Shown here one piece after another: positions 1 to 64,000 of a stretch of 64,000 bases of DNA; position 1 is the stretch's first letter, and each line of letters begins with the position of its first letter. Location: the NCBI GenBank assembly GCA_002835545.1, contig PIZK01000001.1, positions 1 to 64,000 of the forward strand, read 5' to 3'. Made by a program: the position numbers and the translations under genes. Origin of the DNA: Alteromonadales bacterium alter-6D02. Lineage in GTDB: Bacteria > Pseudomonadota > Gammaproteobacteria > Enterobacterales > Psychrobiaceae. Under the pieces are notes generated by a model. That model was not told the DNA's origin. It ran no database searches and saw only the letters and a list, made by a program, of their open reading frames with translations.

Positions 1-190
1 TTTTAAGACGTCGATATCATAAATATATCTGTCATTCCGGTAGTGTTTTGAGCCGGAATTCCCAAAGAGCTGAGCAAGCTTATGTGTGCTCAGTGGGTTA
101 ATAGCTCAATTCAGGAGATTCAAATCCCTATCTCTCCGTCACTAATTTAGAAAAGCCCGTTAACATGAAAGTGTTGGCGGGCTTTTTGCT
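1..190. repeat. 190-bp direct repeat, copy 1
   Basis: This segment recurs at 303-492 (offset 302) with one difference noticed, T139 versus C441. Each copy holds, in order, a REP-like hairpin (ATTCCGG at 34-40 with CCGGAAT at 53-59), a tRNA-3'-end-like stretch (about 95-141) and a Rho-independent terminator (151-187). The window starts at or inside this copy, so the true left border is unknown. Confidence 0.9.
151..187 (+). terminator. Rho-independent terminator in repeat copy 1
   Basis: AAAAGCCCG pairs with CGGGCTTTTT across an 18-nt loop, and the right arm runs into a T-tract. It sits 10 nt after the tRNA-like end, the spacing expected for a tRNA transcript terminator. Confidence 0.75.
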
Positions 191-207
191 GTCAGGTACA
201 AAACATT

Positions 208-254
208 GGGTTAATAGCGCAGTTAGGGAGATTCAAATTCCTATCTCTGCGTCA
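208..254 (+). other. tRNA-3'-end-like fragment between the two repeat copies
   Basis: A third, diverged version of the motif found at about 95-141 and 397-443. All three share GGGTTAATAGC, a GAGATTCAAAT T-loop-like core and CTATCTCT just before a GTCA or GCCA end. None has an anticodon arm. They look like decayed or partly duplicated tRNA 3' ends; a parental tRNA gene left of the window is my inference. Confidence 0.4.
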
Positions 255-265
255 CTTATTAAAAG

Positions 266-306
266 AAAGCGCTACTTATTAATTTAAGTGGCGCTTTTTT
301 CTTTTT
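266..306 (+). terminator. Rho-independent terminator between repeat copies
   Basis: AAAGCGCTACTT pairs with AAGTGGCGCTTT (one T-G pair) and is followed by TTTCTTTTT. It follows the middle tRNA-like fragment at a similar distance to the terminators in the two repeat copies. Confidence 0.75.
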
Positions 307-492
307 AAGACGTCGATATCATAAATATATCTGTCATTCCGGTAGTGTTTTGAGCCGGAATTCCCAAAGAGCTGAGCAAGCTTATGTGTGCTCAGTGGGT
401 TAATAGCTCAATTCAGGAGATTCAAATCCCTATCTCTCCGCCACTAATTTAGAAAAGCCCGTTAACATGAAAGTGTTGGCGGGCTTTTTGCT
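303..492. repeat. 190-bp direct repeat, copy 2
   Basis: Second copy of the repeat at 1-190. Here the tRNA-like stretch ends in TCTCTCCGCCA, which looks like a tRNA acceptor 3' strand with discriminator G and CCA, whereas copy 1 has GTCA. The terminator hairpin falls at 453-489. No complete cloverleaf can be drawn, so this is a fragment rather than a tRNA gene. Confidence 0.9.
453..489 (+). terminator. Rho-independent terminator in repeat copy 2
   Basis: Identical to the hairpin at 151-187: AAAAGCCCG with CGGGCTTTTT. It is the last of three terminators in 340 bp. Confidence 0.75.
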
Positions 493-560
493 TTCTGGAA
501 TCGTGATTCTTGCAGTCTTTTAGCCAGACTCTTCTAAAGTGTTCTGCAATAACACCCCCC

Positions 561-592
561 TGTCATCCCGCAAGTGTTTTATGCGGGATCTC
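561..592. repeat. REP-like hairpin
   Basis: TGTCATCCCGCA...TGCGGGAT: ATCCCGCA (565-572) pairs perfectly with TGCGGGAT (582-589). The loop AGTGTTTTA is nearly the same as in the hairpins at 34-59 and 336-361, so these belong to one dispersed family. Related sequence recurs near 22.25-22.40 kb. The rest of 493-814 shows no convincing gene. Confidence 0.55.
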
Positions 593-814
593 ATACCGCC
601 TTTCTAAACCTCAAATGAACCAACCATCAAAGCCACAATGGCGTGATAACCGCTTATCACACAATAAAATAAAGGACATATATGGACGCTCCTGTTTTCT
701 TAATAAAGAAAATGTCATGTTTGCTTAGGGTATTTAACCTAATAAAAACTATGCTATTGTTATGCATACTAGCTTCGTGGGGAGTCATTATGTCTATATT
801 TCAAGGTAGGTTTT

Positions 815-1555
815 GTGTCAAATTTTAAGGTTGCAGTAGCTCAAGTTTCATCAATAAAAGGTGATATTGATGAAAACATCAAAACTCATTTAGTTGCTAT
901 AGAAAAAGCAAGTCAGCTTGGAGTTTCATATATTGTCTTTCCTGAATTATCTCTTACAGGTTATGAGCCAGAATTAGCCGTTAAGCTTGCTTTTTCGACT
1001 GATGATATTCGGTTAAAACCGTTAATTGACTCTGCAATTGAAAATAATATAAAAATCGGTGTTGGTGCCCCTTTGAAGTCAGATGGTTTGCCCAAGATTG
1101 GACTCATTATCATTTCTCAATTAGGTATCGTAGATGCTTATGAAAAAATGCACCTGCATTCTGGCGAAGAGGCATATTTTGAACATGGGACTAATTATAA
1201 TTGCGTAACCATTGGGAGCTCAAAAATTGCTAATGCTATTTGTGCTGATACCAATAATACAAACCATGCTCGTGCTTGTTCTGAATTAGGAGCTTCTGTT
1301 TATATTGCTGGAGTATTAATTACAGAAGGTGGCTATGATTCAGATACAGCAGTAATGGCTGGCTATGCTAATAAATTCAATATGCTTGTAGCAATGGCTA
1401 ACCATAGTCAACCAACAGGTAACTGGACACCTATTGGAAAAAGTGCAATTTGGTCAAATACAGGGTTATTAGCTTGTGCACCTGAGAATAAAAATGCTCT
1501 GGTTGTCGCTGAGAAAGACGATGATTATTGGTCTGGTCGGGTAATTGAAATATAA
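815..1555 (+). CDS. Carbon-nitrogen hydrolase (nitrilase superfamily)
   Basis: A 246-aa cytoplasmic amidohydrolase of the nitrilase superfamily, which hydrolyses C-N bonds of amides, carbamoyl compounds or nitriles through a Glu-Lys-Cys triad. All three residues are visible: E44 in FPELSLTGYE, K111 in YEKMHLH, and C143 in NAICADTNN. Length is normal for a single-domain member. The start is GTG at 815, with AAGGTAGG ending 4 nt upstream; the ATG at 790 is out of frame. It stands alone, with about 90 bp to the next gene. The substrate cannot be told from sequence. Confidence 0.88.
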   Translation: MSNFKVAVAQVSSIKGDIDENIKTHLVAIEKASQLGVSYIVFPELSLTGYEPELAVKLAFSTDDIRLKPLIDSAIENNIKIGVGAPLKSDGLPKIGLIIISQLGIVDAYEKMHLHSGEEAYFEHGTNYNCVTIGSSKIANAICADTNNTNHARACSELGASVYIAGVLITEGGYDSDTAVMAGYANKFNMLVAMANHSQPTGNWTPIGKSAIWSNTGLLACAPENKNALVVAEKDDDYWSGRVIEI

Positions 1556-1645
1556 CAGTCAAGAATAGAGGAATAGTAGGACTGGCTTAAATTTTTAGCG
1601 CCTATTTTTATTAATTTTTTACCATTTTTACAAGGAGATAGCCGA

Positions 1646-2152
1646 TTGAGTATTATTATCCGAAAAGAGCAACCCAGTGATATTCAAAGTATTCATGACG
1701 TGACTGTTGCCGCGTTTCTTGAAGCGCCGCATACTGATCATACGGAGCAGTTTATTATTAACAAGCTTCGTGAATTAAGCGCATTATCGGTTTCACTTGT
1801 TGCCGTGGATGGTGGAAATGTTGTTGGGCATATCGCACTTTCTCCTGTTAGTATTTCTGATGGCACGGATAGTTGGTATGGCTTGGGTCCAATTTCAGTA
1901 CTTCCCAACAATCAGGGTCAAGGTATTGGTTCAAAACTTATGAATGCTGCCATTCAAGAGTTAAAGAATATCAAAGCGAAAGGTTGTGTATTGCTCGGAG
2001 ACCCTAACTATTATAATCGTTTTGGCTTCAAACCAAGAGAAGGGTTGGTACTGCCTGATGTGCCACAAGAGTATTTTCAAGCTTTAGTCCTTCGAGAAGG
2101 TTTGCCTCAAGGTATTGTTGCTTATCATGAATCCTTTTATGCAAAGGGTTAA
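1646..2152 (+). CDS. GNAT family N-acetyltransferase (YhbS-like)
   Basis: A 168-aa acyl-CoA-dependent N-acetyltransferase. The acetyl-CoA-binding motif A is seen as LPNNQGQGIGSKLM (about residues 87-100), preceded by the beta-strand GLGPISV, and a YYNRFGF motif follows (about 123-129). This order is typical of COG3153/YhbS-like proteins. The start is TTG at 1646 with AAGGAG 8 nt upstream; no ATG fits the conserved N-terminus. The natural acceptor is unknown. Confidence 0.85.
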   Translation: MSIIIRKEQPSDIQSIHDVTVAAFLEAPHTDHTEQFIINKLRELSALSVSLVAVDGGNVVGHIALSPVSISDGTDSWYGLGPISVLPNNQGQGIGSKLMNAAIQELKNIKAKGCVLLGDPNYYNRFGFKPREGLVLPDVPQEYFQALVLREGLPQGIVAYHESFYAKG

Positions 2153-2685
2153 CCAGTCAAATCGTAACTGGTGATAAGCAAGTCACAAATATAGTCGAAC
2201 ATTGCTACTTTGGACTTAGCTGAGGATATCTTTACTATTCTTGTTCATAAAGGCATTCACATACAGGTCGGTCTTTCACACGGCTTAAGTAATCAGTGTC
2301 AAACTGATTTAATTTTTACCGTTACATCAATCCCACCAAGTCATGGTGAACGAGTCGTCGTATCCCCTTAAATTAATGCCTGATGAGATGGCCGCTCCCA
2401 CAAAACGGCGTCAATGCGCCAAACTAGAATTATGAACAACTAGTGAAATGAACGGAGCGTCCATATATGTCCCATTCTTCGTGTGCTGAGAATTGTAGAT
2501 TGAGGATACTAAGTAGTCCGGGGGCGAGGTCAAACAGACCTAAGTTCGACGTAAGGTAAGAATGGAACTTTCGATGGTTGATTGACGTTTACCTTGCCAA
2601 TAAAGGTTGGTAAGATATTGTTGATAAAGGAAATTAAATCGTTATTGTTCGACTGTGTTTAGTCGAAATCCGTTAAGGAAAGTAA
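2153..2685. other. 533-bp intergenic region without a recognisable gene
   Basis: No convincing CDS was found. The longest open stretch I traced is 58 codons at 2195-2371 (+), without a normal start or ribosome-binding site; its translation is not one I recognise. The GC-rich patch near 2510-2560 could be relic sequence. The ribosome-binding site of the next gene (AAGGAAAG) lies at the right end. Confidence 0.5.
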
Positions 2686-4185
2686 ATGATAAAAAGACTA
2701 ATTACGTGTGTATTCGCGTTGATGCCGTATGCGGTATTGGCTGATTCTGACAACCTAATTGTAGCTAAGCACCCAACAGCAAAAACGGTTGCTAGTACGC
2801 AATACGCTTATGTGCCCATGGAAGTGTTAATGGATAGTAAAGGGTCGCAATTTAAAACCCTGGCTGGGCAATACAAATCTTATGTGCAGGAGTTAAGTAA
2901 TCAATCGGCACTAAGCTACTCACACTATATTGAAGATCTGGCCACTCAGTTAAAAACACAGGGTTTTACGATTGCTGCTCAGTGTATTACTAACTGTAGC
3001 ACTAAACCGTATAGTAAAAAAATCGCTAACAGCTTTCGTTATAACAACATTTATCAAGTGAACTATACTAATGCGAGAAAAAATAGTTTTGGCTATCTGG
3101 CGGCGACTAAAGGGGTTGATGGTCAGCAACAAGCAATTCAGGTCTTTGCTCAAAATGGTCATCGTAATACACTAAAATTTGCGTATGAGCAGATTGTTGA
3201 AACGCCCATGCCTGATAGTGGTGTGGTGGTGAAAAATGATTTTGCCGTGAAGCCGCTTGATTTCTCTAGTCTTAAGGCACCAAAACGTGATGTTAAAGGC
3301 GCTTCTGATCATCCAATGATTGAACGCTTCCCGGGCAGTTATATTGCTGCAACAGCGGTTAATGATTTTGAGTCCTATCCGTTAATTATCGGCCAATATA
3401 AAAAGTCGATTCCGACTAAACAAGTCAGCGGTAAGATCACCACGGTGAATTATCGTATTGACGCAAAGGTTGGTCCATATGCGGTTCACAAAAATTATAT
3501 TAACGCCTTACAACAAGCCGGGTTTACTATTATTTTTGAGTGTAGTGCGCCAACCTGTGGTAACTATATTTTGCGTGATAACTTAAAAAATACGATTCAT
3601 GCTAAAAACCATAAATCCGATATCTACAATATGAATCGCAAACGTCATTATTATCTGTTCAGTGCTGAAAAAGTGACTCCTGCTGGTAAGGTTTATGCGA
3701 CCATGTATAGCTATCAAAACAGTGGTAAATACGCTGTAGAAATGGTTGTCGATGTCATTGAAGAACGGGCGGTGAGCAAGGTCGCGCTGAATATTGATAG
3801 CGATACGCTTGGCAAGCAAATTCAAGCCACAGGGAGTGTTTCATTATATGGTATTGAGTTTGATTTTGATAAACACACTTTGAAGGCAAGCTCGAATAAA
3901 CAGCTCGCTGAAATTGCAGATTTTTTGAAAAAATCGAATAAAGTATCACTCTATGTCGTTGGGCACACAGATAATAAAGGCCAGTTTGAATATAATCAGA
4001 ATTTATCAAAACGCCGTGCCGCCGAGGTAGTGAACACCTTAGTGTCACAATATCAGATTGATAGTAAGCGTTTAGCTGCTGTAGGGGTTGGTCCTGTCGC
4101 ACCGAAAGCGGCGAACGATACTGAATCAAATAGACAGCAGAATCGGCGTGTGGAGTTGGTGTTAAAGTCACCATTATCACTATAG
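2686..4185 (+). CDS. OmpA-family outer-membrane/peptidoglycan-associated protein with DUF4892-like N-terminus
   Basis: A 499-aa exported protein with a signal peptide ending near residue 19 (AVLA-DSD). The N-terminal two thirds resemble DUF4892-type proteins, including a DHPMIERFPGSYI motif near residue 209. The C-terminal 110 residues form an OmpA-like peptidoglycan-binding domain: an IEFDFDKHTLK strand, VVGHTDNKG, LSKRRAAEV and NRQQNRRVEL. Such proteins are periplasmic or outer-membrane-anchored and bind diaminopimelate in peptidoglycan. ATG at 2686 has AAGGAAAG upstream. It is not clearly in an operon; the MAPEG gene follows after 41 bp with its own ribosome-binding site. Confidence 0.85.
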   Translation: MIKRLITCVFALMPYAVLADSDNLIVAKHPTAKTVASTQYAYVPMEVLMDSKGSQFKTLAGQYKSYVQELSNQSALSYSHYIEDLATQLKTQGFTIAAQCITNCSTKPYSKKIANSFRYNNIYQVNYTNARKNSFGYLAATKGVDGQQQAIQVFAQNGHRNTLKFAYEQIVETPMPDSGVVVKNDFAVKPLDFSSLKAPKRDVKGASDHPMIERFPGSYIAATAVNDFESYPLIIGQYKKSIPTKQVSGKITTVNYRIDAKVGPYAVHKNYINALQQAGFTIIFECSAPTCGNYILRDNLKNTIHAKNHKSDIYNMNRKRHYYLFSAEKVTPAGKVYATMYSYQNSGKYAVEMVVDVIEERAVSKVALNIDSDTLGKQIQATGSVSLYGIEFDFDKHTLKASSNKQLAEIADFLKKSNKVSLYVVGHTDNKGQFEYNQNLSKRRAAEVVNTLVSQYQIDSKRLAAVGVGPVAPKAANDTESNRQQNRRVELVLKSPLSL

Positions 4186-4226
4186 TGTCTGGTGCTGTTG
4201 TTACAAACTAAACGAGAGGAAAGACA

Positions 4227-4619
4227 ATGATCACTTTAATTTGGTGCTTGGTTATTGCTGCGTTATTACCGTTTATTGCTAAGGTCCCACTGGCTATAGC
4301 GATGAACAAAGCGGGTGGTTATGATAATAATCACCCTCGAGAACAACAGGCCAATTTACAGGGCTTTGGTGCGCGTGCTTTGGCTGCTCATCAAAATGCA
4401 TTTGAGTCGCTCATTATTTTTTCAATAGCGATATTGTTGGCGTTGGCGACCAATACTATTACTGATACAGTGCAATTGCTGGCGATGATTCATATTGGTT
4501 TTAGGGTGGCATACAATGCACTTTATTTATTAAATATAGGTGTGTTGCGTTCAATTTCATGGACTGTGGCCATTGGTTGTTCATTTGCCATTATGTGGCA
4601 ATGTATTGCGAATGTATGA
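4227..4619 (+). CDS. MAPEG family membrane protein
   Basis: A 130-aa inner-membrane protein with about four hydrophobic segments (near residues 1-22, 57-74, 78-97 and 108-126). The RALAAHQNAFESL segment after the first loop is the hallmark of the MAPEG family (membrane-associated proteins in eicosanoid and glutathione metabolism). Bacterial members are trimeric, and a few have glutathione transferase or peroxidase activity; the role here is unknown. ATG at 4227 has GAGAGGAAAG upstream. A weak inverted repeat near 4662-4702 could terminate the transcript. Confidence 0.88.
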   Translation: MITLIWCLVIAALLPFIAKVPLAIAMNKAGGYDNNHPREQQANLQGFGARALAAHQNAFESLIIFSIAILLALATNTITDTVQLLAMIHIGFRVAYNALYLLNIGVLRSISWTVAIGCSFAIMWQCIANV

Positions 4620-4901
4620 TGGTGGCTGATGTCGTCAGCTCGAAAAGATAAGCAATAAAAAACAGGTTAGGCATGCCATCTATTTACTTAGCCTGTCCTC
4701 TATTTCTGACTTGGCAAGGTCGTTTTATCGGAGTGTCGCTTAGGGGGTAAATTGGATCAAGAAAAGTTTAGGTGCTTGGTAAAAGAGTTATACAAGACGG
4801 TCTCGGAATCAAATAACACTATCAACATTGGCTAAATTAAATGAGCAAGTACCAAAGTCCGAGAAACTTGAGAGAGTAACGTAAAAACTAACTCGTTATA
4901 T

Positions 4902-5405
4902 TCACTTAGTAAACTCTAACTTAAAGTGTGAACAGCCAAACTCTTGCTTATTAAGTGTCATAAAATTCTCGCTATAACCTCTTTTTGTAAAACCTTGTTT
5001 TAATAATACATGCGCGGAAACGGCATTATTATCTAATACTTTCGCTTCGAGGCTATTGAGTGCTAACTTTGTTTTGGCTACCGAAATTAGTTGTGATAAG
5101 CAAAAGCTGGCTATACCTTGTCCGGTGTGGTTTTGTGCAACTCGGTAACCGACCGACGCTGTTTGATGTGAGATATCGGTTAAGTTGCCTCGGGCGACGA
5201 TGGTATCGTCTTTTAAAATAACGCCGCTAAAACCCTGCCCATATGCCATGGCCTGAGTTAATGAATGAATATGCTCACTTACCCCTGCCACTGAATAAAA
5301 CGTATCTGCTCTTGGACTAATTAATGACTCGAACCACTGCCTGTTGTGTTGTTCAAATGCTAATAACTGTTCGGTATGTTTTTTCGATAAAACTTCAAAT
5401 CGCAT
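4902..5405 (-). CDS. GNAT family N-acetyltransferase (RimJ/RimL-like)
   Basis: A 167-aa acetyltransferase of the RimJ/RimL type. The acetyl-CoA-binding segment VAQNHTGQGIASFCLSQL lies near residues 88-105, and VLDNNAVSAHVLLKQGF near 122-138 is the usual DxxNxxSxxVxxKxGF-like motif. It starts 12 bp after the epimerase gene on the same strand, suggesting co-transcription. The ribosome-binding site is weak, consistent with translational coupling. Whether it modifies ribosomal proteins or small molecules cannot be told. Confidence 0.85.
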   Translation of the reverse strand: MRFEVLSKKHTEQLLAFEQHNRQWFESLISPRADTFYSVAGVSEHIHSLTQAMAYGQGFSGVILKDDTIVARGNLTDISHQTASVGYRVAQNHTGQGIASFCLSQLISVAKTKLALNSLEAKVLDNNAVSAHVLLKQGFTKRGYSENFMTLNKQEFGCSHFKLEFTK

Positions 5406-5417
5406 GATGTGTGATAC

Positions 5418-6317
5418 CTAACGTTTATTGGCAAGCGGCGGTTGTGGTTTAACGGGTAAAACTTCGGCGAGCTCGCTATCAAGCAAGGTCAATACACTGT
5501 CAACACCGTGGTTAGGTTGCCAGTCTAAGGTTGATTGAGCCAGTGAAGAGTCATAGACTCGGTCTAAACAATGAGGTAGTGGCCAACCCCGCTCTTCAAA
5601 ACGATTGGCGAGAAGCGGTGCATGTGTTCGAAGAACGTGATCTGCTGCTTGGTATAACTGCTGACAGTGAGCTGAGTTAAACGGAGTGCGGCCTGAAATG
5701 ATAAAGCGGTTAAATCCCCTTAAACGTTTTTGAACTGCGCATAAGTGAGCGCTGGCGACGTCACGAGAGTCAATGCCTCGTGTCAAACGATATACCGCCA
5801 TTAAATCTGCTGGCTCTGGAAAACACCGTGAGATTTGTAACACGGTGACAGGGAGGTTAAAAAGGTTGGATAGTTGTTCGAGTTTGCCTTCCGCTTCAAT
5901 TTTAGTGTGATGATAAATTGACTTTGGTTGTGGTTTAGTCGTTTCATCTATCCAGCCAGCAGTGCCGTGAGGTGTTGATGCATAGCCATATAATGCGGTG
6001 GTGCTGGTAAAAATAAACTGTTTGATGCCGCTTTTGATTGCTTCAAGGGCCAACTGCTCTGTTGCATCAACATTGATGCTTTGAAAATCGCTATCGCTGA
6101 ACAGTCCGACATGAGGGGCGTGTAAAGCAGCCGCATGAATAACCACATCTACACCGTTGAGAGCCTCTCGAATCAACTCTTTATCACGAAGGTCGCCCAC
6201 AAAATCAGCGGTTGAGCAGGGGACTTTATCTAAGCCAACAACATCAAAAGAGCGCATTAGCTTAATGTAAATGGCACGACCAATGCGGCCTGCTGAACCA
6301 GTGATTAATATTTTCAT
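5418..6317 (-). CDS. NAD(P)-dependent epimerase/dehydratase (extended SDR)
   Basis: A 299-aa Rossmann-fold enzyme of the extended short-chain dehydrogenase/reductase family. It has the N-terminal ITGSAGRIGRAI (GxxGxxG) cofactor motif, VIHAAALH near residue 59, the FTSTTALYG strand, and the catalytic YHHTK near 133-137. Members act on nucleotide sugars or other carbonyl/hydroxyl substrates. ATG has GAGAG upstream. It is the first gene of a pair with the downstream GNAT. Confidence 0.87.
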   Translation of the reverse strand: MKILITGSAGRIGRAIYIKLMRSFDVVGLDKVPCSTADFVGDLRDKELIREALNGVDVVIHAAALHAPHVGLFSDSDFQSINVDATEQLALEAIKSGIKQFIFTSTTALYGYASTPHGTAGWIDETTKPQPKSIYHHTKIEAEGKLEQLSNLFNLPVTVLQISRCFPEPADLMAVYRLTRGIDSRDVASAHLCAVQKRLRGFNRFIISGRTPFNSAHCQQLYQAADHVLRTHAPLLANRFEERGWPLPHCLDRVYDSSLAQSTLDWQPNHGVDSVLTLLDSELAEVLPVKPQPPLANKR

Positions 6318-6378
6318 TTTGCTCTCATTTTAATTAACTTGCTGAATTACTGGGGATAACTACACATAAATATGACGT

Positions 6379-6783
6379 TCAACGACTTGGTTCGAATGCG
6401 TCATAACGTGGTAGTTGTGCGTCTAAATTTTCCCAATTGGCTTTTGATGACACAAAGTTATGGGAGATTGGTCGTTCATCAATGTCAGAGTCTAGAATAC
6501 CCAATCTGATTCTATATCTTGCTGGGTCTTGAGCATTCGAGCTATAAACGGGTGAGCCACAATGACGACAAAAATGCCGTTCACGACCCGGTTTAAATGA
6601 AAATGTACTTAACTGTTCTTTACCTGAAGTAATCTCAAATTCGTTTGCGTTAATAAAGCCATTAGTGGCAAACGCAGTTCCGCTATTTTTTCGACACAAT
6701 GAGCAATGACAATGGATAATATCGGTTATTTCGCCACTGATTTTAATTGTTACATCGCCACATAAGCACTGTCCAGAGTACAT
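6379..6783 (-). CDS. GFA family protein (glutathione-dependent formaldehyde-activating enzyme-like)
   Basis: A 134-aa zinc-binding protein of the GFA/CENP-V family. The cysteines sit as expected: GQCLCGDV near residues 4-11, HCHCSLCRKNSG near 24-35 and HFCRHCGSPVY near 70-80. The family name comes from S-hydroxymethylglutathione synthase, but most members are uncharacterised. AAGGAAAG precedes the ATG. It lies 61 bp upstream of the epimerase gene and may share its transcript. Confidence 0.88.
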   Translation of the reverse strand: MYSGQCLCGDVTIKISGEITDIIHCHCSLCRKNSGTAFATNGFINANEFEITSGKEQLSTFSFKPGRERHFCRHCGSPVYSSNAQDPARYRIRLGILDSDIDERPISHNFVSSKANWENLDAQLPRYDAFEPSR

Positions 6784-7108
6784 TTTTATACTTTCCTTTT
6801 ATTTCTACGTCAGATAGTTAGACACATTATTAACGGGTAAGAATAATCGAGAGTGATAAAAAAAGAAAACGTTATGTGTAAGTGTTTAATTCTTATTAGG
6901 GATAGGTGGTGAGAGAGTCTTTAGTAAAAGCATTTATGAAAGACGAATTATATCGCTTCGACAACCTGCTTTGAAATGAAAGGAGAAGCGCTAATCGTGA
7001 GTAAACAATAATTGTTACATTTTTGCTCGACTAATTGTTAACTAACGCAATGAAAAATAATATGTTATTGATATGATAATATTGATTAGCTTTTAAAAGG
7101 GAGTAACA
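6784..7108. promoter_or_regulatory. Divergent intergenic region (GFA gene / DUF1330 gene)
   Basis: This 325-bp AT-rich spacer must hold promoters for the leftward GFA gene and the rightward DUF1330 gene. AAAGGGAG at 7096-7103 is the ribosome-binding site of the latter. I see no operator-like palindrome and cannot place -35/-10 boxes with confidence. Confidence 0.4.
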
Positions 7109-7402
7109 ATGAAAGCCGCTTATGTCGTTGGTAATATTACGGTCATTGATGAGGAGAAATGGTCAGAATATCGCAATAAGGTACCGTCAACACTGGTTCC
7201 ATGGGGCGGGGAGTTGGTTTTTCGTGGTAATACCTTGGATGTGTTAAGCGGGGATCATCAGCATACGGATAATGTCATTATTCGCTTCCCTAATAGCGAG
7301 TCATTGAGCAATTGGTTTAACTCAGCGGATTATCAAGCGTTAATTCCTATTCGCAAGCAAGCCGCAATTATGAATCTGGTCAGCTATCAAGCTGATAATT
7401 AA
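7109..7402 (+). CDS. DUF1330 family protein
   Basis: A 97-aa small cytoplasmic protein of the DUF1330 family (dimeric alpha/beta-barrel fold). It shows the N-terminal AAYVVGNITVIDEEKWSEYR strand-helix, a WGGELVFRG strand, and VIIRFPNSESLSNWFNSADY, equivalent to the family's FPS-ALAWYNSPEY segment. The biochemical role is unknown. GGGAG precedes the ATG. Confidence 0.9.
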   Translation: MKAAYVVGNITVIDEEKWSEYRNKVPSTLVPWGGELVFRGNTLDVLSGDHQHTDNVIIRFPNSESLSNWFNSADYQALIPIRKQAAIMNLVSYQADN

Positions 7403-7469
7403 TCCCTTTTCATTGGTTGATCAATTAGGGTAAAGTGTCATTGTTTAAATAAGTTTAATGGAGTTGTTT

Positions 7470-7592
7470 ATGGAGTTTGCTATCCCGCTGATTATTATGA
7501 TCGCAAGTGGTGTTTGGATTTATAAAAAATCAAGCTTTGAGAAAAAAGATAAAAACAACCAATCACAAGAAACAAAACAAAATAAAGAATAG
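7470..7592 (+). CDS. Small single-pass membrane protein (40 aa)
   Basis: A 40-codon frame from ATG 7470 to TAG 7590-7592. A hydrophobic helix (FAIPLIIMIASGVWIY) is followed by a highly charged Lys/Gln-rich tail (KKSSFEKKDKNNQSQETKQN). GGAG lies 7 bases upstream of the ATG. The gene sits between the DUF1330 and quinone reductase genes on the same strand. The composition fits a small inner-membrane protein with a cytoplasmic tail. No family is recognised. Confidence 0.5.
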   Translation: MEFAIPLIIMIASGVWIYKKSSFEKKDKNNQSQETKQNKE

Positions 7593-7647
7593 AGTGGTTA
7601 AATATGGAAGTCTTTAGAGCGCTTAGCTTGTTTATATTGGGAAAAAC

Positions 7648-8229
7648 ATGAATTGTCTAGTTATTGTCGCTCACCCATTAGCTAATAGCCTGTGTAAGCA
7701 TTTAGCTGAAAACACGATAAAGCATCTTAAATGTAAAGGCTATCAAGTGACGGTGAAAGACTTGTATGCTGAAGGCTTTAATCCGGTGTTGAGCAATGAT
7801 GAAAGACAAAGTTATTACCAAAGTGACTTTGATCAACAACAGGTTAAAGATGACATTGCGCAATTAAAGCAAGCGGAATTTTTGGTGCTTATCTTTCCAA
7901 CGTGGTGGTTTAGCTTTCCGGCTATTTTAAAGGGGTGGTTTGATCGGGTGTGGGCACCGGGTCATGCTTATGATCATGCCTCTGATTTTGGCCCGATTAA
8001 ACAGCGTTTATCCAACTTAAAAGAAATGCAGGTTATCACGACTTTAGGCTCACCTTGGTGGGTCGATACCTTCATTTTACGTAAACCAGTAAAGAAGGTG
8101 CTAAAACTTGCCTTACTCGGTGCATGTGCCAAGAACTGCCGATTTAAGATGCTGTCGCTGTATAACAGTGAGAAGTTGACCCAACGCAAAATTGATAGGT
8201 TTATCGCTAAGATAAAGTCTGCGTTATAA
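7648..8229 (+). CDS. NAD(P)H-dependent quinone reductase (flavodoxin-like fold)
   Basis: A 193-aa flavoprotein of the Flavodoxin_2 / NQO1-MdaB group, which uses FMN or FAD for two-electron reduction of quinones. The N-terminal VIVAHPLANSL phosphate-binding loop, FPTWWFSFPAILKGWFDRVW near residues 82-101 and TLGSPWW are characteristic. The start is ATG 7648 after a GGGA-containing site. It is a soluble protein, probably expressed singly or with the small upstream frame. Confidence 0.9.
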   Translation: MNCLVIVAHPLANSLCKHLAENTIKHLKCKGYQVTVKDLYAEGFNPVLSNDERQSYYQSDFDQQQVKDDIAQLKQAEFLVLIFPTWWFSFPAILKGWFDRVWAPGHAYDHASDFGPIKQRLSNLKEMQVITTLGSPWWVDTFILRKPVKKVLKLALLGACAKNCRFKMLSLYNSEKLTQRKIDRFIAKIKSAL

Positions 8230-8374
8230 GTTTAACCAGCTTTTCTTAGGTACTAACATCGGCCTAGCTATTTACTCGTGTAAACAGGGTGGTGATTGTC
8301 GTATTTCTGTCATATTTTTGAAATATAATCGGAGGTTATATTTGATACTCTTGCGTTTCATGGGAAATTGACGA

Positions 8375-9580
8375 ATGTCTAAACATCACAATAAACCTCA
8401 ACATTCAGGCTCTGTCCTTGATGTGTTAATCACATTTCTTAAGCTTGGTTTTACTTCATTTGGTGGCCCTGCTGCTCATATCGGTTATTTCAGAAAAGAG
8501 CTCGTAGAACGCCAAGGCTGGGTCAGCGAAGGTCAGTTCGCTCAATTGCTCGCAATTTGTCAATTCTTACCTGGGCCTGCAAGTAGTCAGTTAGGCTTTG
8601 CACTTGGCTTATTTCGGGCTGGCTGGCTCGGGGCATTAACCGCGTTTTTAGCGTTTACTTTACCTTCGGCATTCTTACTCGTCGCGTTTGCTGCATTATT
8701 GCCTTATCTATCAGGAGACGTAGGAGCTGCGTTTATTCATGGCTTAAAATTAGTCGCGTGCGTCGTGGTCGCTGATGCGGTTTGGGGTATGTCTAAAAAT
8801 CTGTGCTCAGATGCCATTAGGCGATGTATTGCGGTGGCCGCAGCAGTAACCATTTTGACTCTAGGCACTACTTGGTCGCAATTGCTAGTCGTCTTTGCTG
8901 GTGCAGTCGCTGGCGTACTGCTATGCCGTACGGCTATCAGTGATAAGCAGCCTCAACTGCAAGTGGCTTATAGTCGTCGCGTTGGCTTAATTTTATTAGC
9001 AAGCTTCTTCGCATTATTACTCTTCTTCGGTATGTCGCAAAGTGAGGCAGGACTATACGGTATCGCACAAGCGTTTTATAGTGCGGGCGCATTGGTTTTT
9101 GGTGGCGGTCATGTTGTGTTACCACTACTGGAAGAATCTGTAGTGAGTTCTGGCTGGGTATCGCAACCAGAGTTCTTAGCGGGTTATGGCGCGTCGCAAG
9201 CGATTCCAGGGCCAATGTTTGCGTTTGCAGCTTACCTTGGAGCGATTATCCCGGGCACTGACAGTGCTTTGCTTGGGGCCATCGTCGCACTACTTTTTAT
9301 GTTTTTACCCGGTTTTTTATTGATCAGTGCTGTGCTGCCGTTATGGCAAGCAATCAGTCAAAATACAACGGCTCTTCGAGCCATTGCGGGCGTTAATGCC
9401 GCAGTGGTAGGCTTGTTAGCCGCGGCTTTATACGATCCTATCATTACATCGGCGATTAACTCTTGGGTAGACGTAGTGACGGCAGTGAGTGGTTTTGTCC
9501 TGTTAACCACTGGGCGTCTTTCTGCTCTTGGCGTGGTTTTATGGTGTGTGATGGCTAGTTTGGCAATCACATTACTCTAA
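8375..9580 (+). CDS. chrA: Chromate transporter, long-chain ChrA type
   Basis: A 401-aa polytopic inner-membrane protein of the CHR family, with two homologous halves as in the long-chain chromate effluxers. The first half carries FTSFGGPAAHIGYF and FLPGPASSQLG; the second carries ALVFGGGHVVLPLL and AIPGPMFAFAAYLG. ChrA exports chromate using membrane potential. Its ATG at 8375 has a GGGA-type site. No chrB regulator is adjacent, so it may be constitutive or have another anion as substrate. Confidence 0.93.
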   Translation: MSKHHNKPQHSGSVLDVLITFLKLGFTSFGGPAAHIGYFRKELVERQGWVSEGQFAQLLAICQFLPGPASSQLGFALGLFRAGWLGALTAFLAFTLPSAFLLVAFAALLPYLSGDVGAAFIHGLKLVACVVVADAVWGMSKNLCSDAIRRCIAVAAAVTILTLGTTWSQLLVVFAGAVAGVLLCRTAISDKQPQLQVAYSRRVGLILLASFFALLLFFGMSQSEAGLYGIAQAFYSAGALVFGGGHVVLPLLEESVVSSGWVSQPEFLAGYGASQAIPGPMFAFAAYLGAIIPGTDSALLGAIVALLFMFLPGFLLISAVLPLWQAISQNTTALRAIAGVNAAVVGLLAAALYDPIITSAINSWVDVVTAVSGFVLLTTGRLSALGVVLWCVMASLAITLL

Positions 9581-9733
9581 TGAAATGGTCGGCCGTTTAA
9601 TTTTGTAACACTTCTCAAGTGATTTTAACGGGTGTTCGCTTGGGTGTTGTGATACTAATACTTTCAAACGCGTTTGTTTCAGTTTGATAATTGTTAAGCT
9701 AGAACGGATGATTGATTCAGCATTGGAGGGGAC

Positions 9734-9934
9734 ATGGATAACGAGCAAGCAACGAATAAAAAGCAGCAATGTGCTAGTAAGCCTAAAAGTAATTCGATGG
9801 GCTTGGCTATCGCTATGGGAGCGGGTATAGGTCTTGTCTTTGGTGAGGCATTGTTCGGTAGCGTGTCTCTGGGGTTAGTTATTGGAGCTGGGACAGGTGT
9901 TGTTTACGGTTCTATGTCTAGGCCGAAAGGGTAA
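9734..9934 (+). CDS. Small glycine-zipper membrane protein
   Basis: A 66-aa protein with a charged N-terminal 20 residues and two Gly-rich hydrophobic stretches (AIAMGAGIGLVFG and LGLVIGAGTGVVYG) in glycine-zipper spacing. TTGGAGGGG precedes ATG 9734, so translation is well supported. It is followed 46 bp later by the GST gene. Function unknown; the pattern suggests membrane insertion or oligomerisation. Confidence 0.7.
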   Translation: MDNEQATNKKQQCASKPKSNSMGLAIAMGAGIGLVFGEALFGSVSLGLVIGAGTGVVYGSMSRPKG

Positions 9935-9980
9935 CGAATACGTATTATTGGGCAGAAACGGGCCCTATAAGGGAGTCATG

Positions 9981-10595
9981 ATGGAAATTATTGTTGGGAC
10001 AGATTCAACATGGTCACTTCGTGTGTGGATGTGTCTTGAGTTAGCTAAGCTTGAGGTCTCAGAGACGGTTGTTGATTTAGGCGCTGCCGATTATAAAGTT
10101 AAGCTATTAGCGTTATCGCCAACGGGATTAGTACCTGCGCTAGTGGATGGTGCACTCACAGTGCATGATTCATTAGCCATAACCGAATATATTAATGAGC
10201 GCGCTGATGGTGTGTTGTACCCAGAACAAAGTACAGAACGCGCCATTGCTCGTAGTCTTTGCGCAGAGATGCATGCTGGTTTTATAGCGGTGCGTGGGCG
10301 TTGTCCTTTTACCTTATCAACGGTGGCGACCATTGATGTTACTGAGCTCACTGCCGCACCTCTTAGCAACGAATTAGTCCGTATTGAAGCGATCTTTGCT
10401 AATGCTAAACTACCTTTTATGTTTGAGTCTGCTAGTGCTGTTGATGCGTTTTATGCCATTTTGGCGTTTCGTCTTAATCATTACGGCATTCAATTTGATG
10501 GCAAAGCCGGTGCCTATCAATCCAGCTTGCTTGAGTGGGATTTATTACAACGGGCGATAGCTCAGGCGAAACAATGGCAGGAAGCAGACGCATAG
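9981..10595 (+). CDS. Glutathione S-transferase family protein
   Basis: A 204-aa two-domain GST. The N-terminal thioredoxin-like domain has the STWSLR active-site region (residues 9-14) and SPTGLVPALVDG with the cis-Pro loop, then VHDSLAITEYI for gamma-glutamyl binding. The C-terminal helical domain follows. I start it at ATG 9981, five bases after GGGAG; the reading frame stays open to ATG 9882, but that would add 33 non-homologous residues overlapping the upstream gene. Likely cytoplasmic. Confidence 0.87.
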   Translation: MEIIVGTDSTWSLRVWMCLELAKLEVSETVVDLGAADYKVKLLALSPTGLVPALVDGALTVHDSLAITEYINERADGVLYPEQSTERAIARSLCAEMHAGFIAVRGRCPFTLSTVATIDVTELTAAPLSNELVRIEAIFANAKLPFMFESASAVDAFYAILAFRLNHYGIQFDGKAGAYQSSLLEWDLLQRAIAQAKQWQEADA

Positions 10596-10637
10596 CCCCG
10601 CTCCTCCTACACTGATTCCAAAATCCCTTCTCATTTA

Positions 10638-10661
10638 AACTGTCTCACTATTGCAACAGCT
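10638..10661. promoter_or_regulatory. Upstream activator site 1 (AACTGT-N12-ACAGCT)
   Basis: A 24-bp dyad, AACTGT at 10638-10643 and ACAGCT at 10656-10661 (5 of 6 bases symmetric). It shares its half-site and spacing with the perfect dyad at 10671-10694, centre-to-centre 33 bp (about three helical turns). Position and geometry fit an enhancer for the NtrC-type regulator encoded at 15470-16855. Confidence 0.6.
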
Positions 10662-10670
10662 GAATAAATT

Positions 10671-10694
10671 AACTGTGTCGATAATGAGACAGTT
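10671..10694. promoter_or_regulatory. Upstream activator site 2 (AACTGT-N12-ACAGTT)
   Basis: Perfect 6+6 dyad AACTGT/ACAGTT with a 12-nt spacer in which GTC..GAG extends the symmetry. It lies about 80 bp upstream of the sigma-54 -12/-24 element. AACTGTCTCA of site 1 and TGAGACAGTT of this site also form a 10-bp perfect inverted repeat with each other. Confidence 0.65.
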
Positions 10695-10762
10695 GCAATC
10701 GCTTTTATCAGCTTGTTAACTTTAAACTCTTTAAAATCAACGGTATAATGTGTTTCTTGTAT

Positions 10763-10778
10763 TGGCACAGTCCTTGTA
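10763..10778 (+). promoter_or_regulatory. Sigma-54 (-24/-12) promoter of the efflux operon
   Basis: TGGCACAGTCCTTGTA matches the sigma-54 consensus TGGCAC-N5-TTGCW at all but one base (GT instead of GC at -12). The GG-N10-GT spacing is correct. It lies 39 bp before the adaptor gene, and the operon is followed by a sigma-54 activator gene, so this is the probable regulated promoter. Confidence 0.75.
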
Positions 10779-10816
10779 TTTATTGGTTTATCAATAATTG
10801 TAAGTGATAGCGCATA

Positions 10817-12073
10817 ATGGACATACAACGTAAGGTAACGCCGAAAAAACCGTGGCAGAAATATTGGTATATTTTGCCGCTTTCTTTGTTAATCGCCGCG
10901 GGCTGGTTTTTTAAATCGATGGTTGGTGATGCTTCGTATCTTGCCGATAAACATAAACTGGTGACTGCTACTGTTGAGCGAGGTAGTTTTAAGGTCAATG
11001 TGCGTGGGACCGGCGTATTAAAGCCATTACATATTCGGTGGGAAGCGGCACAAGTGTCTGGTCGCGTTGAGCAGGTATTGATTAAACCAGGCAGTGTGGT
11101 TAAGGAGGGTGATGTATTAGTAACGCTTTCAAATCCACAGCTCCACCGTGAGTTAACCACCGCAAAATGGGAGCTTGCAGCGAATAAAGCGGAAAGCCAC
11201 GCCGCTTATGTGTTATTAGAGTCACAGCTCGTTGATTTAGACAATTTAGTGCTTGGGGCTAAATTTAGCTATGACTCGGCCAAATTAAAATTAGACGCAG
11301 AAACCCGCTTGATGAAACAAGGTAATGCCACAGTGTCTGCCTTGGACTATCAAAAAAGCCAATTAGCGGTAAAACAACAACAACAGTTTTGGCAGGCCCA
11401 ACAACAAAAAGCGCAAAAAATGCGTGAAAATTTGGTCGCAACAAAAGCGGCGCAGCAGGCACGAACGGGGCTTGTCGACAATAACTATCAGCGAATGAAA
11501 GACCAAGTTGCCGCTTTACAAGTACGTGCGTTGACCGCCGGAGTGGTGCAACAAGTGTCAGTAACATCAGGAGAGCAAGCTCAGATTGGCCAGAGTGTAG
11601 CGCTAATTGCGAATCAGCAGCAACTGTTTGCTGAATTGCAAGTGCAGGCTGTACGTGCCCGCGATATTCAAATTGGTCAGCATGTAGCAATTGATACGCG
11701 CAATAGCGTAATGAGTGGTCGAGTGAGCCGTATTGACCCGGCGGTTAATGCTGACATGGTGATGGTTGATGTTGAACTAACCAGTGAGCTCGCGAATGAA
11801 GCTAGGCCTGAATTGACTGTCGATGGCTTGATCACCATTAATCATATTGAAGATACGCTATATGTTAAACGTCCGGTTTTTGCACCGAAAAACAGTCAAG
11901 TATCGCTATACAAGTTGAGCAAAGACCGAGGATTTGCAGATAAGTCCGCGGTGACCTTAGGCATTAGTTCTGTTAATAAAATTCAAGTCGTGTCCGGTTT
12001 GTTTGTCGGTGATGAAATTATCATTTCTGACACCAGCGATTGGCAGCAACATCAGCAAATTATGATCAATTAA
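10817..12073 (+). CDS. Efflux transporter periplasmic adaptor (HlyD/MacA-like)
   Basis: A 418-aa membrane-fusion protein: an N-terminal transmembrane anchor (about residues 15-32), a lipoyl/barrel half around 50-95 (ending SGRVEQVLIKPGSVVKEGDVLVTL), a long alpha-hairpin about 100-235 rich in Gln/Ala, and the second lipoyl half with ALTAGVVQQVSVTSGEQAQIG. It links an inner-membrane ABC transporter to an outer-membrane channel. It is the first gene of the adaptor-ATPase-permease set behind the sigma-54 promoter. The ribosome-binding site is weak. The outer-membrane partner is not encoded here. Confidence 0.88.
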   Translation: MDIQRKVTPKKPWQKYWYILPLSLLIAAGWFFKSMVGDASYLADKHKLVTATVERGSFKVNVRGTGVLKPLHIRWEAAQVSGRVEQVLIKPGSVVKEGDVLVTLSNPQLHRELTTAKWELAANKAESHAAYVLLESQLVDLDNLVLGAKFSYDSAKLKLDAETRLMKQGNATVSALDYQKSQLAVKQQQQFWQAQQQKAQKMRENLVATKAAQQARTGLVDNNYQRMKDQVAALQVRALTAGVVQQVSVTSGEQAQIGQSVALIANQQQLFAELQVQAVRARDIQIGQHVAIDTRNSVMSGRVSRIDPAVNADMVMVDVELTSELANEARPELTVDGLITINHIEDTLYVKRPVFAPKNSQVSLYKLSKDRGFADKSAVTLGISSVNKIQVVSGLFVGDEIIISDTSDWQQHQQIMIN

Positions 12074-12163
12074 TCTAATCAATGTAATGACCTCGCCGTC
12101 TAATGCCTCTGTGTGTGATGATGCCACTTGAGCGTGTTCGGCGACAATAAAAATGGAAGAACA

Positions 12164-12895
12164 ATGAGCGCATTAATCAATTTAACCAATATTAGTAAAG
12201 CTTTTCTAACCGAAGAAATTGAAACCAGAGCCTTAAACGGCATTAATTTAACCATCGAGCAAGGTGAATATGTCTCTCTAAGTGGGCAGTCTGGTTGTGG
12301 TAAATCAACCTTGTTATCACTATTAGGCTTATTAGATGCTCCCACTCAAGGGCAATATATGCTGGCAGGAAGTGATGTATCGCAGCTGAGTCGTGATCAA
12401 CGAGCGACTATTCGTAGTGAGAAGATTGGTTTTGTATTTCAGTCGTTTAATTTAATTTCTGACTTATCGGTTTTTGAAAACGTGATGCTACCATTAACGT
12501 ATCAATCAGGCTTAAACAAAGCCGAGATTACTAAGCGGGTTGACGTGGTATTAGAAAAAGTCGAGATGAGCCACCGTAAAAACCACTTCCCGTCACAGCT
12601 GTCAGGCGGACAGCAACAGCGTGTTGCTGTGGCTCGTGCATTGGTTAATGACCCAGCGATTATTCTTGCCGATGAACCTACGGGTAATTTGGACTCAAAA
12701 AATGCTCAAGCGGTGTTAGCCCTATTTGATAAATTGCATCAAGAAGGCGCAACTATTTGTATGGTGACCCATGATCCTGCCTCAGCAAAACGAGCGAGTC
12801 GCTGCCTGGAAATGTTTGATGGCTGTTTAATTAAAGATCAACGAAACGTCAATAATACTGCTCCTAGCCATAAAGCAGAGTTAGCCGCTAGTTAA
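12164..12895 (+). CDS. ABC transporter ATP-binding protein (MacB/LolD type)
   Basis: A 243-aa ATPase. Walker A is [10 protein letters not shown], the signature is LSGGQQQR, and Walker B is [13 protein letters not shown], with the following H-loop in VTHD. It powers the FtsX-type permease encoded next. I start at ATG 12164 ([19 protein letters not shown] upstream); the frame extends to 12128 but the extra residues are not homologous. In this family ATP hydrolysis drives mechanotransmission rather than transport through the permease itself. Confidence 0.92.
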
Positions 12896-12910
12896 TACAA
12901 GGGAACACCG

Positions 12911-15334
12911 ATGTCGATTTTGATAGATATACAGTACGCGCTACGTTTATTGTTTAAAGCGCCTAAATTTACCCTGCTGACTTTAGGGGTGCTCGTGGGC
13001 GGACTGTCGATCAGTTTGTTTACTTTTTCGTTTTTATATTCATCCATTTATAAAGACTTGCCACTCCCTGAGGGGGAAAGTGTGTTAGCGGTGACCGTAT
13101 TTAACAATGGTGATCAGCGGCCACTAATGTCTAATGAGTATTTAGCGATACAGTCAGAGTTGTCCGATTTTTCAGAGTTTGGTGTTTATGATGACACTGA
13201 CTTTCGCTATTCCATAGAACAATCGGGTAAGAATATTGAAGGGAGTTATGTACGCGCGGGATTTTTTGAATTTAGTCGTACCCAGCCCATTATGGGACGC
13301 GTGGTACAAGCTTCAGATACCGAAACCGGGGCAAGTGCTGTTGCAGTTATTAGCTATCAGATGTGGCAAAATGAATTGGCGGCAGATCCTGAGGTTGTTG
13401 GTCGTCAAATTATTATTAATAATCAGGCAACCACTGTGATTGGTGTGATGCCTGAGGCTTATTACTTTCCGAACTTCTCTAAAATTTGGTTACCGTTACT
13501 AGATGACAAACTCATTGATAACGTTAAGTTTGCCATGAGTTTAAAAGCGTATGCGCGCTTGAAGGAAGGAGTGAGCATTGAACAAGCACAAGCGGCATTG
13601 GGTAATCGACTTAACCAGATTTACCAGCACACTATTAAAGCGAGCTCTCGTGATGATGTGACCGTGACATCTAAGCTCTTAACCTTCCAAATGGCGCAAA
13701 CCGGCGGGGAAGGAACCATGGCTTTTATATTCCTCAATACGGTTGTCTGGCTCATTTTATTGCTGGCATGTATTAACGTTGGTAATTTATTACTGGCCCG
13801 TGCCATCGAGCGTCAGAAAGAGACCGCGATTCGCGCAGCGTTAGGTGCAAAGACGTCGCGATTAGTTAGCCAATTAATGTGGGAAGGGGTAATCATTTCA
13901 ACACTGGGTGGCCTGTTATCAGTATTATTGGTTGGCGCTGCACTTGATTACACCGAATTAGTTTTACAGGGCTGGATCCCAAGCGGAGGTTCATTTTGGT
14001 GGCACTATGGCATGGACACTGAGACCTTATTGATGGCGGTTGTTTTCACTGTAATGACTATTTTCTTGTCATCATTCTTGCCTGCATGGCGAAGTGCAAA
14101 GCAAGATATCAATATGACTTTACGTGACGGTACGCGCGGCGCTCAAAGTAAACAGGCGGGGAAACTATCTCGTATCTTAGTAACGACTCAGGTCTTCTTA
14201 GTCGCATTATTAATGCTGATAGGCTCAATTTCAGGCTTTATTGCTCATAAGTTCATTAATATCGATATGGGTGATGACTTTACCGATGTCATGGTCGCCC
14301 GTTGGCAGATCCCTGAACATAAGTATGAGCAATCGCAACAACAAGTTGCGCTAATGCAATCGTTGAGCGATCGGATTAGTCAACACTCGCAGGTGGCTGA
14401 TGTGATGAGCAATAACTGGCTGAGCACCGAAAAGGTGGCCATTGAGGGGGTTGAGTATGAAACTGGGACAGATTTACCAAGTGTTGATGTCCTCAGTTTG
14501 GTCGGTAACCCTGAAACAATCGGCGTAAAGTTGGTAGCGGGGCGTGTATTTTCTAATGTAGATAGCGAAGGTAACCAGCATACAGCTATTATTAGTCAGT
14601 CAATGGCCAAGCGGTTTTGGCCTGCCCAGTCACCGCTAGATAAGTTTATTAAGCTGACCGTCAATGAGCAAGAACAACGACTGCGTATTGTCGGGGTTGT
14701 TAGCAACAGAATGAACCCAAGTACATTGTTTGGCCGTTTAGATAGTGGCGATGAAGTGTATGTTTCAGGCTATCAATTTCCTACTATTTATCAAACGTTA
14801 CATTATCGTTTAGCATCGAATACCGCCCATGGTGAAGAAATTTTTTATCAGGCGATGTTTAAAACTGATCAGAATATTAAACTCACCTATTCTGTAGCAC
14901 CTGCGAAGTACAACCGCAACAAAATGCGGGAATCAATGCAACTGATGTCAAATATTACTTTTGGCACCGGATTCTTTGCATTAATGTTAGCGCTTGTCGG
15001 GATCTATGGTTTAACGGCCAATACGGTGGCGCAGCGCACACACGAAGTGGGCATTAGGCGAGCTGTGGGAGCAACCGATCGACAAATTATCGAGATGTTT
15101 TTACGCCAAGGGGCCAAACAACTTATCATCGGTATTGGCTCGGCATTAGCGGTGTTTGTTATGTTAGCTTACGGTTTTCATAGCCTGACTGAAGGGTTGT
15201 TCCCAATGACATTTTACTTTGTATTAGCGGGTGGCGTAACTTTGGGTCTAGCGTTTGTAGTGATGATTGCCATTTTAATTCCAACCAAACGTGCTGTGAT
15301 TATGGAACCGAGCATTGCACTCCGTTATGAATAA
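12911..15334 (+). CDS. FtsX-family ABC transporter permease (MacB-like)
   Basis: An 807-aa permease with two tandem MacB-periplasmic-core/FtsX units. There is an N-terminal membrane helix (about 20-43), a periplasmic core, three helices around 275-390 (including LLLACINVGNLLLARAIERQKETAIRAALGA), a second helix near 425, another periplasmic domain, and a C-terminal FtsX bundle with THEVGIRRAVGAT. It starts 15 bp after the ATPase gene. With the upstream adaptor it forms a MacAB-like pump or a peptide/antibiotic-resistance exporter; the substrate is unknown. Confidence 0.9.
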   Translation: MSILIDIQYALRLLFKAPKFTLLTLGVLVGGLSISLFTFSFLYSSIYKDLPLPEGESVLAVTVFNNGDQRPLMSNEYLAIQSELSDFSEFGVYDDTDFRYSIEQSGKNIEGSYVRAGFFEFSRTQPIMGRVVQASDTETGASAVAVISYQMWQNELAADPEVVGRQIIINNQATTVIGVMPEAYYFPNFSKIWLPLLDDKLIDNVKFAMSLKAYARLKEGVSIEQAQAALGNRLNQIYQHTIKASSRDDVTVTSKLLTFQMAQTGGEGTMAFIFLNTVVWLILLLACINVGNLLLARAIERQKETAIRAALGAKTSRLVSQLMWEGVIISTLGGLLSVLLVGAALDYTELVLQGWIPSGGSFWWHYGMDTETLLMAVVFTVMTIFLSSFLPAWRSAKQDINMTLRDGTRGAQSKQAGKLSRILVTTQVFLVALLMLIGSISGFIAHKFINIDMGDDFTDVMVARWQIPEHKYEQSQQQVALMQSLSDRISQHSQVADVMSNNWLSTEKVAIEGVEYETGTDLPSVDVLSLVGNPETIGVKLVAGRVFSNVDSEGNQHTAIISQSMAKRFWPAQSPLDKFIKLTVNEQEQRLRIVGVVSNRMNPSTLFGRLDSGDEVYVSGYQFPTIYQTLHYRLASNTAHGEEIFYQAMFKTDQNIKLTYSVAPAKYNRNKMRESMQLMSNITFGTGFFALMLALVGIYGLTANTVAQRTHEVGIRRAVGATDRQIIEMFLRQGAKQLIIGIGSALAVFVMLAYGFHSLTEGLFPMTFYFVLAGGVTLGLAFVVMIAILIPTKRAVIMEPSIALRYE

Positions 15335-15371
15335 TAAGGTGTGATTGTAATTAGTTTAAACAAAGTAACAA

Positions 15372-15412
15372 AATAGCGCATAAAATGAATCGCTTATGCG
15401 CTATTATTGTTT
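15372..15412 (+). terminator. Rho-independent terminator after the efflux genes
   Basis: AATAGCGCATAA (15372-15383) pairs perfectly with TTATGCGCTATT (15394-15405) over a 10-nt loop, followed by ATTGTTTTCT. It separates the transporter genes from the regulator pair, so the latter may have its own promoter or depend on read-through. Confidence 0.7.
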
Positions 15413-15469
15413 TCTAATTGAAGGTGTTTAGTGTTTATTAGGTATAGTGAAAGATCACAGAGGGAGTAA

Positions 15470-16855
15470 GTGTTTTTGCAGCAGAAAAAAATTTTAGTCG
15501 CGGATGATGATATTAATATCCTTGCAAGCTTACAGTATGTATTAAGCGAAGAAGGTTTTGATATTACGGCTGTTACCACACCTGAAGCCGCTATTGATAA
15601 TGTGAAGCAACAAAACTTTGACTTAGTATTACTTGATATGAATTTCGTCCAAGACACAACGTCTGGGCGGGAAGGGTTAGCACTCGTTAAAGATATCACG
15701 GCACTGGAGTTGTCTTTGCCTATCATCGTCATGACCGGCTGGGCAACCGTCGATATTGCCGTTGAAGCAATGCAAGCTGGGGCAAGAGATTTTATCCAAA
15801 AGCCTTGGCATAACGAACGTTTGATTAGTGCTATTGCTTTACAAATCGATTTAGCGACGTCAGCGAAGAAAAACCAGCGTTTAGTACAGCAAAATAAATT
15901 ATTAACATCACAAGTGTTACCGTCAAAGCGGGATGGAGTTATTGCCAACTCCCCCGTCATGCAACAACTGTTAGCCTCCCTTGATGAGTTAGCGCAAAGT
16001 GATATGAGCATTTTACTCACCGGTGATAATGGCACAGGAAAGAGCATGCTCGCTGCTTATGTTCATAGTGTCTCAAAGCGAGCCGATAATGCGTTTGTAG
16101 CGGTGAATATGGGAGCTATACCTGAGTCTTTATTTGAAAGTGAAATGTTTGGTCATCGCAAAGGGGCGTTTACTGACGCTAAAGAAAATCGCATTGGCCG
16201 ATTTGAAATGGCAGAACAAGGGACTCTGTTTTTAGATGAACTAGCCAATATTCCACTAGCTCAGCAGGCGAAGTTACTTAGAGTGCTGGAAGAGAAACAA
16301 TTTGAAGTGGTGGGGGCTAGTAAGTCTATTGATGCTGACGTTCGGGTTATTTCTGCTACAAATTGTGACTTATTGACGGCGATAGCGGACAAAGAGTTTA
16401 GACAAGACCTATATTATCGCTTAAATACGATTGAGTTAAGAGTACCTTCACTCAATGAGCGTAAGGAGGACATCGTGCCATTAGCACAATATTTCTTACA
16501 GAGCTTTAGTAATAAATATCACCGTACCTGTCCCGCACTGTCACGTTCAGCTGCTCAGAGTTTGGAGCAACACTCATGGCCGGGTAATATTCGTGAACTC
16601 AGCCATTTAATGGAGCGCGTGCTTTTTACCTGTAAAAGCGGTGTTATTGAATCATCTGATTTGATGTTGGCCCCCGTCGTTGAGCTTCATAGAGATTCGT
16701 TAGACTCTCCAGAGTTGACACTGGATGAAATTGAAAAGCAGGCTTTAATTAATCGCCTTAAACAATGCCAAGGTAATGCGACAGAAACCGCTAAATCTCT
16801 GGGGCTTAGCCGTAGTGGTTATTATCGCCGATTAAGTAAATATGGTTTGGATTAA
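15470..16855 (+). CDS. Sigma-54-dependent response regulator (NtrC family)
   Basis: A 461-aa transcription activator with three domains. A receiver domain (1-120) has phospho-acceptor D56 in VLLDMNF. An AAA+ domain (about 145-380) has Walker A GDNGTGKS and Walker B TLFLDELAN; the sigma-54 contact loop is GAFTDA (232-237) instead of the usual GAFTGA. A C-terminal Fis-type helix-turn-helix (about 418-461) ends it. The start is GTG 15470 just after GGGAG; TTG 15476 has better spacing and is a close alternative. Its overlap with the kinase gene and the sigma-54 promoter upstream of the exporter suggest that it controls the exporter. Confidence 0.92.
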   Translation: MFLQQKKILVADDDINILASLQYVLSEEGFDITAVTTPEAAIDNVKQQNFDLVLLDMNFVQDTTSGREGLALVKDITALELSLPIIVMTGWATVDIAVEAMQAGARDFIQKPWHNERLISAIALQIDLATSAKKNQRLVQQNKLLTSQVLPSKRDGVIANSPVMQQLLASLDELAQSDMSILLTGDNGTGKSMLAAYVHSVSKRADNAFVAVNMGAIPESLFESEMFGHRKGAFTDAKENRIGRFEMAEQGTLFLDELANIPLAQQAKLLRVLEEKQFEVVGASKSIDADVRVISATNCDLLTAIADKEFRQDLYYRLNTIELRVPSLNERKEDIVPLAQYFLQSFSNKYHRTCPALSRSAAQSLEQHSWPGNIRELSHLMERVLFTCKSGVIESSDLMLAPVVELHRDSLDSPELTLDEIEKQALINRLKQCQGNATETAKSLGLSRSGYYRRLSKYGLD

Positions 16856-18206
16856 AGTCGTGTTTGGACTTTTAAACGCTATCACTCACAAAGTAAACGA
16901 AATAGATATCCAACTAAAACTGATTTTGTTGGTATGTGTTCCTTGTTTTACGTTGACCGCTTTTTCGTTGTTTTTTTCTGGCGTTTCAGGTTATTTGATT
17001 GCATTTATACTGATTTTACTCACTTTACTGTGTAGTTATGTTGCTATTACCAGTAAATACCATGCTGAACATCAAATACGAACCTTTTCTAATTTAATCG
17101 AGTCGATGATTGATGGTGATTATTCATTGCGTGGGCATGCACAAAATAATCAGGCATTACAAGAGCTACTGACTTTGATTAATGAGCTTGCCGATCATTT
17201 AGCTGCGCATAAGGTTGAAGCAAAAGAGTCACGTTTGCTGCTTGAACGGATCATGCAGCAAATGGATGCAATGGTGTTAGCGACTGATGAGCAGGGCGTT
17301 GTTGTAATGACGAACACCTCGGCACATACGATTCTTTTTCCTCAGTTAGACAGTCTGGACGGGGTTAAGCTAGATGACACGTCATTGGGGCTGGAAATTG
17401 TGTCAGCACCTGCGGGAGTCATTTCATTTAACCAACCCGAGTTATCTGGTGAGTATTTTTTATTTAAAGATGATTTCCTAAGTTCAGGTAACAAACACCA
17501 CCTATACATGCTAACAAATGCTGAGCGCTTATTGATGGAAAAAGAGCGTCAAGCATGGCAAAGCTTGTTGCGGGTTTTAAGTCATGAAATGAACAATTCA
17601 TTAGCGCCAATCATTGCCATTAGCCAATCAATGAAAAAGAAGCTTGATCAAGTGGATACCGAGCTTAAAGCTGAGTCTTTACTTACTGGGGTTGGGATCA
17701 TTAATGAACGCGCCGCATCATTGTCTGGTTTTATCGGCAGTTATAGTCAGCTATCTCATTTGCCCGAACCTAATTTCTCGAGCTTTGGCTTAGCCAATGT
17801 TATTGAGCGATTAGCTCTGTTGTTTCCTGAGGCTGAATTAAAACATAACATTGACGTTGAATTAATCATTGAAGCGGATAAAGGCCAATTTGAGCAAGTG
17901 ATTATTAACTTATTTAAAAATGCAGCGGAGGCGATGCATGGACAAGCGCAGCCATTAATTATTGTCGATACCGAGTCTAGAGCCAATTGGCTACATATCA
18001 ATATTAAAGATACGGGAGTTGGCTTGGCTAATTTAGATAATATTTTTGTACCGTTTTTCACTACGAAGGCTCAAGGGAGTGGTATTGGGTTAGCGTTGTG
18101 CCGACAAATTATGTTTAATCATAATGGCATGATTAAACTTAGTAACAGAGCGGGGAAGGGGGTAGTGGCTACTTTATCACTGCCTATAGCTGCATCAACA
18201 TCATAA
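16842..18206 (+). CDS. Sensor histidine kinase, partner of the NtrC-type regulator
   Basis: A 454-aa membrane kinase. Two adjacent transmembrane helices (about residues 25-70) leave almost no periplasmic loop, so it probably senses the membrane or interior. Then come a HAMP-like linker, a PAS-like segment (about 135-215), a dimerisation helix with H248 in RVLSHEMNNSLAP, and the HATPase with N-box NLFKNAAEA and G-boxes DTGVGL and GSGIGLAL. Its start overlaps the regulator's stop by 14 bp, indicating translational coupling. Its NtrY-like layout fits other exporter-linked systems. Confidence 0.9.
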   Translation: MVWIKVVFGLLNAITHKVNEIDIQLKLILLVCVPCFTLTAFSLFFSGVSGYLIAFILILLTLLCSYVAITSKYHAEHQIRTFSNLIESMIDGDYSLRGHAQNNQALQELLTLINELADHLAAHKVEAKESRLLLERIMQQMDAMVLATDEQGVVVMTNTSAHTILFPQLDSLDGVKLDDTSLGLEIVSAPAGVISFNQPELSGEYFLFKDDFLSSGNKHHLYMLTNAERLLMEKERQAWQSLLRVLSHEMNNSLAPIIAISQSMKKKLDQVDTELKAESLLTGVGIINERAASLSGFIGSYSQLSHLPEPNFSSFGLANVIERLALLFPEAELKHNIDVELIIEADKGQFEQVIINLFKNAAEAMHGQAQPLIIVDTESRANWLHINIKDTGVGLANLDNIFVPFFTTKAQGSGIGLALCRQIMFNHNGMIKLSNRAGKGVVATLSLPIAASTS

Positions 18207-18356
18207 TTGAGAAATTGTTTACGACTAATTTGTTAATTTGTGGAATAAAGCCAAGACTATTGCCAAGAAAAAGCAGATAATTAGCCACAATTAGTTAAAT
18301 ACGCCGTCAAAGGGTCATTAGTTGGCTTTTTGTACGCTTGATTGTGGAATTCTCCG

Positions 18357-20540
18357 ATGGAAATTAAAGTAAATTATCTCGATAACCTTAGAATTGAAGC
18401 TAAGTTTGATGACTTCTCAGTTATCGCCGACCAACCAATTCGTTATAAGGGCGATGGCTCAGCGCCGAGCCCGTTTGACTACTTCTTAGCATCTTCGGCG
18501 TTGTGTGCCGCATATTTTGTTAAAGTTTATTGTGCGGCTCGTGATATTTCTACTGATGGCATTCGATTATCTCAAAATAATATTGTTGACCCTGAAGATC
18601 GTTACAATCAAATCTTTCAAATTCAAGTAGAGCTGCCGGAAAGTATTTCCGAAAAAGACCGTCAAGGTATTTTACGCTCAATTGACCGTTGTACGGTAAA
18701 AAAAGTTATTCAGACCGGTCCAGAATTTAAAGTCGACACCGTTGAAAATCTTGAAGAAGATGCGCAGGCGATGTTGATGGCACAACCTAGTGAGGGGGAT
18801 AACACCTTCATCTTGGGTAAAGATTTACCGCTAGAGCAAACGATCGCTGATATGACTTCAATCTTAACGGATTTAGGAATGAAGATTGAGATTTCATCAT
18901 GGCGTAACATTGTGCCAAACGTATGGTCGTTACATATTCGTGACGCTGCGTCACCGATGTGTTTTACTAACGGTAAAGGCTCAACTAAAGAAAGCGCGTT
19001 ATGTTCTGCATTAGGCGAGTTTATTGAACGTTTAAACTGTAACTTCTTCTATAACGATCAATTTCTTGGTCAGGATATTGCTAACAGTGATTTTGTTCAT
19101 TATCCCAACGAAAAGTGGTTTAAACCTGGCGCTGATGATGCACTGCCTGAAGGCATCTTAGATACTTACTGTCGAAAGATTTACGATCCTGAAGGTGAGC
19201 TGCGTGGTTCTCACTTAATCGATACCAACTCTGGTAATGTTGAACGTGGTTTGTGTTCTATCCCTTATGTTCGTCAATCAGATGGCGAGACGGTCTATTT
19301 CCCATCGAACCTGATTGAGAACTTATTCTTAAGTAATGGCATGAGTGCGGGTAACAACTTTGCCGAAGCTAAAGTGCAGTGTTTATCAGAAATTTTTGAG
19401 CGCGCGGTTAAACGTCAAATCATTGAGCAAGAAATTGTACTGCCTGATGTACCAAGTGAGGTCATTGCAAAATATCCTGCGATCTTAGAAGGTATTCAAG
19501 GGTTGGAAGCTCAAGGGTTCCCTGTTGTGGTGAAAGATGCTTCGCTAGGTGGCCAATTCCCAGTAATGTGTGTCACCTTGATGAATCCGAAAACAGGTGG
19601 GGTATTCGCTTCATTTGGCGCACACCCAAGCTTTGAGGTTGCTTTAGAGCGTAGCTTAACGGAACTACTGCAAGGTCGTAGCTTTGAAGGTCTCAATGAT
19701 GTGCAAAAGCCAACCTTTAATAGTGAAGCCGTTGCTGAACCTGAAAACTTTGTTGAGCATTTCATTGATTCAACAGGCGTGATTTCATGGCGTTTCTTTA
19801 GCGATAATCATGATTACCCGTTCTGCGAGTGGGATTTCTCTGGAACAAATGAAGAAGAGACAGCTGGCTTGTTCGGCATTTTACAGGACTTAGGTAAAGA
19901 AGCTTATGTCGCTGAATTTTCTGATATTGGTACTGCTTGTCGTATTTTGGTTCCTGATTACTCAGAAGTGTACCCAGTGGAAGATTTAATTTGGGATAAT
20001 ACCAATAAAGCACTAGCTTATCGTGAAGATATTTTAAACCTACATCGTTTAACTGATGATGAGCTTGTGGCGTTGGTTGAGCGTCTCGAAGAAAGTCAGT
20101 TAGATAACTACACTGATATTACCACCTTAATAGGTATTGAATTTGATGAAAATACCGAATGGGGACAACTAACAATCCTTGAGCTTAAACTGCTTATTTT
20201 CCTAGCGTTAGGGGAATTAGAAGAGGCTATTGAGTTAGTTGAAACCTTCTTACAGTTTAACGATAACACCGTTGAACGTGGTTTATTCTATCAAGCCGTG
20301 CATGCGGTACTTGAAGTGACATTAGACGAAGAGCTCGAGTTGGAAGACTTTATGAACAACTTTAACCGCATGTTTGGCCAAGAGACAATGGCGAACGTAG
20401 TGGGTTCGGTTGCAGGTGAAGTGCGCTTCTTTGGTTTAACGCCAACTAATATGCAATTGGAAGGCTTAGATAAGCACTTACGCTTAATTGAGAGCTATAA
20501 AAAACTACATAGCGCTCGTGCTCAGAGAGCCGCTAAATAA
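18357..20540 (+). CDS. ycaO: OsmC-YcaO fusion protein
   Basis: A 727-aa fusion. Residues 1-125 are an OsmC/YhfA-like domain with the two family cysteines (C50 in SSALCAAYF, C112 in DRCTVKK), which in OsmC/Ohr proteins reduce peroxides. Residues about 150-727 match E. coli YcaO closely, including VPNVWSLHIRD, CFTNGKG and HYPNEKWF. YcaO enzymes activate amide backbones with ATP; E. coli YcaO has been linked to RimO-dependent modification of ribosomal protein S12. I prefer ATG 18357 over TTG 18342. A hairpin at 20551-20575 follows. Single-gene unit. Confidence 0.88.
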   Translation: MEIKVNYLDNLRIEAKFDDFSVIADQPIRYKGDGSAPSPFDYFLASSALCAAYFVKVYCAARDISTDGIRLSQNNIVDPEDRYNQIFQIQVELPESISEKDRQGILRSIDRCTVKKVIQTGPEFKVDTVENLEEDAQAMLMAQPSEGDNTFILGKDLPLEQTIADMTSILTDLGMKIEISSWRNIVPNVWSLHIRDAASPMCFTNGKGSTKESALCSALGEFIERLNCNFFYNDQFLGQDIANSDFVHYPNEKWFKPGADDALPEGILDTYCRKIYDPEGELRGSHLIDTNSGNVERGLCSIPYVRQSDGETVYFPSNLIENLFLSNGMSAGNNFAEAKVQCLSEIFERAVKRQIIEQEIVLPDVPSEVIAKYPAILEGIQGLEAQGFPVVVKDASLGGQFPVMCVTLMNPKTGGVFASFGAHPSFEVALERSLTELLQGRSFEGLNDVQKPTFNSEAVAEPENFVEHFIDSTGVISWRFFSDNHDYPFCEWDFSGTNEEETAGLFGILQDLGKEAYVAEFSDIGTACRILVPDYSEVYPVEDLIWDNTNKALAYREDILNLHRLTDDELVALVERLEESQLDNYTDITTLIGIEFDENTEWGQLTILELKLLIFLALGELEEAIELVETFLQFNDNTVERGLFYQAVHAVLEVTLDEELELEDFMNNFNRMFGQETMANVVGSVAGEVRFFGLTPTNMQLEGLDKHLRLIESYKKLHSARAQRAAK

Positions 20541-20550
20541 CTACGCCGAC

Positions 20551-20585
20551 GTAGCCCTTGTTGCTCAAGGGCTACTCTGCTCCTC
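20551..20585 (+). terminator. Terminator after the OsmC-YcaO gene
   Basis: GTAGCCCTTG and CAAGGGCTAC form a perfect 10-bp stem with a TTGCT loop, 10 bp after the stop codon. The tail TCTGCTCCTCTCTT is only moderately T-rich, so efficiency is uncertain. Confidence 0.6.
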
Positions 20586-21149
20586 TCTTGATACTTAGCT
20601 AAACCAAATCTGTCACTTAATCATCAAGGTTGGTATTACCAGTGTTCGCGTCTTTAACTGATGATGAATGTAGGTATGTGGTCGGTCGGTGTCTTTTAAA
20701 TTTTAACAATACGTTTATCTACCTCCTCACTAGTTTGAGATTAGCGCTCATGCTCTCCATTTCATTAATAGATTGATATTTAACCAAATAAGTCCTGCTT
20801 TAGTGATTTAAGTACAGTAGTAGTTACGATTTATGTTCAAAAATGTGACAAAGTTAACAAAAATGTTTTAATTACTGTGGTAAAGAATTGCTAAAAATAG
20901 CCATTTCAATTATTCTTCTTGCAAATCAAAGGGGTAAAAGTAGCTTATTGTAAAATACTAATGTATTGCTGCTACTCCTAGTCGAAAGGCTAAATTATCA
21001 TGGCTGAAAAGTTGATTATTGAACAAAGTCAATTAGATTTAGTAAAGGCAGCCAAAGAAGTTTTAGGTGTTCTGAGCCAACAAAAAAATATAAATATCTC
21101 AGTTCAGCTTAACCCAGTTCTACTATTATCCTTAATTTGGAGTAAAATC
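20586..21149 (+). promoter_or_regulatory. Long leader region before the carbonic anhydrase gene
   Basis: About 560 bp with no gene in its left part. Around 20979-20992 TAGTC-GAAA-GGCTA forms a short GNRA-capped hairpin. From ATG 21000 a frame runs without stop into the carbonic anhydrase gene, but the 50 extra residues precede a perfect signal peptide and so are unlikely to be part of the protein. The region could hold a 5' UTR element or a short leader peptide. I recognise no known riboswitch. Confidence 0.35.
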
Positions 21150-22004
21150 ATGAAAAAAGAAGTTATCTTAGCGTTATTTGCAGCGAGCTTAGTTCCTGCA
21201 CACGCAATCGCAGGCAGTGGCAATACAGTTTCTGATAGCGTTATTGAGAAACAACGTGCTGCGTTAGCTAAAAATACCGCTGGTAAAGGCTTTGGTCCTC
21301 AATCTCCACGTGATATTGATGCAATCAATGGCGCTAACAAACGTTTATTTAGCACTGCACCTTCTTACACTGACATGAACCTATGTAACATTCACTTCCA
21401 CAAAAATGCTGAGCATAAAGGCGGTGAGTTCGCCACTTATGCTGGTAACGGCGACGGTAAAGGTTTCCAAACAGGTTACAAATACTCTGGTACATTAACA
21501 GCTAAAGAAATGAAGCCGCTTCGTGGTGACGTTTGTCCAAGTAAACACGGTGGTCTTAATTCAGGTGACACAATTGAAGTTCACTACGTTCATTCAACAG
21601 CAAAAATTAAACCAGGACCAACTTTAGGTGCGTGTTTAAGTGATTCTATCAAGAACCCACAATTACGTGTAGAAACGCAAGTTTACGTTCTTGTAAATGA
21701 TAAAAATGCACTAGACTTTAACAAGCTAGCTAAACACGGTAAGCGTGATGGGCTACACCAAGCACTTAACATTCCTGAGAATACAGGTGTTCCAGTTCAG
21801 TACGCTGGTTCAACAACTGGTCCTAGCTACAACGAACAAGGTTCTCCATTACAAGTATCTTGGAGCGTTCGCCCTAAAGTAGCAAAAGTTAATGCAAAAT
21901 CTGTTGGTCAGTGGTGTAAAGGTAATACTTTCAAAGAAGACCATGCACATGGTGTACGTAACTTAGTTGTTAACCCTGATTTAATTTCTCAAATTAACTT
22001 CTAA
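21150..22004 (+). CDS. Delta-class carbonic anhydrase, periplasmic
   Basis: A 284-aa exported enzyme interconverting CO2 and bicarbonate. The signal peptide (1-21, cut after AIA) begins at ATG 21150, with GGAG 7 bases upstream. Likely zinc ligands are H82 and H84 in CNIHFHKNAEH plus H145 or H148 in TIEVHYVHS, an arrangement that parallels alpha-CA HxH...ExHxxH. The CNIHFHKNAEHKGGEF block and the CLSD...QVYVLVN region are what I associate with the delta class, first known from diatoms. C79 and C129 may form a disulfide. The strong terminator at 22067-22100 closes the unit. Confidence 0.75.
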   Translation: MKKEVILALFAASLVPAHAIAGSGNTVSDSVIEKQRAALAKNTAGKGFGPQSPRDIDAINGANKRLFSTAPSYTDMNLCNIHFHKNAEHKGGEFATYAGNGDGKGFQTGYKYSGTLTAKEMKPLRGDVCPSKHGGLNSGDTIEVHYVHSTAKIKPGPTLGACLSDSIKNPQLRVETQVYVLVNDKNALDFNKLAKHGKRDGLHQALNIPENTGVPVQYAGSTTGPSYNEQGSPLQVSWSVRPKVAKVNAKSVGQWCKGNTFKEDHAHGVRNLVVNPDLISQINF

Positions 22005-22066
22005 TTAATAGGCGCTTTAGGCGCTGTTATTAGTTGATGAGAAATATCTCAGAGTAGTACATATTG

Positions 22067-22100
22067 AAAGGCCGTTGATATAATATCAACGGCCTTTTTG
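22067..22100 (+). terminator. Rho-independent terminator after the carbonic anhydrase gene
   Basis: AAAGGCCGTTGATAT pairs with ATATCAACGGCCTTT and runs into TTTG. The stem is up to 15 bp with a minimal loop, 62 bp beyond the stop codon. Confidence 0.85.
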
Positions 22101-22144
22101 TTTCGAATTGAACGTCAGCACATTCTCAATCACGTTACTACGGA

Positions 22145-22410
22145 AGTCTTTTAAACCAGAGTTTTTGTGTTAACAACAAAGCGAGGTCCTGAATAAACCA
22201 CTTTCAGGATGACGCGTGGTGGTGTGTAGCGTGTCGCACTTACATCCCCGTTGTTTCGGTAGTCTTTTAAGCCAAAATCTTTGTGTTAACAGCAAAGCGA
22301 GATCCTGAATAAACCACTTTCAGGATGACGTGTGGTGGGGTGTAGCGTGTCGTACTTACATCCCCGTTGTTTCGGTAGTCTTTTAAGCCGGAATTTTTGT
22401 TTTAAAGATG
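22145..22410. repeat. Tandem 116-bp repeats (2.3 copies) with REP-like hairpins
   Basis: Units start at 22145, 22261 and 22377, exactly 116 bp apart; the third is partial. Each full unit holds an ATCCTGAA...TTCAGGAT type hairpin (imperfect in unit 1) and the motif TTCGGTAGTCTTTTAAGCC, which resembles the REP-like hairpin at 34-59. No open frame spans the array. This fits a locally amplified dispersed repeat between convergent genes. Confidence 0.85.
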
Positions 22411-22413
22411 AAG

Positions 22414-22444
22414 CTTACCCTGAAGGTAAACCCTTCAGGGTAAG
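22414..22444. terminator. Perfect 13-bp hairpin at the end of the envelope operon
   Basis: CTTACCCTGAAGG and CCTTCAGGGTAAG with a 5-nt loop, 17 bp beyond the stop of the minus-strand M48 peptidase gene. On the minus strand it is followed by CTTCATCTTTAAAAC, a modest T-tract, so it may end the operon transcript. It could instead be a REP-like element. Confidence 0.5.
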
Positions 22445-22460
22445 TTCAAGTAATTGATAT

Positions 22461-23930
22461 CTATTCGATAATTTTTATCCATTCGCCTAACTTGGGTTCG
22501 CCTCTTGGGTAGAGACCATTTATCAATCTTATTTTCTGTGCAGGGTAAGCGCCAATCTTTAAGTGTTTAGCTAAGGCGTCGATGCTGGTGTGAGCGTTAG
22601 CTTTTACATAATGGATCTTTTTCGATTTCGGTTTACTTCGTTGACTCCGTTGTGGTCTAAAACTATGAATACTTTCTAAAAAAAGTTTGTCATAGTCAGT
22701 GTCAGCCTGTGGTTTGAAAACACTACCTGTTAAAACATACGCTCGGCGGCCTTGGAATAATACTGCGATCCGTTGATCTTCTTCGCCAGAATTACTGGTG
22801 ATGATTCCTGTATGGCCGTTCAAGCCATATTGACTAAAATCTTCAGACCGGTGCAACACTTCGGTTTTAGCTATCTTGCGTAAATAGTTACTTGGGGAAA
22901 GTTTATTTTGGTGTTTAGCGACTTGAATAGTTAATTGTGCTGATTGATCTGACGGTTGTGACAAGATCGCTTGACGAGTATTTTTCACTTGCCACTCCTT
23001 GGGAAAGACAAGGGTAAAACCGAGGTTCTTATGGCTATAACGGTTTTCATCGCTGTGTTTTTGTTGTTTGATAATCGCTTCATAATTCACGCCGTAGACT
23101 AGACCTTCGATGTGTTCTCTGTATTGCTGCTGGTTTTGAATAAAATCATCTTTATTATCGAGTGTACCTGCTTTGGAAATGACTTCTTTAAGGCGGACAT
23201 CATTACGCGGGTGAGTTGAGAACACGCCATGATAGCTTCTTGATTGCTTGCCTTCACTTTTAGCACGATAGCGAGCAAAGCGTTCATGATCTTTTAGTAC
23301 ACCGATGGTTTCCACCATTGCGTGGGGATCGTAGCCACTGTTAAATAAATACTCAGCACCAAAGCCATCAGCTTCTAACTCCATTTCTCGACCGTAGCCT
23401 TTAACCGCTGCACTGCTCCATAGACGAGTGACATCACTGATATGTGCATTACCAGTAGTAAAAACGGATAAAACGGACAATACGTTTGCCCCTTTACGTG
23501 CAGTGTCTTGGCGCACTACATGTCTCGCTGTAATATGACCGATTTCATGAGCTAAAACAGCTGCTAATTGGGCTTCAGAGTCTAGGTAGGCAAGTAAGCC
23601 TCGATTAATATAAATGTAGCCTCCGGGTAGAGCAAAGGCGTTAATGTCAGGTTTGTCAATAATCGTAAAATGATATTTTATGTTAGGCCGATGACTGGAT
23701 TTTGCGACCTTTTGGCCTATATTATCGATGTATGTGGCGAGTTTTTCATCTTGATATATAGGAACAGATTTAATTAGTTTTTGGTGCATTTCCTTGCCGA
23801 GTTTTATTTCTTCACTCTCTGACATCATTACTAAGTCAATTGAGCCTGTCGCAGGATTGACAGAGCAGCCACTGAGTATGAGGAAAGTGACCACGATCAA
23901 CCAGTGATAAGGTTTAATCAAAACAAACAT
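22461..23930 (-). CDS. M48 family metalloprotease, lipoprotein
   Basis: A 489-aa BepA/LoiP-type zinc protease exported as a lipoprotein (lipobox LILSGC, C22). The catalytic motif is HEIGH (128-132), with a third zinc ligand in ELEADGFGAEY (about 184). The C-terminal half (about 280-489) holds an extra domain of unknown type, ending in a LysM-like stretch (NGLYPRGEPKLGEWIKII). Relatives degrade or fold outer-membrane proteins. It is the last gene of the operon, 21 bp after a lipoprotein gene, with GGAGG before its ATG. A quality-control role for the envelope complex is inferred. Confidence 0.9.
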   Translation of the reverse strand: MFVLIKPYHWLIVVTFLILSGCSVNPATGSIDLVMMSESEEIKLGKEMHQKLIKSVPIYQDEKLATYIDNIGQKVAKSSHRPNIKYHFTIIDKPDINAFALPGGYIYINRGLLAYLDSEAQLAAVLAHEIGHITARHVVRQDTARKGANVLSVLSVFTTGNAHISDVTRLWSSAAVKGYGREMELEADGFGAEYLFNSGYDPHAMVETIGVLKDHERFARYRAKSEGKQSRSYHGVFSTHPRNDVRLKEVISKAGTLDNKDDFIQNQQQYREHIEGLVYGVNYEAIIKQQKHSDENRYSHKNLGFTLVFPKEWQVKNTRQAILSQPSDQSAQLTIQVAKHQNKLSPSNYLRKIAKTEVLHRSEDFSQYGLNGHTGIITSNSGEEDQRIAVLFQGRRAYVLTGSVFKPQADTDYDKLFLESIHSFRPQRSQRSKPKSKKIHYVKANAHTSIDALAKHLKIGAYPAQKIRLINGLYPRGEPKLGEWIKIIE

Positions 23931-23951
23931 GACGACCTCCGATTTTTATCA

Positions 23952-24617
23952 TTATTTCGACTGTAAGAATTGTTTGAGTTGTTGTGCCATGCCCTGACAG
24001 GCTTTGGTTTGAACCTGTGCAATTAATGGTATTGGTACGACAACCGCTGGCATATAGGAAGTGCCGTCAGCAATACTACTGACTTTGCCGATGAGTTTCT
24101 GGCTTTGATAATCCCAAATAGACGCTTCATATTCGGCTTCATTATCCCAAGAGCCAAAGCCGAAACAGGCTGCACCACCAGCGGAAATACCACAACTGAT
24201 AGACCCACTCGCACGCGTCTTTTCAGTATTCCCGTCTACCCAAACAATGTAATGCACATTAAATTCATCGAAGACTTGTGAGATTTGATCATACGATAAT
24301 AATCGTTGTAGTCCCTGCACTTGTGTTGGGGCTGTCCGAGCCTCAAACCACGGATAGAGACGATCGACAAAGGTTTTTTCATCAATCACATTTAAGCCAG
24401 TTTCCCCTTGAGAGAGCTTTGTGCCTATACATGACACTAATTCTGGTTCCGTTTCATAATTACTGCCACTTCGGCGTCCAATGACTACGATTGATTCACC
24501 TTCTTTTAAATTAGTGGCGTGGTGCTTAATCTGATCGACTGTGACAGAGGTACATCCAGTCAGAAACAGCAATGTTAGTGCAATATAGATAGAATAGTTG
24601 AGGTCTTGAGCTTTCAT
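23952..24617 (-). CDS. Lipoprotein of unknown function
   Basis: A 221-aa predicted lipoprotein (lipobox FLTGC, C22). The body has VVIGRRSGSNYETEPELVSCIGTKL, a VHYIVWVDG strand and a C-rich SISCGISAGGAACFGFGSWDNEAEY segment, then an SIWDYQSQKLIGKV strand that recalls the CsgG/LpoB-like lipoprotein fold. The family is not recognised with confidence. The gene starts 2 bp after the preceding lipoprotein gene and has AGGAG upstream. Its place in the operon suggests an outer-membrane partner of the TolQ/VWA proteins. Confidence 0.75.
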   Translation of the reverse strand: MKAQDLNYSIYIALTLLFLTGCTSVTVDQIKHHATNLKEGESIVVIGRRSGSNYETEPELVSCIGTKLSQGETGLNVIDEKTFVDRLYPWFEARTAPTQVQGLQRLLSYDQISQVFDEFNVHYIVWVDGNTEKTRASGSISCGISAGGAACFGFGSWDNEAEYEASIWDYQSQKLIGKVSSIADGTSYMPAVVVPIPLIAQVQTKACQGMAQQLKQFLQSK

Positions 24618-24619
24618 GG

Positions 24620-25273
24620 TTACTTACTCCTATTGGCAAACTTTTGTTGTGAGAGCCATGAATTGATCTCTGGAACGTGACCAAACCTGAGTGAAAAGCC
24701 AGCGCCGGCATCCCTGAGGGCAATAATCAATGCTTCATTAAGTGCACTTTCTTCCGACTTCATAAATGCCGTTGGTGTTTTGCCATACGCGGTTAAAATC
24801 CAGTCAGCAATGAGTCGACCTTCTTTGTTATAGACCTTCATGTTATATTTCATCCAAACTTCGAACATGTTAACGTTGGTTTCGCGCGGCATGTTGTATT
24901 GGAATTCTTCAAGGGTTGGCTCAAAAACTAGATCGGTTTTTTTGCTGGCTTCGTCGGCCTGATCAGCTAAAGTTACAACCTCTTTAAACATAGCAGGGAG
25001 TACCGTGTTAAAAAGCGCTTGCTGTGCATCACCAATCTCTATCTGCCATTGCTGACGTTTTTCATTGTTCTCGACATAGTTGTATTGTTTAAATGCGGGT
25101 TTGTAGACTACGCCCATAGTTAACGGCAGCGGGTCAACAATTGGGCTTGGGAAATGACCCGATACATTAATTGTGCTTGTACAACCACTGAGTGCGCCAC
25201 ATAAAAAACACAGTATTAAACAGTAAATTCTGCTGCTATTTAACCTAGGTAGAGCTTGATTGTTAATTATCAT
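24620..25273 (-). CDS. Lipoprotein of unknown function
   Basis: A 217-aa predicted lipoprotein with lipobox ALSGC near residue 31. I start at ATG 25273 (GGAGAAGCAG just before); the frame extends to TTG 25285. The mature part has LPLTMGVVYKPAFKQYNY and a DLVFEPTLEEFQYNMP strand followed by MFEVWMKYNMKVYNKEGRLI, a beta-sandwich pattern like that of small assembly lipoproteins. No known family was recognised. It is nested between the second VWA gene (9-21 bp upstream) and another lipoprotein gene. Confidence 0.75.
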   Translation of the reverse strand: MIINNQALPRLNSSRIYCLILCFLCGALSGCTSTINVSGHFPSPIVDPLPLTMGVVYKPAFKQYNYVENNEKRQQWQIEIGDAQQALFNTVLPAMFKEVVTLADQADEASKKTDLVFEPTLEEFQYNMPRETNVNMFEVWMKYNMKVYNKEGRLIADWILTAYGKTPTAFMKSEESALNEALIIALRDAGAGFSLRFGHVPEINSWLSQQKFANRSK

Positions 25274-25294
25274 CTGCTTCTCCAATTTGTTTGG

Positions 25295-26299
25295 TTAAGG
25301 TTGAAAATCATTTAATCCAATAAAAGTACCGCCATTTCGATAGGTTAGTTCTCTCATTAACGTGGCAAATCGAATTCCTGTATGCTGTTGGCGGCTAGGG
25401 CGAGCAAACTGCACTGGAAAGCCAACAGCATGAATGCGGACTAAGCGTTCATCATTATCATTGACTTTGTTTATGCGTTCGATCGTTGCTAAAACTTGTT
25501 GAATTGAACGTCCTGAAAATTCATCCCCCATGACATATAGGCTGATTTTTTTGTCTTGACTAAAGAAAGTGCGAATTGCTTTTTGAATTCCTTCGACTGG
25601 ACTACTGTTACTAAACGGGTTCCATTTGCGTAACCGTTTTATAATGGCACTACGACGAGCGGGTGAGTCCGGGATCCATTGATTACGATAGGTGGTAAAC
25701 ATATAGCTACCCATGTCATTCATGATTTGGATACCTTTGACTTGTGGGTATATGTTGAGGGTGTTGATGATCTCTTCAAGTAAGCGTGGCCAAGCGTAAG
25801 TAAACATACTGCCGGACGTGTCAATAATGAATACAAGGTATTCGCTATCGACGGGAATGCCGCCAATTAAATCATTTTTACTTTGATAGTTTTGACCCAG
25901 TAGCCGTGTCATCTCATCAGAAAGGCTCTGTACAGCAAGGGCTAATTTACCTTTCGTTTCACCACTTGTGATTGCTTGTTTAGCTGTTTGCGCATGAAGC
26001 GCAGTGAGGGTGGCTAGGCGAGTTCTTAAAATGGCTAAACGTTTTTCTTCATCTGCAATTTGTTGATGTGTTGCATTTAAGTCCCGATTGAAAATGGTTG
26101 TTTCCCCGCGAATCTCAAACAATTTCTTCTGTAAATCGGCAACTTGAGCTTGGTTATTGATTTCGGCCTGTTCGATAACCTCAGGAGACATCGATTTAGT
26201 GATCATCAATAACAGAATGATTGCGCCAAAGCCGCAACAAATGACATCGAGAAAAGCAATGGAGAATTCTTGTGAGTCACGTCGTTTTATTGCCGTCAT
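25295..26299 (-). CDS. TolR-like single-pass protein with coiled coil and VWA domain (2)
   Basis: A 334-aa inner-membrane protein. The N-terminal segment (EFSIAFLDVICCGFGAIILLLMI, about 11-33) resembles the single helix of TolR/ExbD/MotB-like stator proteins, with an acidic residue (D18) at the membrane edge. Residues about 45-135 form a coiled coil. The C-terminal half is a von Willebrand A domain whose metal-ion site is partly kept: DTSGS (160-164), a Ser-rich NSSPVEG loop, and MGDEFSG. It follows the paralogous VWA gene by 12 bp with GGAGG upstream. Likely a periplasmic effector driven by the TolQ-like channel (inference). Confidence 0.85.
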   Translation of the reverse strand: MTAIKRRDSQEFSIAFLDVICCGFGAIILLLMITKSMSPEVIEQAEINNQAQVADLQKKLFEIRGETTIFNRDLNATHQQIADEEKRLAILRTRLATLTALHAQTAKQAITSGETKGKLALAVQSLSDEMTRLLGQNYQSKNDLIGGIPVDSEYLVFIIDTSGSMFTYAWPRLLEEIINTLNIYPQVKGIQIMNDMGSYMFTTYRNQWIPDSPARRSAIIKRLRKWNPFSNSSPVEGIQKAIRTFFSQDKKISLYVMGDEFSGRSIQQVLATIERINKVNDNDERLVRIHAVGFPVQFARPSRQQHTGIRFATLMRELTYRNGGTFIGLNDFQP

Positions 26300-26311
26300 T
26301 TTCCCTCCTCC

Positions 26312-27388
26312 TTATGGCCAATCACGTGAGGGACTCATAAAAGAGCCACTGGTGTATTGCGCTAGCTTCCAAAATGCAGAGGCAGCAACGGGATCGCCCT
26401 CCATTGGCCATAGCAATACATTAACGGGGATCCCTTGTGGCAGCGCATTGACCGCCTGCTCAAAGAGCGCTTCACGTTCTTTCGAACTTATGGTGTGAGT
26501 GTTATTTTTTCGTTGTCCTTGGGTTGGTAAGCTGTCAGTAATTAAAATAATGTTATCTGGCATTGGGTTAAGTCGGTGAATTGCGCTAAACGCCAATTCT
26601 AGGTTGGTGCCACCCTTAGGAATAAGCTGATAAAGGCCATCAAAGGTTTGTTTTAATTGCTCAGGGTTATCAACCGCTAGCCATTGATCAAGAGTATGGC
26701 TTGATGCCGCAGAGACATCGGTATTAAAACTGTACACTTGAAATTGACTTTCTAAGGGGAATTTAGCGGTTAACCATTCAACGGCACGAATGGCACGGCG
26801 CCATTTATCGCTTTGTTTTTGGTGTTGCTCTGACATATTACGCCGCCTAATAATGTTAACGATCGTGTTATCAAGCATACTGGCTGATGCGTCGAGTAAA
26901 ATAAGTGTTCGAGAACCATCAAGCTTCAACCCTGTGAGGTATTGGCGCTGGCCTTGACCTTGGAATCGTCTAGCGTCATTACCTTGCTTAATTTGTTGTT
27001 CAAGTTCTTTTTTTTCACTGGCTAGCTTTTTAAGCTCTTTCTGTAGCTGCTTAATTTGTTGGTCGTCGTTTTCTCGTTCTAGAACTTTTAGCATATTCTC
27101 AATGGCATCTATCTCGTCATTGATACGTCGAGCAAGCCCGTTGGTTTCAACAAATTCTTGATTGAGTAATGATAAGGTATTCTTAATCGCGACTAGGTTA
27201 TCTTTACCTTCGGTGATTTCTTGTTGTAATAAATTAACTTCAGCGTCCAAAGGTACTTGCGGTGACTCGACTTGAGTATTCACGTCGTGACGAATAATTA
27301 AAAAAACTAGGATCACCGCACCAAAGCCGCAAGACATGATATCGAGAAACGATAAGCTGAATGTTGAAAACTTCCGCTTGTTGGCCAT
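26312..27388 (-). CDS. TolR-like single-pass protein with coiled coil and VWA domain (1)
   Basis: A 358-aa paralogue of the next gene. The N-terminal FSLSFLDIMSCGFGAVILVF helix (about 10-30) contains D16; a strong coiled coil covers about 48-135. The VWA domain from about 155 has a complete MIDAS: DASAS (166-170), GGTN loop threonine and LITDSLPTQ. It sits 5 bp after the actin-like gene with AGGAG upstream. Two consecutive TolR-like VWA proteins suggest a heteromeric stator-linked complex; divalent-metal-dependent ligand binding is expected for this one. Confidence 0.87.
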   Translation of the reverse strand: MANKRKFSTFSLSFLDIMSCGFGAVILVFLIIRHDVNTQVESPQVPLDAEVNLLQQEITEGKDNLVAIKNTLSLLNQEFVETNGLARRINDEIDAIENMLKVLERENDDQQIKQLQKELKKLASEKKELEQQIKQGNDARRFQGQGQRQYLTGLKLDGSRTLILLDASASMLDNTIVNIIRRRNMSEQHQKQSDKWRRAIRAVEWLTAKFPLESQFQVYSFNTDVSAASSHTLDQWLAVDNPEQLKQTFDGLYQLIPKGGTNLELAFSAIHRLNPMPDNIILITDSLPTQGQRKNNTHTISSKEREALFEQAVNALPQGIPVNVLLWPMEGDPVAASAFWKLAQYTSGSFMSPSRDWP

Positions 27389-27393
27389 GATCG

Positions 27394-28749
27394 TTACAAC
27401 TCCTGTTCCACTTGAATGACTATCAGTGGTTCAGCGACGCCTCTGATATGTATTACATCACCAACTGACAGGCATTGAGAGTCCATGACAACGTGTTGAT
27501 TAATCGAGATAGGCTGCTGGGATAGGGGAATTAAACGCCAGTTGTTTCCAGTTGGGCTCAGGCAGGCGACGGTGCTCTTTTTTTGGTTGTAACCTAATAG
27601 TTGTTGCTTATCGGTATGGATATACAGCGGTTTATTTGTTTGTAGCGGGTCTTGCTTTGAGAATAATGGTAAAGCGTGCCCACAATAGAGTACATGGGTA
27701 ATGATTTTTTTTTGCTGTTTGCTTTGTAACTGGTTGTTTAACGAATTACTTATTGCCTGATTCAGTGGCAGTTGGTTTATCAATTGAACTTGCTGATCTG
27801 ATGAGGCTTGGGTAGAAAAATCGCTAATGAGCGAGTTGAGTCCATTTAAATGCGATTGTTCTGTTATAGGCGTTATCAGTGTTGAGATCGAGAGCCCTGC
27901 TAATAGTTGTGTGAGTCGTTGACTAATAAATACGGTTTGGTGGTCATGATTAATTAAGTTATTAAGGTGTTTGATAAACGGGGAAAAACACTGTTCTATC
28001 TGATGATTAAGGTCAGCAAGCTTGACGGTAATCATTTTGTCACCTGCATTGATTCGATATTGTGTTGATTGTTTTTTTAATAATACTGGTAACTGGTTGT
28101 AGAGTGCTTGTTCAGTATCGGCCTGATAAAAAGCATCAAAACGACATTCTTCTATAAACCGTTGATTGAGCCAGCGAGCAATGTCGCGATAAAGTTGATT
28201 GATACCGCAATCAGAGAACTGTTGACTGTGATTGATGCTAATGTGTGCATCAAGTGTTACGCAGTCAAGTGAGCAATGGGTTAGTGTGATATCGGCATAG
28301 TATGATTGATGATTGTTTATTTGATGCGGTTCAAGAGAGTTGAGGGCTAACAATGTGGAGTTTAGCACTGCCAACACCGTAAATTGGCAACTCTGTACAA
28401 TGCCGATGACAAGGGCTAATTGCTGTTGGCTAAAATGACTAGGCACTAATAGTATGACGTTATCATCTGGATTTAGCGGATTTAATAAGTGTTTGAGCTG
28501 TAAGTAGGCAATATCGGCGAAATGCCTAACTTCGGGGTGAGGGCAGTTAATAGGGTCTAGTCCAATATGCTGCCAATAGTTGCAAAAATGGTGTTCTGGT
28601 GTTGCCTTAGATTGTTCAAATGCAGAGACACCAAACTCAATGTTTTTCTCGGTTGCGATAGCATGACTAAGCTCTGAAACCGAGTGACCGCTTGCAAGTT
28701 CTGTTAATGTGAGCTGATAGTCGTTAAGAGCGATTACAATGCTATTCAT
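27394..28749 (-). CDS. Actin/Hsp70-fold-like protein (unrecognised family)
   Basis: A 451-aa cytoplasmic protein without signal peptide or membrane helices. Three segments fall where an actin/DnaK-type ATPase would have them: an N-terminal SIVIALNDYQLTL strand pair, NVILLVPSHFSQQQLALV with FTVLAVLNSTLLAL, and a phosphate-2-like YADITLTHCSLDCVTL. The canonical DLGGGT glycines are missing, so ATP binding is doubtful. The C-terminus (CLSVGDVIHIRGV) has an FHA- or OB-like strand pattern. Its start overlaps the TolQ-like gene by 4 bp. A cytoplasmic partner of the channel is inferred. Confidence 0.7.
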   Translation of the reverse strand: MNSIVIALNDYQLTLTELASGHSVSELSHAIATEKNIEFGVSAFEQSKATPEHHFCNYWQHIGLDPINCPHPEVRHFADIAYLQLKHLLNPLNPDDNVILLVPSHFSQQQLALVIGIVQSCQFTVLAVLNSTLLALNSLEPHQINNHQSYYADITLTHCSLDCVTLDAHISINHSQQFSDCGINQLYRDIARWLNQRFIEECRFDAFYQADTEQALYNQLPVLLKKQSTQYRINAGDKMITVKLADLNHQIEQCFSPFIKHLNNLINHDHQTVFISQRLTQLLAGLSISTLITPITEQSHLNGLNSLISDFSTQASSDQQVQLINQLPLNQAISNSLNNQLQSKQQKKIITHVLYCGHALPLFSKQDPLQTNKPLYIHTDKQQLLGYNQKKSTVACLSPTGNNWRLIPLSQQPISINQHVVMDSQCLSVGDVIHIRGVAEPLIVIQVEQEL

Positions 28750-29564
28750 GACTCCTCCTTATTAACATCGGCAATTAATAAATGATTGAGCAAATTGTTA
28801 TCACAATAATCTTGAGTGCTTTGAACTAGGCGTTCTTGCATAAGCTGTAGCTGGTGGCTGAAAAACATAATCACGATGCTAATCACCAGAGCGATAAAGG
28901 TTGAATTAAACGCTGTGCCTAGGCTGTTGGTAACTCCAATGATATTTCCCTGTACCGCCTCATGAGCAAGACCTAAGGCCTCACCGATACCGCGAACGGT
29001 ACCAATAAAGCCAATTGAAGGGATAGCCCACACAATGTAGCGCACCATTGCTAGCTCACTATCGAGCTTGTCGGTTTCGCTATCACAATTGTTTTTAACG
29101 GCACTGGCCACTGCGTCAACATTGGCTGTGGCATTAAAGCGTTGAAGTGCAATGAGTAAAGTGCGTGGTGCTAACATTTCTCGTTGATTTTGAGGTAAGT
29201 TTTGTAACGGACGGCACAACTCCCGTGCATCTTGGGGCAGTATACTCACACCAGGTTGCACATTAAGCATCGATTGATTCAACATATAGCGTTCTTGTTG
29301 GGTAATACGTGCTTTGTAAGCCATGATGAGGAGTGCCCAAAGCATTAACACAAAACAGGTTTCTTGTTCGAAATCTTTTAAGACAACATAGATGGAACGT
29401 TCTGTTTGACTCGACTGATTCGTTTGATGGGCCATTTGCTGTTGTTGGCTGATGGCTTGTGCGTTGGGACGAATGACCGTGACATAGACTGCATGGACGA
29501 TAATTATCGATAGCAACAATGAGAATAATTGAAATATAAATTCAGAACCTGTGCCTTTTTTCAT
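28746..29564 (-). CDS. MotA/TolQ/ExbB-type proton channel protein
   Basis: A 272-aa inner-membrane protein with hydrophobic segments near 12-30, 68-85, 172-190 and 205-236 and a large cytoplasmic loop. The IPSIGFIGTVRGIGEALG stretch followed by GTAFNSTFIALVISI is the TolQ/ExbB/MotA channel core, where ion flow through a pentamer rotates a dimeric TolR-type partner. No classical exbD or tolR lies next to it; the TolR-like VWA genes downstream take that place. AAGGAA precedes the ATG. It overlaps the next gene by 4 bp. Confidence 0.87.
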   Translation of the reverse strand: MKKGTGSEFIFQLFSLLLSIIIVHAVYVTVIRPNAQAISQQQQMAHQTNQSSQTERSIYVVLKDFEQETCFVLMLWALLIMAYKARITQQERYMLNQSMLNVQPGVSILPQDARELCRPLQNLPQNQREMLAPRTLLIALQRFNATANVDAVASAVKNNCDSETDKLDSELAMVRYIVWAIPSIGFIGTVRGIGEALGLAHEAVQGNIIGVTNSLGTAFNSTFIALVISIVIMFFSHQLQLMQERLVQSTQDYCDNNLLNHLLIADVNKEES

Positions 29565-29644
29565 TGGAGTGTTTCCTTATCAAAGTAACTCGATGAATAA
29601 CTGCTCTTGTACTGCTGATTGTTTATTTTTAAACGCTATCGCCC

Positions 29645-29932
29645 TTAAATATCCACGGGAAACGAAACTGACAAATCCTCAGAAATGGTTTCACTGGGTT
29701 TAAATGTCGTTGCTTTTTTAGCGGCGTTATTTGCTTTGGTCGTTTTTTTTGTATTAGTGCCTGTAACCTTAACTTTATCTGTGGCCTTTTCGGTGTCCGT
29801 GGTTGCGGCCAAGCTAAAACTTTGTGTTTTAGCAGAGGGCTCTAACAACTGTTTTTTTTGATTATTAAAAGCGTCAGCAACACTTATCAATGACAGTGAA
29901 ATGAGAGCCGCTGATATCATTAATCTATTCAT
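29645..29932 (-). CDS. Small Lys/Thr-rich exported protein
   Basis: A 95-aa protein with a clear signal peptide (1-21, ending ADA) and a mature part rich in Lys, Thr and Ala (for example KVTGTNTKKTTKANNAAKKA), probably disordered, ending EDLSVSFPVDI. AAGGAG precedes the ATG. It lies 18 bp after the PEGA/FGE-like gene and 80 bp before the channel gene. The basic, extended mature chain could bind peptidoglycan or link envelope layers; this is a guess from composition. Confidence 0.7.
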   Translation of the reverse strand: MNRLMISAALISLSLISVADAFNNQKKQLLEPSAKTQSFSLAATTDTEKATDKVKVTGTNTKKTTKANNAAKKATTFKPSETISEDLSVSFPVDI

Positions 29933-29950
29933 TGCTTTGCTCCTTTTTGT

Positions 29951-32017
29951 TTATTGCGCATAGCGTGCGACTCTAAAGCCAACATCATTGCGAGGGCGGT
30001 TATCGTAATCTCTAAACGATAATCTTAATTGAGTACGTGTCCCGTGAGCCCAACTAGCCCCTCGAATCACATGATGACTGCCTGTGATAGGCCCCATAGG
30101 ATTGGTCTCTTTGGTTATGAAGGTGGTTTGATAATAATCGTTCACCCATTCTGCGACATTCCCTCCAAGATCGAATAAGCCGTGGTGGTTTGCTGCAAAA
30201 CGACCGACAGGGGCTGAGACGATATAACCGTCTTTATAACGAGCCTGAATGGATCCCAAAATTGGTGCGCCTGAGATATCGGCATAGTTACCAGAATTTT
30301 GCTTAGGCGGTAATGATTGACCCCAAGGGTATTTGATCATTTTTCCTTGTTGTAAACGTGCAGCCCATGCCCACTCGGCTTCTGTTGGTAATCGATAGCC
30401 TGTAGCAACTTTATTTATACGCACTAACTTCTCTTGTTCTATGTGATAAACCAGTGGTAGATTTTCTTGTTGTGATAACCAATTGCAATATTGTGCAGCT
30501 TGGAGCCACGTGACGTTAACAACAGGCTGCATTGGGCCGTTTAGGCTATTCCCCTTGACGTGACCTGACGAGTGTTGGCGCTTGAATTGTTGATACTCTT
30601 TATTGGTTACTTCCTTTAGGCCAAGGTAAAAAGCGCGATTTAGGATCACTGTGCGTTGTGTTTCATTGGCGCGTCGGCCTTGTTCTCGGCGAGAAGCACC
30701 CATAGTAAAACTCTCGTTAATTTTAAATAGTTTGAGTGCTGAGCCAGAGGCTGTGGTGATTATCGATTGGATATTTTGCCAACGACTTTGTTCAAGAGTC
30801 ATTAATGAAATAGAGAAAACTTGTTGGCGTTGTGGGTTAGGCACGAGTGTTGTGTTGTGATCCACATAACCATCCCGCTTGATAGTAATATGTTGCTTCT
30901 TTGCTGTTAACGGAAGTGTTTGGTTAGCTAACCCCATGAGTTTTCCTGCCACATATAACGTGGCGTCAGCAGGTGTCACAGAGAATTTGACTTTGCCTAT
31001 TAGTGGCTTCAGTTTGAACTGTTGCGTTAATGTGGTACCTGAAGCAACACTTAATTGATGAGACTGTTGCTTAAAACCTTCTTTAAACAATAATAACGAT
31101 TGTGTTTGATTCGGTAACACAGCAATATTTAACGGAGTGACCCCTAGGTATTTATCTCCATAAGTAACACTAACACCTTGTGGCTGAGTGTTGATGATTA
31201 ACTGTCCCTCGAGTTTAAAGAGTGGAATGTGTGCTAGTGCATGATCTTGTCCCGCAACAACAGTAATGAGCCGCTGGGTTGATTGATAGCCTTGCTTTTC
31301 AATCGTTAGGGTATGTTCTCCATTAAGGAGCTGCGTGCTGAGCGGCGTGATCCCAAGTAGCTGTTGGCCGGAAAATACCTTAGCACCGATAGGACTGGAG
31401 TTGACGCTAATATTTGCCCAAGCGGGTGTTAAGCTGACGGCTAATGTTTGGGTTTGTTGTTTGCCTGCTATATTTATGTCAGTCTCTAGTGGAAAATAAC
31501 GCGGTGAAGAGATATGAAGACGGTGTTTTCCTGCGCTGATATCATTGATAGTTGTCTTGTTTAATGTAACACGCTCTCCATCAACTTTAACTGTTGGGGT
31601 GATATCTTGAGTTAGCTGTAATTTCAAATGTCCCGGTAACTTGGTGAAATTAAAGCTCAACTGCTGGTTTTGTTCATCTGTTACATCAAAGGTTTGCGTT
31701 AGTGGGAAATGAAGTGGTGATGTTGCATTTAAATGGTACTGACCAGGAAGCATTAATAAATGATCCGCTAGGGCAAGGTGGGGCGTTCCTGTGATTGTGA
31801 TATCGCTGGTTAGTGGGTAAGTTTTTATCACAACGGATTTTGCACTAAATAAATACCATAATGATGCAATTCCAAAAAACAGTAAGCTAGCAATGAAGTA
31901 GACAACTGGTTTATGACGAAAGTGTTGATCGGCTTGCTCAGTAGCGGCTGGAGCAAAAGGTTGTGGTGTAATGGTTGTCACGCCACCTTGTGCGCGGTGT
32001 TCATCTAGGCTATTCAT
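29951..32017 (-). CDS. Membrane-anchored PEGA-repeat protein with C-terminal FGE/SUMF1-like domain
   Basis: A 688-aa protein: cytoplasmic N-terminus, one transmembrane helix (about 37-57), then about five PEGA-type beta repeats (about 65-405, for example VKVDGERVTL, AKVFSGQQLLGITPLS, VTYGDKYLGVTPLN), then a formylglycine-generating-enzyme fold (about 430-688) with YRLPTEAEWAWAARL, LGGNVAEWVNDYY and the terminal DVGFRVAR. The paired cysteines that make FGE an oxidase are absent (LRLSFRDYD there), so it is probably structural or ligand-binding. Its start codon overlaps the upstream TPR gene's stop (ATGA). Confidence 0.88.
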   Translation of the reverse strand: MNSLDEHRAQGGVTTITPQPFAPAATEQADQHFRHKPVVYFIASLLFFGIASLWYLFSAKSVVIKTYPLTSDITITGTPHLALADHLLMLPGQYHLNATSPLHFPLTQTFDVTDEQNQQLSFNFTKLPGHLKLQLTQDITPTVKVDGERVTLNKTTINDISAGKHRLHISSPRYFPLETDINIAGKQQTQTLAVSLTPAWANISVNSSPIGAKVFSGQQLLGITPLSTQLLNGEHTLTIEKQGYQSTQRLITVVAGQDHALAHIPLFKLEGQLIINTQPQGVSVTYGDKYLGVTPLNIAVLPNQTQSLLLFKEGFKQQSHQLSVASGTTLTQQFKLKPLIGKVKFSVTPADATLYVAGKLMGLANQTLPLTAKKQHITIKRDGYVDHNTTLVPNPQRQQVFSISLMTLEQSRWQNIQSIITTASGSALKLFKINESFTMGASRREQGRRANETQRTVILNRAFYLGLKEVTNKEYQQFKRQHSSGHVKGNSLNGPMQPVVNVTWLQAAQYCNWLSQQENLPLVYHIEQEKLVRINKVATGYRLPTEAEWAWAARLQQGKMIKYPWGQSLPPKQNSGNYADISGAPILGSIQARYKDGYIVSAPVGRFAANHHGLFDLGGNVAEWVNDYYQTTFITKETNPMGPITGSHHVIRGASWAHGTRTQLRLSFRDYDNRPRNDVGFRVARYAQ

Positions 32018-33573
32018 CCGTTAGTCACCCTTTTATCGCATTGAACTAAGATGGTTTTGTTTTTTTCGTTAGCGTTGATTGAAAATTGGTGCCTGACATC
32101 TTGGAAGCCATCACGCGAGCCGACGATTGTGTAAAGCCCCGGTGTTAACGTGAGTGTTTTTGTCGAAAAATTCCCTAAATTACCGACTTTATATAATGTG
32201 ACATCGGTGTAATTATCAGAGTCAATCTTCACTGATACAGGTGTTTTAGCTTGTGTCAGTGTGTATTTTACTTGGACTAGTTGTTCCGCTAGTTTGGGGC
32301 CAGGCTGTAGGGTCTTCAGTGCTTGTTGATAGTGGCTCAAGGATTGTTGGTAGATACGTTCGTTGTTGAGGCGTAATGGTTTATTGATGATTTGGTTTAG
32401 CTGTTTCTGCTGTTGAAGCCTCGCTTGTGCACTCAGTTGACCAACTTTAGCTGTGATCAAGCTACTATCAAGGCTCAGCGCTTGTTGATACTGTTCAATA
32501 ACTAGTTGCCAAGCTTCTTGTTGCTCCAGTACTTTAGCTTGCGCAATAAAGGTGTCGATACGCCCTTGTGTTAGTAGGTTGCTACTTTGCGTTATCGCTT
32601 GTTGTGCCATTGTACGTTGTTCCACACCGTTTGCCGAAGTTGCATACAGTTGCTTTGCTTGTTTAAAGTGTTTTATCGCGGTGTGGTAGCGGTGTTGATG
32701 CATTTGTTTGTAACCTTTTGACATCTCAGCTGAGAAATCGCGCTGAGTTATCGCAAGGTCAGTGGATTGTAGTTGTTCACGAGCTGCCTGAGAGTGAGAA
32801 TCTAGAGCGATTGCCTTGGAAAATTGAGTCTTAGCTTCAATAAGTTTTTGTTCAGAGACTAATACTTTTCCTTGGTTGATTAATGTATTGACTTGATCGA
32901 GTACTAGCGATCGATCATAAGCTTGTGTGGCTGCCTGATGGTTCGGATTGATTTGTAAAGCGACAGTTAACTTCTGTTTAGCTAGTGAGGCGTTGTTTTG
33001 CGCTAGTGCTTGTTCACCAGCGGCTAAGTAACGTGTAAAGTGTTCGTCGCTGCTTGCTTCAATTGCTGTAAATAGGGTTAATACCTGTTGGTAGGTATCA
33101 ATTGCGATAGAAAATTGCTGTTGTTGGTAGTGCTCATCGCCAGCGTGCGCCTTATTGATTGCTTCAAGATACTCAAGATTGGCCCATTTTGTCACCCCCA
33201 TGGCTTCAAGCTTGGTTTGCTGGGTTAAAATCACCGATAGAATGTCTTGGGCTTGACGACGAAGTTTTGCTTGTTGGGCGTCTTGCCATGGTGACTGTTC
33301 GATGCGTTTTGCTGGTAGGGCACCAGTTGGTTGACTAGGCTGAGTGTGAATTGCTTGTTGGGCTGGGATCAGGTCACTGGTTGGTAAATAAAATAACACC
33401 CAGTATAAGGCTAAAAGTAAACACAACAGGGCGACGAGGAGCAAATAAGAGCGTTTTAACCATTGTAGGGTTAACAAACTTAGCGGTTGTTTTTGCTCAT
33501 CAAAAGCAAAGCTCACCGGCGTCTGTTGATTAGACGCACTCTGACTTTGGTTCGTTGTCTCTGAATCGTTCAT
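32014..33573 (-). CDS. Membrane-anchored tetratricopeptide-repeat protein
   Basis: A 519-aa protein with one transmembrane helix (about 41-63) and a long periplasmic helical region containing TPR-like repeats (about 120-430; for example YQQQQFSIAIDTYQQVLTLF and VIEQYQQALSLDSSLITAKV). The last 65 residues form a PEGA-like beta domain (NFSTKTLTLTPGLYTIVGSRDGFQDV). GGAGG precedes the ATG. It ends in a 4-bp overlap with the PEGA/FGE-like gene, so the two products are likely made in step and interact. Confidence 0.82.
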   Translation of the reverse strand: MNDSETTNQSQSASNQQTPVSFAFDEQKQPLSLLTLQWLKRSYLLLVALLCLLLALYWVLFYLPTSDLIPAQQAIHTQPSQPTGALPAKRIEQSPWQDAQQAKLRRQAQDILSVILTQQTKLEAMGVTKWANLEYLEAINKAHAGDEHYQQQQFSIAIDTYQQVLTLFTAIEASSDEHFTRYLAAGEQALAQNNASLAKQKLTVALQINPNHQAATQAYDRSLVLDQVNTLINQGKVLVSEQKLIEAKTQFSKAIALDSHSQAAREQLQSTDLAITQRDFSAEMSKGYKQMHQHRYHTAIKHFKQAKQLYATSANGVEQRTMAQQAITQSSNLLTQGRIDTFIAQAKVLEQQEAWQLVIEQYQQALSLDSSLITAKVGQLSAQARLQQQKQLNQIINKPLRLNNERIYQQSLSHYQQALKTLQPGPKLAEQLVQVKYTLTQAKTPVSVKIDSDNYTDVTLYKVGNLGNFSTKTLTLTPGLYTIVGSRDGFQDVRHQFSINANEKNKTILVQCDKRVTNG

Positions 33574-33618
33574 TACTTCCTCCTTATTACAGGAAAAATA
33601 GCTAATTCACCGTTACGT

Positions 33619-34821
33619 TCATTCATTTGGCAAGACTTGGTTAGGTGTGACTATTCCCGTATCAAGTTGATAGATTTGTTGTAAAATCTCACGCCATTGT
33701 TGATATTGATTAGATACGGTGCCAGTCAAGGTGACGGTTCGATCTTCAAGTTCAATCACACTCGGGGCAATACTGGCTTCAAGGGAGTCTCCAAGCTCTT
33801 GTAACGTATCAATATGTATTTGAGCGTCAGAGTCACGATCATAGCCACTCTTTATAACGTATGCACCACCTGATACCGCTAGTGTACTGGCTGCACGAGC
33901 TGAAGCATCTGAGCTTCGAACCCCTAAGATACCTGCGATAATGGTGGCTATTCCGAGTACTTTCTCTTGTGATGCCCGTTGTTTTAATTTATTTACTGCA
34001 ATAACTTCTCGATAACTCTCACTACGCCATTGTTGGTAAGGTTTACTCATTTCTTTGGCATAACTTTCATAATATTGCTGCAATGTATCGATGAATAAAT
34101 TGTCACGATCTTTTATTTGCTGGACTCGGGCTAGCATAGGGTCGTTTTCTGCTGGGAGACGTTTTACGGTGTAATGACCTTGAGCATTTTTACCTAAATG
34201 CTGTTGGTAAATAATCGGTGCAAGGGACTGCGCAAACTTTAGTTGAGTAATTTTACGCAGGTTGACTAATTCTGCTGAGGTAAGGCTTTGGCGGTGATTA
34301 TTTAAATCATTAGCGATTTGATTATAGATTGTTCGAAAAGGATCACTGTGACGTTGTGCTTTATCTTTATAGGAATAACTACTGGTACGGTGAGTATAGG
34401 TTTTTTTGAACCATTGTTTACCTTGGGCATCATTGACACTAATGGCTAGAGTGAGTGTTTCGCCGTCCGACTCAATGATTGTACCGTCGACAACCACATC
34501 AACAAATTGGTGCTGAGACGGAATAACGCGTACAGCTCCCCATGCACTGCTGTCTTGCAAAGTTTGCATTAAAAGTTGTGGAAAGTAACTTGCTTCCGCT
34601 AAGCGTATTTCAGGAAAAACAATAGTATCTTCATCAGACTGATCAAGGTCGGCTAAACCGCCATTGAATACTCTGATCCCAATATCTAATAGTTCTGCCT
34701 CTGGAATGTCACTTGCCTCACGCGTTAGCTCAACGACAGCGGCAGAGCGAACATCAACTGTACTACACCCGATGTTAAGGGCTAACGTCAATAAAATGAA
34801 GGAGTATAGTAAATATCTCAT
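33619..34821 (-). CDS. Large lipoprotein with C-terminal BON-like segment
   Basis: A 400-aa predicted lipoprotein (lipobox LNIGC near residue 18). I start at ATG 34821 because GAGAG is 6 bases upstream; 34839 and 34824 are in-frame alternatives. The N-terminal half (LDIGIRVFNGG, VDVVVDGTIIESDGETLTLAISVNDAQG) resembles CsgG/curli-assembly-like lipoproteins. A hydrophobic GIATIIAGILGV stretch lies near 295, and IAPSVIELEDRTVTLTGTVSNQYQQW near the end resembles a BON domain. A membrane-associated assembly or sensing role is inferred. Confidence 0.75.
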   Translation of the reverse strand: MRYLLYSFILLTLALNIGCSTVDVRSAAVVELTREASDIPEAELLDIGIRVFNGGLADLDQSDEDTIVFPEIRLAEASYFPQLLMQTLQDSSAWGAVRVIPSQHQFVDVVVDGTIIESDGETLTLAISVNDAQGKQWFKKTYTHRTSSYSYKDKAQRHSDPFRTIYNQIANDLNNHRQSLTSAELVNLRKITQLKFAQSLAPIIYQQHLGKNAQGHYTVKRLPAENDPMLARVQQIKDRDNLFIDTLQQYYESYAKEMSKPYQQWRSESYREVIAVNKLKQRASQEKVLGIATIIAGILGVRSSDASARAASTLAVSGGAYVIKSGYDRDSDAQIHIDTLQELGDSLEASIAPSVIELEDRTVTLTGTVSNQYQQWREILQQIYQLDTGIVTPNQVLPNE

Positions 34822-34892
34822 CATGAACTCTCTTATCATTATGTTTAGATCTTAAGTAACTTTTGTTACTCAACCTCACGCAGTTATTTGAC

Positions 34893-35957
34893 TTACTGAT
34901 TCTTTTTGTATTTTCTATATTCTTGCCACAACTTTTCACGCAGTGCAGGATCAGGCTCTTTTAATGCCGCTTCACGGATCTGGCGAGCGACTACATCATC
35001 ATCAACACCTGTCGGAATGTCAGCAGGGGGTGTATACGTTTGTTGCTGTTTAGATTTCCCTGGGACATTAGCGTTGCCAGAACCTGCTGGCATTGTTTGA
35101 TTTCCAACACCATTTTTCTGGGCTACAGGAGCTTTGCTTTCAGACTGACCATTGAGTACATCGTCGTAGAGTGACCCTATATCAGCGACTTCGACTTCAG
35201 CTTCACTCCCTTGCTCATTCCCTTTGCCTTCGATATATTCACGCTCTTTTAAAATCATCGCGTCATAGTCGCCCATCGAACGCGCGAGCTGTTCTTCAAG
35301 TTGTGCTGCCCGCTCAGCTGTAGTCTGAATTGCTGCCGCGGTTGGTATTTGAGTCGCTGAGTTTTCGTTACTAGCCACAGAAGAGCTAGACTGTTGACTC
35401 ATTGTTGCATTTGCATTTGCATTGTCATTGGCCGTGGCACTTGATGATTGGCTTGCATTATTATTTGTTGAACTGGCTGCTGCGTTAGTTTGCTCTTCTT
35501 CTGAAAAGTCTATTTCATCAGATGGCGTGCTCTCGCCGCTACCACTTTCCATCACTTCAGTTTGTTCTGCCGATTCACTGCCGTTAGCTTCATTCGAGTT
35601 ATCAGAGGCTTGTTCTTGGCCGTCATTTTCTTGTGTGCTAGCTTGCTCACTACTTTGCGGTGAGTGCTGCCCGGATGTAGCAGTTTGTTGGCTCGTGTCA
35701 GTTGTTGCTGCTTGCTGGCTTTGTTGCTGTTGTGAGGCTGCCGCACTTTGTGATTGACGCTGCTGTTTCCTCTTATTGGTCGCTGTTGAGTTGCTTTGAG
35801 ATTGAGCTGACGAGGGCTGACTTGGGCTACTCGCACTTTGTGAAGGTGGAGTAGGAGGGGTCTGCTGCGGTGTTGGCGGCGATGATTGCTGCGTAGTTTT
35901 ACAACTAATTAATGCAAGCAATGTTAACGCTAGTGCAATTTTCGTTGACGTATTCAT
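34893..35957 (-). CDS. Ser/Gln-rich low-complexity lipoprotein
   Basis: A 354-aa predicted lipoprotein (lipobox ALISC, C19). Residues 20-210 are extremely rich in Ser, Gln, Ala, Thr and Asn with few hydrophobics, so this is an extended, disordered linker. An ordered coiled-coil-like segment (TAERAAQLEEQLARSMGDYDAMILKERE) lies near 213-243. The C-terminus (DDDVVARQIREAALKEPDPALREKLWQEYRKYK) is helical and charged. It looks like a tether reaching across the periplasm. It begins 15 bp after the TPR/TonB-C-like gene. Confidence 0.78.
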   Translation of the reverse strand: MNTSTKIALALTLLALISCKTTQQSSPPTPQQTPPTPPSQSASSPSQPSSAQSQSNSTATNKRKQQRQSQSAAASQQQQSQQAATTDTSQQTATSGQHSPQSSEQASTQENDGQEQASDNSNEANGSESAEQTEVMESGSGESTPSDEIDFSEEEQTNAAASSTNNNASQSSSATANDNANANATMSQQSSSSVASNENSATQIPTAAAIQTTAERAAQLEEQLARSMGDYDAMILKEREYIEGKGNEQGSEAEVEVADIGSLYDDVLNGQSESKAPVAQKNGVGNQTMPAGSGNANVPGKSKQQQTYTPPADIPTGVDDDVVARQIREAALKEPDPALREKLWQEYRKYKKNQ

Positions 35958-35972
35958 AAAGAGTCCCCGACG

Positions 35973-37214
35973 TTAATCGACAAAAATATGTAATTTAGTG
36001 TGTTCTGTAGCCGCTAATAGTCCATTATTGATCCGTGGGCGAAAACGTGAAGCTCGAAGAAATTTAACCGCTTTAGCCCGAATAGAGCTGGTACTTTTTG
36101 GCTTAGCACTAAGCACTTTAATGGCTCTTGCGCGTCCATTAGGGGTGACATTAAATGAGGCATGGACATATTGTTGGTGAGTAGATGTGCTTTGTTGCGG
36201 CAGGTGCTCACTGCTATTTAATGTTAATTGTGGGAAATTTGGTAACGCAATGGGCTTTGAAAAGAGCTGTTGACGGAAATTATTATTGGTATCGTGTTCC
36301 TTAGCATATTGGTAAGCGATGTGATAATCCTTTGTTGCGGATTGAGTTTTACCATACATTAATTCCCAATCAGCAAGTTTGAGCATCGCATTGACAATGC
36401 GTAAGTGATCTTTAACTGGTTGATTAGTTAGAATCTTAATTTCTTTGTTTACAATTTCTTTGCCCACTCTAAAGCTCTTTCTTTTTAGCACTCCAATCGT
36501 TGAAGGACCAATCATAGGTTGATTCTCTTGGCCAGTTTGAATCGCTCTAGTCTCAGAACTAATTGCCACAAAGTAGTTGGCTATCATTAGTCCATGAAGT
36601 GCCCCGATATTTTCAATATGCGTTTCTCCGTATTTTGTACTGATTAACTCTGTCAGTTTTTCGAGTGTTTTGTATGCGGTGATCAGGTGGTCGATAGGCA
36701 TATCACTATAGCCTTGCGAATATGACTTTAGATTCCAATTCGCAAAATCCATCATGTTTTTAAGCATTTTATCGTCGTCAACGTTATAGTTGAGCGTGTG
36801 TAGCCAATATTGGTAGTGATACCAATTATTCACTAGTTTCCAGCGCTTTTGTGCTTTTAAGCTAGTGATAAGCTTTTTTAAAATAGGCAATTGATTTTTA
36901 GAATATAAACCTTCATCAACTCGATTTAAGTGAAGTGCACGTTCAAATTGTTTTACGGCAAGTTCGTGTTGGTTGATCGTTTGGTAAGCAGTACCGAGGC
37001 TTAATACTTCTTGACCTAACTCATTACTATAAGCACCGCCTTGCAACTCAAGTTGGCTGATTTTTGTTTGGTAATATTCAATAGACTTCTGCTGTGCTCG
37101 TTTGGCTGTATTGTTGCTATCAACGTCAGAAGGGGTTACAGCAATGGTTGGTAACGCTGCCCAATAAACCAACAGGCTGAAAAGGTAAAGTGTGGAGTTT
37201 CGATGGGCTAACAT
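35973..37214 (-). CDS. Exported TPR protein with TonB-C-like C-terminal domain
   Basis: A 413-aa periplasmic protein and the first gene of the envelope operon. I start at ATG 37214 (MLAHRNSTLYLFSLLVYW), 6 bases after AGAGGA; the frame extends to 37250. A signal peptide ends near residue 26. TPR-like helices follow (for example QTINQHELAVKQFERALHLN). The C-terminal 65 residues (VHASFNVTPNGRARAIKVL... KFLRASRFRPRINNG) match the TonB C-terminal fold of energy transducers. There is no proline-rich spanning region, so it is not a classical TonB; it may be a periplasmic adaptor for the channel. Confidence 0.8.
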   Translation of the reverse strand: MLAHRNSTLYLFSLLVYWAALPTIAVTPSDVDSNNTAKRAQQKSIEYYQTKISQLELQGGAYSNELGQEVLSLGTAYQTINQHELAVKQFERALHLNRVDEGLYSKNQLPILKKLITSLKAQKRWKLVNNWYHYQYWLHTLNYNVDDDKMLKNMMDFANWNLKSYSQGYSDMPIDHLITAYKTLEKLTELISTKYGETHIENIGALHGLMIANYFVAISSETRAIQTGQENQPMIGPSTIGVLKRKSFRVGKEIVNKEIKILTNQPVKDHLRIVNAMLKLADWELMYGKTQSATKDYHIAYQYAKEHDTNNNFRQQLFSKPIALPNFPQLTLNSSEHLPQQSTSTHQQYVHASFNVTPNGRARAIKVLSAKPKSTSSIRAKAVKFLRASRFRPRINNGLLAATEHTKLHIFVD

Positions 37215-37692
37215 AATTGATCCTCTGAATATATTTACGTTAAACGACAACAGTTAGAGCAAGAGTCTCTCGTGCCAGTAATACGCTGCTATATATTTCC
37301 TTGGAAAAACTACAAAGTAGGTTGTTATTATTTTATCTTTAAGATAATTATCCTACGATTCAATACCGTGATTATTATTATATCCAGAGAGCCTAAGTTT
37401 ATGGTTGTTAGGACTTTGTTTGTTTTTTATTGATTAATTTTAAGTGTAGAACAACATCATTAATGCGTCATATTTTTTCTGATATTTTTTCTTTTTTGTC
37501 AAATCGTTGTGCGGAATGCTTTTGATGGGGAAGTAAGAAAAAGAGAAGCACAACAAGTGCAAAAAATATTCATAAATTCAATATGTTAAAATAAGACTTT
37601 CACTTGCTAGTGAAAGCATTGTAATATTACCCACTTATTTTAGAAAAATCTTTTATCGTTGTTTAACATGATTGCGATATGAGGAGAGCGAA
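37215..37692. promoter_or_regulatory. Divergent intergenic region between the envelope operon and uvrY
   Basis: A very AT-rich 478-bp spacer separating the leftward operon from the rightward uvrY gene. A perfect inverted repeat CTTTCACT-TTGC-AGTGAAAG... reading CTTTCACTTGCTAGTGAAAG lies at 37597-37616, about 77 bp before the uvrY start, and is the best operator candidate. GAGGAG at 37681-37686 is the uvrY ribosome-binding site. I could not assign promoter boxes for the operon. Confidence 0.45.
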
Positions 37693-38337
37693 GTGATTAA
37701 TGTTTTTTTAGTTGATGATCATGAACTTGTACGAACTGGGATCAAGCGTTTGCTTGAGGATGTTCGTGGCATGAAGGTCGTTGGCGAAGCTGATTCTGGA
37801 GAAACGGCAGTACAATGGTGTCGCAATAACGATACGGATATTGTCTTAATGGATATGAATATGCCAGGGATCGGTGGAATAGAAGCAACACGTCGTATTT
37901 TACGTCTAAACCCAGATATTAAAATTATTGTTATCAGCATTCACAGCGAAGAGCCTTACCCTACTAAAGTTATGCAAGCGGGTGCGGCGGGTTACTTAAC
38001 CAAAGGTGCTGCACCGAATGAAATGATTAATGCGATTCGCCAAGTAAAAACGGGCCAACGTTATTTATCTCCTGAGATTGCTCAACAGATGGCGTTAAGC
38101 CAGTTTAGACCTGCTGAAGATAATCCATTCCAAGCACTTTCTGACCGTGAGTTGCAGATCATGATGATGATCACCACCGGGCAAAAGGTTAATGACATCT
38201 CAGAGCAACTCAGTCTAAGCCCTAAAACAGTAAACTCGTATCGATACCGTTTGTTTAGTAAGTTAGAAGTGAGTGGTGATGTTGAATTAACCCATTTAGC
38301 TATTCGACACGGTTTCTTAGATACTGAAAAGCTGTAG
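37693..38337 (+). CDS. uvrY: Response regulator UvrY/GacA
   Basis: A 214-aa NarL/FixJ-family regulator. The receiver domain has phospho-acceptor D54 in DIVLMDMNMPG; the LuxR-type helix-turn-helix is near 150-205 (LSDRELQIMMMI ... LSLSPKTVNSYRYRLFSKL). In gammaproteobacteria it is the partner of BarA/GacS and activates CsrB-type small RNAs. The GTG start at 37693 gives MINVFLVDDHELVRTG, as in E. coli UvrY, and has GAGGAG 6 bases upstream; the TTG at 37672 is in-frame but unlikely. It is linked to uvrC as in E. coli. Confidence 0.95.
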   Translation: MINVFLVDDHELVRTGIKRLLEDVRGMKVVGEADSGETAVQWCRNNDTDIVLMDMNMPGIGGIEATRRILRLNPDIKIIVISIHSEEPYPTKVMQAGAAGYLTKGAAPNEMINAIRQVKTGQRYLSPEIAQQMALSQFRPAEDNPFQALSDRELQIMMMITTGQKVNDISEQLSLSPKTVNSYRYRLFSKLEVSGDVELTHLAIRHGFLDTEKL

Positions 38338-38349
38338 GCGTTTACTGCT

Positions 38350-40176
38350 CTGTTATTTGATTCTGCTGCATTTTTAAAAAATGTCACCACCGCAGCTGGT
38401 GTATATCAAATGCTCGACGTCAATGATGTCGTCATCTATGTTGGCAAGGCGAAAAATTTAAAAAAGCGCCTTGCTAGCTATTTCCGTTCTAATATTACTA
38501 ACGGAAAAACTCGGGTTTTAGTCAGTAAAATTGTCAATATCAAGGTGATTGTTACAAACACTGAAACCGAAGCCCTTATTTTAGAAAATGACCTTATCAA
38601 GCATCACATGCCTAAATATAATGTGTTGCTTCGTGATGATAAGTCTTATCCGTTTATTTTTATCTCTGAACATCGTCACCCTCGTATTACCAGCCATCGC
38701 GGTGCCAAAAAAGCCAAAGGTAAATATTTTGGCCCATACCCTAACAGCGGTGCGGTACGTGAAAGCCTGCATCTCATGCAAAAAATCTTTCCTATCCGCC
38801 AATGTGAAGATGCTTATTATCGCAATCGTTCACGCCCCTGCTTACAGTATCAACTCAAACGTTGCTTAGCGCCATGTGTTGCAGGCAAAGTGAGCGATGA
38901 AGACTATGCCAATGAAGTGAAGCTAGCTGGGCTCTTTTTAGCTGGTGATAGTCAAAAGGTCTTGGGACAGCTGGTGGAGAAGATGGAAGCGGCGAGTCAT
39001 GCGCTTAACTTTGAAGCCGCAGCGCGTTATCGCGATCAATTAACGGCACTGCGCAAAGTACAAGAGCAGCAGTGGATTAACTCCGATCAAACGGATGTCG
39101 ATGTGGTTGGCTTTAATTATGAACACGGCATTGCCTGTTTTCATTTATTGTTTATTCGTAATGGTAAGGTGTTGGGGTCACGGAGTTATTACCCTAAAAT
39201 CCCTAAAGGTACGGAGAGTGCAGAACTATACAGTGCCTTTATCTTACAGTTCTATTTAAATAGTAGCGCAGGTCGTCAAATTCCAAGACAAGTTCTACAT
39301 AATTGTGACACCCTTGATCAACAAGGCATTGGCGAAGCCCTGTCGAGTGAAGCGGGCTATAAAGTACAGCTTCATCACAATACGCGAGGCGAGCGTGCTA
39401 AGTTAGTTGATATGGCGCAGCGTAATGCGCGTATTGGCTTAGAAAGCAAGCTGGCACAAAAGGGCACTCAGTTACAACGTATTACAGCGCTAGAGCAAGC
39501 ATTAGATAGTGATAAAAAAATCACTCGGATGGAGTGTTTTGATATTTCTCATACCTCTGGCCAACAAACGGTGGCTTCGTGTGTAGTGTTTGATCGTGAA
39601 GGACCAGCAAAAGCACAATATCGTAAGTTTAATATTGAAGGCATTACCCCCGGTGATGATTATGCCGCGATGCGTCAAGCATTGTCACGCCGATTTGCAA
39701 AGGCTAACGATGCGCAGTTGATTCCAGATGTACTCTTTATTGATGGTGGTAAAGGGCAACTCACCGAAGCCGAAGAGGTGATAGCCCAATATCAAGAGCA
39801 TTTGCCTAAAATACCTTTGCTACTTGGTGTCGCTAAAGGGGAAGGGCGTAAGCCAGGTTTAGAGACGCTGATTGTGGGGAGCACGCGTGAGATCATCGAT
39901 TTAGAAAATGATAATGCTGCTCTTCACTTGATTCAACATATTCGTGATGAGTCGCATCGTTTTGCGATTACAGGACATCGTGCGCGTCGTGCTAAAGTTA
40001 AAAATACCTCGACGCTAGAAAGTATTCCTGGTGTTGGCCCGAAACGTCGCCAAGCCTTAATTAAATATTTAGGTGGGATGCAAGAGCTTAAAAAAGCCAG
40101 TCGCGAAGAAATTGCGAAAGTGCCGGGGGTTAGTGCCGAACTTGCCGCAATTATTTTTGATAGCTTAAATCACTAG
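38350..40176 (+). CDS. uvrC: UvrABC nuclease subunit C, probable non-AUG start
   Basis: The dual-incision nuclease of nucleotide excision repair. The first ATG in frame is 38410 and would give 588 aa lacking the GVY half of the GIY-YIG nuclease motif. The upstream codons read [18 protein letters not shown], matching the E. coli UvrC start region, with GVY...VIYVGKAK complete. No ATG, GTG or TTG lies between the uvrY stop (38337) and 38410, so CTG 38350 (608 aa against 610 in E. coli) is the best start. A UvrB-binding UVR motif, RNase H-like domain and C-terminal HhH pair ([18 protein letters not shown]) are present. Confidence 0.9.
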
Positions 40177-40278
40177 TGGGTGTTTTATAAGCAGTTATTA
40201 ATTTGATGTGGTTAGGTGTTTGTATTACTCGTGTCTTTAGGGCAACATAAGGGCACATTCATCAAGTTAAATATTGTA

Positions 40279-40839
40279 ATGCCGTTAACTATTCCAAATC
40301 TATTGACCTTATTACGGGTCGTATTAATCCCTGTTTTTCTTGCTTCTTTCTTCGCACCGACTGAGCATCGATATTTAATCGCCGCATTTATCTTCTGGTT
40401 TGCCGCTGGTACAGACATATTAGATGGTTATTTAGCTAGAAAACTCAACCAGAGTACTAAATTTGGTGCTTTCCTTGACCCTGTAGCTGATAAGGTGATG
40501 GTATGTGGTGCACTAGTACTGCTAAGTCATGATTATCAATCCGTTTGGGTAACCGTCCCTGCGATTGTAATGATCTCTCGAGAAATCATTATCAGTGCGC
40601 TCAGAGAGTGGATGGCTGAATTAGGCAAGCGAGGTATTGTTGCTGTGTCTATTTGGGGGAAAATTAAAACGGCTGCACAGATGCTCGCAATAATTGCACT
40701 TCTATCACGCTATAATGAAACCGTCATTAATATTGGTTTTGGTTTATTGTACATAGCAACCGCATTAACTATTTCATCAATGATTAGCTATTTATGGGCT
40801 GCGAGTGCAAGTATTAAGGAGCAAGACCAAGAAATCTGA
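40279..40839 (+). CDS. pgsA: CDP-diacylglycerol--glycerol-3-phosphate 3-phosphatidyltransferase
   Basis: A 186-aa inner-membrane enzyme making phosphatidylglycerol phosphate, the committed step to PG and cardiolipin. The CDP-alcohol phosphotransferase motif D-G-x2-A-R-x8-G-x3-D-x3-D is complete in DILDGYLARKLNQSTKFGAF plus LDPVADK. I start at ATG 40279 (MPLTIPNLLTLLRV), which aligns with the E. coli N-terminus; the longer frame from 40216 is not homologous. Essential gene, in its usual place after uvrC and before the tRNA cluster. Confidence 0.95.
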   Translation: MPLTIPNLLTLLRVVLIPVFLASFFAPTEHRYLIAAFIFWFAAGTDILDGYLARKLNQSTKFGAFLDPVADKVMVCGALVLLSHDYQSVWVTVPAIVMISREIIISALREWMAELGKRGIVAVSIWGKIKTAAQMLAIIALLSRYNETVINIGFGLLYIATALTISSMISYLWAASASIKEQDQEI

Positions 40840-40920
40840 TTGAATTTAACTCACATTGAACTAAAGTTGTTCTTTTCGTAGGTTATTTGGTCAAGTGAAA
40901 CAAAAAGTTAAAAAACATTG

Positions 40921-40948
40921 TTGACTCCTTTTAATAAATCATTAGAAT
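40921..40948 (+). promoter_or_regulatory. Sigma-70 promoter of the tRNA cluster
   Basis: TTGACT (40921-40926), a 16-bp spacer and TAGAAT (40943-40948), followed by GCGCTGC, a GC-rich discriminator typical of stable-RNA promoters under stringent control. It lies about 75 bp before the first tRNA. Confidence 0.8.
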
Positions 40949-41023
40949 GCGCTGCATCGGATGACAACAACGAACCACAAAAAATGTAGTTCAACGGAGT
41001 TAACCGATAAGTAAATACAAAGT

Positions 41024-41099
41024 GCGACTTTAGCTCAGCTGGTAGAGCGCGACCTTGCCAAGGTCGAGGTCACGAGTTCGAACCTCGTAAGTCGCTCCA
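41024..41099 (+). tRNA. tRNA-Gly(GCC)
   Basis: A 76-nt cloverleaf with acceptor GCGACTT/AAGTCGC, D-arm with AGCTCAGCTGG, anticodon loop TTGCCAA, T-loop GTTCGAACC and encoded CCA. First of the cluster, corresponding to E. coli glyW by synteny. It is identical to the copy at 41335-41410. Confidence 0.97.
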
Positions 41100-41130
41100 A
41101 ATACTCTGTATGTATTTACTGAAAGATAAT

Positions 41131-41204
41131 GGCGGGTTGGCAGAGTGGCCATGCAGCGGATTGCAAATCCGTCCACCTCGGTTCGACTCCGGGACCCGCC
41201 TCCA
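41131..41204 (+). tRNA. tRNA-Cys(GCA)
   Basis: A 74-nt cloverleaf, acceptor GGCGGGT/ACCCGCC, anticodon loop TTGCAAA, T-loop GTTCGACTC and encoded CCA after discriminator T. It corresponds to E. coli cysT by position. Confidence 0.97.
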
Positions 41205-41226
41205 TTATCTTGCTTTATCCTGTGTC

Positions 41227-41312
41227 GCCCGGGTGGTGGAATTGGTAGACACAAGGGATTTAAAATCCCTCGCTCATAGAGCGTGACGGTTCAAGTCCGT
41301 CTCCGGGCACCA
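41227..41312 (+). tRNA. tRNA-Leu(TAA), copy 1
   Basis: An 86-nt class II tRNA with long variable arm (CGCTCATAGAGCG), acceptor GCCCGGG/CCCGGGC... closing as TCCGGGC, anticodon loop TTTAAAA and encoded CCA. It matches E. coli leuZ by synteny. Confidence 0.97.
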
Positions 41313-41334
41313 ACATGGTGTAAACAACAAATTT

Positions 41335-41410
41335 GCGACTTTAGCTCAGCTGGTAGAGCGCGACCTTGCCAAGGTCGAGGTCACGAGTTCGAACCTCGTA
41401 AGTCGCTCCA
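41335..41410 (+). tRNA. tRNA-Gly(GCC), copy 2
   Basis: Identical 76-nt copy of the tRNA-Gly at 41024-41099, placed after the first tRNA-Leu. Confidence 0.97.
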
Positions 41411-41468
41411 ATTTCTTTGTTATAAAAATACAGAAATTGACCACAGATTCGCCTAGCGAACATCCGAT

Positions 41469-41554
41469 GCCCGGGTGGTGGAATTGGTAGACACAAGGGA
41501 TTTAAAATCCCTCGCTCATAGAGCGTGACGGTTCAAGTCCGTCTCCGGGCACCA
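41469..41554 (+). tRNA. tRNA-Leu(TAA), copy 2
   Basis: Identical in sequence to the copy at 41227-41312. The 5' spacer GACCACAGATTCGCCTAGCG is nearly repeated before copy 3, showing that copies 2 and 3 arose as a unit of 178 bp. Confidence 0.97.
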
Positions 41555-41646
41555 CCTCATTTATATTCACATTGATAACCATTGTCAGTGCTGAATGATT
41601 TAACATCAGTTAAATCGACCACAGATTCGCTTAGCGAACATCCGAT

Positions 41647-41732
41647 GCCCGGGTGGTGGAATTGGTAGACACAAGGGATTTAAAATCCCTCGCTCATAGA
41701 GCGTGACGGTTCAAGTCCGTCTCCGGGCACCA
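41647..41732 (+). tRNA. tRNA-Leu(TAA), copy 3
   Basis: Third identical 86-nt tRNA-Leu(TAA). It is preceded by GACCACAGATTCGCTTAGCG, one base different from the spacer before copy 2, as expected for a recent tandem duplication. Confidence 0.97.
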
Positions 41733-41861
41733 CCTTTATTCTTCAAGATAAAAACTAAAATACTATTTAATACATCTTATCCCTATAAAAATTCACATCA
41801 ATAATAAACTTAGTGCTTAAGCTGTTGTCTACTAATACCTTGTTATTATATGGATATAGAA

Positions 41862-42284
41862 ATGATAAAGCTTCATCACTTCAGTGCTGTTTCATTGTTA
41901 ATTGCCTTATCGGCCAGTTCAGTAGCCGCTGAGATTAAATCTCTTTCTTCACTAATAGCTGTACCTGCTCAGCACAATGGAAAATGTGTCCAGACGGCAG
42001 GGATACTCAGTGTTATTCAACAACGTTTATATTTAGATCGTGAAAGCTATGCTTCTCAGGTATACGAAAACTCAGTATTGCTAAAACATGACTTTGATGT
42101 GAGCAATAAGTATTTAGAGGGGAGAATGGTACGCTATATTGGCTTATATCAGACAACTGATAAGGAGCACGGTAGTCTGAGTGGTTATTTTGATAACTTC
42201 CAAACTATAGAAGTTTTAGGTAAGCGGGCATTCAATGAAAAAAGAGTGAATGTTATCGGTGTTTCAGAGTGTAAGGAAAACTAA
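41862..42284 (+). CDS. Secreted protein of unknown function, possible OB fold
   Basis: A 140-aa exported protein. ATG 41862 begins a good signal peptide (MIKLHHFSAVSLLIALSASSVAA); an ATG 12 bases upstream is in frame but adds acidic residues. The mature part (LIAVPAQHNGKCVQTAGILSV... YLEGRMVRYIGLYQTTD... LSGYFDNFQTIEVLG) has the strand order of small OB-fold proteins. Two cysteines may pair. It stands alone after the tRNA cluster. Family not recognised. Confidence 0.7.
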   Translation: MIKLHHFSAVSLLIALSASSVAAEIKSLSSLIAVPAQHNGKCVQTAGILSVIQQRLYLDRESYASQVYENSVLLKHDFDVSNKYLEGRMVRYIGLYQTTDKEHGSLSGYFDNFQTIEVLGKRAFNEKRVNVIGVSECKEN

Positions 42285-42505
42285 TATTTGTTTTTATCAA
42301 ACCTTTATTGGATGAAAATTAGGTATAGGCATCAAGGTGAAATTTATAATATGACCAGCTCAGTAAGGTTTGTTCCTGTTCTTTTTATGTTTAAGAGTAT
42401 GATTTAAACAGTTCGTCATGATTAAATACACTTTTTGGGTTCTGGAAACCATACAATTGAAAGGTATTATAGGGTGAGAGGGTATTGAAGGCTTTTAGCG
42501 GACTT

Positions 42506-42916
42506 ATGATAAATAGAGCACTTTGGGTGATGACGTTTTTCTTTTCGTCTGTTGCTTTTAGTGACATTCCAAACACTCCTTCATATAGAGTAATGACAAG
42601 TACAGAATTTCAAGCATATTTTGAATTCACGTCATTTATTACGGATGGGTTTTATAGTTACTCATTAGTGCCAAAGCTAAATAATGCATATTGTGAGAAT
42701 GGACTTGTTTCAGGAGAGATAAGTATCATGGCGGGTAAAAAGAAAAGGTTGCTTATATCTAACTCTTTGAAAAAGCTTAATATAAGTCAATTTACTTCGT
42801 ATTCACTGTCTTTTAGAACAGCTGAAAAACTTACAGGTATATCCTTTACATACACTTTGGAGGGGTGCCCTCAGTTGAATAAATCAGATGCACTATTATT
42901 TAACAAGTTTGAGTAA
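42506..42916 (+). CDS. Small secreted protein of unknown function
   Basis: A 136-aa exported protein from ATG 42506 with signal peptide MINRALWVMTFFFSSVAFS. An in-frame TTG at 42485 with GAGAGG nearby is the alternative start. The mature chain has two cysteines (AYCENG and EGCPQ) and mixed beta character. No family is recognised. It has lower GC than its neighbours and lies beside a transposase remnant, so it may be accessory DNA. Confidence 0.6.
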   Translation: MINRALWVMTFFFSSVAFSDIPNTPSYRVMTSTEFQAYFEFTSFITDGFYSYSLVPKLNNAYCENGLVSGEISIMAGKKKRLLISNSLKKLNISQFTSYSLSFRTAEKLTGISFTYTLEGCPQLNKSDALLFNKFE

Positions 42917-42997
42917 TTGAACAAATAGTAAATGAAAGAATAATTAAATAAGGGGGGCGGGCATAAATTTGGCCTTGCCCATCTAATTTGAAATTAA

Positions 42998-43030
42998 AAC
43001 CTCGCACTACAACCTGCGGGGCTTTTTATT
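42998..43030 (+). terminator. Rho-independent terminator
   Basis: AAAACCTCGCA and TGCGGGGCTTTTT form a stem with one T-G pair and a 9-nt loop ending in a T-tract, about 80 bp after the secreted-protein gene. Confidence 0.75.
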
Positions 43031-43176
43031 GCTCGAACGCTAGTGAATCCATACAGAAGCGCTATAGTCATAACAGACTGTAATTATTATGACTAAACAA
43101 TAGACACCCATAAAATTTAGACGGCTCATTGATTTTAGACTAAGCGACTGATCATCAATTATTTATTGGGAGGGTT

Positions 43177-43299
43177 GTGATAGCTATTGTTAGAGTCAGT
43201 TTAATCGATTTATCTGTAACACCTTATTATCATGTGATTAGTCGCTGTGTACGTCGTGCGTTTTTATGCGGTGAAGATATGAGCCACATAAAAAAGTAA
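43177..43299 (+). pseudogene. 5' remnant of a Y1 (REP-associated, IS200-like) transposase
   Basis: A 40-codon frame from GTG 43177 reads [29 protein letters not shown] and then stops. This is the conserved N-terminus of the Y1 transposase family common in Alteromonadales ([17 protein letters not shown]). The HUH nuclease motif and catalytic tyrosine that should follow are gone, so it is inactive. GGGAGGG precedes the GTG. In intact genes of this family the protein is roughly 200-330 aa. Confidence 0.75.
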
Positions 43300-43323
43300 A
43301 ATTTCAGTCAATATACCCAATGA

Positions 43324-43384
43324 ACCGGAAAGGCTTTTTTGTCCAGAAAAGGCCACTTTCAGCCTTAAAGTGGCCTGTTCCGGT
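43324..43384 (-). repeat. Long imperfect hairpin
   Basis: Outer arms ACCGGAA/TTCCGGT (43324-43330, 43378-43384) enclose a perfect inner stem GGCCACTTT/AAAGTGGCC (43351-43375). On the minus strand the inner stem is followed by TTTTCT, so it could act as a leftward terminator. It lies just after the transposase remnant and may be its former target structure. Confidence 0.5.
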
Positions 43385-43451
43385 CCGTAGCAGTTAACTT
43401 ATAAACACTGCGTTAACGATTAGCGTTTCAAACTTGGTAGATTAAAGAATA

Positions 43452-43476
43452 ATAAAGGACTGCATCAGCAGCCTTT
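43452..43476 (-). terminator. Terminator of the HGSNAT-like gene (minus strand)
   Basis: Read on the minus strand, GGCTGC-TGAT-GCAGTCC is followed by TTTATTATT, about 46 bp after the stop of the minus-strand gene. The stem has a single bulge. Confidence 0.55.
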
Positions 43477-43521
43477 TCATGGAATTAAAACCTTTGCTAG
43501 ACAGTTTAGAATATCGCTGGT

Positions 43522-44697
43522 TTAAAAGTATTTAAGCCAGCGAATATCCCGACGGCGTTGCTTAAGACGCCCAAACCAACGTGTCATAAAGTACAGTGGA
43601 ATAATTAACACTATAAACATCAGCCACAGGTAACCTAGGTGATCAAAACCAAAGTATTTCCCTTGAGTTTTACCAAAGGAAATGACAAAAACTAAATAGC
43701 TGATACCAATCATATAGAGATGGGTAATATAAAAAAACATTGGGGCTGAGCCAAAATGCGTTAGAGGGCGTACCAAATAGTTAGTTGTGCGGCTATCGAA
43801 GTAAGCGAGGATCAAACAGCCTACCCCTGAGGTAAAAAGGATAAATAAAAGCGATGGTGGGTATTTGGTCAGGGCAAAAAAGCTCATTATAGTGATACCA
43901 ATGTGGTCACCGCCAAACCAAGGGCTATCGCCGTATACATTAAGACTACGAAGTAGTACAAAGCTGACTAAAAGCCCCCCACCAATTTGCAACAATCTTC
44001 TTGGGTTGAGCTGATTAGTTGTCGAATTATAAATTAAAGGGCCTATTAAGAAACCCAATACCATAATTGAAGGCCAAGGGACCAGTGGGTAGCTTGTACG
44101 TGCTTTTAGTGTAGTTGTGAGCTCAATCCAGTCTCGTTGATGAATGATAGCCCATAGTGTATGTAAGTGGTGTTGGCTATCTAGGATTATATTATCTAAC
44201 ATATTGTGACCAGCGATGCCTACAATAGCAATTAACCAAAGTGCACTTCTTGGTAGGTAAATAAACATCGACATTAAGATCATACTTAAACCTATCACCC
44301 AAATGACTTGCAGGTAGAGCTTTTCCGGTGGCACAGTACCTGTCCACGCAATACTTATTACAGTGATTTCCAGCATAACTAGTAATAGGCCACGGCTAAA
44401 TAGAAATTGAGCTAGCTGCTTACGACTATGATGCAAACTATAAAGATAGGCCGACAGGCCTGTTAATAATACAAAAATGGGCGCACATAACGAACTTAGC
44501 AGTCGTAAAATAAAATGACTGAAATCGGTGTCTAAAACATTGACGGGATCGCCTATTTGAACATGTAAAAAGAATACGTCGCGAATGTGATCGATCAACA
44601 TAATCACGATAACTAATCCACGTAGAGCATCAATACTGGCTAACCTTGAACCTGTTTTGGTTTTATTGCTTAAATGATGTTGATTTTGTGTTTTCAT
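43522..44697 (-). CDS. DUF1624 / heparan-alpha-glucosaminide N-acetyltransferase-like membrane protein
   Basis: A 391-aa polytopic inner-membrane protein with about ten hydrophobic segments. The N-terminal RLASIDALRGLVIVIMLIDHIRD motif is the HGSNAT catalytic-domain signature, in which a DALRG segment and a nearby histidine belong to the acetyl-transfer site. Bacterial members acylate sugars across the membrane or are uncharacterised. The ribosome-binding site is weak. A perfect 14-bp palindrome lies 57 bp upstream of its start. Single-gene unit with its own terminator. Confidence 0.85.
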   Translation of the reverse strand: MKTQNQHHLSNKTKTGSRLASIDALRGLVIVIMLIDHIRDVFFLHVQIGDPVNVLDTDFSHFILRLLSSLCAPIFVLLTGLSAYLYSLHHSRKQLAQFLFSRGLLLVMLEITVISIAWTGTVPPEKLYLQVIWVIGLSMILMSMFIYLPRSALWLIAIVGIAGHNMLDNIILDSQHHLHTLWAIIHQRDWIELTTTLKARTSYPLVPWPSIMVLGFLIGPLIYNSTTNQLNPRRLLQIGGGLLVSFVLLRSLNVYGDSPWFGGDHIGITIMSFFALTKYPPSLLFILFTSGVGCLILAYFDSRTTNYLVRPLTHFGSAPMFFYITHLYMIGISYLVFVISFGKTQGKYFGFDHLGYLWLMFIVLIIPLYFMTRWFGRLKQRRRDIRWLKYF

Positions 44698-44753
44698 AAG
44701 TTACATCAGTGATGACATGATCACTAACTTCCTCCAATAAGAGTTGAGTTTGG

Positions 44754-44767
44754 TATGTTATAACATA
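44754..44767. promoter_or_regulatory. Perfect palindrome upstream of the DUF1624 gene
   Basis: TATGTTATAACATA is self-complementary over 14 bp and nearly so over 19 (GGTATG...CATAACC). It sits 57-70 bp upstream of the minus-strand gene start, a common position for a repressor operator. The rest of 44698-45182 shows nothing I can name. Confidence 0.35.
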
Positions 44768-45182
44768 ACCGTTAGGTGGGGTATTTATTTCTTGATGTGT
44801 AGGCTTTTTTATCTGCTTGAGTTAACTTGTTATTTAATTGAATCGTTTAACTTCGGTTGATTAATCATCAAGAGGGCGCATAGGTCAATCAGGGACGTTA
44901 CCAATATGAGCCTAGTTTATGAATAAAATCCGCTATCCATCAAAATAGAAAGACATAATAATGGAGAGGCATCAGTTCCCTTATCATTCAATTGTCGTTA
45001 AGTCTTTGCTAATCTGGTTTTTCTATTGCCTTACAATATAATTATCGTTAATAAATATCTGTTCACAGCTATCAATGCCCCCATCCTAGTAAATGCTAAC
45101 TTGTGATGAAATTGTTGGTTGAGTGATATATTATATAAAATAAAACGCTTACCATTTCTCGGGGCTTTGTAGGGTATATTTT

Positions 45183-48100
45183 TTGCAAAAAGTTCGTTTA
45201 ATTCATCTTATCAATACTTTAACCGTCTCTCTGTTGATATTGTCAAGCTCCCTCTTAGCGACCGATTATAAAGTTACGCTATTAAACGAAGATGATGGCT
45301 TTGATTCGTCGGTTATCTTTTCTATTGTGCAAGATAAACATGGCTTTCTATGGTTTGGTAGTGGCTATGAAGGCTTGTATCGATATGATGGTAAAAAAGT
45401 TAAAGCATTAAAACATCAAGCGGATAACACTAATTCTTTACCCCATAATAATGCAGGTAATTTATTCATTGATAACGCTGATAAGCTTTGGACGGGCAGT
45501 TGGGGTGGCGGGGTAAGTCAATACGACCAACAGTCAGCTACTTTTACCCGTTATCATCATAACCCTGATGACATTAGCACGGTAAGCGGCTCTTATGTAC
45601 AAGAAATATTTCAAGATCGCCAAGGTGACATCTGGGTCGGAACGTTTAGAAGCGGCCTCAATAAATTTAACCCTACGACACAAACCTTTAATCGCTATCC
45701 TTTTGGGGCCTTAAACAATAAAGCCACTTCAAGTAGCCGTATCTGGGATATTATTCAAGATGGTGATGAGAGCTTATGGATTGGTACCAGTTATGGTTTA
45801 AATCATTTTAATAAACAAACGAATAAGTTCTCTTACTATATTCCACAGGAAAACAAAAGGCAGTTAGACCAAAACAAAATCCGTAAAATAATTAAAAGAG
45901 AAGATGGCCACCTGTTGCTGGCAACAGACATAGGTATGTGGAGCTTCAATATTGAAAGTAAAGTATTTACCCCACTACATACTGAGTCAAACGAGAAAAT
46001 TAATGAAGTATTCTCGATAATTAAAACCTCGTTTAACCAATATTGGTTAACCAGTGCGCATGGTGTATTTTCATTTACTGCCTCCGATCCAATCTTAAGA
46101 AAAGTGAACCTAGGGTTCGATGACTCATGTAGTTCCACTTTGTTTGAAGATAGAGAAGGTAATATCTGGCTGAGTTGTGAAGGCGTTGGGATTTATAAAA
46201 TTATAGTCAATGAAACTTTCAGTTTGATTAAAGATGATGTGATAAAAAACCCTCGAACTATCGCTCTACGAAATGATGAGACTTTGTTAATCGGTACCTA
46301 TAATGGCATCCTAAACTTTAATCCAACTAGCAAACAGACCAAACCATTATCATTACCTGATGAAACCACAAGAAAAGTAAATTACCTTTTTGAAAGTAAC
46401 AATGGCGACCTTTGGTATGTGAGTGAGCACAACTTATATCGATCAAATGCTGAAGGTGTCACAAGGATAACTGCGCCCACAGACCATCCTCATAGAGAGC
46501 TATTTCAAGAAATTGCTTATTTAGCTCAAGATGCCTTAGGCCAGATCTGGATTGGAACGTTACATAAGGGTGTATTTATTATTGACGAGATTAATAATGA
46601 GTTTACCTACCTTGATGTAACTGACTCATCAAAAGGAATAAATCATAATAATACAACCTCACTTTATCGAGATCGTGACGATAGAATGTGGGTTAGTTCA
46701 CTTAACGGCGTTAATCTTTTTATTGAACAAACTCGCCAATTTAAACATTTTTATTTTAGTAGTAATGAAAGTCTCGATACAGGTAATAATGTGGGGCACG
46801 TTGTTTTTCAAGATCGTAAAAAAAGAGTGTGGGTTGGAAGTGCAACGGGGCTTCATTTATTAAATGAAGAGACGGGTCAATACACTACCTTTAACGTCAG
46901 TAAAGGGTTAGCCAATAACCGGGTGAAAATAATTACTGAAGATGATTACGGAAATTTATGGTTAGTGACCGATATTGGCGCCAGTAAACTCAATCCTGAT
47001 AATGGTAAGATAAAGAACTATGATAGTCGTGATGGTTTATCATCATCTCGTTATTTCCACACAACAGCGACCACGTCATCGGGCATTATTTATTTCCATA
47101 GTAAAGATGGTTTGCACACGATAAACACTCATTTAATTCATGAACAGGGTGAGCATAAAAAATTATCGAATACGGTACTCAGTCACTTTGAAGTGTTAGG
47201 CTCTACGGAAAAAGAACCGTTATATTACCCTCCAATAACAACAGAAATAAACTTAGCGCATGATGAAAATGATATAAAATTTGAGTTTGCCACCTTAGAT
47301 TTTTCCAACTCAGCGCAAATTAACTACATGTATCAACTTGAAGGCTTTAATGATAGCTGGGTTGATAACGGTAAAAATAATAGCGCGACCTATACTAATC
47401 TAGAAGGTGGGACTTATACCTTTAAAGTGCGTTCCCTTTATCGTGATAATGAGTTTTATGACCAAGGTTTGTCAATCAAATTAACCGTTGAAATACCTGT
47501 ATGGCAGCGGTGGTGGATGTATGTTATCTATTGCGTTGTCGGGTTGCTACTGCTGCAATTTTATATAAAACGTAAAAACCAACAACAGCAGCAAGAGATT
47601 GAAAGACAAAAACTCTTTGTGACCGAACTTGAGCAACAAGTGAAAGAAAAAACCGCTTCGATAGAGCAAGAATCAGAGAAAAGGCTTGAAGCAACACAAG
47701 TTAAAAGCCAGTTTTTGGCTAATATGAGCCATGAAATTAGAACGCCACTAACCTCGATTATTGGTCAATCTGAGGCGATTATTAATGATGAGATTGACCC
47801 TCGCGATCTACACGCCGAAGTGGAAGTGATTTTTAATCAAAGTCACTATTTACTTAAATTAATCAATGAAATACTAGATTTAAGTAAAATTGAAGCAAAT
47901 AAATTTGAGTTAAATATACAAGAGCATAATGTCAGTAAACTGGTTAGTGAACTTAATCCTATTTTTAAAGATCAAGCAAAAGCGAAGGGTTTGCTGTTTA
48001 AAATAAGCTACAACATACCGAAAAATTTATATATTAAGATTGATGAAGTACGATTGAAGCAGATCTTAATTAACTTATGTTCTAACGCAATTAAATTCAC

Positions 48101-49136
48101 CAACCATGGTTCGGTATCAATCGATGTATCACTGGAAAATGACCAACTTTATTTTCATGTCCGTGATACCGGGATCGGAATGACCAAGGAGCAACTTTTA
48201 CATATTTTTGATGCCTTTTCTCAGGGAGATAATAGCATTAGCAGGCGCTTTGGTGGTTCGGGCTTAGGGCTAAATTTATCTGAACAACTAGCAGAAATAA
48301 TGGGTGGCTTTATTCAAGTTGAGAGTGAGCTTGGAAAAGGGAGCGTACTTTCTCTGGTTTTACCTCATGTATCTCATATTACTGCTCAAGGTAAATCCCA
48401 TGATTCAGGCTTTATGCCACTTGTTTCTTATAACAACCTACGTTTAAAGGGCAAGATATTGTTAGCTGAAGATCATCATGATAATCGACGCCTCATCGCC
48501 CGACTACTAAGCAGGCTCGGCTTAGAGGTTATTGCAGTCAGTAATGGTCAAGAGGCTATTGATATGTATTTCAAGCATAAACCGTCAGTGATACTCCTTG
48601 ATATTCAGATGCCCGTAATGGACGGGATTGATGCCATCAAAGTTTTAAAAGAACGGGGCTGTCATGCAAAGATCATCGCATTAACTGCCAACGCGATGCT
48701 CCATGAAATCAAAGAATACTTAGCGCTTGGCTTTGATAATCACTTAACAAAACCAATCGAACGAAACAAGTTTATTACAACAATTGCACAATTATATCAG
48801 ACGGAAGCGCCGCTTGATGATGAGCAAATGGAACAACTAGAACAGAACCTCAACCGTGTTGATATGTCAGATTTGATTGCGAAGTTTGTTGAAAGTTTAG
48901 TTGATGAACACGAGACAATTTTATTCAACCAACAAAACAATGACCTTGATAGTATCGCAAAACAAGTTCATCAACTTGCTGGGGCTGCGCAAATGTTTGG
49001 CTTTTCTGAGTTAGCAGACTGTGCGGTAAAAGTCGAAATAGCGATAAAAACTAGTGACGTTAACAATATACAATTGTTAACGAACTCACTGATAGATGAA
49101 CTTGAAAATATTTTAGGATTTTCGAGCCGTGAATAG
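45183..49136 (+). CDS. Hybrid two-component sensor kinase with Reg_prop sensor, receiver and Hpt domains
   Basis: A 1317-aa one-protein phosphorelay. A signal peptide (1-27) leads into two 7-bladed-propeller-type Reg_prop arrays (about 40-690, with repeats such as DIWVGTFRSGLNKFNP and LWIGTSYGLNHFN), a Y_Y_Y domain (about 715-780) and a transmembrane helix (about 785-805). Then come a coiled coil, HisKA with H850 in SHEIRTPLT, HATPase (GSGLGLNLS), a receiver with D1140 (LLDIQMPVMDG) and Hpt with H1263 (HQLAGAA). There is no C-terminal DNA-binding domain, so it must signal to another regulator. The start is TTG 45183 with AGGG 8 bases upstream. Confidence 0.92.
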   Translation: MQKVRLIHLINTLTVSLLILSSSLLATDYKVTLLNEDDGFDSSVIFSIVQDKHGFLWFGSGYEGLYRYDGKKVKALKHQADNTNSLPHNNAGNLFIDNADKLWTGSWGGGVSQYDQQSATFTRYHHNPDDISTVSGSYVQEIFQDRQGDIWVGTFRSGLNKFNPTTQTFNRYPFGALNNKATSSSRIWDIIQDGDESLWIGTSYGLNHFNKQTNKFSYYIPQENKRQLDQNKIRKIIKREDGHLLLATDIGMWSFNIESKVFTPLHTESNEKINEVFSIIKTSFNQYWLTSAHGVFSFTASDPILRKVNLGFDDSCSSTLFEDREGNIWLSCEGVGIYKIIVNETFSLIKDDVIKNPRTIALRNDETLLIGTYNGILNFNPTSKQTKPLSLPDETTRKVNYLFESNNGDLWYVSEHNLYRSNAEGVTRITAPTDHPHRELFQEIAYLAQDALGQIWIGTLHKGVFIIDEINNEFTYLDVTDSSKGINHNNTTSLYRDRDDRMWVSSLNGVNLFIEQTRQFKHFYFSSNESLDTGNNVGHVVFQDRKKRVWVGSATGLHLLNEETGQYTTFNVSKGLANNRVKIITEDDYGNLWLVTDIGASKLNPDNGKIKNYDSRDGLSSSRYFHTTATTSSGIIYFHSKDGLHTINTHLIHEQGEHKKLSNTVLSHFEVLGSTEKEPLYYPPITTEINLAHDENDIKFEFATLDFSNSAQINYMYQLEGFNDSWVDNGKNNSATYTNLEGGTYTFKVRSLYRDNEFYDQGLSIKLTVEIPVWQRWWMYVIYCVVGLLLLQFYIKRKNQQQQQEIERQKLFVTELEQQVKEKTASIEQESEKRLEATQVKSQFLANMSHEIRTPLTSIIGQSEAIINDEIDPRDLHAEVEVIFNQSHYLLKLINEILDLSKIEANKFELNIQEHNVSKLVSELNPIFKDQAKAKGLLFKISYNIPKNLYIKIDEVRLKQILINLCSNAIKFTNHGSVSIDVSLENDQLYFHVRDTGIGMTKEQLLHIFDAFSQGDNSISRRFGGSGLGLNLSEQLAEIMGGFIQVESELGKGSVLSLVLPHVSHITAQGKSHDSGFMPLVSYNNLRLKGKILLAEDHHDNRRLIARLLSRLGLEVIAVSNGQEAIDMYFKHKPSVILLDIQMPVMDGIDAIKVLKERGCHAKIIALTANAMLHEIKEYLALGFDNHLTKPIERNKFITTIAQLYQTEAPLDDEQMEQLEQNLNRVDMSDLIAKFVESLVDEHETILFNQQNNDLDSIAKQVHQLAGAAQMFGFSELADCAVKVEIAIKTSDVNNIQLLTNSLIDELENILGFSSRE

Positions 49137-49480
49137 TGTGATTTCACAGCAGGAAAACTACTTAGAACATAGCCGGTGAAGACTCAGCAGATAAGCGCAG
49201 TGTTATGTAAGGCTTGTTAATACCTAGTTAGTGGAGGTGAATGTCTCATCTCTAACCATGTGGCCAAAACCATTGTGTCACCTGACAAAACGCTGTACTA
49301 ATGCCCAAAGCAAACATAGGGTATTGATACTTATCTAAACATGGCTAATTTCAAGCGCTATGTTCGCTACAGTCAATAAAGAATACAGTTAAATTAAGTG
49401 AAGTAACTTGGCTGGTAGAAATTGATTTTGTACTTTTTTTGAACTAGTTTTAAAGTGTGTTTTTCTACTTTAAGTTGTTT
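49137..49480. other. Intergenic region, no feature recognised
   Basis: About 340 bp between the hybrid kinase gene and the binding-protein-like gene. No terminator-type hairpin, tRNA or short ORF with a ribosome-binding site was seen. Since the next gene may be functionally tied to the kinase, a promoter is likely but not identifiable. Confidence 0.3.
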
Positions 49481-50353
49481 ATGATCTTACTTTACCGTTG
49501 TTCGTTTAGTAAAAAAATACTCTTTTTATTGTTATTGATGGTGCATTTTTCAGCGTTTGCACAATGTAAGTTGAATATGACATTTAAGACTGGTGACAAA
49601 TACCCTTTGATGTTTGAGGCACCAGAAAATTCGGGCGTTTTTTTTGATGTTTATACGGAAGCTGCTAGGCGTATTGGATGTAAGCTAATCATTACTCGTT
49701 TACCGAAACAAAGAATACATGAGGCACTAAAAAAAGGAGATTTAGACTTCTATCCAGCGGCCTCTTTTTCGGAAAAAAGGGCCGAATATTTACATTACAT
49801 CGAGGTCGGGATAACAACAAAGGAGTATGGTTTATCTTCCACAAAAATTCCTGCGATCAAAAACCTTAGCCAATTAAAAGAATACCCTAATTTGTTTTGG
49901 TTGATGGAAGCGAACAGCTCTAAAAGTGAACTTGCTGCTGCACTTGGAATCAAGACTCAGCAGATTAACTATATGAATATTGAAAAATTTATTAAATTTG
50001 TAAATCAACGACCTAAATATGAATACTTTTATATCGCCGATAAAGAAATCTTTGATACATTTCTTGTAAACCATAAGGTTACAGATTTGATAAGTCATGG
50101 TTTACGTACTCACACAAACTGTTGTGGTAAAGCAAAACCGATGTTTTTAGGGTTTTCAAAACGCTCAAAACATTATCGAGCTATCGCAAATGAGGCGTTT
50201 AATGATAAGGAAAATGTATCGGCGACAAATCAAGTGAGTAAACTAACCACTAACTCACTTGTTCACCGACTTGCTGTTGCATTACAAAATATGAAGCAGG
50301 AAGGTGTTACTGAGGAAATATATAATAAGTGGTATCCTCAGCCTGAGCGCTAA
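49481..50353 (+). CDS. Periplasmic solute-binding-protein-like protein (SBP_bac_3 type)
   Basis: A 290-aa exported protein with signal peptide (MILLYRCSFSKKILFLLLLMVHFSAFA) from ATG 49481; the frame extends to GTG 49457 without a clear ribosome-binding site. The mature part has the amino-acid-binding fold pattern: GVFFDVYTEAARRIGCKL, ALKKGDLDFYPAASFSEKRAEYLHY and IYNKWYP at the end. No ABC permease or ATPase lies nearby, and the gene follows a hybrid sensor kinase. Similar orphan proteins often act as periplasmic sensors, so a role in signalling is as likely as transport. Confidence 0.78.
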   Translation: MILLYRCSFSKKILFLLLLMVHFSAFAQCKLNMTFKTGDKYPLMFEAPENSGVFFDVYTEAARRIGCKLIITRLPKQRIHEALKKGDLDFYPAASFSEKRAEYLHYIEVGITTKEYGLSSTKIPAIKNLSQLKEYPNLFWLMEANSSKSELAAALGIKTQQINYMNIEKFIKFVNQRPKYEYFYIADKEIFDTFLVNHKVTDLISHGLRTHTNCCGKAKPMFLGFSKRSKHYRAIANEAFNDKENVSATNQVSKLTTNSLVHRLAVALQNMKQEGVTEEIYNKWYPQPER

Positions 50354-50495
50354 CATTATTCACGGACATAAACCGTTGTCGTTATTGCCTATATTTCACC
50401 AATTTTCGTCATCTATTCGAGTCTAATGTCACCTTATTAGCCTGTTTAACCGCAGACACTCAACGATTTGTATGACTTGAGCAATTCAAGCTTCA

Positions 50496-50512
50496 TTTCA
50501 CAAAGATTTCAC
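50496..50512 (+). promoter_or_regulatory. TTTCAC-N5-TTTCAC tandem box (1)
   Basis: TTTCAC at 50496-50501 and again at 50507-50512, an 11-bp period, 52-68 bp before the gene start at 50564. The same arrangement occurs upstream of the DJ-1 gene and the ABC exporter gene. OmpR-family regulators bind such direct repeats. Confidence 0.55.
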
Positions 50513-50563
50513 ACCACGGCGCTTACAATTTTATTATTTAAAATATTATGTATAGAGAGCGTT

Positions 50564-51283
50564 ATGATCAATAAATGGTGGTTAGCTATAGTGTGTTTAG
50601 GTCTGTGTCTTGAGGTACAAGCTACTGACGGCTTAAGAAACGACCATGGCATACTGAAACAAAAGATTGAACAAGCTATTGTGGAGTTTGAAAAAACACC
50701 GAAACAACAGTGGGCCTTTCAAGTCGAACGTTACGAGAATGAAGAGGGGGATATCACGAGTAGTATTGAGCAGTTTAAGCCTAATACTGATGTGGACAAA
50801 CAGTGGTCTCTGATCAGTCTCAATGGCGGTGTACCTAGCGAGAAGCAACAAAGAGCGTTTTTCAAGAGTAAGCAAGATAGCCAAAAGGGGAATCATTACT
50901 CGCTAAAATTAAGCGACATCATTAACCAAGAGAGCCTGACATTTAACATGGATACTGGCAGTCATATTAAAATGAACTTTGACTTGCACGTAAGTCAGTT
51001 CGCTAAGGGGGCTCAAGGTGATTTAACGGGGACTTTATCTTATAACAAGCAGTTAGAGTTTATTGAAGAGATAGTTGTTGTTAATAAAGAGGATTTCTCG
51101 CCAATGTTTAGCGCGACAATATCTGAGCTGAAATTAACTTTTAAGTTTATAAAAATAAATGATGTGATTTTATTCAAACAACAAGAATTACAAATGAAAG
51201 GACTGTTTGCTTATTTTATTGAGATAGATGAAATTTCTCATGATACCTACTCAAATTATGAATATGTACCAATGATGAACTAG
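50564..51283 (+). CDS. Exported protein of unknown function
   Basis: A 239-aa protein from ATG 50564 with a signal peptide (MINKWWLAIVCLGLCLEVQA) and AGAG before the start; the longer frame from 50468 overlaps the promoter box and is rejected. The mature chain is charged, with little hydrophobicity (EKTPKQQWAFQVERYENEEG; DMDTGSH-like NMDTGSHIKMNFDLHV; LSYNKQLEFIEEIVVV), suggesting a soluble periplasmic beta-rich protein. No family is recognised. The TTTCAC box ties it to the DJ-1/ABC exporter genes 9-12 kb away. Confidence 0.7.
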   Translation: MINKWWLAIVCLGLCLEVQATDGLRNDHGILKQKIEQAIVEFEKTPKQQWAFQVERYENEEGDITSSIEQFKPNTDVDKQWSLISLNGGVPSEKQQRAFFKSKQDSQKGNHYSLKLSDIINQESLTFNMDTGSHIKMNFDLHVSQFAKGAQGDLTGTLSYNKQLEFIEEIVVVNKEDFSPMFSATISELKLTFKFIKINDVILFKQQELQMKGLFAYFIEIDEISHDTYSNYEYVPMMN

Positions 51284-51342
51284 CACTAACGATAATGTGA
51301 TATATGGTGAGGAGCTATCATCAATGCTCACTCGAACTGCGC

Positions 51343-51357
51343 TTACAAAGCCTTACA
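51343..51357 (+). promoter_or_regulatory. TTACA tandem box upstream of the lipoprotein hydrolase gene
   Basis: TTACA at 51343-51347 and 51353-51357, period 10, in GCTTACAAAGCCTTACATT, 60 bp before the hydrolase start. TACA-N6-TACA has the same layout as the E. coli RstA box (TACATNTNGTTACA). An RstA-like regulator gene follows. Confidence 0.55.
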
Positions 51358-51416
51358 TTCAGCGCCGCTATTTTTCTATATGCTTGAGATTAGTGAGAAA
51401 TACAGTTGAGGTAAAG

Positions 51417-52544
51417 ATGTACAAATCCACACATAGCACGTTAGTTGTTATATCAGTTATCGCTATATTGCTAGCCTTATTCTTAAGTGGTTGTTCACAA
51501 AATAAAATGAATGCAATGCTTGTCAGCTTAGAGTCGCGACCGCAAATGCCTAACCAGCGGCCTTACATGGTCAAGCAAGTTCAGTTCTCCGGTGGTGATC
51601 AAGGTGTGGTTTTGGCTGGGGAGCTCACCTACCCACAGGATAAAACTACTCACCGTGCAATTGTATTAGTTGCAGGCCATTCGGCAGGGCAGGCACCTGC
51701 TCCTAGGGATATGGATTTGGGCCCAGAGGCAAACCATAAAACATTTTTAGTGTTATCCCACCTCTTAACGCTGCAAGGGTATGCTGTTTTACGTTACGAC
51801 AGTCGCGGCGTAGGGCAAAGCTCTGGTAGCTGGTTAGAAGCCACTAATCAGGTGTTGGCGTCCGATGCTGCAGCTGCGCTACATTGGCTGCGTACTGACG
51901 CTGGACTTAATCTGCAAGACTCGGGGTATTTGGGTCATTCGATGGGGACAGATCGCGCCTTATTAGCAACCCAATTAGAGCCAGCTGACTTTCTAATCCT
52001 TATTGCGGGCGGATTAGAGGTTATGGCCGATTTATTACTAAGACAGAATTATGAGGCGGCACAAAAAGCGGGCTTCGATCAAAATCAATTGCAGCTATTA
52101 ATAACACAATATCAACATGTGTTTGATTTAATGCGTCGTGCTGAAGACCGTCATCAAGCGATGGAAAAAATTGAATCATATTTAACAGCACAAGGGGCAA
52201 CTCAGCAAGACGCTCAGTTATTGGCACAACGTATATGTGATGCGGTTATCTATGCAGACTTAGATACAGATTTTTCGCCGTTGATGGCTGGTTATAAACA
52301 GCCGATATTGACCATATTAGGTGCTAAAGATACTTGGGTGTCATTAAATATCAATGAAGAGCCAATACAACAGCAATTTACAAATTCATTATCTAAACAG
52401 CGGGTATATCCAAACATGAATCATGTGTTACAACCTGCCCAGACCGGTGAGGATGACGAAATTTGGCGAATTAAGACGACAGTAGACCCCAAAATTGTCG
52501 ACGGTATTGACCAGTGGTTGCTATCTGTCCAATCAACAGAGTAA
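51417..52544 (+). CDS. Alpha/beta hydrolase, lipoprotein
   Basis: A 375-aa serine hydrolase anchored as a lipoprotein (lipobox LFLSGC, C26). ATG 51417 follows GAGGTAAAG; the frame extends to 51297 but over the regulatory box. The nucleophile elbow is GHSMG in SGYLGHSMGTDRAL, an oxyanion region appears in LVAGHSAG, and RYDSRGVGQSSG is typical. The acid is likely in LGAKDTWVS and the histidine in MNHVLQPA. Likely an esterase or lipase acting at the envelope; substrate unknown. It precedes an RstAB-like two-component pair. Confidence 0.87.
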   Translation: MYKSTHSTLVVISVIAILLALFLSGCSQNKMNAMLVSLESRPQMPNQRPYMVKQVQFSGGDQGVVLAGELTYPQDKTTHRAIVLVAGHSAGQAPAPRDMDLGPEANHKTFLVLSHLLTLQGYAVLRYDSRGVGQSSGSWLEATNQVLASDAAAALHWLRTDAGLNLQDSGYLGHSMGTDRALLATQLEPADFLILIAGGLEVMADLLLRQNYEAAQKAGFDQNQLQLLITQYQHVFDLMRRAEDRHQAMEKIESYLTAQGATQQDAQLLAQRICDAVIYADLDTDFSPLMAGYKQPILTILGAKDTWVSLNINEEPIQQQFTNSLSKQRVYPNMNHVLQPAQTGEDDEIWRIKTTVDPKIVDGIDQWLLSVQSTE

Positions 52545-52690
52545 TAGGTTGTTCCTTTTTATTAACGTGAGATATAGTGTTTGCGTGATAAGGTTCATCA
52601 GCAAAGGGCTATTTATCAATATATGGGATGCGATTGCTTTGCTTAATGGAATCAAAAGGTTTAATGGGATCAAAAAGTTTAATAGAAAAA

Positions 52691-53392
52691 ATGCACCTAA
52701 CTAACGCCCACATTTTAGTCGTTGAAGATGATCAACGTTTAAATCAGATGATGACAGAGATGTTGCGTGCTCAATCCTACCAAGTGAGTTGTGTCTATGA
52801 CGGCTTGCAGGCGATTGAGCAAATTAACCAGAATAAGCCCGACATTATTTTATTAGATATGATGCTTCCGGGTTGTGATGGTTTACAAGTATTAAGGTCT
52901 ATCAATAGCAGCTTTAGCGGCATTATTATAATGATCACGGCTCAACAGAATGACTTTTTAGAAGTTTCTGCACTTAATCTTGGTGTCCATGATTATATTT
53001 GTAAGCCCGTTCGCCCGCATATTTTACTTGCTCGTATCCGCGCTCTTTCTCGCCTTAATCAAAGTAATAACATTTCTGAAACGGCGATCAATTCATTGCG
53101 AGTGCAGGATCTTGAACTTAACCTAAATGCTCGACAAGTTAGCGTTGCTGAGCAGCCAATTGAGTTAAGTGACGCAGAGTTTGACCTACTCAGCTATTTT
53201 ATGCGTTATCCCAACACGATTTTGAGTCGTGATGTGTTAATCGGCGAAGTACGTAATTTAGCATATGATGGATTCGATCGGTCGATAGATATGCGGATTA
53301 GCGCTTTGCGAAAAAAGCTTCAAGACAGTCAGCCACCGTACAAATATATAAAAACAGTGCGCGCCAAGGGTTATATTTTAGTACTAGAATAA
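52691..53392 (+). CDS. OmpR-family response regulator (RstA-like)
   Basis: A 233-aa regulator: receiver domain with D56 in IILLDMMLPG, E12-D13-D14 acidic pocket, T/K switch residues, and a C-terminal winged helix (about 140-233, ending YKYIKTVRAKGYILVLE). I use ATG 52691, next to the HILVVEDD strand; ATG 52664 (AAGG upstream) and 52628 are in frame. It is paired with the kinase 13 bp downstream. TACA-N6-TACA boxes lie before both flanking genes. Confidence 0.9.
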   Translation: MHLTNAHILVVEDDQRLNQMMTEMLRAQSYQVSCVYDGLQAIEQINQNKPDIILLDMMLPGCDGLQVLRSINSSFSGIIIMITAQQNDFLEVSALNLGVHDYICKPVRPHILLARIRALSRLNQSNNISETAINSLRVQDLELNLNARQVSVAEQPIELSDAEFDLLSYFMRYPNTILSRDVLIGEVRNLAYDGFDRSIDMRISALRKKLQDSQPPYKYIKTVRAKGYILVLE

Positions 53393-53405
53393 AGGTAGAA
53401 TAGCT

Positions 53406-54686
53406 ATGTTTAGATACTTGTTGAGTTATCTATCACTGACGATTGTGTCGGCAATTGTTTTTGCCGCATTAGTGCTCGATCCACTCTATGTTCAAGCCAT
53501 CAAACAAGACGAGTTAGCTTATACCCGAGGCATTAACCAAGTGGTGTCTGAAGATGTGTTTGAACACCAAGAACAACAGGCACGTCTATTGTATTGGGCT
53601 GATCGCTTTAGTTATGATTTCTCGTTAAAAAAGCTGGCTGACATTCAATTGCCAGCACAGCAAATAAAACAGCTCCAAGAAAATGGTGTTTTTGCCGAGG
53701 TCCGCAGTGGCTGGGCTGTTGACAGGATTACTTTATATTATTCCCACCCTAGCTGTGATTGTTATTTAATGATGACTAAAAACTACGGTGAACATGGCTT
53801 ATTCCAACAATATTTACTGAGTTTTTTATTGATAGTTGTAACGTTTATCGCGTTGTTTATTCTCTATTATACCTACCGACATAAGAAAGAAGTCACTCGA
53901 CTAACCAAAGTCTATCAGGCGTATGGACAGGGCTCATTTAATATACGAGCAGAAAGTAAAACAGCGCAACCGTACGCGATACTAGCGAAAACGTTCAATC
54001 AGATGGCTGAGCAGATAGAGGCGTTATTACAAGAACAACGCACCTTGGTGCATGGGGTTACTCATGATCTTCGAACCCCGATTGCGCGATTACGTTTTGC
54101 ATTAGATATGACTCGAAATTGCCAAGATTTGCAGCAGTACCAAGCAAGACTACAGGATATGGACCTAGATTTAGATGAACTCGATGATCTGGTCAATCAA
54201 TGGCTGTTCTATGCTCAGGTTAGTAGTAAGCCAGCAATGATTGAGCTACAGCAGGTGGCCGTCGTTCCACTCATTAATCATAGTCTGAAGAAGTTAAGTG
54301 TTTTATATCCCGCAATCAAGGTTACGGTGGAGTTACAATCCGCGGTTATCCAAGGTAATGAGCAACTATTAATCCGTGCTGTTGATAACCTGATGATGAA
54401 TGCGTTTAAATTTGCACATAGTCAAATTAAAGTGACAGTAAGCCAAGTTAATCGGCAGTTGTTATTAGCTGTTGAGGACGATGGACCTGGTATAAAAGAC
54501 GAGCTACATGATTACATCACTCAGCCTTTTGTTAGGCTCGACGCTAGCAGAAGCACTGATGGTTTTGGGTTAGGGTTAGCCATCGTCAAATGTATTTTAG
54601 ACAAGCATCACACACAGCTCACCATAAAGCATAGCCCGTTAGGCGGCGCATGTTTTATGGTGGCATTTAACGCCTACAATCACTAA
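53406..54686 (+). CDS. Sensor histidine kinase (RstB-like)
   Basis: A 426-aa inner-membrane kinase: transmembrane helix 1 (about 6-28), a periplasmic domain of about 110 residues including SHPSCDCYLM, helix 2 (about 136-158), HAMP linker, H220 in GVTHDLRTPIARLRF, and HATPase with N-box VDNLMMNAFKF and G-boxes EDDGPGI and GFGLGLAIV. Layout and size match the RstB group, which senses the periplasm. It is coupled to the regulator gene just upstream. Confidence 0.9.
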   Translation: MFRYLLSYLSLTIVSAIVFAALVLDPLYVQAIKQDELAYTRGINQVVSEDVFEHQEQQARLLYWADRFSYDFSLKKLADIQLPAQQIKQLQENGVFAEVRSGWAVDRITLYYSHPSCDCYLMMTKNYGEHGLFQQYLLSFLLIVVTFIALFILYYTYRHKKEVTRLTKVYQAYGQGSFNIRAESKTAQPYAILAKTFNQMAEQIEALLQEQRTLVHGVTHDLRTPIARLRFALDMTRNCQDLQQYQARLQDMDLDLDELDDLVNQWLFYAQVSSKPAMIELQQVAVVPLINHSLKKLSVLYPAIKVTVELQSAVIQGNEQLLIRAVDNLMMNAFKFAHSQIKVTVSQVNRQLLLAVEDDGPGIKDELHDYITQPFVRLDASRSTDGFGLGLAIVKCILDKHHTQLTIKHSPLGGACFMVAFNAYNH

Positions 54687-54783
54687 CAACCTCTGATTAG
54701 TTGTCGCTGCGTTCCTACGTATTATTTACACTAATCAATATCAGCATTTTTAAAGGCCGTTATCATCAGAGTCATAGGCGAGC

Positions 54784-54798
54784 TTACAATGGCTTACA
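54784..54798 (+). promoter_or_regulatory. TTACA tandem box upstream of the DUF418 gene
   Basis: TTACA at 54784-54788 and 54794-54798 in GCTTACAATGGCTTACA, period 10, 61 bp before ATG 54859. It closely matches the box at 51343-51357 (GCTTACAAAGCCTTACA), and the distance to the gene is the same. Confidence 0.55.
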
Positions 54799-54858
54799 CA
54801 AGCATGGTGATGAAGAAGGTAATCTAGTTATCACAGTAATTGGTAATTGGAATCGTCA

Positions 54859-55944
54859 ATGGAAAACAGATATATCGGATTAGATTTAGCCAGAGCGTTG
54901 GCTATTATTATGATGGTGATAGTCAACTATAAACTTGCAATGGAGGTAGAATCAGGCAGTGCGTTTTTATTGGGGTTGACGGGGATTTTCGAAGGCCGGG
55001 CCGCAGCGTTATTTGTGTTATTGGCTGGTATTGGCATCGCCATCTCTACCAATCGCGCGCGGAGAGAAGGTAAGAGCGATTTAATTAAACAAAAGCGTCT
55101 TCATTTAATCAAACGGGGCGGTCTATTAATAATGCTTGGCTTGTGTTTTAGTCTTATCTGGCCCGCAGATATCTTACACCTTTATGGTGCTTACTTTATC
55201 CTCGCAGCGTTATTCATTTCCTTAACTAACAAGCAACTGCTCATTTGTGGCGTCTCGTGCCTTTTGCTGTTTCCAGTGCTTCTTGGCCTGTTTGACTATG
55301 ATGCAGGCTGGCATTGGCCTAGCTTAACTTACATTAACTTTTGGTCAGTGGACGGCTTTATTAAACAGTTGTTTTTTAATGGCTTTCATCCAATTTTTCC
55401 TTGGTTTTCATTTTTACTTTTTGGTCTGTTTCTTGGACGTCTCAATTTGTGGGATAAACAGCTGAGGAAAAAAATGTTGGTGATTGCTTTAGCTACGTTT
55501 ACGGTGTTGGAGTTTGGTTTGCTTGTAATGCGAGGGCTAGTTAGCGAACCTGGCGGTTTGTTGACGCTAGCGGAGCGCGAAGAGTTATTGTTGGTGTTGA
55601 GCAGTGCAATGATCCCGCCGATGCCACAATATGTCATTTCAGCGACTTGTAGTGCCGTCATTATTCTTGTGTGTTGTTTACAGTTAGCTCAATCCGCTAA
55701 ACATAGCCGCATTATGCAATGGCTAGCCAAAACGGGGCGCTTAGCACTCTCTATTTATGTTGGACATATTATTATCGGCTTAGGGCTCTTCGAGTTATTG
55801 GGAATATTAGAGCAACCATCGATCGCTATTTCACTAGTCGGAGCATTAGTCTTTATTGGTTGTTGTATGGTGTTTAGTGTGTGGTGGCTCAAACGATTTA
55901 ACGCTGGTCCACTCGAAGGGATGTTTAAAAAACTCGTCGTTTAG
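54859..55944 (+). CDS. DUF418 / DUF1624-type membrane protein
   Basis: A 361-aa polytopic protein with about ten hydrophobic segments. The N-terminus RYIGLDLARALAIIMMVIVNY and the EGRAAALFVLLAGIGIAI segment are typical of the DUF418/YeiB group, related to acyltransferase-3/HGSNAT proteins. The C-terminal part has TGRLALSIYVGHIIIG. ATG 54859 follows TTGGA; TTG 54847 is in frame. It likely belongs to the local RstA-like regulon because of its upstream box. Function unknown; acyl transfer across the membrane is possible. Confidence 0.82.
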   Translation: MENRYIGLDLARALAIIMMVIVNYKLAMEVESGSAFLLGLTGIFEGRAAALFVLLAGIGIAISTNRARREGKSDLIKQKRLHLIKRGGLLIMLGLCFSLIWPADILHLYGAYFILAALFISLTNKQLLICGVSCLLLFPVLLGLFDYDAGWHWPSLTYINFWSVDGFIKQLFFNGFHPIFPWFSFLLFGLFLGRLNLWDKQLRKKMLVIALATFTVLEFGLLVMRGLVSEPGGLLTLAEREELLLVLSSAMIPPMPQYVISATCSAVIILVCCLQLAQSAKHSRIMQWLAKTGRLALSIYVGHIIIGLGLFELLGILEQPSIAISLVGALVFIGCCMVFSVWWLKRFNAGPLEGMFKKLVV

Positions 55945-56024
55945 TTGGCTAATGTTTGTGCTGGCTTGTAATTTTAATAGCGTACTCATTGTTTTAGCTT
56001 AACCTCTGCAACTCATCACTTATC

Positions 56025-56083
56025 ATTCACTGATACAAGTTCAAGTATCAGTGAATGGCAGCGCGATATAATATCGCTGCTCA
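56025..56083. terminator. Two adjacent hairpins between convergent genes
   Basis: ATTCACTGATAC/GTATCAGTGAAT (56025-56036 and 56045-56056) is a perfect 12-bp stem. GCAGCGCGATAT/ATATCGCTGC follows at about 56059-56081 with a one-base bulge. They lie between the convergent DUF418 and kinase genes. Neither has a good T-tract, so they may be bidirectional terminators or a structural repeat. Confidence 0.45.
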
Positions 56084-56137
56084 TTCGTTTATTCGGCATG
56101 TTTGTTTACATTGTGCGGTTAAGCTTGGGCTTTGAAG

Positions 56138-57418
56138 TCAGGCGAGGGGAGTAAATGAAACAACAATCGTTGTATCTTTGTCGTTTAACACACTTAACTC
56201 CCAGCCTTGGTGTTCGCATAAGCGTTTGACAATCGATAAGCCAAAACCATAGCCTGTGCTTTGGCTGCCTTTCACCGCAGGCTCGGTAATAGTTGCTGAA
56301 ATATCGTGCTCGATTCCTGCCCCTGTATTCTTAATAATTAATTTCTCGTCAATAACATCAACGCTGACTTCGCCGCTATCCGTGTATTGAAACGCATTGC
56401 TGATTAAATTATCAAGCAGCACTTTTAACATTCCAGCTTGGGCTAAGACCTCGCTGTGACAGCGTTCAGAGACTTGTACGTCAACTTGCTTCCCTTGTAG
56501 TAAATAGCTGTGGTCAATGATTGACTGCTCAACAAGGGGTAATAGTTTTATCTGCACTTTATTTGTCGATACTTGTTCTTCTCTGGCTAAAATGAGCAGG
56601 GTGCTGACGGTTTGCTCCATTTGCATGGCCGCCTGTGAAATGCGCGCGATAATGTCGTTGTTTTTGTCATTCCCTCGGTTTTTTTCTTGATATAGTTCTA
56701 CCGCATTTTTGACGATGGCCACGGGCGTTCTTAACTCATGACTAGCGTCTCGGGTGAAGCACTTTTCTCGTTCAAGGGTTTTACTGATTTGCTGCATCGA
56801 GTCTTCTAATGTCCGAGCTAAAATGCCAATTTCATTATTGGGAAATTGATGTGCAAACGTATTGGGTATATTTTTAGGTGCAACGCCGTCAACCAAGTCC
56901 GCGAGTGCTTTTAAAGGCCGTGCTGTTTTTCGACCCAGGGTATAAGCAATAAAAAACGCGATTATTGTCAATACGATGCCGCTGGCGAGAAAGAATTGGA
57001 CAATTCCTTCTCGAACCGGGCGAACTAATAATTTTTGACTGACCTCAGCCACTAGATGAACGTCTGGGTGCTCAGGAAATAAATAAAGGTGATAGTGGCG
57101 TCCTTCGTCACCGTAAAACTCTCTTCTGTTCGGTTCTTCAATAAAAGTGCTTTTTAAATCAGCAGGCAGGTTTGTTTTAGAAAAGTACAACGCCATATTT
57201 GCGTTACGTACATTAGGCCATTGGTTAGTTGCCTGATATTCCGAACATAAATAAGCCGCTTCTTGGGTGATTTCTCGCTCGATAAAAGCGTCTTCTAACG
57301 TGTATAAAAAAATAAAACAAAAGAAGCCATAAAAGGCCGATAATATCAGGGTGAAAATACAGAACTGACTAACTATACGTCGACTTAAACTATGAAATTT
57401 TAGTGTGTTGTTTTTCAT
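56138..57418 (-). CDS. Sensor histidine kinase (second OmpR-type system)
   Basis: A 426-aa kinase from ATG 57418 (the frame reaches TTG 57430). Transmembrane helix 1 is about 16-40, a periplasmic loop of about 95 residues follows, and helix 2 is about 139-161. Then come HAMP, H227 in TRDASHELRTPVAIV, N-box LLDNLISNAFQY and G-box STGYGFGLSIV. It is the second gene after the response regulator, almost abutting. The neighbouring DJ-1 and ABC exporter genes, which share an upstream box, are the probable targets. Confidence 0.9.
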   Translation of the reverse strand: MKNNTLKFHSLSRRIVSQFCIFTLILSAFYGFFCFIFLYTLEDAFIEREITQEAAYLCSEYQATNQWPNVRNANMALYFSKTNLPADLKSTFIEEPNRREFYGDEGRHYHLYLFPEHPDVHLVAEVSQKLLVRPVREGIVQFFLASGIVLTIIAFFIAYTLGRKTARPLKALADLVDGVAPKNIPNTFAHQFPNNEIGILARTLEDSMQQISKTLEREKCFTRDASHELRTPVAIVKNAVELYQEKNRGNDKNNDIIARISQAAMQMEQTVSTLLILAREEQVSTNKVQIKLLPLVEQSIIDHSYLLQGKQVDVQVSERCHSEVLAQAGMLKVLLDNLISNAFQYTDSGEVSVDVIDEKLIIKNTGAGIEHDISATITEPAVKGSQSTGYGFGLSIVKRLCEHQGWELSVLNDKDTTIVVSFTPLA

Positions 57419-57431
57419 CTCTGTGTCCAAT

Positions 57432-58124
57432 TTATTTAATGTCTAAGGTAAAACCAACACCGTGTACGGTTTTTAATATCGGGTAAGTAAACGGTTTATC
57501 TAATACATTGCGTAATTGATAAATGTGAGAGCGCATCGCATCTGACTCCGTGGGTTGGTCTCCCCAAAGTTTCTGCGTTAGCATTGAGCGACTAACCACT
57601 TGCGGGTAAGCCTCCGCTAATACGGTGATTATGCGCACGCCCATCGCATGTAACTCGAGTAATTTCCCCTCTCTAGTGACCTGTTTTCTTTGCCTGTCGA
57701 TACTTAATGGTCCCAACTCTAAGGTGTCAGAGGTTTGTAATAAGTGGCGTCGTGATAGGGCTAAACAGCGCACTTCCAATTCTTGTAACGAAAATGGCTT
57801 GGTTAAGTAGTCATCGGCTCCGGCGGTAAACCCTGAGACTTTATCTTCAATGCTATCTCTGGCGGTCAGCATTAAGATTGGAATATGGCGACTCGATGAT
57901 TTTCTGATGTGATGGCAGACTTCAAGACCGTCCATTTGAGGTAGGTTGAGATCTAAAATGACTAAGTCAAAATGATGCTCAAGCGCGAGTTCAAGCCCTT
58001 GCTCACCTTGGCTAGCAAAATCAAAGCGATGTCCTTTTTGCTCCATGTAATCTGAAATATTTTGCGCGATACTTTGTTGGTCTTCAACGAGTAGTATGTT
58101 AAGTGAGGTTGCTTGAGTGGTCAT
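57432..58124 (-). CDS. OmpR-family response regulator (second system)
   Basis: A 230-aa regulator. ATG 58124 has TTGGAAA at good spacing; ATG 58136 is in frame but too near the same site. The receiver domain has D58 in LVILDLNLPQMDG and K107-like switch lysine in YLTKPFS; the winged helix (about 130-230) includes SDAMRSHIYQLRNVLD and ends in TVHGVGFTLD. It is the best candidate to bind the TTTCAC-N5-TTTCAC boxes found upstream of the adjacent genes. Confidence 0.9.
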   Translation of the reverse strand: MTTQATSLNILLVEDQQSIAQNISDYMEQKGHRFDFASQGEQGLELALEHHFDLVILDLNLPQMDGLEVCHHIRKSSSRHIPILMLTARDSIEDKVSGFTAGADDYLTKPFSLQELEVRCLALSRRHLLQTSDTLELGPLSIDRQRKQVTREGKLLELHAMGVRIITVLAEAYPQVVSRSMLTQKLWGDQPTESDAMRSHIYQLRNVLDKPFTYPILKTVHGVGFTLDIK

Positions 58125-58172
58125 ATCATTTTCCAAAGTTCTATATTTGGCTCTATCTCAATTACGATGAAA

Positions 58173-58197
58173 AAGCGGAAACAGTGGCTGTTTCCGC
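58173..58197 (-). terminator. Terminator of the DJ-1/PfpI gene (minus strand)
   Basis: Read on the minus strand, AGCGGAAACAG pairs perfectly with CTGTTTCCGCT over a 3-nt loop and is followed by TTTTTCATCG. It lies 16 bp after the DJ-1 gene and separates it from the two-component genes. Confidence 0.8.
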
Positions 58198-58212
58198 TGG
58201 ATGTTAAACGCA

Positions 58213-59340
58213 TTATAAGGATATTGTCTTTAACATGTCTAATGCGGGTTTGTAATCAGGTTTTGAGGCTAATAGTTCATTCAATGTCGCTTTAGCTGCC
58301 AGCTTGTGACCTAGGTGATGTTGTGTTTTCGCTATTTTTAAATCTAACACCGGATTGTTGATAGCTTTTTGTGCGACCGTCATTAACGCCAATGCGTTTT
58401 CCAACTGAATATCGGTTTCGGCTATTTTCAAGTAATAAAAGCCATAGGTACCCACCAGTGGTAGGTGGTATTGCTCAGTGTGATTTGCCAGTGTTGTTAT
58501 TGCTGATTTATCACCGGCTAGAAACTGAGCGATAATAGCTAAGGTGTGGTCGTCTTTATCCAGTTCGTTCGCAATAGGTGTTAGCCCTAACGCTTTGACT
58601 AATGCAGTCGCAACACCGACAGTGGAAGCCGGGTTTTGTCCGGTAATTAATCGCTCGTCAACAGCGACATGACTCAACATAATCTCACTTGATTGAAACT
58701 TAGCGCCGCGTTCGATTAATTTATCTTGCAACATAAAATCAAACTGGCTAATCCATTTTTTGCCAAAAAGGTTTTCTTCCTGATTAGTAAAACCATTCAC
58801 CGCCTTATTTGCGACTAAATAGCTACCATCATTTAACGTAACATCGACTAATGCTGCTGGGCCGTGACAGACGGCTGCAACTGTGCCTTGTTGTTGATAA
58901 ATATCAGCAATTAATGATTGAAGTGCTGTGTCCTTTGGTAGGTCAAACATTGCTCCTTTACCGCCAACAATAAAGATGGCGTCGTAAGCTTTAGCCTCTA
59001 AGTTTCTAATTGATAAGGTATTATTTAACTTGGTCATTATCGCTTTATTGGCCAACACTTTTGCGTTGAATGGCTTTTTTGCGTCGAACTTGTCGGCTTC
59101 TACTTTACCGCCTTGTGGACTAGCAATATCGACACGAATGCCATTGGTGTTAAAAACGGTATAGGCTTTGGAAAACTCGTCAAATTCATAACCGGGCTTT
59201 TCTTCTCCCTGTTGTTGACCATAGCCACTGAGAACCATCAGCACTTTCTTGTCGGTCACAGAGGCTGCGACCTGACTCGACAGTGTGATTAATACCAATA
59301 AGCTCATCAGTTTAGTTAATGTTTGTTTAATGTATTTCAT
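58213..59340 (-). CDS. Secreted DJ-1/PfpI family protein
   Basis: A 375-aa exported protein. ATG 59340 follows AGGAGG at ideal spacing and begins a signal peptide (MKYIKQTLTKLMSLLVLITLSSQVAAS); the frame reaches 59367. Residues about 30-255 are a DJ-1/PfpI domain with nucleophile C158 in AAVCHGPAAL and E52/E55 in GYEFDEFSKAY, like Hsp31/glyoxalase III-type members. The C-terminal 120 residues are helical and TPR-like. A periplasmic location is unusual for this family. The TTTCAC box is 43-59 bp upstream. Confidence 0.88.
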   Translation of the reverse strand: MKYIKQTLTKLMSLLVLITLSSQVAASVTDKKVLMVLSGYGQQQGEEKPGYEFDEFSKAYTVFNTNGIRVDIASPQGGKVEADKFDAKKPFNAKVLANKAIMTKLNNTLSIRNLEAKAYDAIFIVGGKGAMFDLPKDTALQSLIADIYQQQGTVAAVCHGPAALVDVTLNDGSYLVANKAVNGFTNQEENLFGKKWISQFDFMLQDKLIERGAKFQSSEIMLSHVAVDERLITGQNPASTVGVATALVKALGLTPIANELDKDDHTLAIIAQFLAGDKSAITTLANHTEQYHLPLVGTYGFYYLKIAETDIQLENALALMTVAQKAINNPVLDLKIAKTQHHLGHKLAAKATLNELLASKPDYKPALDMLKTISL

Positions 59341-59382
59341 TGCTTTCCTCCTAGTAATTACACACATGATGACAACGTCGTT

Positions 59383-59399
59383 GTGAAACAGATGTGAAA
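59383..59399 (-). promoter_or_regulatory. TTTCAC-N5-TTTCAC tandem box (2)
   Basis: On the plus strand GTGAAACAGATGTGAAA; on the minus strand TTTCACATCTGTTTCAC, an 11-bp direct repeat, 43-59 bp before the DJ-1 gene start. It is one base different from box 3 at 62613-62629. Confidence 0.7.
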
Positions 59400-59402
59400 T
59401 GG

Positions 59403-60116
59403 TTATGTCTCAGCCATTAATTGTTTAATTGAGCTGCGCAGGCTGTTTCTACTGGCATAAATACCTAAGCTAGTCACCAAGGATAAAATGAGTGATAGGG
59501 TGAGTATCAACCAAACAAGATCAGGTTTATAGGTTAAAGAAAACTGTGATTGGTAGATTAATAAGCCCGCGATATAGGTCCCTAATATAGCGCCCATCGC
59601 TGTTATACTCGCGGTAACTAGCCATTCAATGATATTTAACTTAAGGCATGTTGAGCGGGTAAAACCAAAACTCATGATGATACTATTCTTTTTCTTTTCC
59701 TTAGGCTCTAACGCATTGATAGAAGCTAAAATGACGATGGCTGCGAGTATCACAATCATCACTGAGAAGCCGCTAATGACTTTGGTGATCATGGCTAGGA
59801 TACTGTCAAATCGCTCTGTCATTTCCTTTAGTGAAATCATGCGTAATGTTGGGAATTTTTGCCACAATGTGGCGAGCGTTGGCCATTGCTTGTCATCGAG
59901 TTCAATGCTCGCCATGTTGTAGTGTGGCGACTGCACGTGCTTTAACGCGCTAGGCGGCATCTGAACCCAAAAGGTAATAGACCCTGCACCCGGTTTGAAC
60001 GCGTGACTAGCGACTATCTGAAACTTGGTTGTTGACCAATAAAAAATGTTAACCAATCTCCGAGCACCAAGCCCAAATCTGTCATCACTTCTTGTTCTAT
60101 TGATATTTGTTGCCAC
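59403..60116 (-). pseudogene. C-terminal part of the frameshifted ABC permease
   Basis: This frame continues the permease that starts at 61882. Homology-like sequence resumes at KFQIVASHAFKPG (about 60025), followed by the last FtsX bundle: helices about GFSVMIVILAAIVILASI, ITAMGAILGTYIAGLLIYQ and LVWLILTLSLILSLVTSLGIY. The first 30 residues from ATG 60116 are only the out-of-frame reading of the upstream part, and no ribosome-binding site supports an independent start. Without a -1 shift near 60023-60034 this half would not be made. Confidence 0.75.
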
Positions 60117-61882
60117 TTCGGAGTGTTAGTCTCCCACCACGTGCCATCAACTACTTGATTATTTAACGGGATAGCATCAGTCCAATGTAAGCGAATAGAA
60201 CGACTGAAGGTGGCAAGACTGTCGCTAGGTTTGTCAGTAAACTCAGCTAAAGATTGGTTGTTGATTGCGATCAATTTTGCGTGCATATACGGCTTAGTTT
60301 GACGTATGGCAATATCTTTATCACTAGCCCAGTGCTCAATAAACTCCATTTGAGGCTGTGTCGCTTGAGACACCATGACATTGCCGTCGTGCTGGCGTTG
60401 GTAAGACGACATTGTTTGGCCAAGATCTTTTAATAGCATCAGGGTAAACAGTAATAGAAAAGCGCATAGGCCAACGCCTAATATCTGAGTACTTTTGTTG
60501 ATTAAGCGTTGCTTCATCATGAACAACGAAAAGGGCACTAAACCTGAGATGTTTTGGGTTAATTTTTCCCCTAGGGTTAACGAACTCCAACTGATGACAA
60601 TCATTAGAGCAATGGTGATCACTGTAGCTGTCACCATCATTAAGGTTAATAAGCCATTATCAGAATAGGTCAGTGTGACCCCGGTCAGAACCGCGATACT
60701 GCTTAGTTTGCTAAACCAGTGGCTAAAACCTTTGTTAACGCCGCTAAATAACTTAGCAACGGAGTTATTTTTCAATGACAGCCACACAGGGGCATGAAAG
60801 ATAGCGAATACAGCAAGCAATGCAGTCAATGACTTAGCTATTAATGGGTAATTGATTTGCCATTGCAACGCGGAAAATGTTCCACTTAACCAATCAATGA
60901 TTAGCCAGTGGAATAGGGCTGATAATATCAATACGACTGGAACTAATAACAATAGGCTGATTAACCATTTAAACAGCGACACTTGAATTCCTGTAGTATT
61001 TGAAGCTCCAAGACTCATGCAGATGGCTGAGAAGTATTGATCTTTTTTCATGTGAACTTGAGTGAGCTGTTCAATGGCTATTGCAGCCATAAAAAATAAG
61101 ATAATCGAGGCTAATCCCATGAAGTTTTCTGTTCTTTTCCAGAACAGTGACAGAGGGTGGTTTCCCTGTTTATGAAATATTTCTGCAGCAGGTAATGTCT
61201 GTTGCTGCCATGTTGTAAGCTGCTCTATTTGCGCTGAACTTGCAGCGATAAGGTAACGAAAGTGAATCAAATCCGATGAAAAGTTTAGGCGCTTCATATC
61301 AAGCTGATTAATCATGGCGCGCATGTCAACGGTATGACCTTCCATTAATCTATCCGGCTCATGTTGTAGAATCCGAGAAACAATTAGTTGTTGATTGGCT
61401 ACTTGAAGGGTCTCGCCCATCTCAACTGATAAGCTGGCAAACAATCTGGCATCGAGCCAAATATGGCCTTGCTGTGGACCTGAAGCGGTGACTTGTCCCT
61501 TATCTTGTAAACTCGCGGAGGTTAGCAATTCGCCTTGCAGTGGGTATTGCTGGCCAACCGCTTTAAGTTTGACCAGTTGCCATTGGCCATTATGGGTCAG
61601 GGTTGTTTTTACTTGTTGGGTGGTAACGACTTTGCTAGATAGATTTGCTATGTCATTATGCTGCTCTGCGGTAAGTGCTTGCTGTTGACTGAGCACGGCA
61701 TCAGCCCCGAGTAGCCCTTGTAAATTATCGTTTAAATAGGTTTGGATGTTAGCGCTTGATTGGCTTAGCGTGATAATAAACAGCATTAAAGCGCCCTGAG
61801 TCCAGCGCAATAATCGCTGGTGGGAAAAACGGTACTCTTGTTGGTAAAAATGCCAAGCAAGCTTTACATTGTTCATTAACAT
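60014..61882 (-). pseudogene. N-terminal part of ABC exporter permease (FtsX/YbbP-like), frameshifted
   Basis: A 622-aa frame with an N-terminal helix (about 28-45), a periplasmic domain, helices around 255-280, 305-340 and 355-378, two more near 390-440, another near 465-490, and a second periplasmic domain. It stops at 60014 just after DLGLVLGDWLTFFIGQQ, where family members continue; the continuation lies in the -1 frame. Joined, the product is about 826 aa, the size of YbbP (about 804). It overlaps the ATPase gene by 7 bp. A T6 run lies just upstream of the break. This could be a real mutation, a sequencing error or a slippage site. Confidence 0.75.
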
Positions 61883-62562
61883 GAAGCCACCTCTAACGTT
61901 TGATTCGATTGTTGGTTGAACTGGCCATCGATCAATGAAAACTGATGTGTTGCCCGATTAGCTAACGCGTCACTATGGGTGACGACCACTAGCGCGGCAT
62001 TGTTCTCTTGACAACAAGTAAATAAAATATCGGCGATTTCGATGGCGCACTTTTGGTCTAAATTGCCAGTAGGTTCATCGGCAAAAATAAACTTGGGCTG
62101 AAAAACGAGGGCCCGTGCTATGGCCACGCGTTGTTGCTCACCACCACTTAACTCACTTGGTTTATGGTTAATGCGATCATTTAGTCCAACCTTGCTTAGC
62201 CAAGCGGTTGCTTTTTTTATCGCATCTTTATCGCCCCGAAGTTTTAGCGGCAACGCAACATTGTTTAATGCGGTTAACTCGGGTAATAAATGAAATTGTT
62301 GGAATATAAAACCAATATCACTTCTTAATTCACTTAATGCTTTGCTTTGACCCGCATTTACATAAACACCATGTCCCGTTGACGGTTGCTCTAATCCTGA
62401 TATCAGCGTTAACAAGCTCGATTTTCCTGCTCCAGAAGGTCCAGTGATAGCATATGACTCACCTTGGTGAACGGTTAAATTGAGGTTGTTAAATAAAGTG
62501 ACCTGGGTATCGTTGGTTTGAAAGGACTGGCTGGCGTTTTTTAACTCAATGTAACTGGGCAT
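61876..62562 (-). CDS. ABC exporter ATP-binding protein (YbbA/LolD-like)
   Basis: A 228-aa ATPase with Walker A GPSGAGKSSLL, Q-loop FIFQQFHLLPEL, signature LSGGEQQRVAIARAL, Walker [14 protein letters not shown] and H-loop VVTHSD. It is the first gene of the exporter unit, overlapping the permease by 7 bp. The TTTCAC tandem box lies 51-67 bp upstream of its ATG. In the YbbAP group the exporter is thought to move lipids or hydrophobic compounds; the substrate here is unknown. Confidence 0.92.
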   Translation of the reverse strand: MPSYIELKNASQSFQTNDTQVTLFNNLNLTVHQGESYAITGPSGAGKSSLLTLISGLEQPSTGHGVYVNAGQSKALSELRSDIGFIFQQFHLLPELTALNNVALPLKLRGDKDAIKKATAWLSKVGLNDRINHKPSELSGGEQQRVAIARALVFQPKFIFADEPTGNLDQKCAIEIADILFTCCQENNAALVVVTHSDALANRATHQFSLIDGQFNQQSNQTLEVASC

Positions 62563-62612
62563 AGTGTTTACTCGTGATTATCCAATGTATGGTTTAATTT
62601 AATCGACGAGGT

Positions 62613-62629
62613 GTGAAATAGATGTGAAA
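62613..62629 (-). promoter_or_regulatory. TTTCAC-N5-TTTCAC tandem box (3)
   Basis: Plus strand GTGAAATAGATGTGAAA; minus strand TTTCACATCTATTTCAC, 11-bp direct repeat, 51-67 bp before the ATPase gene start. Identical to box 2 except for one spacer base. Confidence 0.7.
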
Positions 62630-62806
62630 CGGTGAAGTAATGAATTTGGTTAAGAGTGTAAAAGGCATGCGTGACGGCGACAGGTATAAGTTTAATATCA
62701 AATATATAGACTGTTTTGTAAAGCTAACTTGATAACATTTTTAGCTTATCTTTTAATCTGGTTACTCGCTCAACCTAGCATTAATTGTTAATTTGAAGTA
62801 AAGTTA

Positions 62807-62824
62807 AATGATAGCGCTGTCATT
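62807..62824. promoter_or_regulatory. LacI-family (NagR-like) operator
   Basis: AATGATAGCGCTGTCATT is an 18-bp palindrome with one mismatched pair and the central GCGC-type core of LacI-family operators. It is close to the NagR consensus I recall for Shewanella-type bacteria (AATGACARCGYTGTCATT). It lies 94 bp before the sugar transporter gene. Confidence 0.65.
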
Positions 62825-62917
62825 TTTGTTTGATTGCGCCTGACTATATAGTGCTCAATAGCGGTTTTTAAGTACTAAGATAGTTACAATAACTACAACT
62901 AACACAAGAAGAATTTT

Positions 62918-64000
62918 ATGGAAGCGACAGCGGAAATCGAACAAAAACCACAACATAGTATATGGCTACCTATGGTATTAGCCGGCTCGATGTTCTTTAT
63001 TTTAGGGTGTATCACTTGGCTTAACGGTGCCATTACTCCCTTTTTACAACAGATGCTTGAATTAACACCACTGCAAGCCTCTTTTATTATTTCATCGTTT
63101 TATATCGCGGTAACTATCGCTGGTATTCCTTCTGCGATGTTGATTAAGCGTGTCGGCTATAAAAATGGTATGGCAATTGGTTGTACTATTATGGCTGCCT
63201 CCGCTTTGCTATACATCCCAGCTGCTAAAATGCAGATGATTGAAATTTTCTTATTTGCACAATTGCTCATTGGTGTTGGTCAAACGGTTTTACAAACAGC
63301 GGTAAACCCGTATGTGGTTAAGATGGGCTCAGAGAAATCTGCTGCGGTACGTGTTTGTATCATGGGCTTATTAAACAAGTTTGCTGGTGTTATTGTACCA
63401 ATCGCTTTTGCTGCTGTTGTAGTAAGCGGTGTGGTTGCTGACGGAGAGCAATTATCGCAAGCGCAAAAAGATGCGATGGCAAATAGCTTAATTTTACCTT
63501 ACATTGCGATTGCTGGTTTGATTTTTGTATTTGCTTTATTTGCTAAATTTTCACCACTACCTGACCTAGTATTTGATGAAGGTGAGAGCAGTGGTAAAGG
63601 TGAAATTAAAGAAGCATTATCACATCCACACTTAGTATTAGGTGTAATCGGTATCGCGCTTTATGTAGCGGTAGAAGTTATTGCAGCCGATACAATCGGT
63701 TCATACGCTTTAGCGATTGGAATTGCGGATTATTCTGTCATGACCTCATACACAATGGCGTGTATGTTAATTGGTTATGCCATTGGTATTGCTTTGATCC
63801 CTAAATACATGTCACAACAAAATGCTTTAGTAATGTCTGGTATTGCCGGACTTGTTACAGTGGCGGCTGTTATATTGGGTTCAAATGATTCATTTGTCAT
63901 CGCTAACTTAGTCTTAGTACCATTTGGTGGTCCACAATTACCAGACCCATTACTGTGTATTGCTCTACTTGGTTTTGCTAATGCGATGGTATGGCCTGCA
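62918..64000 (+). CDS. nagP: Sugar MFS transporter, FucP/NagP family (5' part, runs off the window)
   Basis: An open frame of 361 codons from ATG 62918 to the window end. It shows FucP-group features: SMFFILGCITWLNGAITPFLQ in helix 1, LTPLQASFIISSFYIAVTI, the QTVLQTAVNPYVVKMG motif of sugar-specific members and CIMGLLNKFAGVIVP. These are proton-coupled importers for fucose, glucose, galactose or N-acetylglucosamine. The upstream NagR-like operator favours GlcNAc (NagP), but glucose or other sugars remain possible. AGAAGAA precedes the start. The remaining quarter of the gene lies beyond the window. Confidence 0.8.
   Translation, partial: MEATAEIEQKPQHSIWLPMVLAGSMFFILGCITWLNGAITPFLQQMLELTPLQASFIISSFYIAVTIAGIPSAMLIKRVGYKNGMAIGCTIMAASALLYIPAAKMQMIEIFLFAQLLIGVGQTVLQTAVNPYVVKMGSEKSAAVRVCIMGLLNKFAGVIVPIAFAAVVVSGVVADGEQLSQAQKDAMANSLILPYIAIAGLIFVFALFAKFSPLPDLVFDEGESSGKGEIKEALSHPHLVLGVIGIALYVAVEVIAADTIGSYALAIGIADYSVMTSYTMACMLIGYAIGIALIPKYMSQQNALVMSGIAGLVTVAAVILGSNDSFVIANLVLVPFGGPQLPDPLLCIALLGFANAMVWPA

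Follow-up and report, generated by a model that had tools for sequence, protein, structure and literature searches.

Gene content of the operon and its upstream region

The window analysed here, the first 64,000 nucleotides of contig PIZK01000001.1 of Alteromonadales bacterium alter-6D02, carries on its forward strand an ABC exporter operon that ends in the genes of a two-component system. The first gene (10817-12073) encodes a periplasmic adaptor of HlyD/RND_mfp type, with which the orthologs carrying the gene align from residue 1 in 22 of 22 cases. It is followed by an ABC ATPase, for which the closest NCBIfam model is DarD and then LolD; the reading frame as listed begins at 12128, while orthologs mostly align from its residues 10-13, and hence the ATG at 12164 is the probable start of a gene extending to 12895. 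The third gene (12911-15334) codes for an ADOP-type double permease containing two stretches each of MacB_PCD and FtsX. Next to its end lies a stem-loop (15372-15405, plus strand) with perfect arms of 12 bp and a loop of 10 nt, beyond which follow an NtrC-type response regulator (15470-16855), composed of a REC domain, an AAA+ domain with a GAFTDA loop and a Fis-type HTH, and a sensor kinase (16842-18206) having a membrane hairpin at about residues 23-45 and 50-70, a predicted PAS domain, an H-box of the form HEMNN and a HATPase domain. The original prediction that the operon encodes an NtrC-type regulator together with its kinase is thus borne out by domains, motifs and the gene order of orthologs.

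Upstream of the adaptor lies a candidate sigma-54 promoter, TGGCAC-N5-TTGTA (TGGCACAGTCCTTGTA, 10763-10778, plus strand), 38 nt before the ATG at 10817; by the -24/-12 spacing alone, transcription would be predicted to start at 10789 on the same strand. The consensus of sigma-54 promoters is TGGCAC-N5-TTGCW, with GG at -24 and GC at -12 in fixed spacing. The window promoter agrees with it at 9 of 10 positions, including the GG and the spacing, and has T in place of C in the -12 element. Further upstream there are two dyads, AACTGTCTCACTATTGCAACAGCT at 10638-10661 and AACTGTGTCGATAATGAGACAGTT at 10671-10694, separated by 33 bp. Their cores constitute the distal (10641-10658, TGTCTCACTATTGCAACA) and the proximal (10674-10691, TGTGTCGATAATGAGACA) candidate regulator sites, without assigned strand. 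All the elements that had been predicted, promoter as well as dyads, are therefore present with the sequences and at the positions proposed, and the genome also possesses rpoN (C6:75225-76703).

Single motifs are no more frequent than in controls

Taken one by one, these motifs occur about as often as expected. Within the window, the dyad pattern gives 4 matches with up to two mismatches against 3.85 expected from shuffles, and the promoter pattern gives 3 matches with up to one mismatch against 3.1. A genome scan for AACTGT-N12-ACAGTT had been suggested as a check; over the 3.99-Mb genome, with up to one mismatch, it returns 13 places compared with 11 for the reversed control, and we have consequently dropped this pattern as a genome-wide tool. 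Searching for the refined core described below (4 places with up to one mismatch, 4 for the control) or for TGGCAYN5TTGTW on both strands (17 versus 18) leads to equivalent results. The other exact dyad match in the genome, at C2:168690, has within 400 bp just one promoter-like site (8/10), which is on the minus strand and has the dyad downstream of it. The refined core TGTSTCRNNNNYGASACA has two exact matches in its own genome, one being the proximal site and the other C4:23974, which we have rejected as an operator because its position falls within a long ORF.

Conservation of the arrangement in orthologous operons

A regulator-based scan of genome contigs retrieved 37 loci, 23 of which (L011-L033) belong to related marine bacteria and encode closely similar regulators (69-75% identity); their records bear the names Colwellia, Thalassotalea, Litorilituus, Alteromonadaceae and, in one case, Pseudoalteromonas. 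Gene order is the same for all five genes at 22 of the 23 loci, and the remaining one (L020) is cut by its contig. All 22 orthologs for which upstream DNA is present have the promoter and the dyad pair, a figure that does not amount to 22 independent events, since the orthologs share kinship. In each there is a TGGYWY-N5-TTG site, the -12 element of which reads TTGTA in 19 cases, TTGCT in one and TTGCG in two; the GT rather than GC at -12, common to the window and these 19 orthologs, is a point against the circuit. Both regulator sites have counterparts in the same upstream regions (22/22 for the distal one), and the two dyads are 33 bp apart in 19 orthologs and 32 bp apart in the other three. 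The distance from promoter to gene start is 51-60 nt in 21 of 22, with the exception of L024, in which an insertion of approximately 310 bp has moved the gene away and left the promoter and both dyads intact. This insertion spans about 4060-4400 of its locus and has ends that, judged by eye, resemble inverted repeats.

Apart from these elements the upstream DNA of the orthologs is largely diverged, while position, spacing and core are kept. Over the full length of the 23 loci (428,939 bases), and with thresholds that were chosen after these sites were known, no second dyad pair was detected; in four loci the known pair was merely matched again in a register shifted by two bases. A combined pattern of dyad, gap and promoter, which fits the common variant only, so that genomes without a match may still possess the module, was found in 3 of the 394 genomes sampled from the order: its own, G148, which has the same sequence as L024, and G095, in which the match falls within an ORF that we take to be recN and is considered a chance occurrence. 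Extending the search to the family of G148 produced matches in 11 of 246 genomes, one apiece and all before an adaptor gene, the product of which is 59.9-68.9% identical to the window adaptor. The pattern precedes the adaptor by 142-148 bp in 10 of these 11 cases and by 457 bp in the L024 sequence. Ten of the stretches are identical in sequence to members of the ortholog set (L011, L012, L016, L021, L024, L025, L027, L028, L030 and L033), and only L163 is new.

An alignment of the distal and proximal sites of the window and 22 orthologs (23 of each) leads us to revise the binding sequence. AACTGT-N12-ACAGTT had been proposed, yet the outer AAC is retained at just 2 of the distal and 4 of the proximal sites, the GTT at 0 and 2, respectively. 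TGT and the AC at +15/+16 are invariant in both sets (100%), and C at +5 (100% distal, 91% proximal) and G at +12 (91% distal, 100% proximal) follow; distal sites frequently finish with ACT instead of ACA (A in 57%). The conserved core, and hence the predicted working consensus of the operator, is TGTSTCR-N4-YGASACA, the AAC/GTT flanks being unconserved. In contrast to the single-genome counts, the arrangement and its conservation exceed chance, and we consider for this reason that the elements of the circuit are real: the sequence comparison establishes the predicted promoter, the two sites, their spacing and their attachment to the operon, along with the intact motifs of regulator and kinase. 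The initial proposals of a sigma-54 promoter and of two tandem upstream dyads thereby gain the support of all the orthologs having this region.

The regulator and its sensor kinase

The response regulator has REC, sigma-54 AAA+ and Fis-type HTH domains above the Pfam cut-offs, and its receiver aspartate, Walker A and B motifs and GAFT(D)A loop are intact. Its sigma-54 contact loop reads GAFTDA and not GAFTGA, a second point against the circuit. Most of the related modules that we aligned have GAFTDA or GAYTDA, with GAFTGA or GAYTGA in the groups of the C32 type (see below). The regulator scores 321.8 bits with the GlrR model NF011695, below its cut-off of 763, and regulator and kinase likewise remain under the cut-offs for PrsR/PrsK of the PEP-CTERM system (TIGR02915 and TIGR02916: 379.8 and 67.8 bits versus 502.6 and 300).

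In each of the 24 orthologous kinases (that of the window and 23 others), the N-terminus contains two and only two hydrophobic segments, with 4-11 residues between them; the scan with a window of 19 residues separated the two in 7 of the 24, merging neighboring windows in the others. Across kinases of all module types, 28 of 29 have two segments spaced by 4-14 residues, and L178 has one above threshold. A third and weaker stretch (score 1.5-1.9, around residues 106-161) appears in 12 of the 29 kinases and is, we take it, the core of the PAS domain; as a membrane helix it would instead leave a loop of some 60 residues in these 12 proteins. For the kinase of the window, AlphaFold predicts (mean pLDDT 75.7, pTM 0.48) a helix at 23-45, a loop of four residues (46-49), a helix at 50-91, a PAS-like fold at 143-226, the DHp and the catalytic domain. 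Over the 24 orthologous kinases the mean majority fraction is 0.76 for the second membrane helix and 0.85 for the stretch after it, with SxYLIAFIxI nearly invariant, compared with 0.69 for the PAS, 0.61 for the first membrane helix and 0.67 for the catalytic domain. Matches to PAS models are weak, below cut-off, in the window kinase and in four related kinases scanned. Control kinases for the topology were few, a motif search giving 5 matches in 19 loci: L035, located beside ABC ATPases, has two segments, L038 none and L039 four, whereas L099 and L068, which represent the same kinase, have no segments. On the strength of the predicted topology and of the model, it is very probable that the kinase lacks a periplasmic domain for sensing a ligand.

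The exporter and its substrate

The exporter had been described as MacAB-like, a designation that needs to be amended. Its ATPase is a separate protein closest to DarD and LolD, and the MacB model (NF007826), which describes a single protein with a cut-off of 966, gives 231.7 bits with the ATPase and 77.6 with the permease. The permease instead matches the ADOP model TIGR03434 over positions 2-803 of 803, with 521.1 bits and thus below the cut-off of 622.3. The models for DarBCD, the darobactin exporter (NF038008, NF038010 and NF038007), return 32.8, 42.1 and 265.1 bits, below the respective cut-offs of 700, 450 and 375. By these profile matches we classify the system as a split ABC exporter of ADOP/DarBCD-like type, not as MacAB proper.

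What could such an exporter transport? On a Rahnella plasmid, a five-gene homologue has around it genes with annotations for 3-oxoacyl-ACP synthases, a cytochrome P450 and a phosphopantetheinyl transferase, and another on a Xenorhabdus plasmid adjoins a phosphopantetheinyl transferase gene. Because these homologues sit by biosynthesis-like genes, the substrate is likely to be peptide-like or some other secondary metabolite, even if no precursor or biosynthesis gene was recognised directly beside the module in the window. The Rahnella aquatilis module corresponds to L100 (1-19386), near which a phosphopantetheine-containing protein is also annotated.

The stem-loop between permease and regulator has equivalents in most orthologs: in the gaps of at least 74 nt (window plus 21 orthologs), 16 of 22 contain a perfect stem that was reached by no more than 2 of 60 shuffles, and six lack such a stem; the gap of L026 is just 15 nt long. 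Stem sequences differ among groups, with some close relatives sharing them, and most have no strong T run, on account of which we read the element as a partial terminator or a processing/stability element that may lower regulator and kinase relative to the exporter. Its location implies that the operon may be expressed unevenly and, as a further point against the circuit, that regulator and kinase might have a promoter of their own.

Related modules in the same genome and in other bacteria

The genome contains three further modules of this kind, here designated C31, C15 and C32, with regulators 43-49% identical to that of the window. In C31 the gene order is regulator-kinase-adaptor-ATPase-permease, in C15 the exporter genes are divergent from those of regulator and kinase, and in C32 the permease is encoded by two separate genes. 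At the adaptor of each module lies a sigma-54-like site (8 or 9 of 10 positions), with dyads upstream that form a predicted operator of its own: TGTCCATAAACGGACA in C15, GTAGTTCGATATCGGACTAC in C31 (GTCCGATATCGGAC in its relatives) and TGTCC/GGACA repeats in C32. C18 was considered as a fifth module and rejected, its regulator match being short (residues 7-125 of a 251-residue frame) and its adaptor lacking a sigma-54 site. The nearest relatives among genus-mates, L165 and L166, have TCCCA-N4-TGGGA-like sites, again spaced by 33 bp, and the copies of Rahnella, Pseudoalteromonas and Pseudomonadales have TCCCR-N4-YGGGA-like sites, spaced by 23 bp in Pseudoalteromonas and 24 bp in Pseudomonadales (all spacings counted by hand). 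By eye, a central C-R-N4-Y-G is common to most module groups while the flanks differ; C32 and its relatives do not fit. The recognition helix of the regulators is formed by LG followed by L/I/M, S/T, R/K, three varying residues and YR. These varying residues, in combination with the differing dyads, may underlie operator specificity.

Kinases of this type (E <= 9.1e-29) are present in six of the eight genus-mates scanned, with 1-6 per genome and nearly all beside exporter genes (L165-L184); at the same threshold none was found in G004 and G008. Twenty of the 21 matches outside the own genome were fetched, leaving out G003:C132, which is partial (97-433) and has two stops. Exporter genes occur in 19 of the 20 stretches, the exception L178 lying near a contig end, and the regulator in 17, being missing in L166, L171 and L176. 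A promoter-like site at the adaptor was found in 18 of 21 modules, several of them with other gene orders; the zone searched extended from -200 to +150 relative to mechanical ORF starts, and by our own arithmetic from the site density a score of 8/10 or more is expected there by chance in about 10% of cases. The 21 modules are those of the window, the three paralogs and 17 of the 20 fetched stretches (L178, L179 and L184 being left out). The score is 9 or 10 in 13 of the 18, and in the same zone L181, L182 and L183 have no promoter. Among five modules from elsewhere (L100, L101, L102, L104 and L034), a site of at least 8/10 precedes the adaptor in four, with none in the adaptor zone of L104. 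The 14 more distant regulators (L034-L047) are accompanied by adaptor, ATPase and permease only at L034, with two ATPase matches at L035 and one, at 35%, at L041; hence membership of the regulator superfamily does not always go along with an exporter.

The best kinase match in the eight genus-mates is 38%, versus 53-63% in the Colwellia/Thalassotalea group. In three genus-mates, 19-kb stretches beside a ycaO-like gene (L193, L194 and L195), which cover mainly one side of that gene, contain no match for adaptor, permease, regulator or kinase, and two of the three have an ATPase at 42-46%. On the other side of the ycaO-like gene, at a distance of about 10-13 kb, G006 and G007 carry a module of the C32 type. 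The comparison suggests that the window module may have been acquired by lateral transfer, with loss in the relatives as the alternative.

A model for the circuit and its alternatives

We propose that a dedicated, self-amplifying sigma-54 circuit controls the exporter operon, a reading that the sequence evidence renders highly probable. The kinase would phosphorylate the NtrC-type regulator, which would then bind the two 18-bp sites, located on the same face of the DNA about 105 and 140 bp before the transcription start, and its AAA+ ring would open the RpoN polymerase at 10763-10778, so that the exporter is made; read-through past the stem-loop would subsequently produce more regulator and kinase. 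We infer that the regulator binds the dyads, that phosphorylation activates it and that regulator and kinase are transcribed from this promoter. The self-contained circuit of the original prediction is in line with the comparison of orthologs and with the presence of rpoN; very probably it is real and mostly of a known kind, with its operator now corrected. As to the input, the apparent lack of a periplasmic sensor suggests, with lower confidence, that the kinase takes its signal from either the membrane or the exporter itself, if not through the predicted cytosolic PAS.

That promoter and dyads are chance look-alikes would agree with the frequencies of the single motifs, which are about those of shuffled or reversed controls, but position, spacing and core have been conserved in 22 of 22 orthologs even though the surrounding DNA has largely diverged, and we regard this explanation as practically negligible. 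Improbable, if by a lesser degree, is that the dyads bind another factor, a repressor or an unrelated activator, while the regulator of the operon acts elsewhere. The own genome does offer candidates, with 14 matches spanning the sigma-54 AAA+ domain, the window regulator among them, and the regulator has been paired with the dyads from sequence alone. On the other hand, the dyads are paired and at a typical enhancer distance; within the 23 loci the pair is confined to the position before this operon, and all 11 matches in the family of G148 likewise precede it. Moreover, related regulators go with related but different dyads, most groups of which share by eye the central C-R-N4-Y-G, and have a conserved recognition helix with varying residues inside it.

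More serious is the alternative concerning the signal. Kinases that combine a membrane anchor with a PAS domain are common, and with the same cis circuit the predicted PAS of the kinase could detect a ligand in the cytosol, in which case the exporter would have no part in sensing. The PAS-like fold of the AlphaFold model and the PAS matches below cut-off in the window kinase and its four relatives agree with this possibility, which we consider a real one, if short of probable. Against it, the PAS is less conserved than the second helix and the stretch after it, with the near-invariant SxYLIAFIxI; the argument is a weak one, because the first helix and the catalytic domain are less conserved still. 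A further reading, which we raise for discussion by analogy with the Bce systems considered below, is that the modules constitute a sigma-54 counterpart of these systems in Gram-negative bacteria, in which the exporter would sense and pass its transport state to the kinase, and private operators would keep the modules separate. We offer it tentatively, as a possible and on balance doubtful interpretation.

In a wider perspective, a site that can be defined from conservation, and not from one sequence, opens the way to computational pairing of regulators and targets for exporters with unassigned substrates. Several related yet distinct operators within one genome also represent a natural test of the insulation of paralogous NtrC-type circuits.

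Comparison with known systems

One of the known systems closest to this circuit is that of GlrR (QseF/YfhA), whose sites at glmY and glmZ are described as TGTC-N10-GACA dyads with sigma-54 promoters in the passages of the reports considered here (PMC4987338; PMC8745638). The two have in common the 18-bp geometry, a dyad before a sigma-54 promoter and an NtrC-type regulator; they differ in the target, which is a small RNA for GlrR and an exporter here, and in the core, which here has fixed inner bases too. With DarBCD/ADOP and MacAB-TolC, type VII ABC exporters, the system shares the adaptor, the LolD-like ATPase and the MacB_PCD-FtsX permease, while it lies below the curated cut-offs and has an unfused ATPase, unlike MacB.

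A link between sigma-54 and this class of permeases is already in print: predicted sigma-54 promoters are enriched before COG0577 ABC antimicrobial-peptide permeases in Gammaproteobacteria, Bacteroidia and Opitutia, and the paper claims, in the portion available to us, the first evidence for such a link (PMC12316311). The cognate regulator sites and the anatomy of the kinase, which are given here, are absent from its passages that we consulted. Among the matches listed from the open-licence literature, no title or abstract beginning described an ADOP exporter linked to a sensor-less kinase in a sigma-54/NtrC circuit. Relative to these sources, what appears to be novel is the set of module copies with private operators and a sensor-less kinase.

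Bce-type regulators are OmpR-type, and in this respect the BceAB-BceRS systems of Gram-positive bacteria are distinct from the modules presented here, which have an NtrC-type regulator and sigma-54, besides an ADOP-type permease with a periplasmic adaptor. What they have in common is the genetic association of a two-helix kinase that lacks a sensor domain with an exporter from one wide superfamily. BceS is a known example of this kinase anatomy in the parts of the literature considered (PMC5985334; structure paper PMC10314905); the window kinase, too, is predicted to have two membrane helices with almost no extracytoplasmic loop. BceS is reported, in the same limited material, to respond only with BceB and active BceA (PMC5985334), and it is by analogy that the exporter is proposed here to pass the signal to the kinase. 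If the exporter does act as the sensor, sensing through transport activity would also be a feature of sigma-54 control in Gram-negative bacteria.
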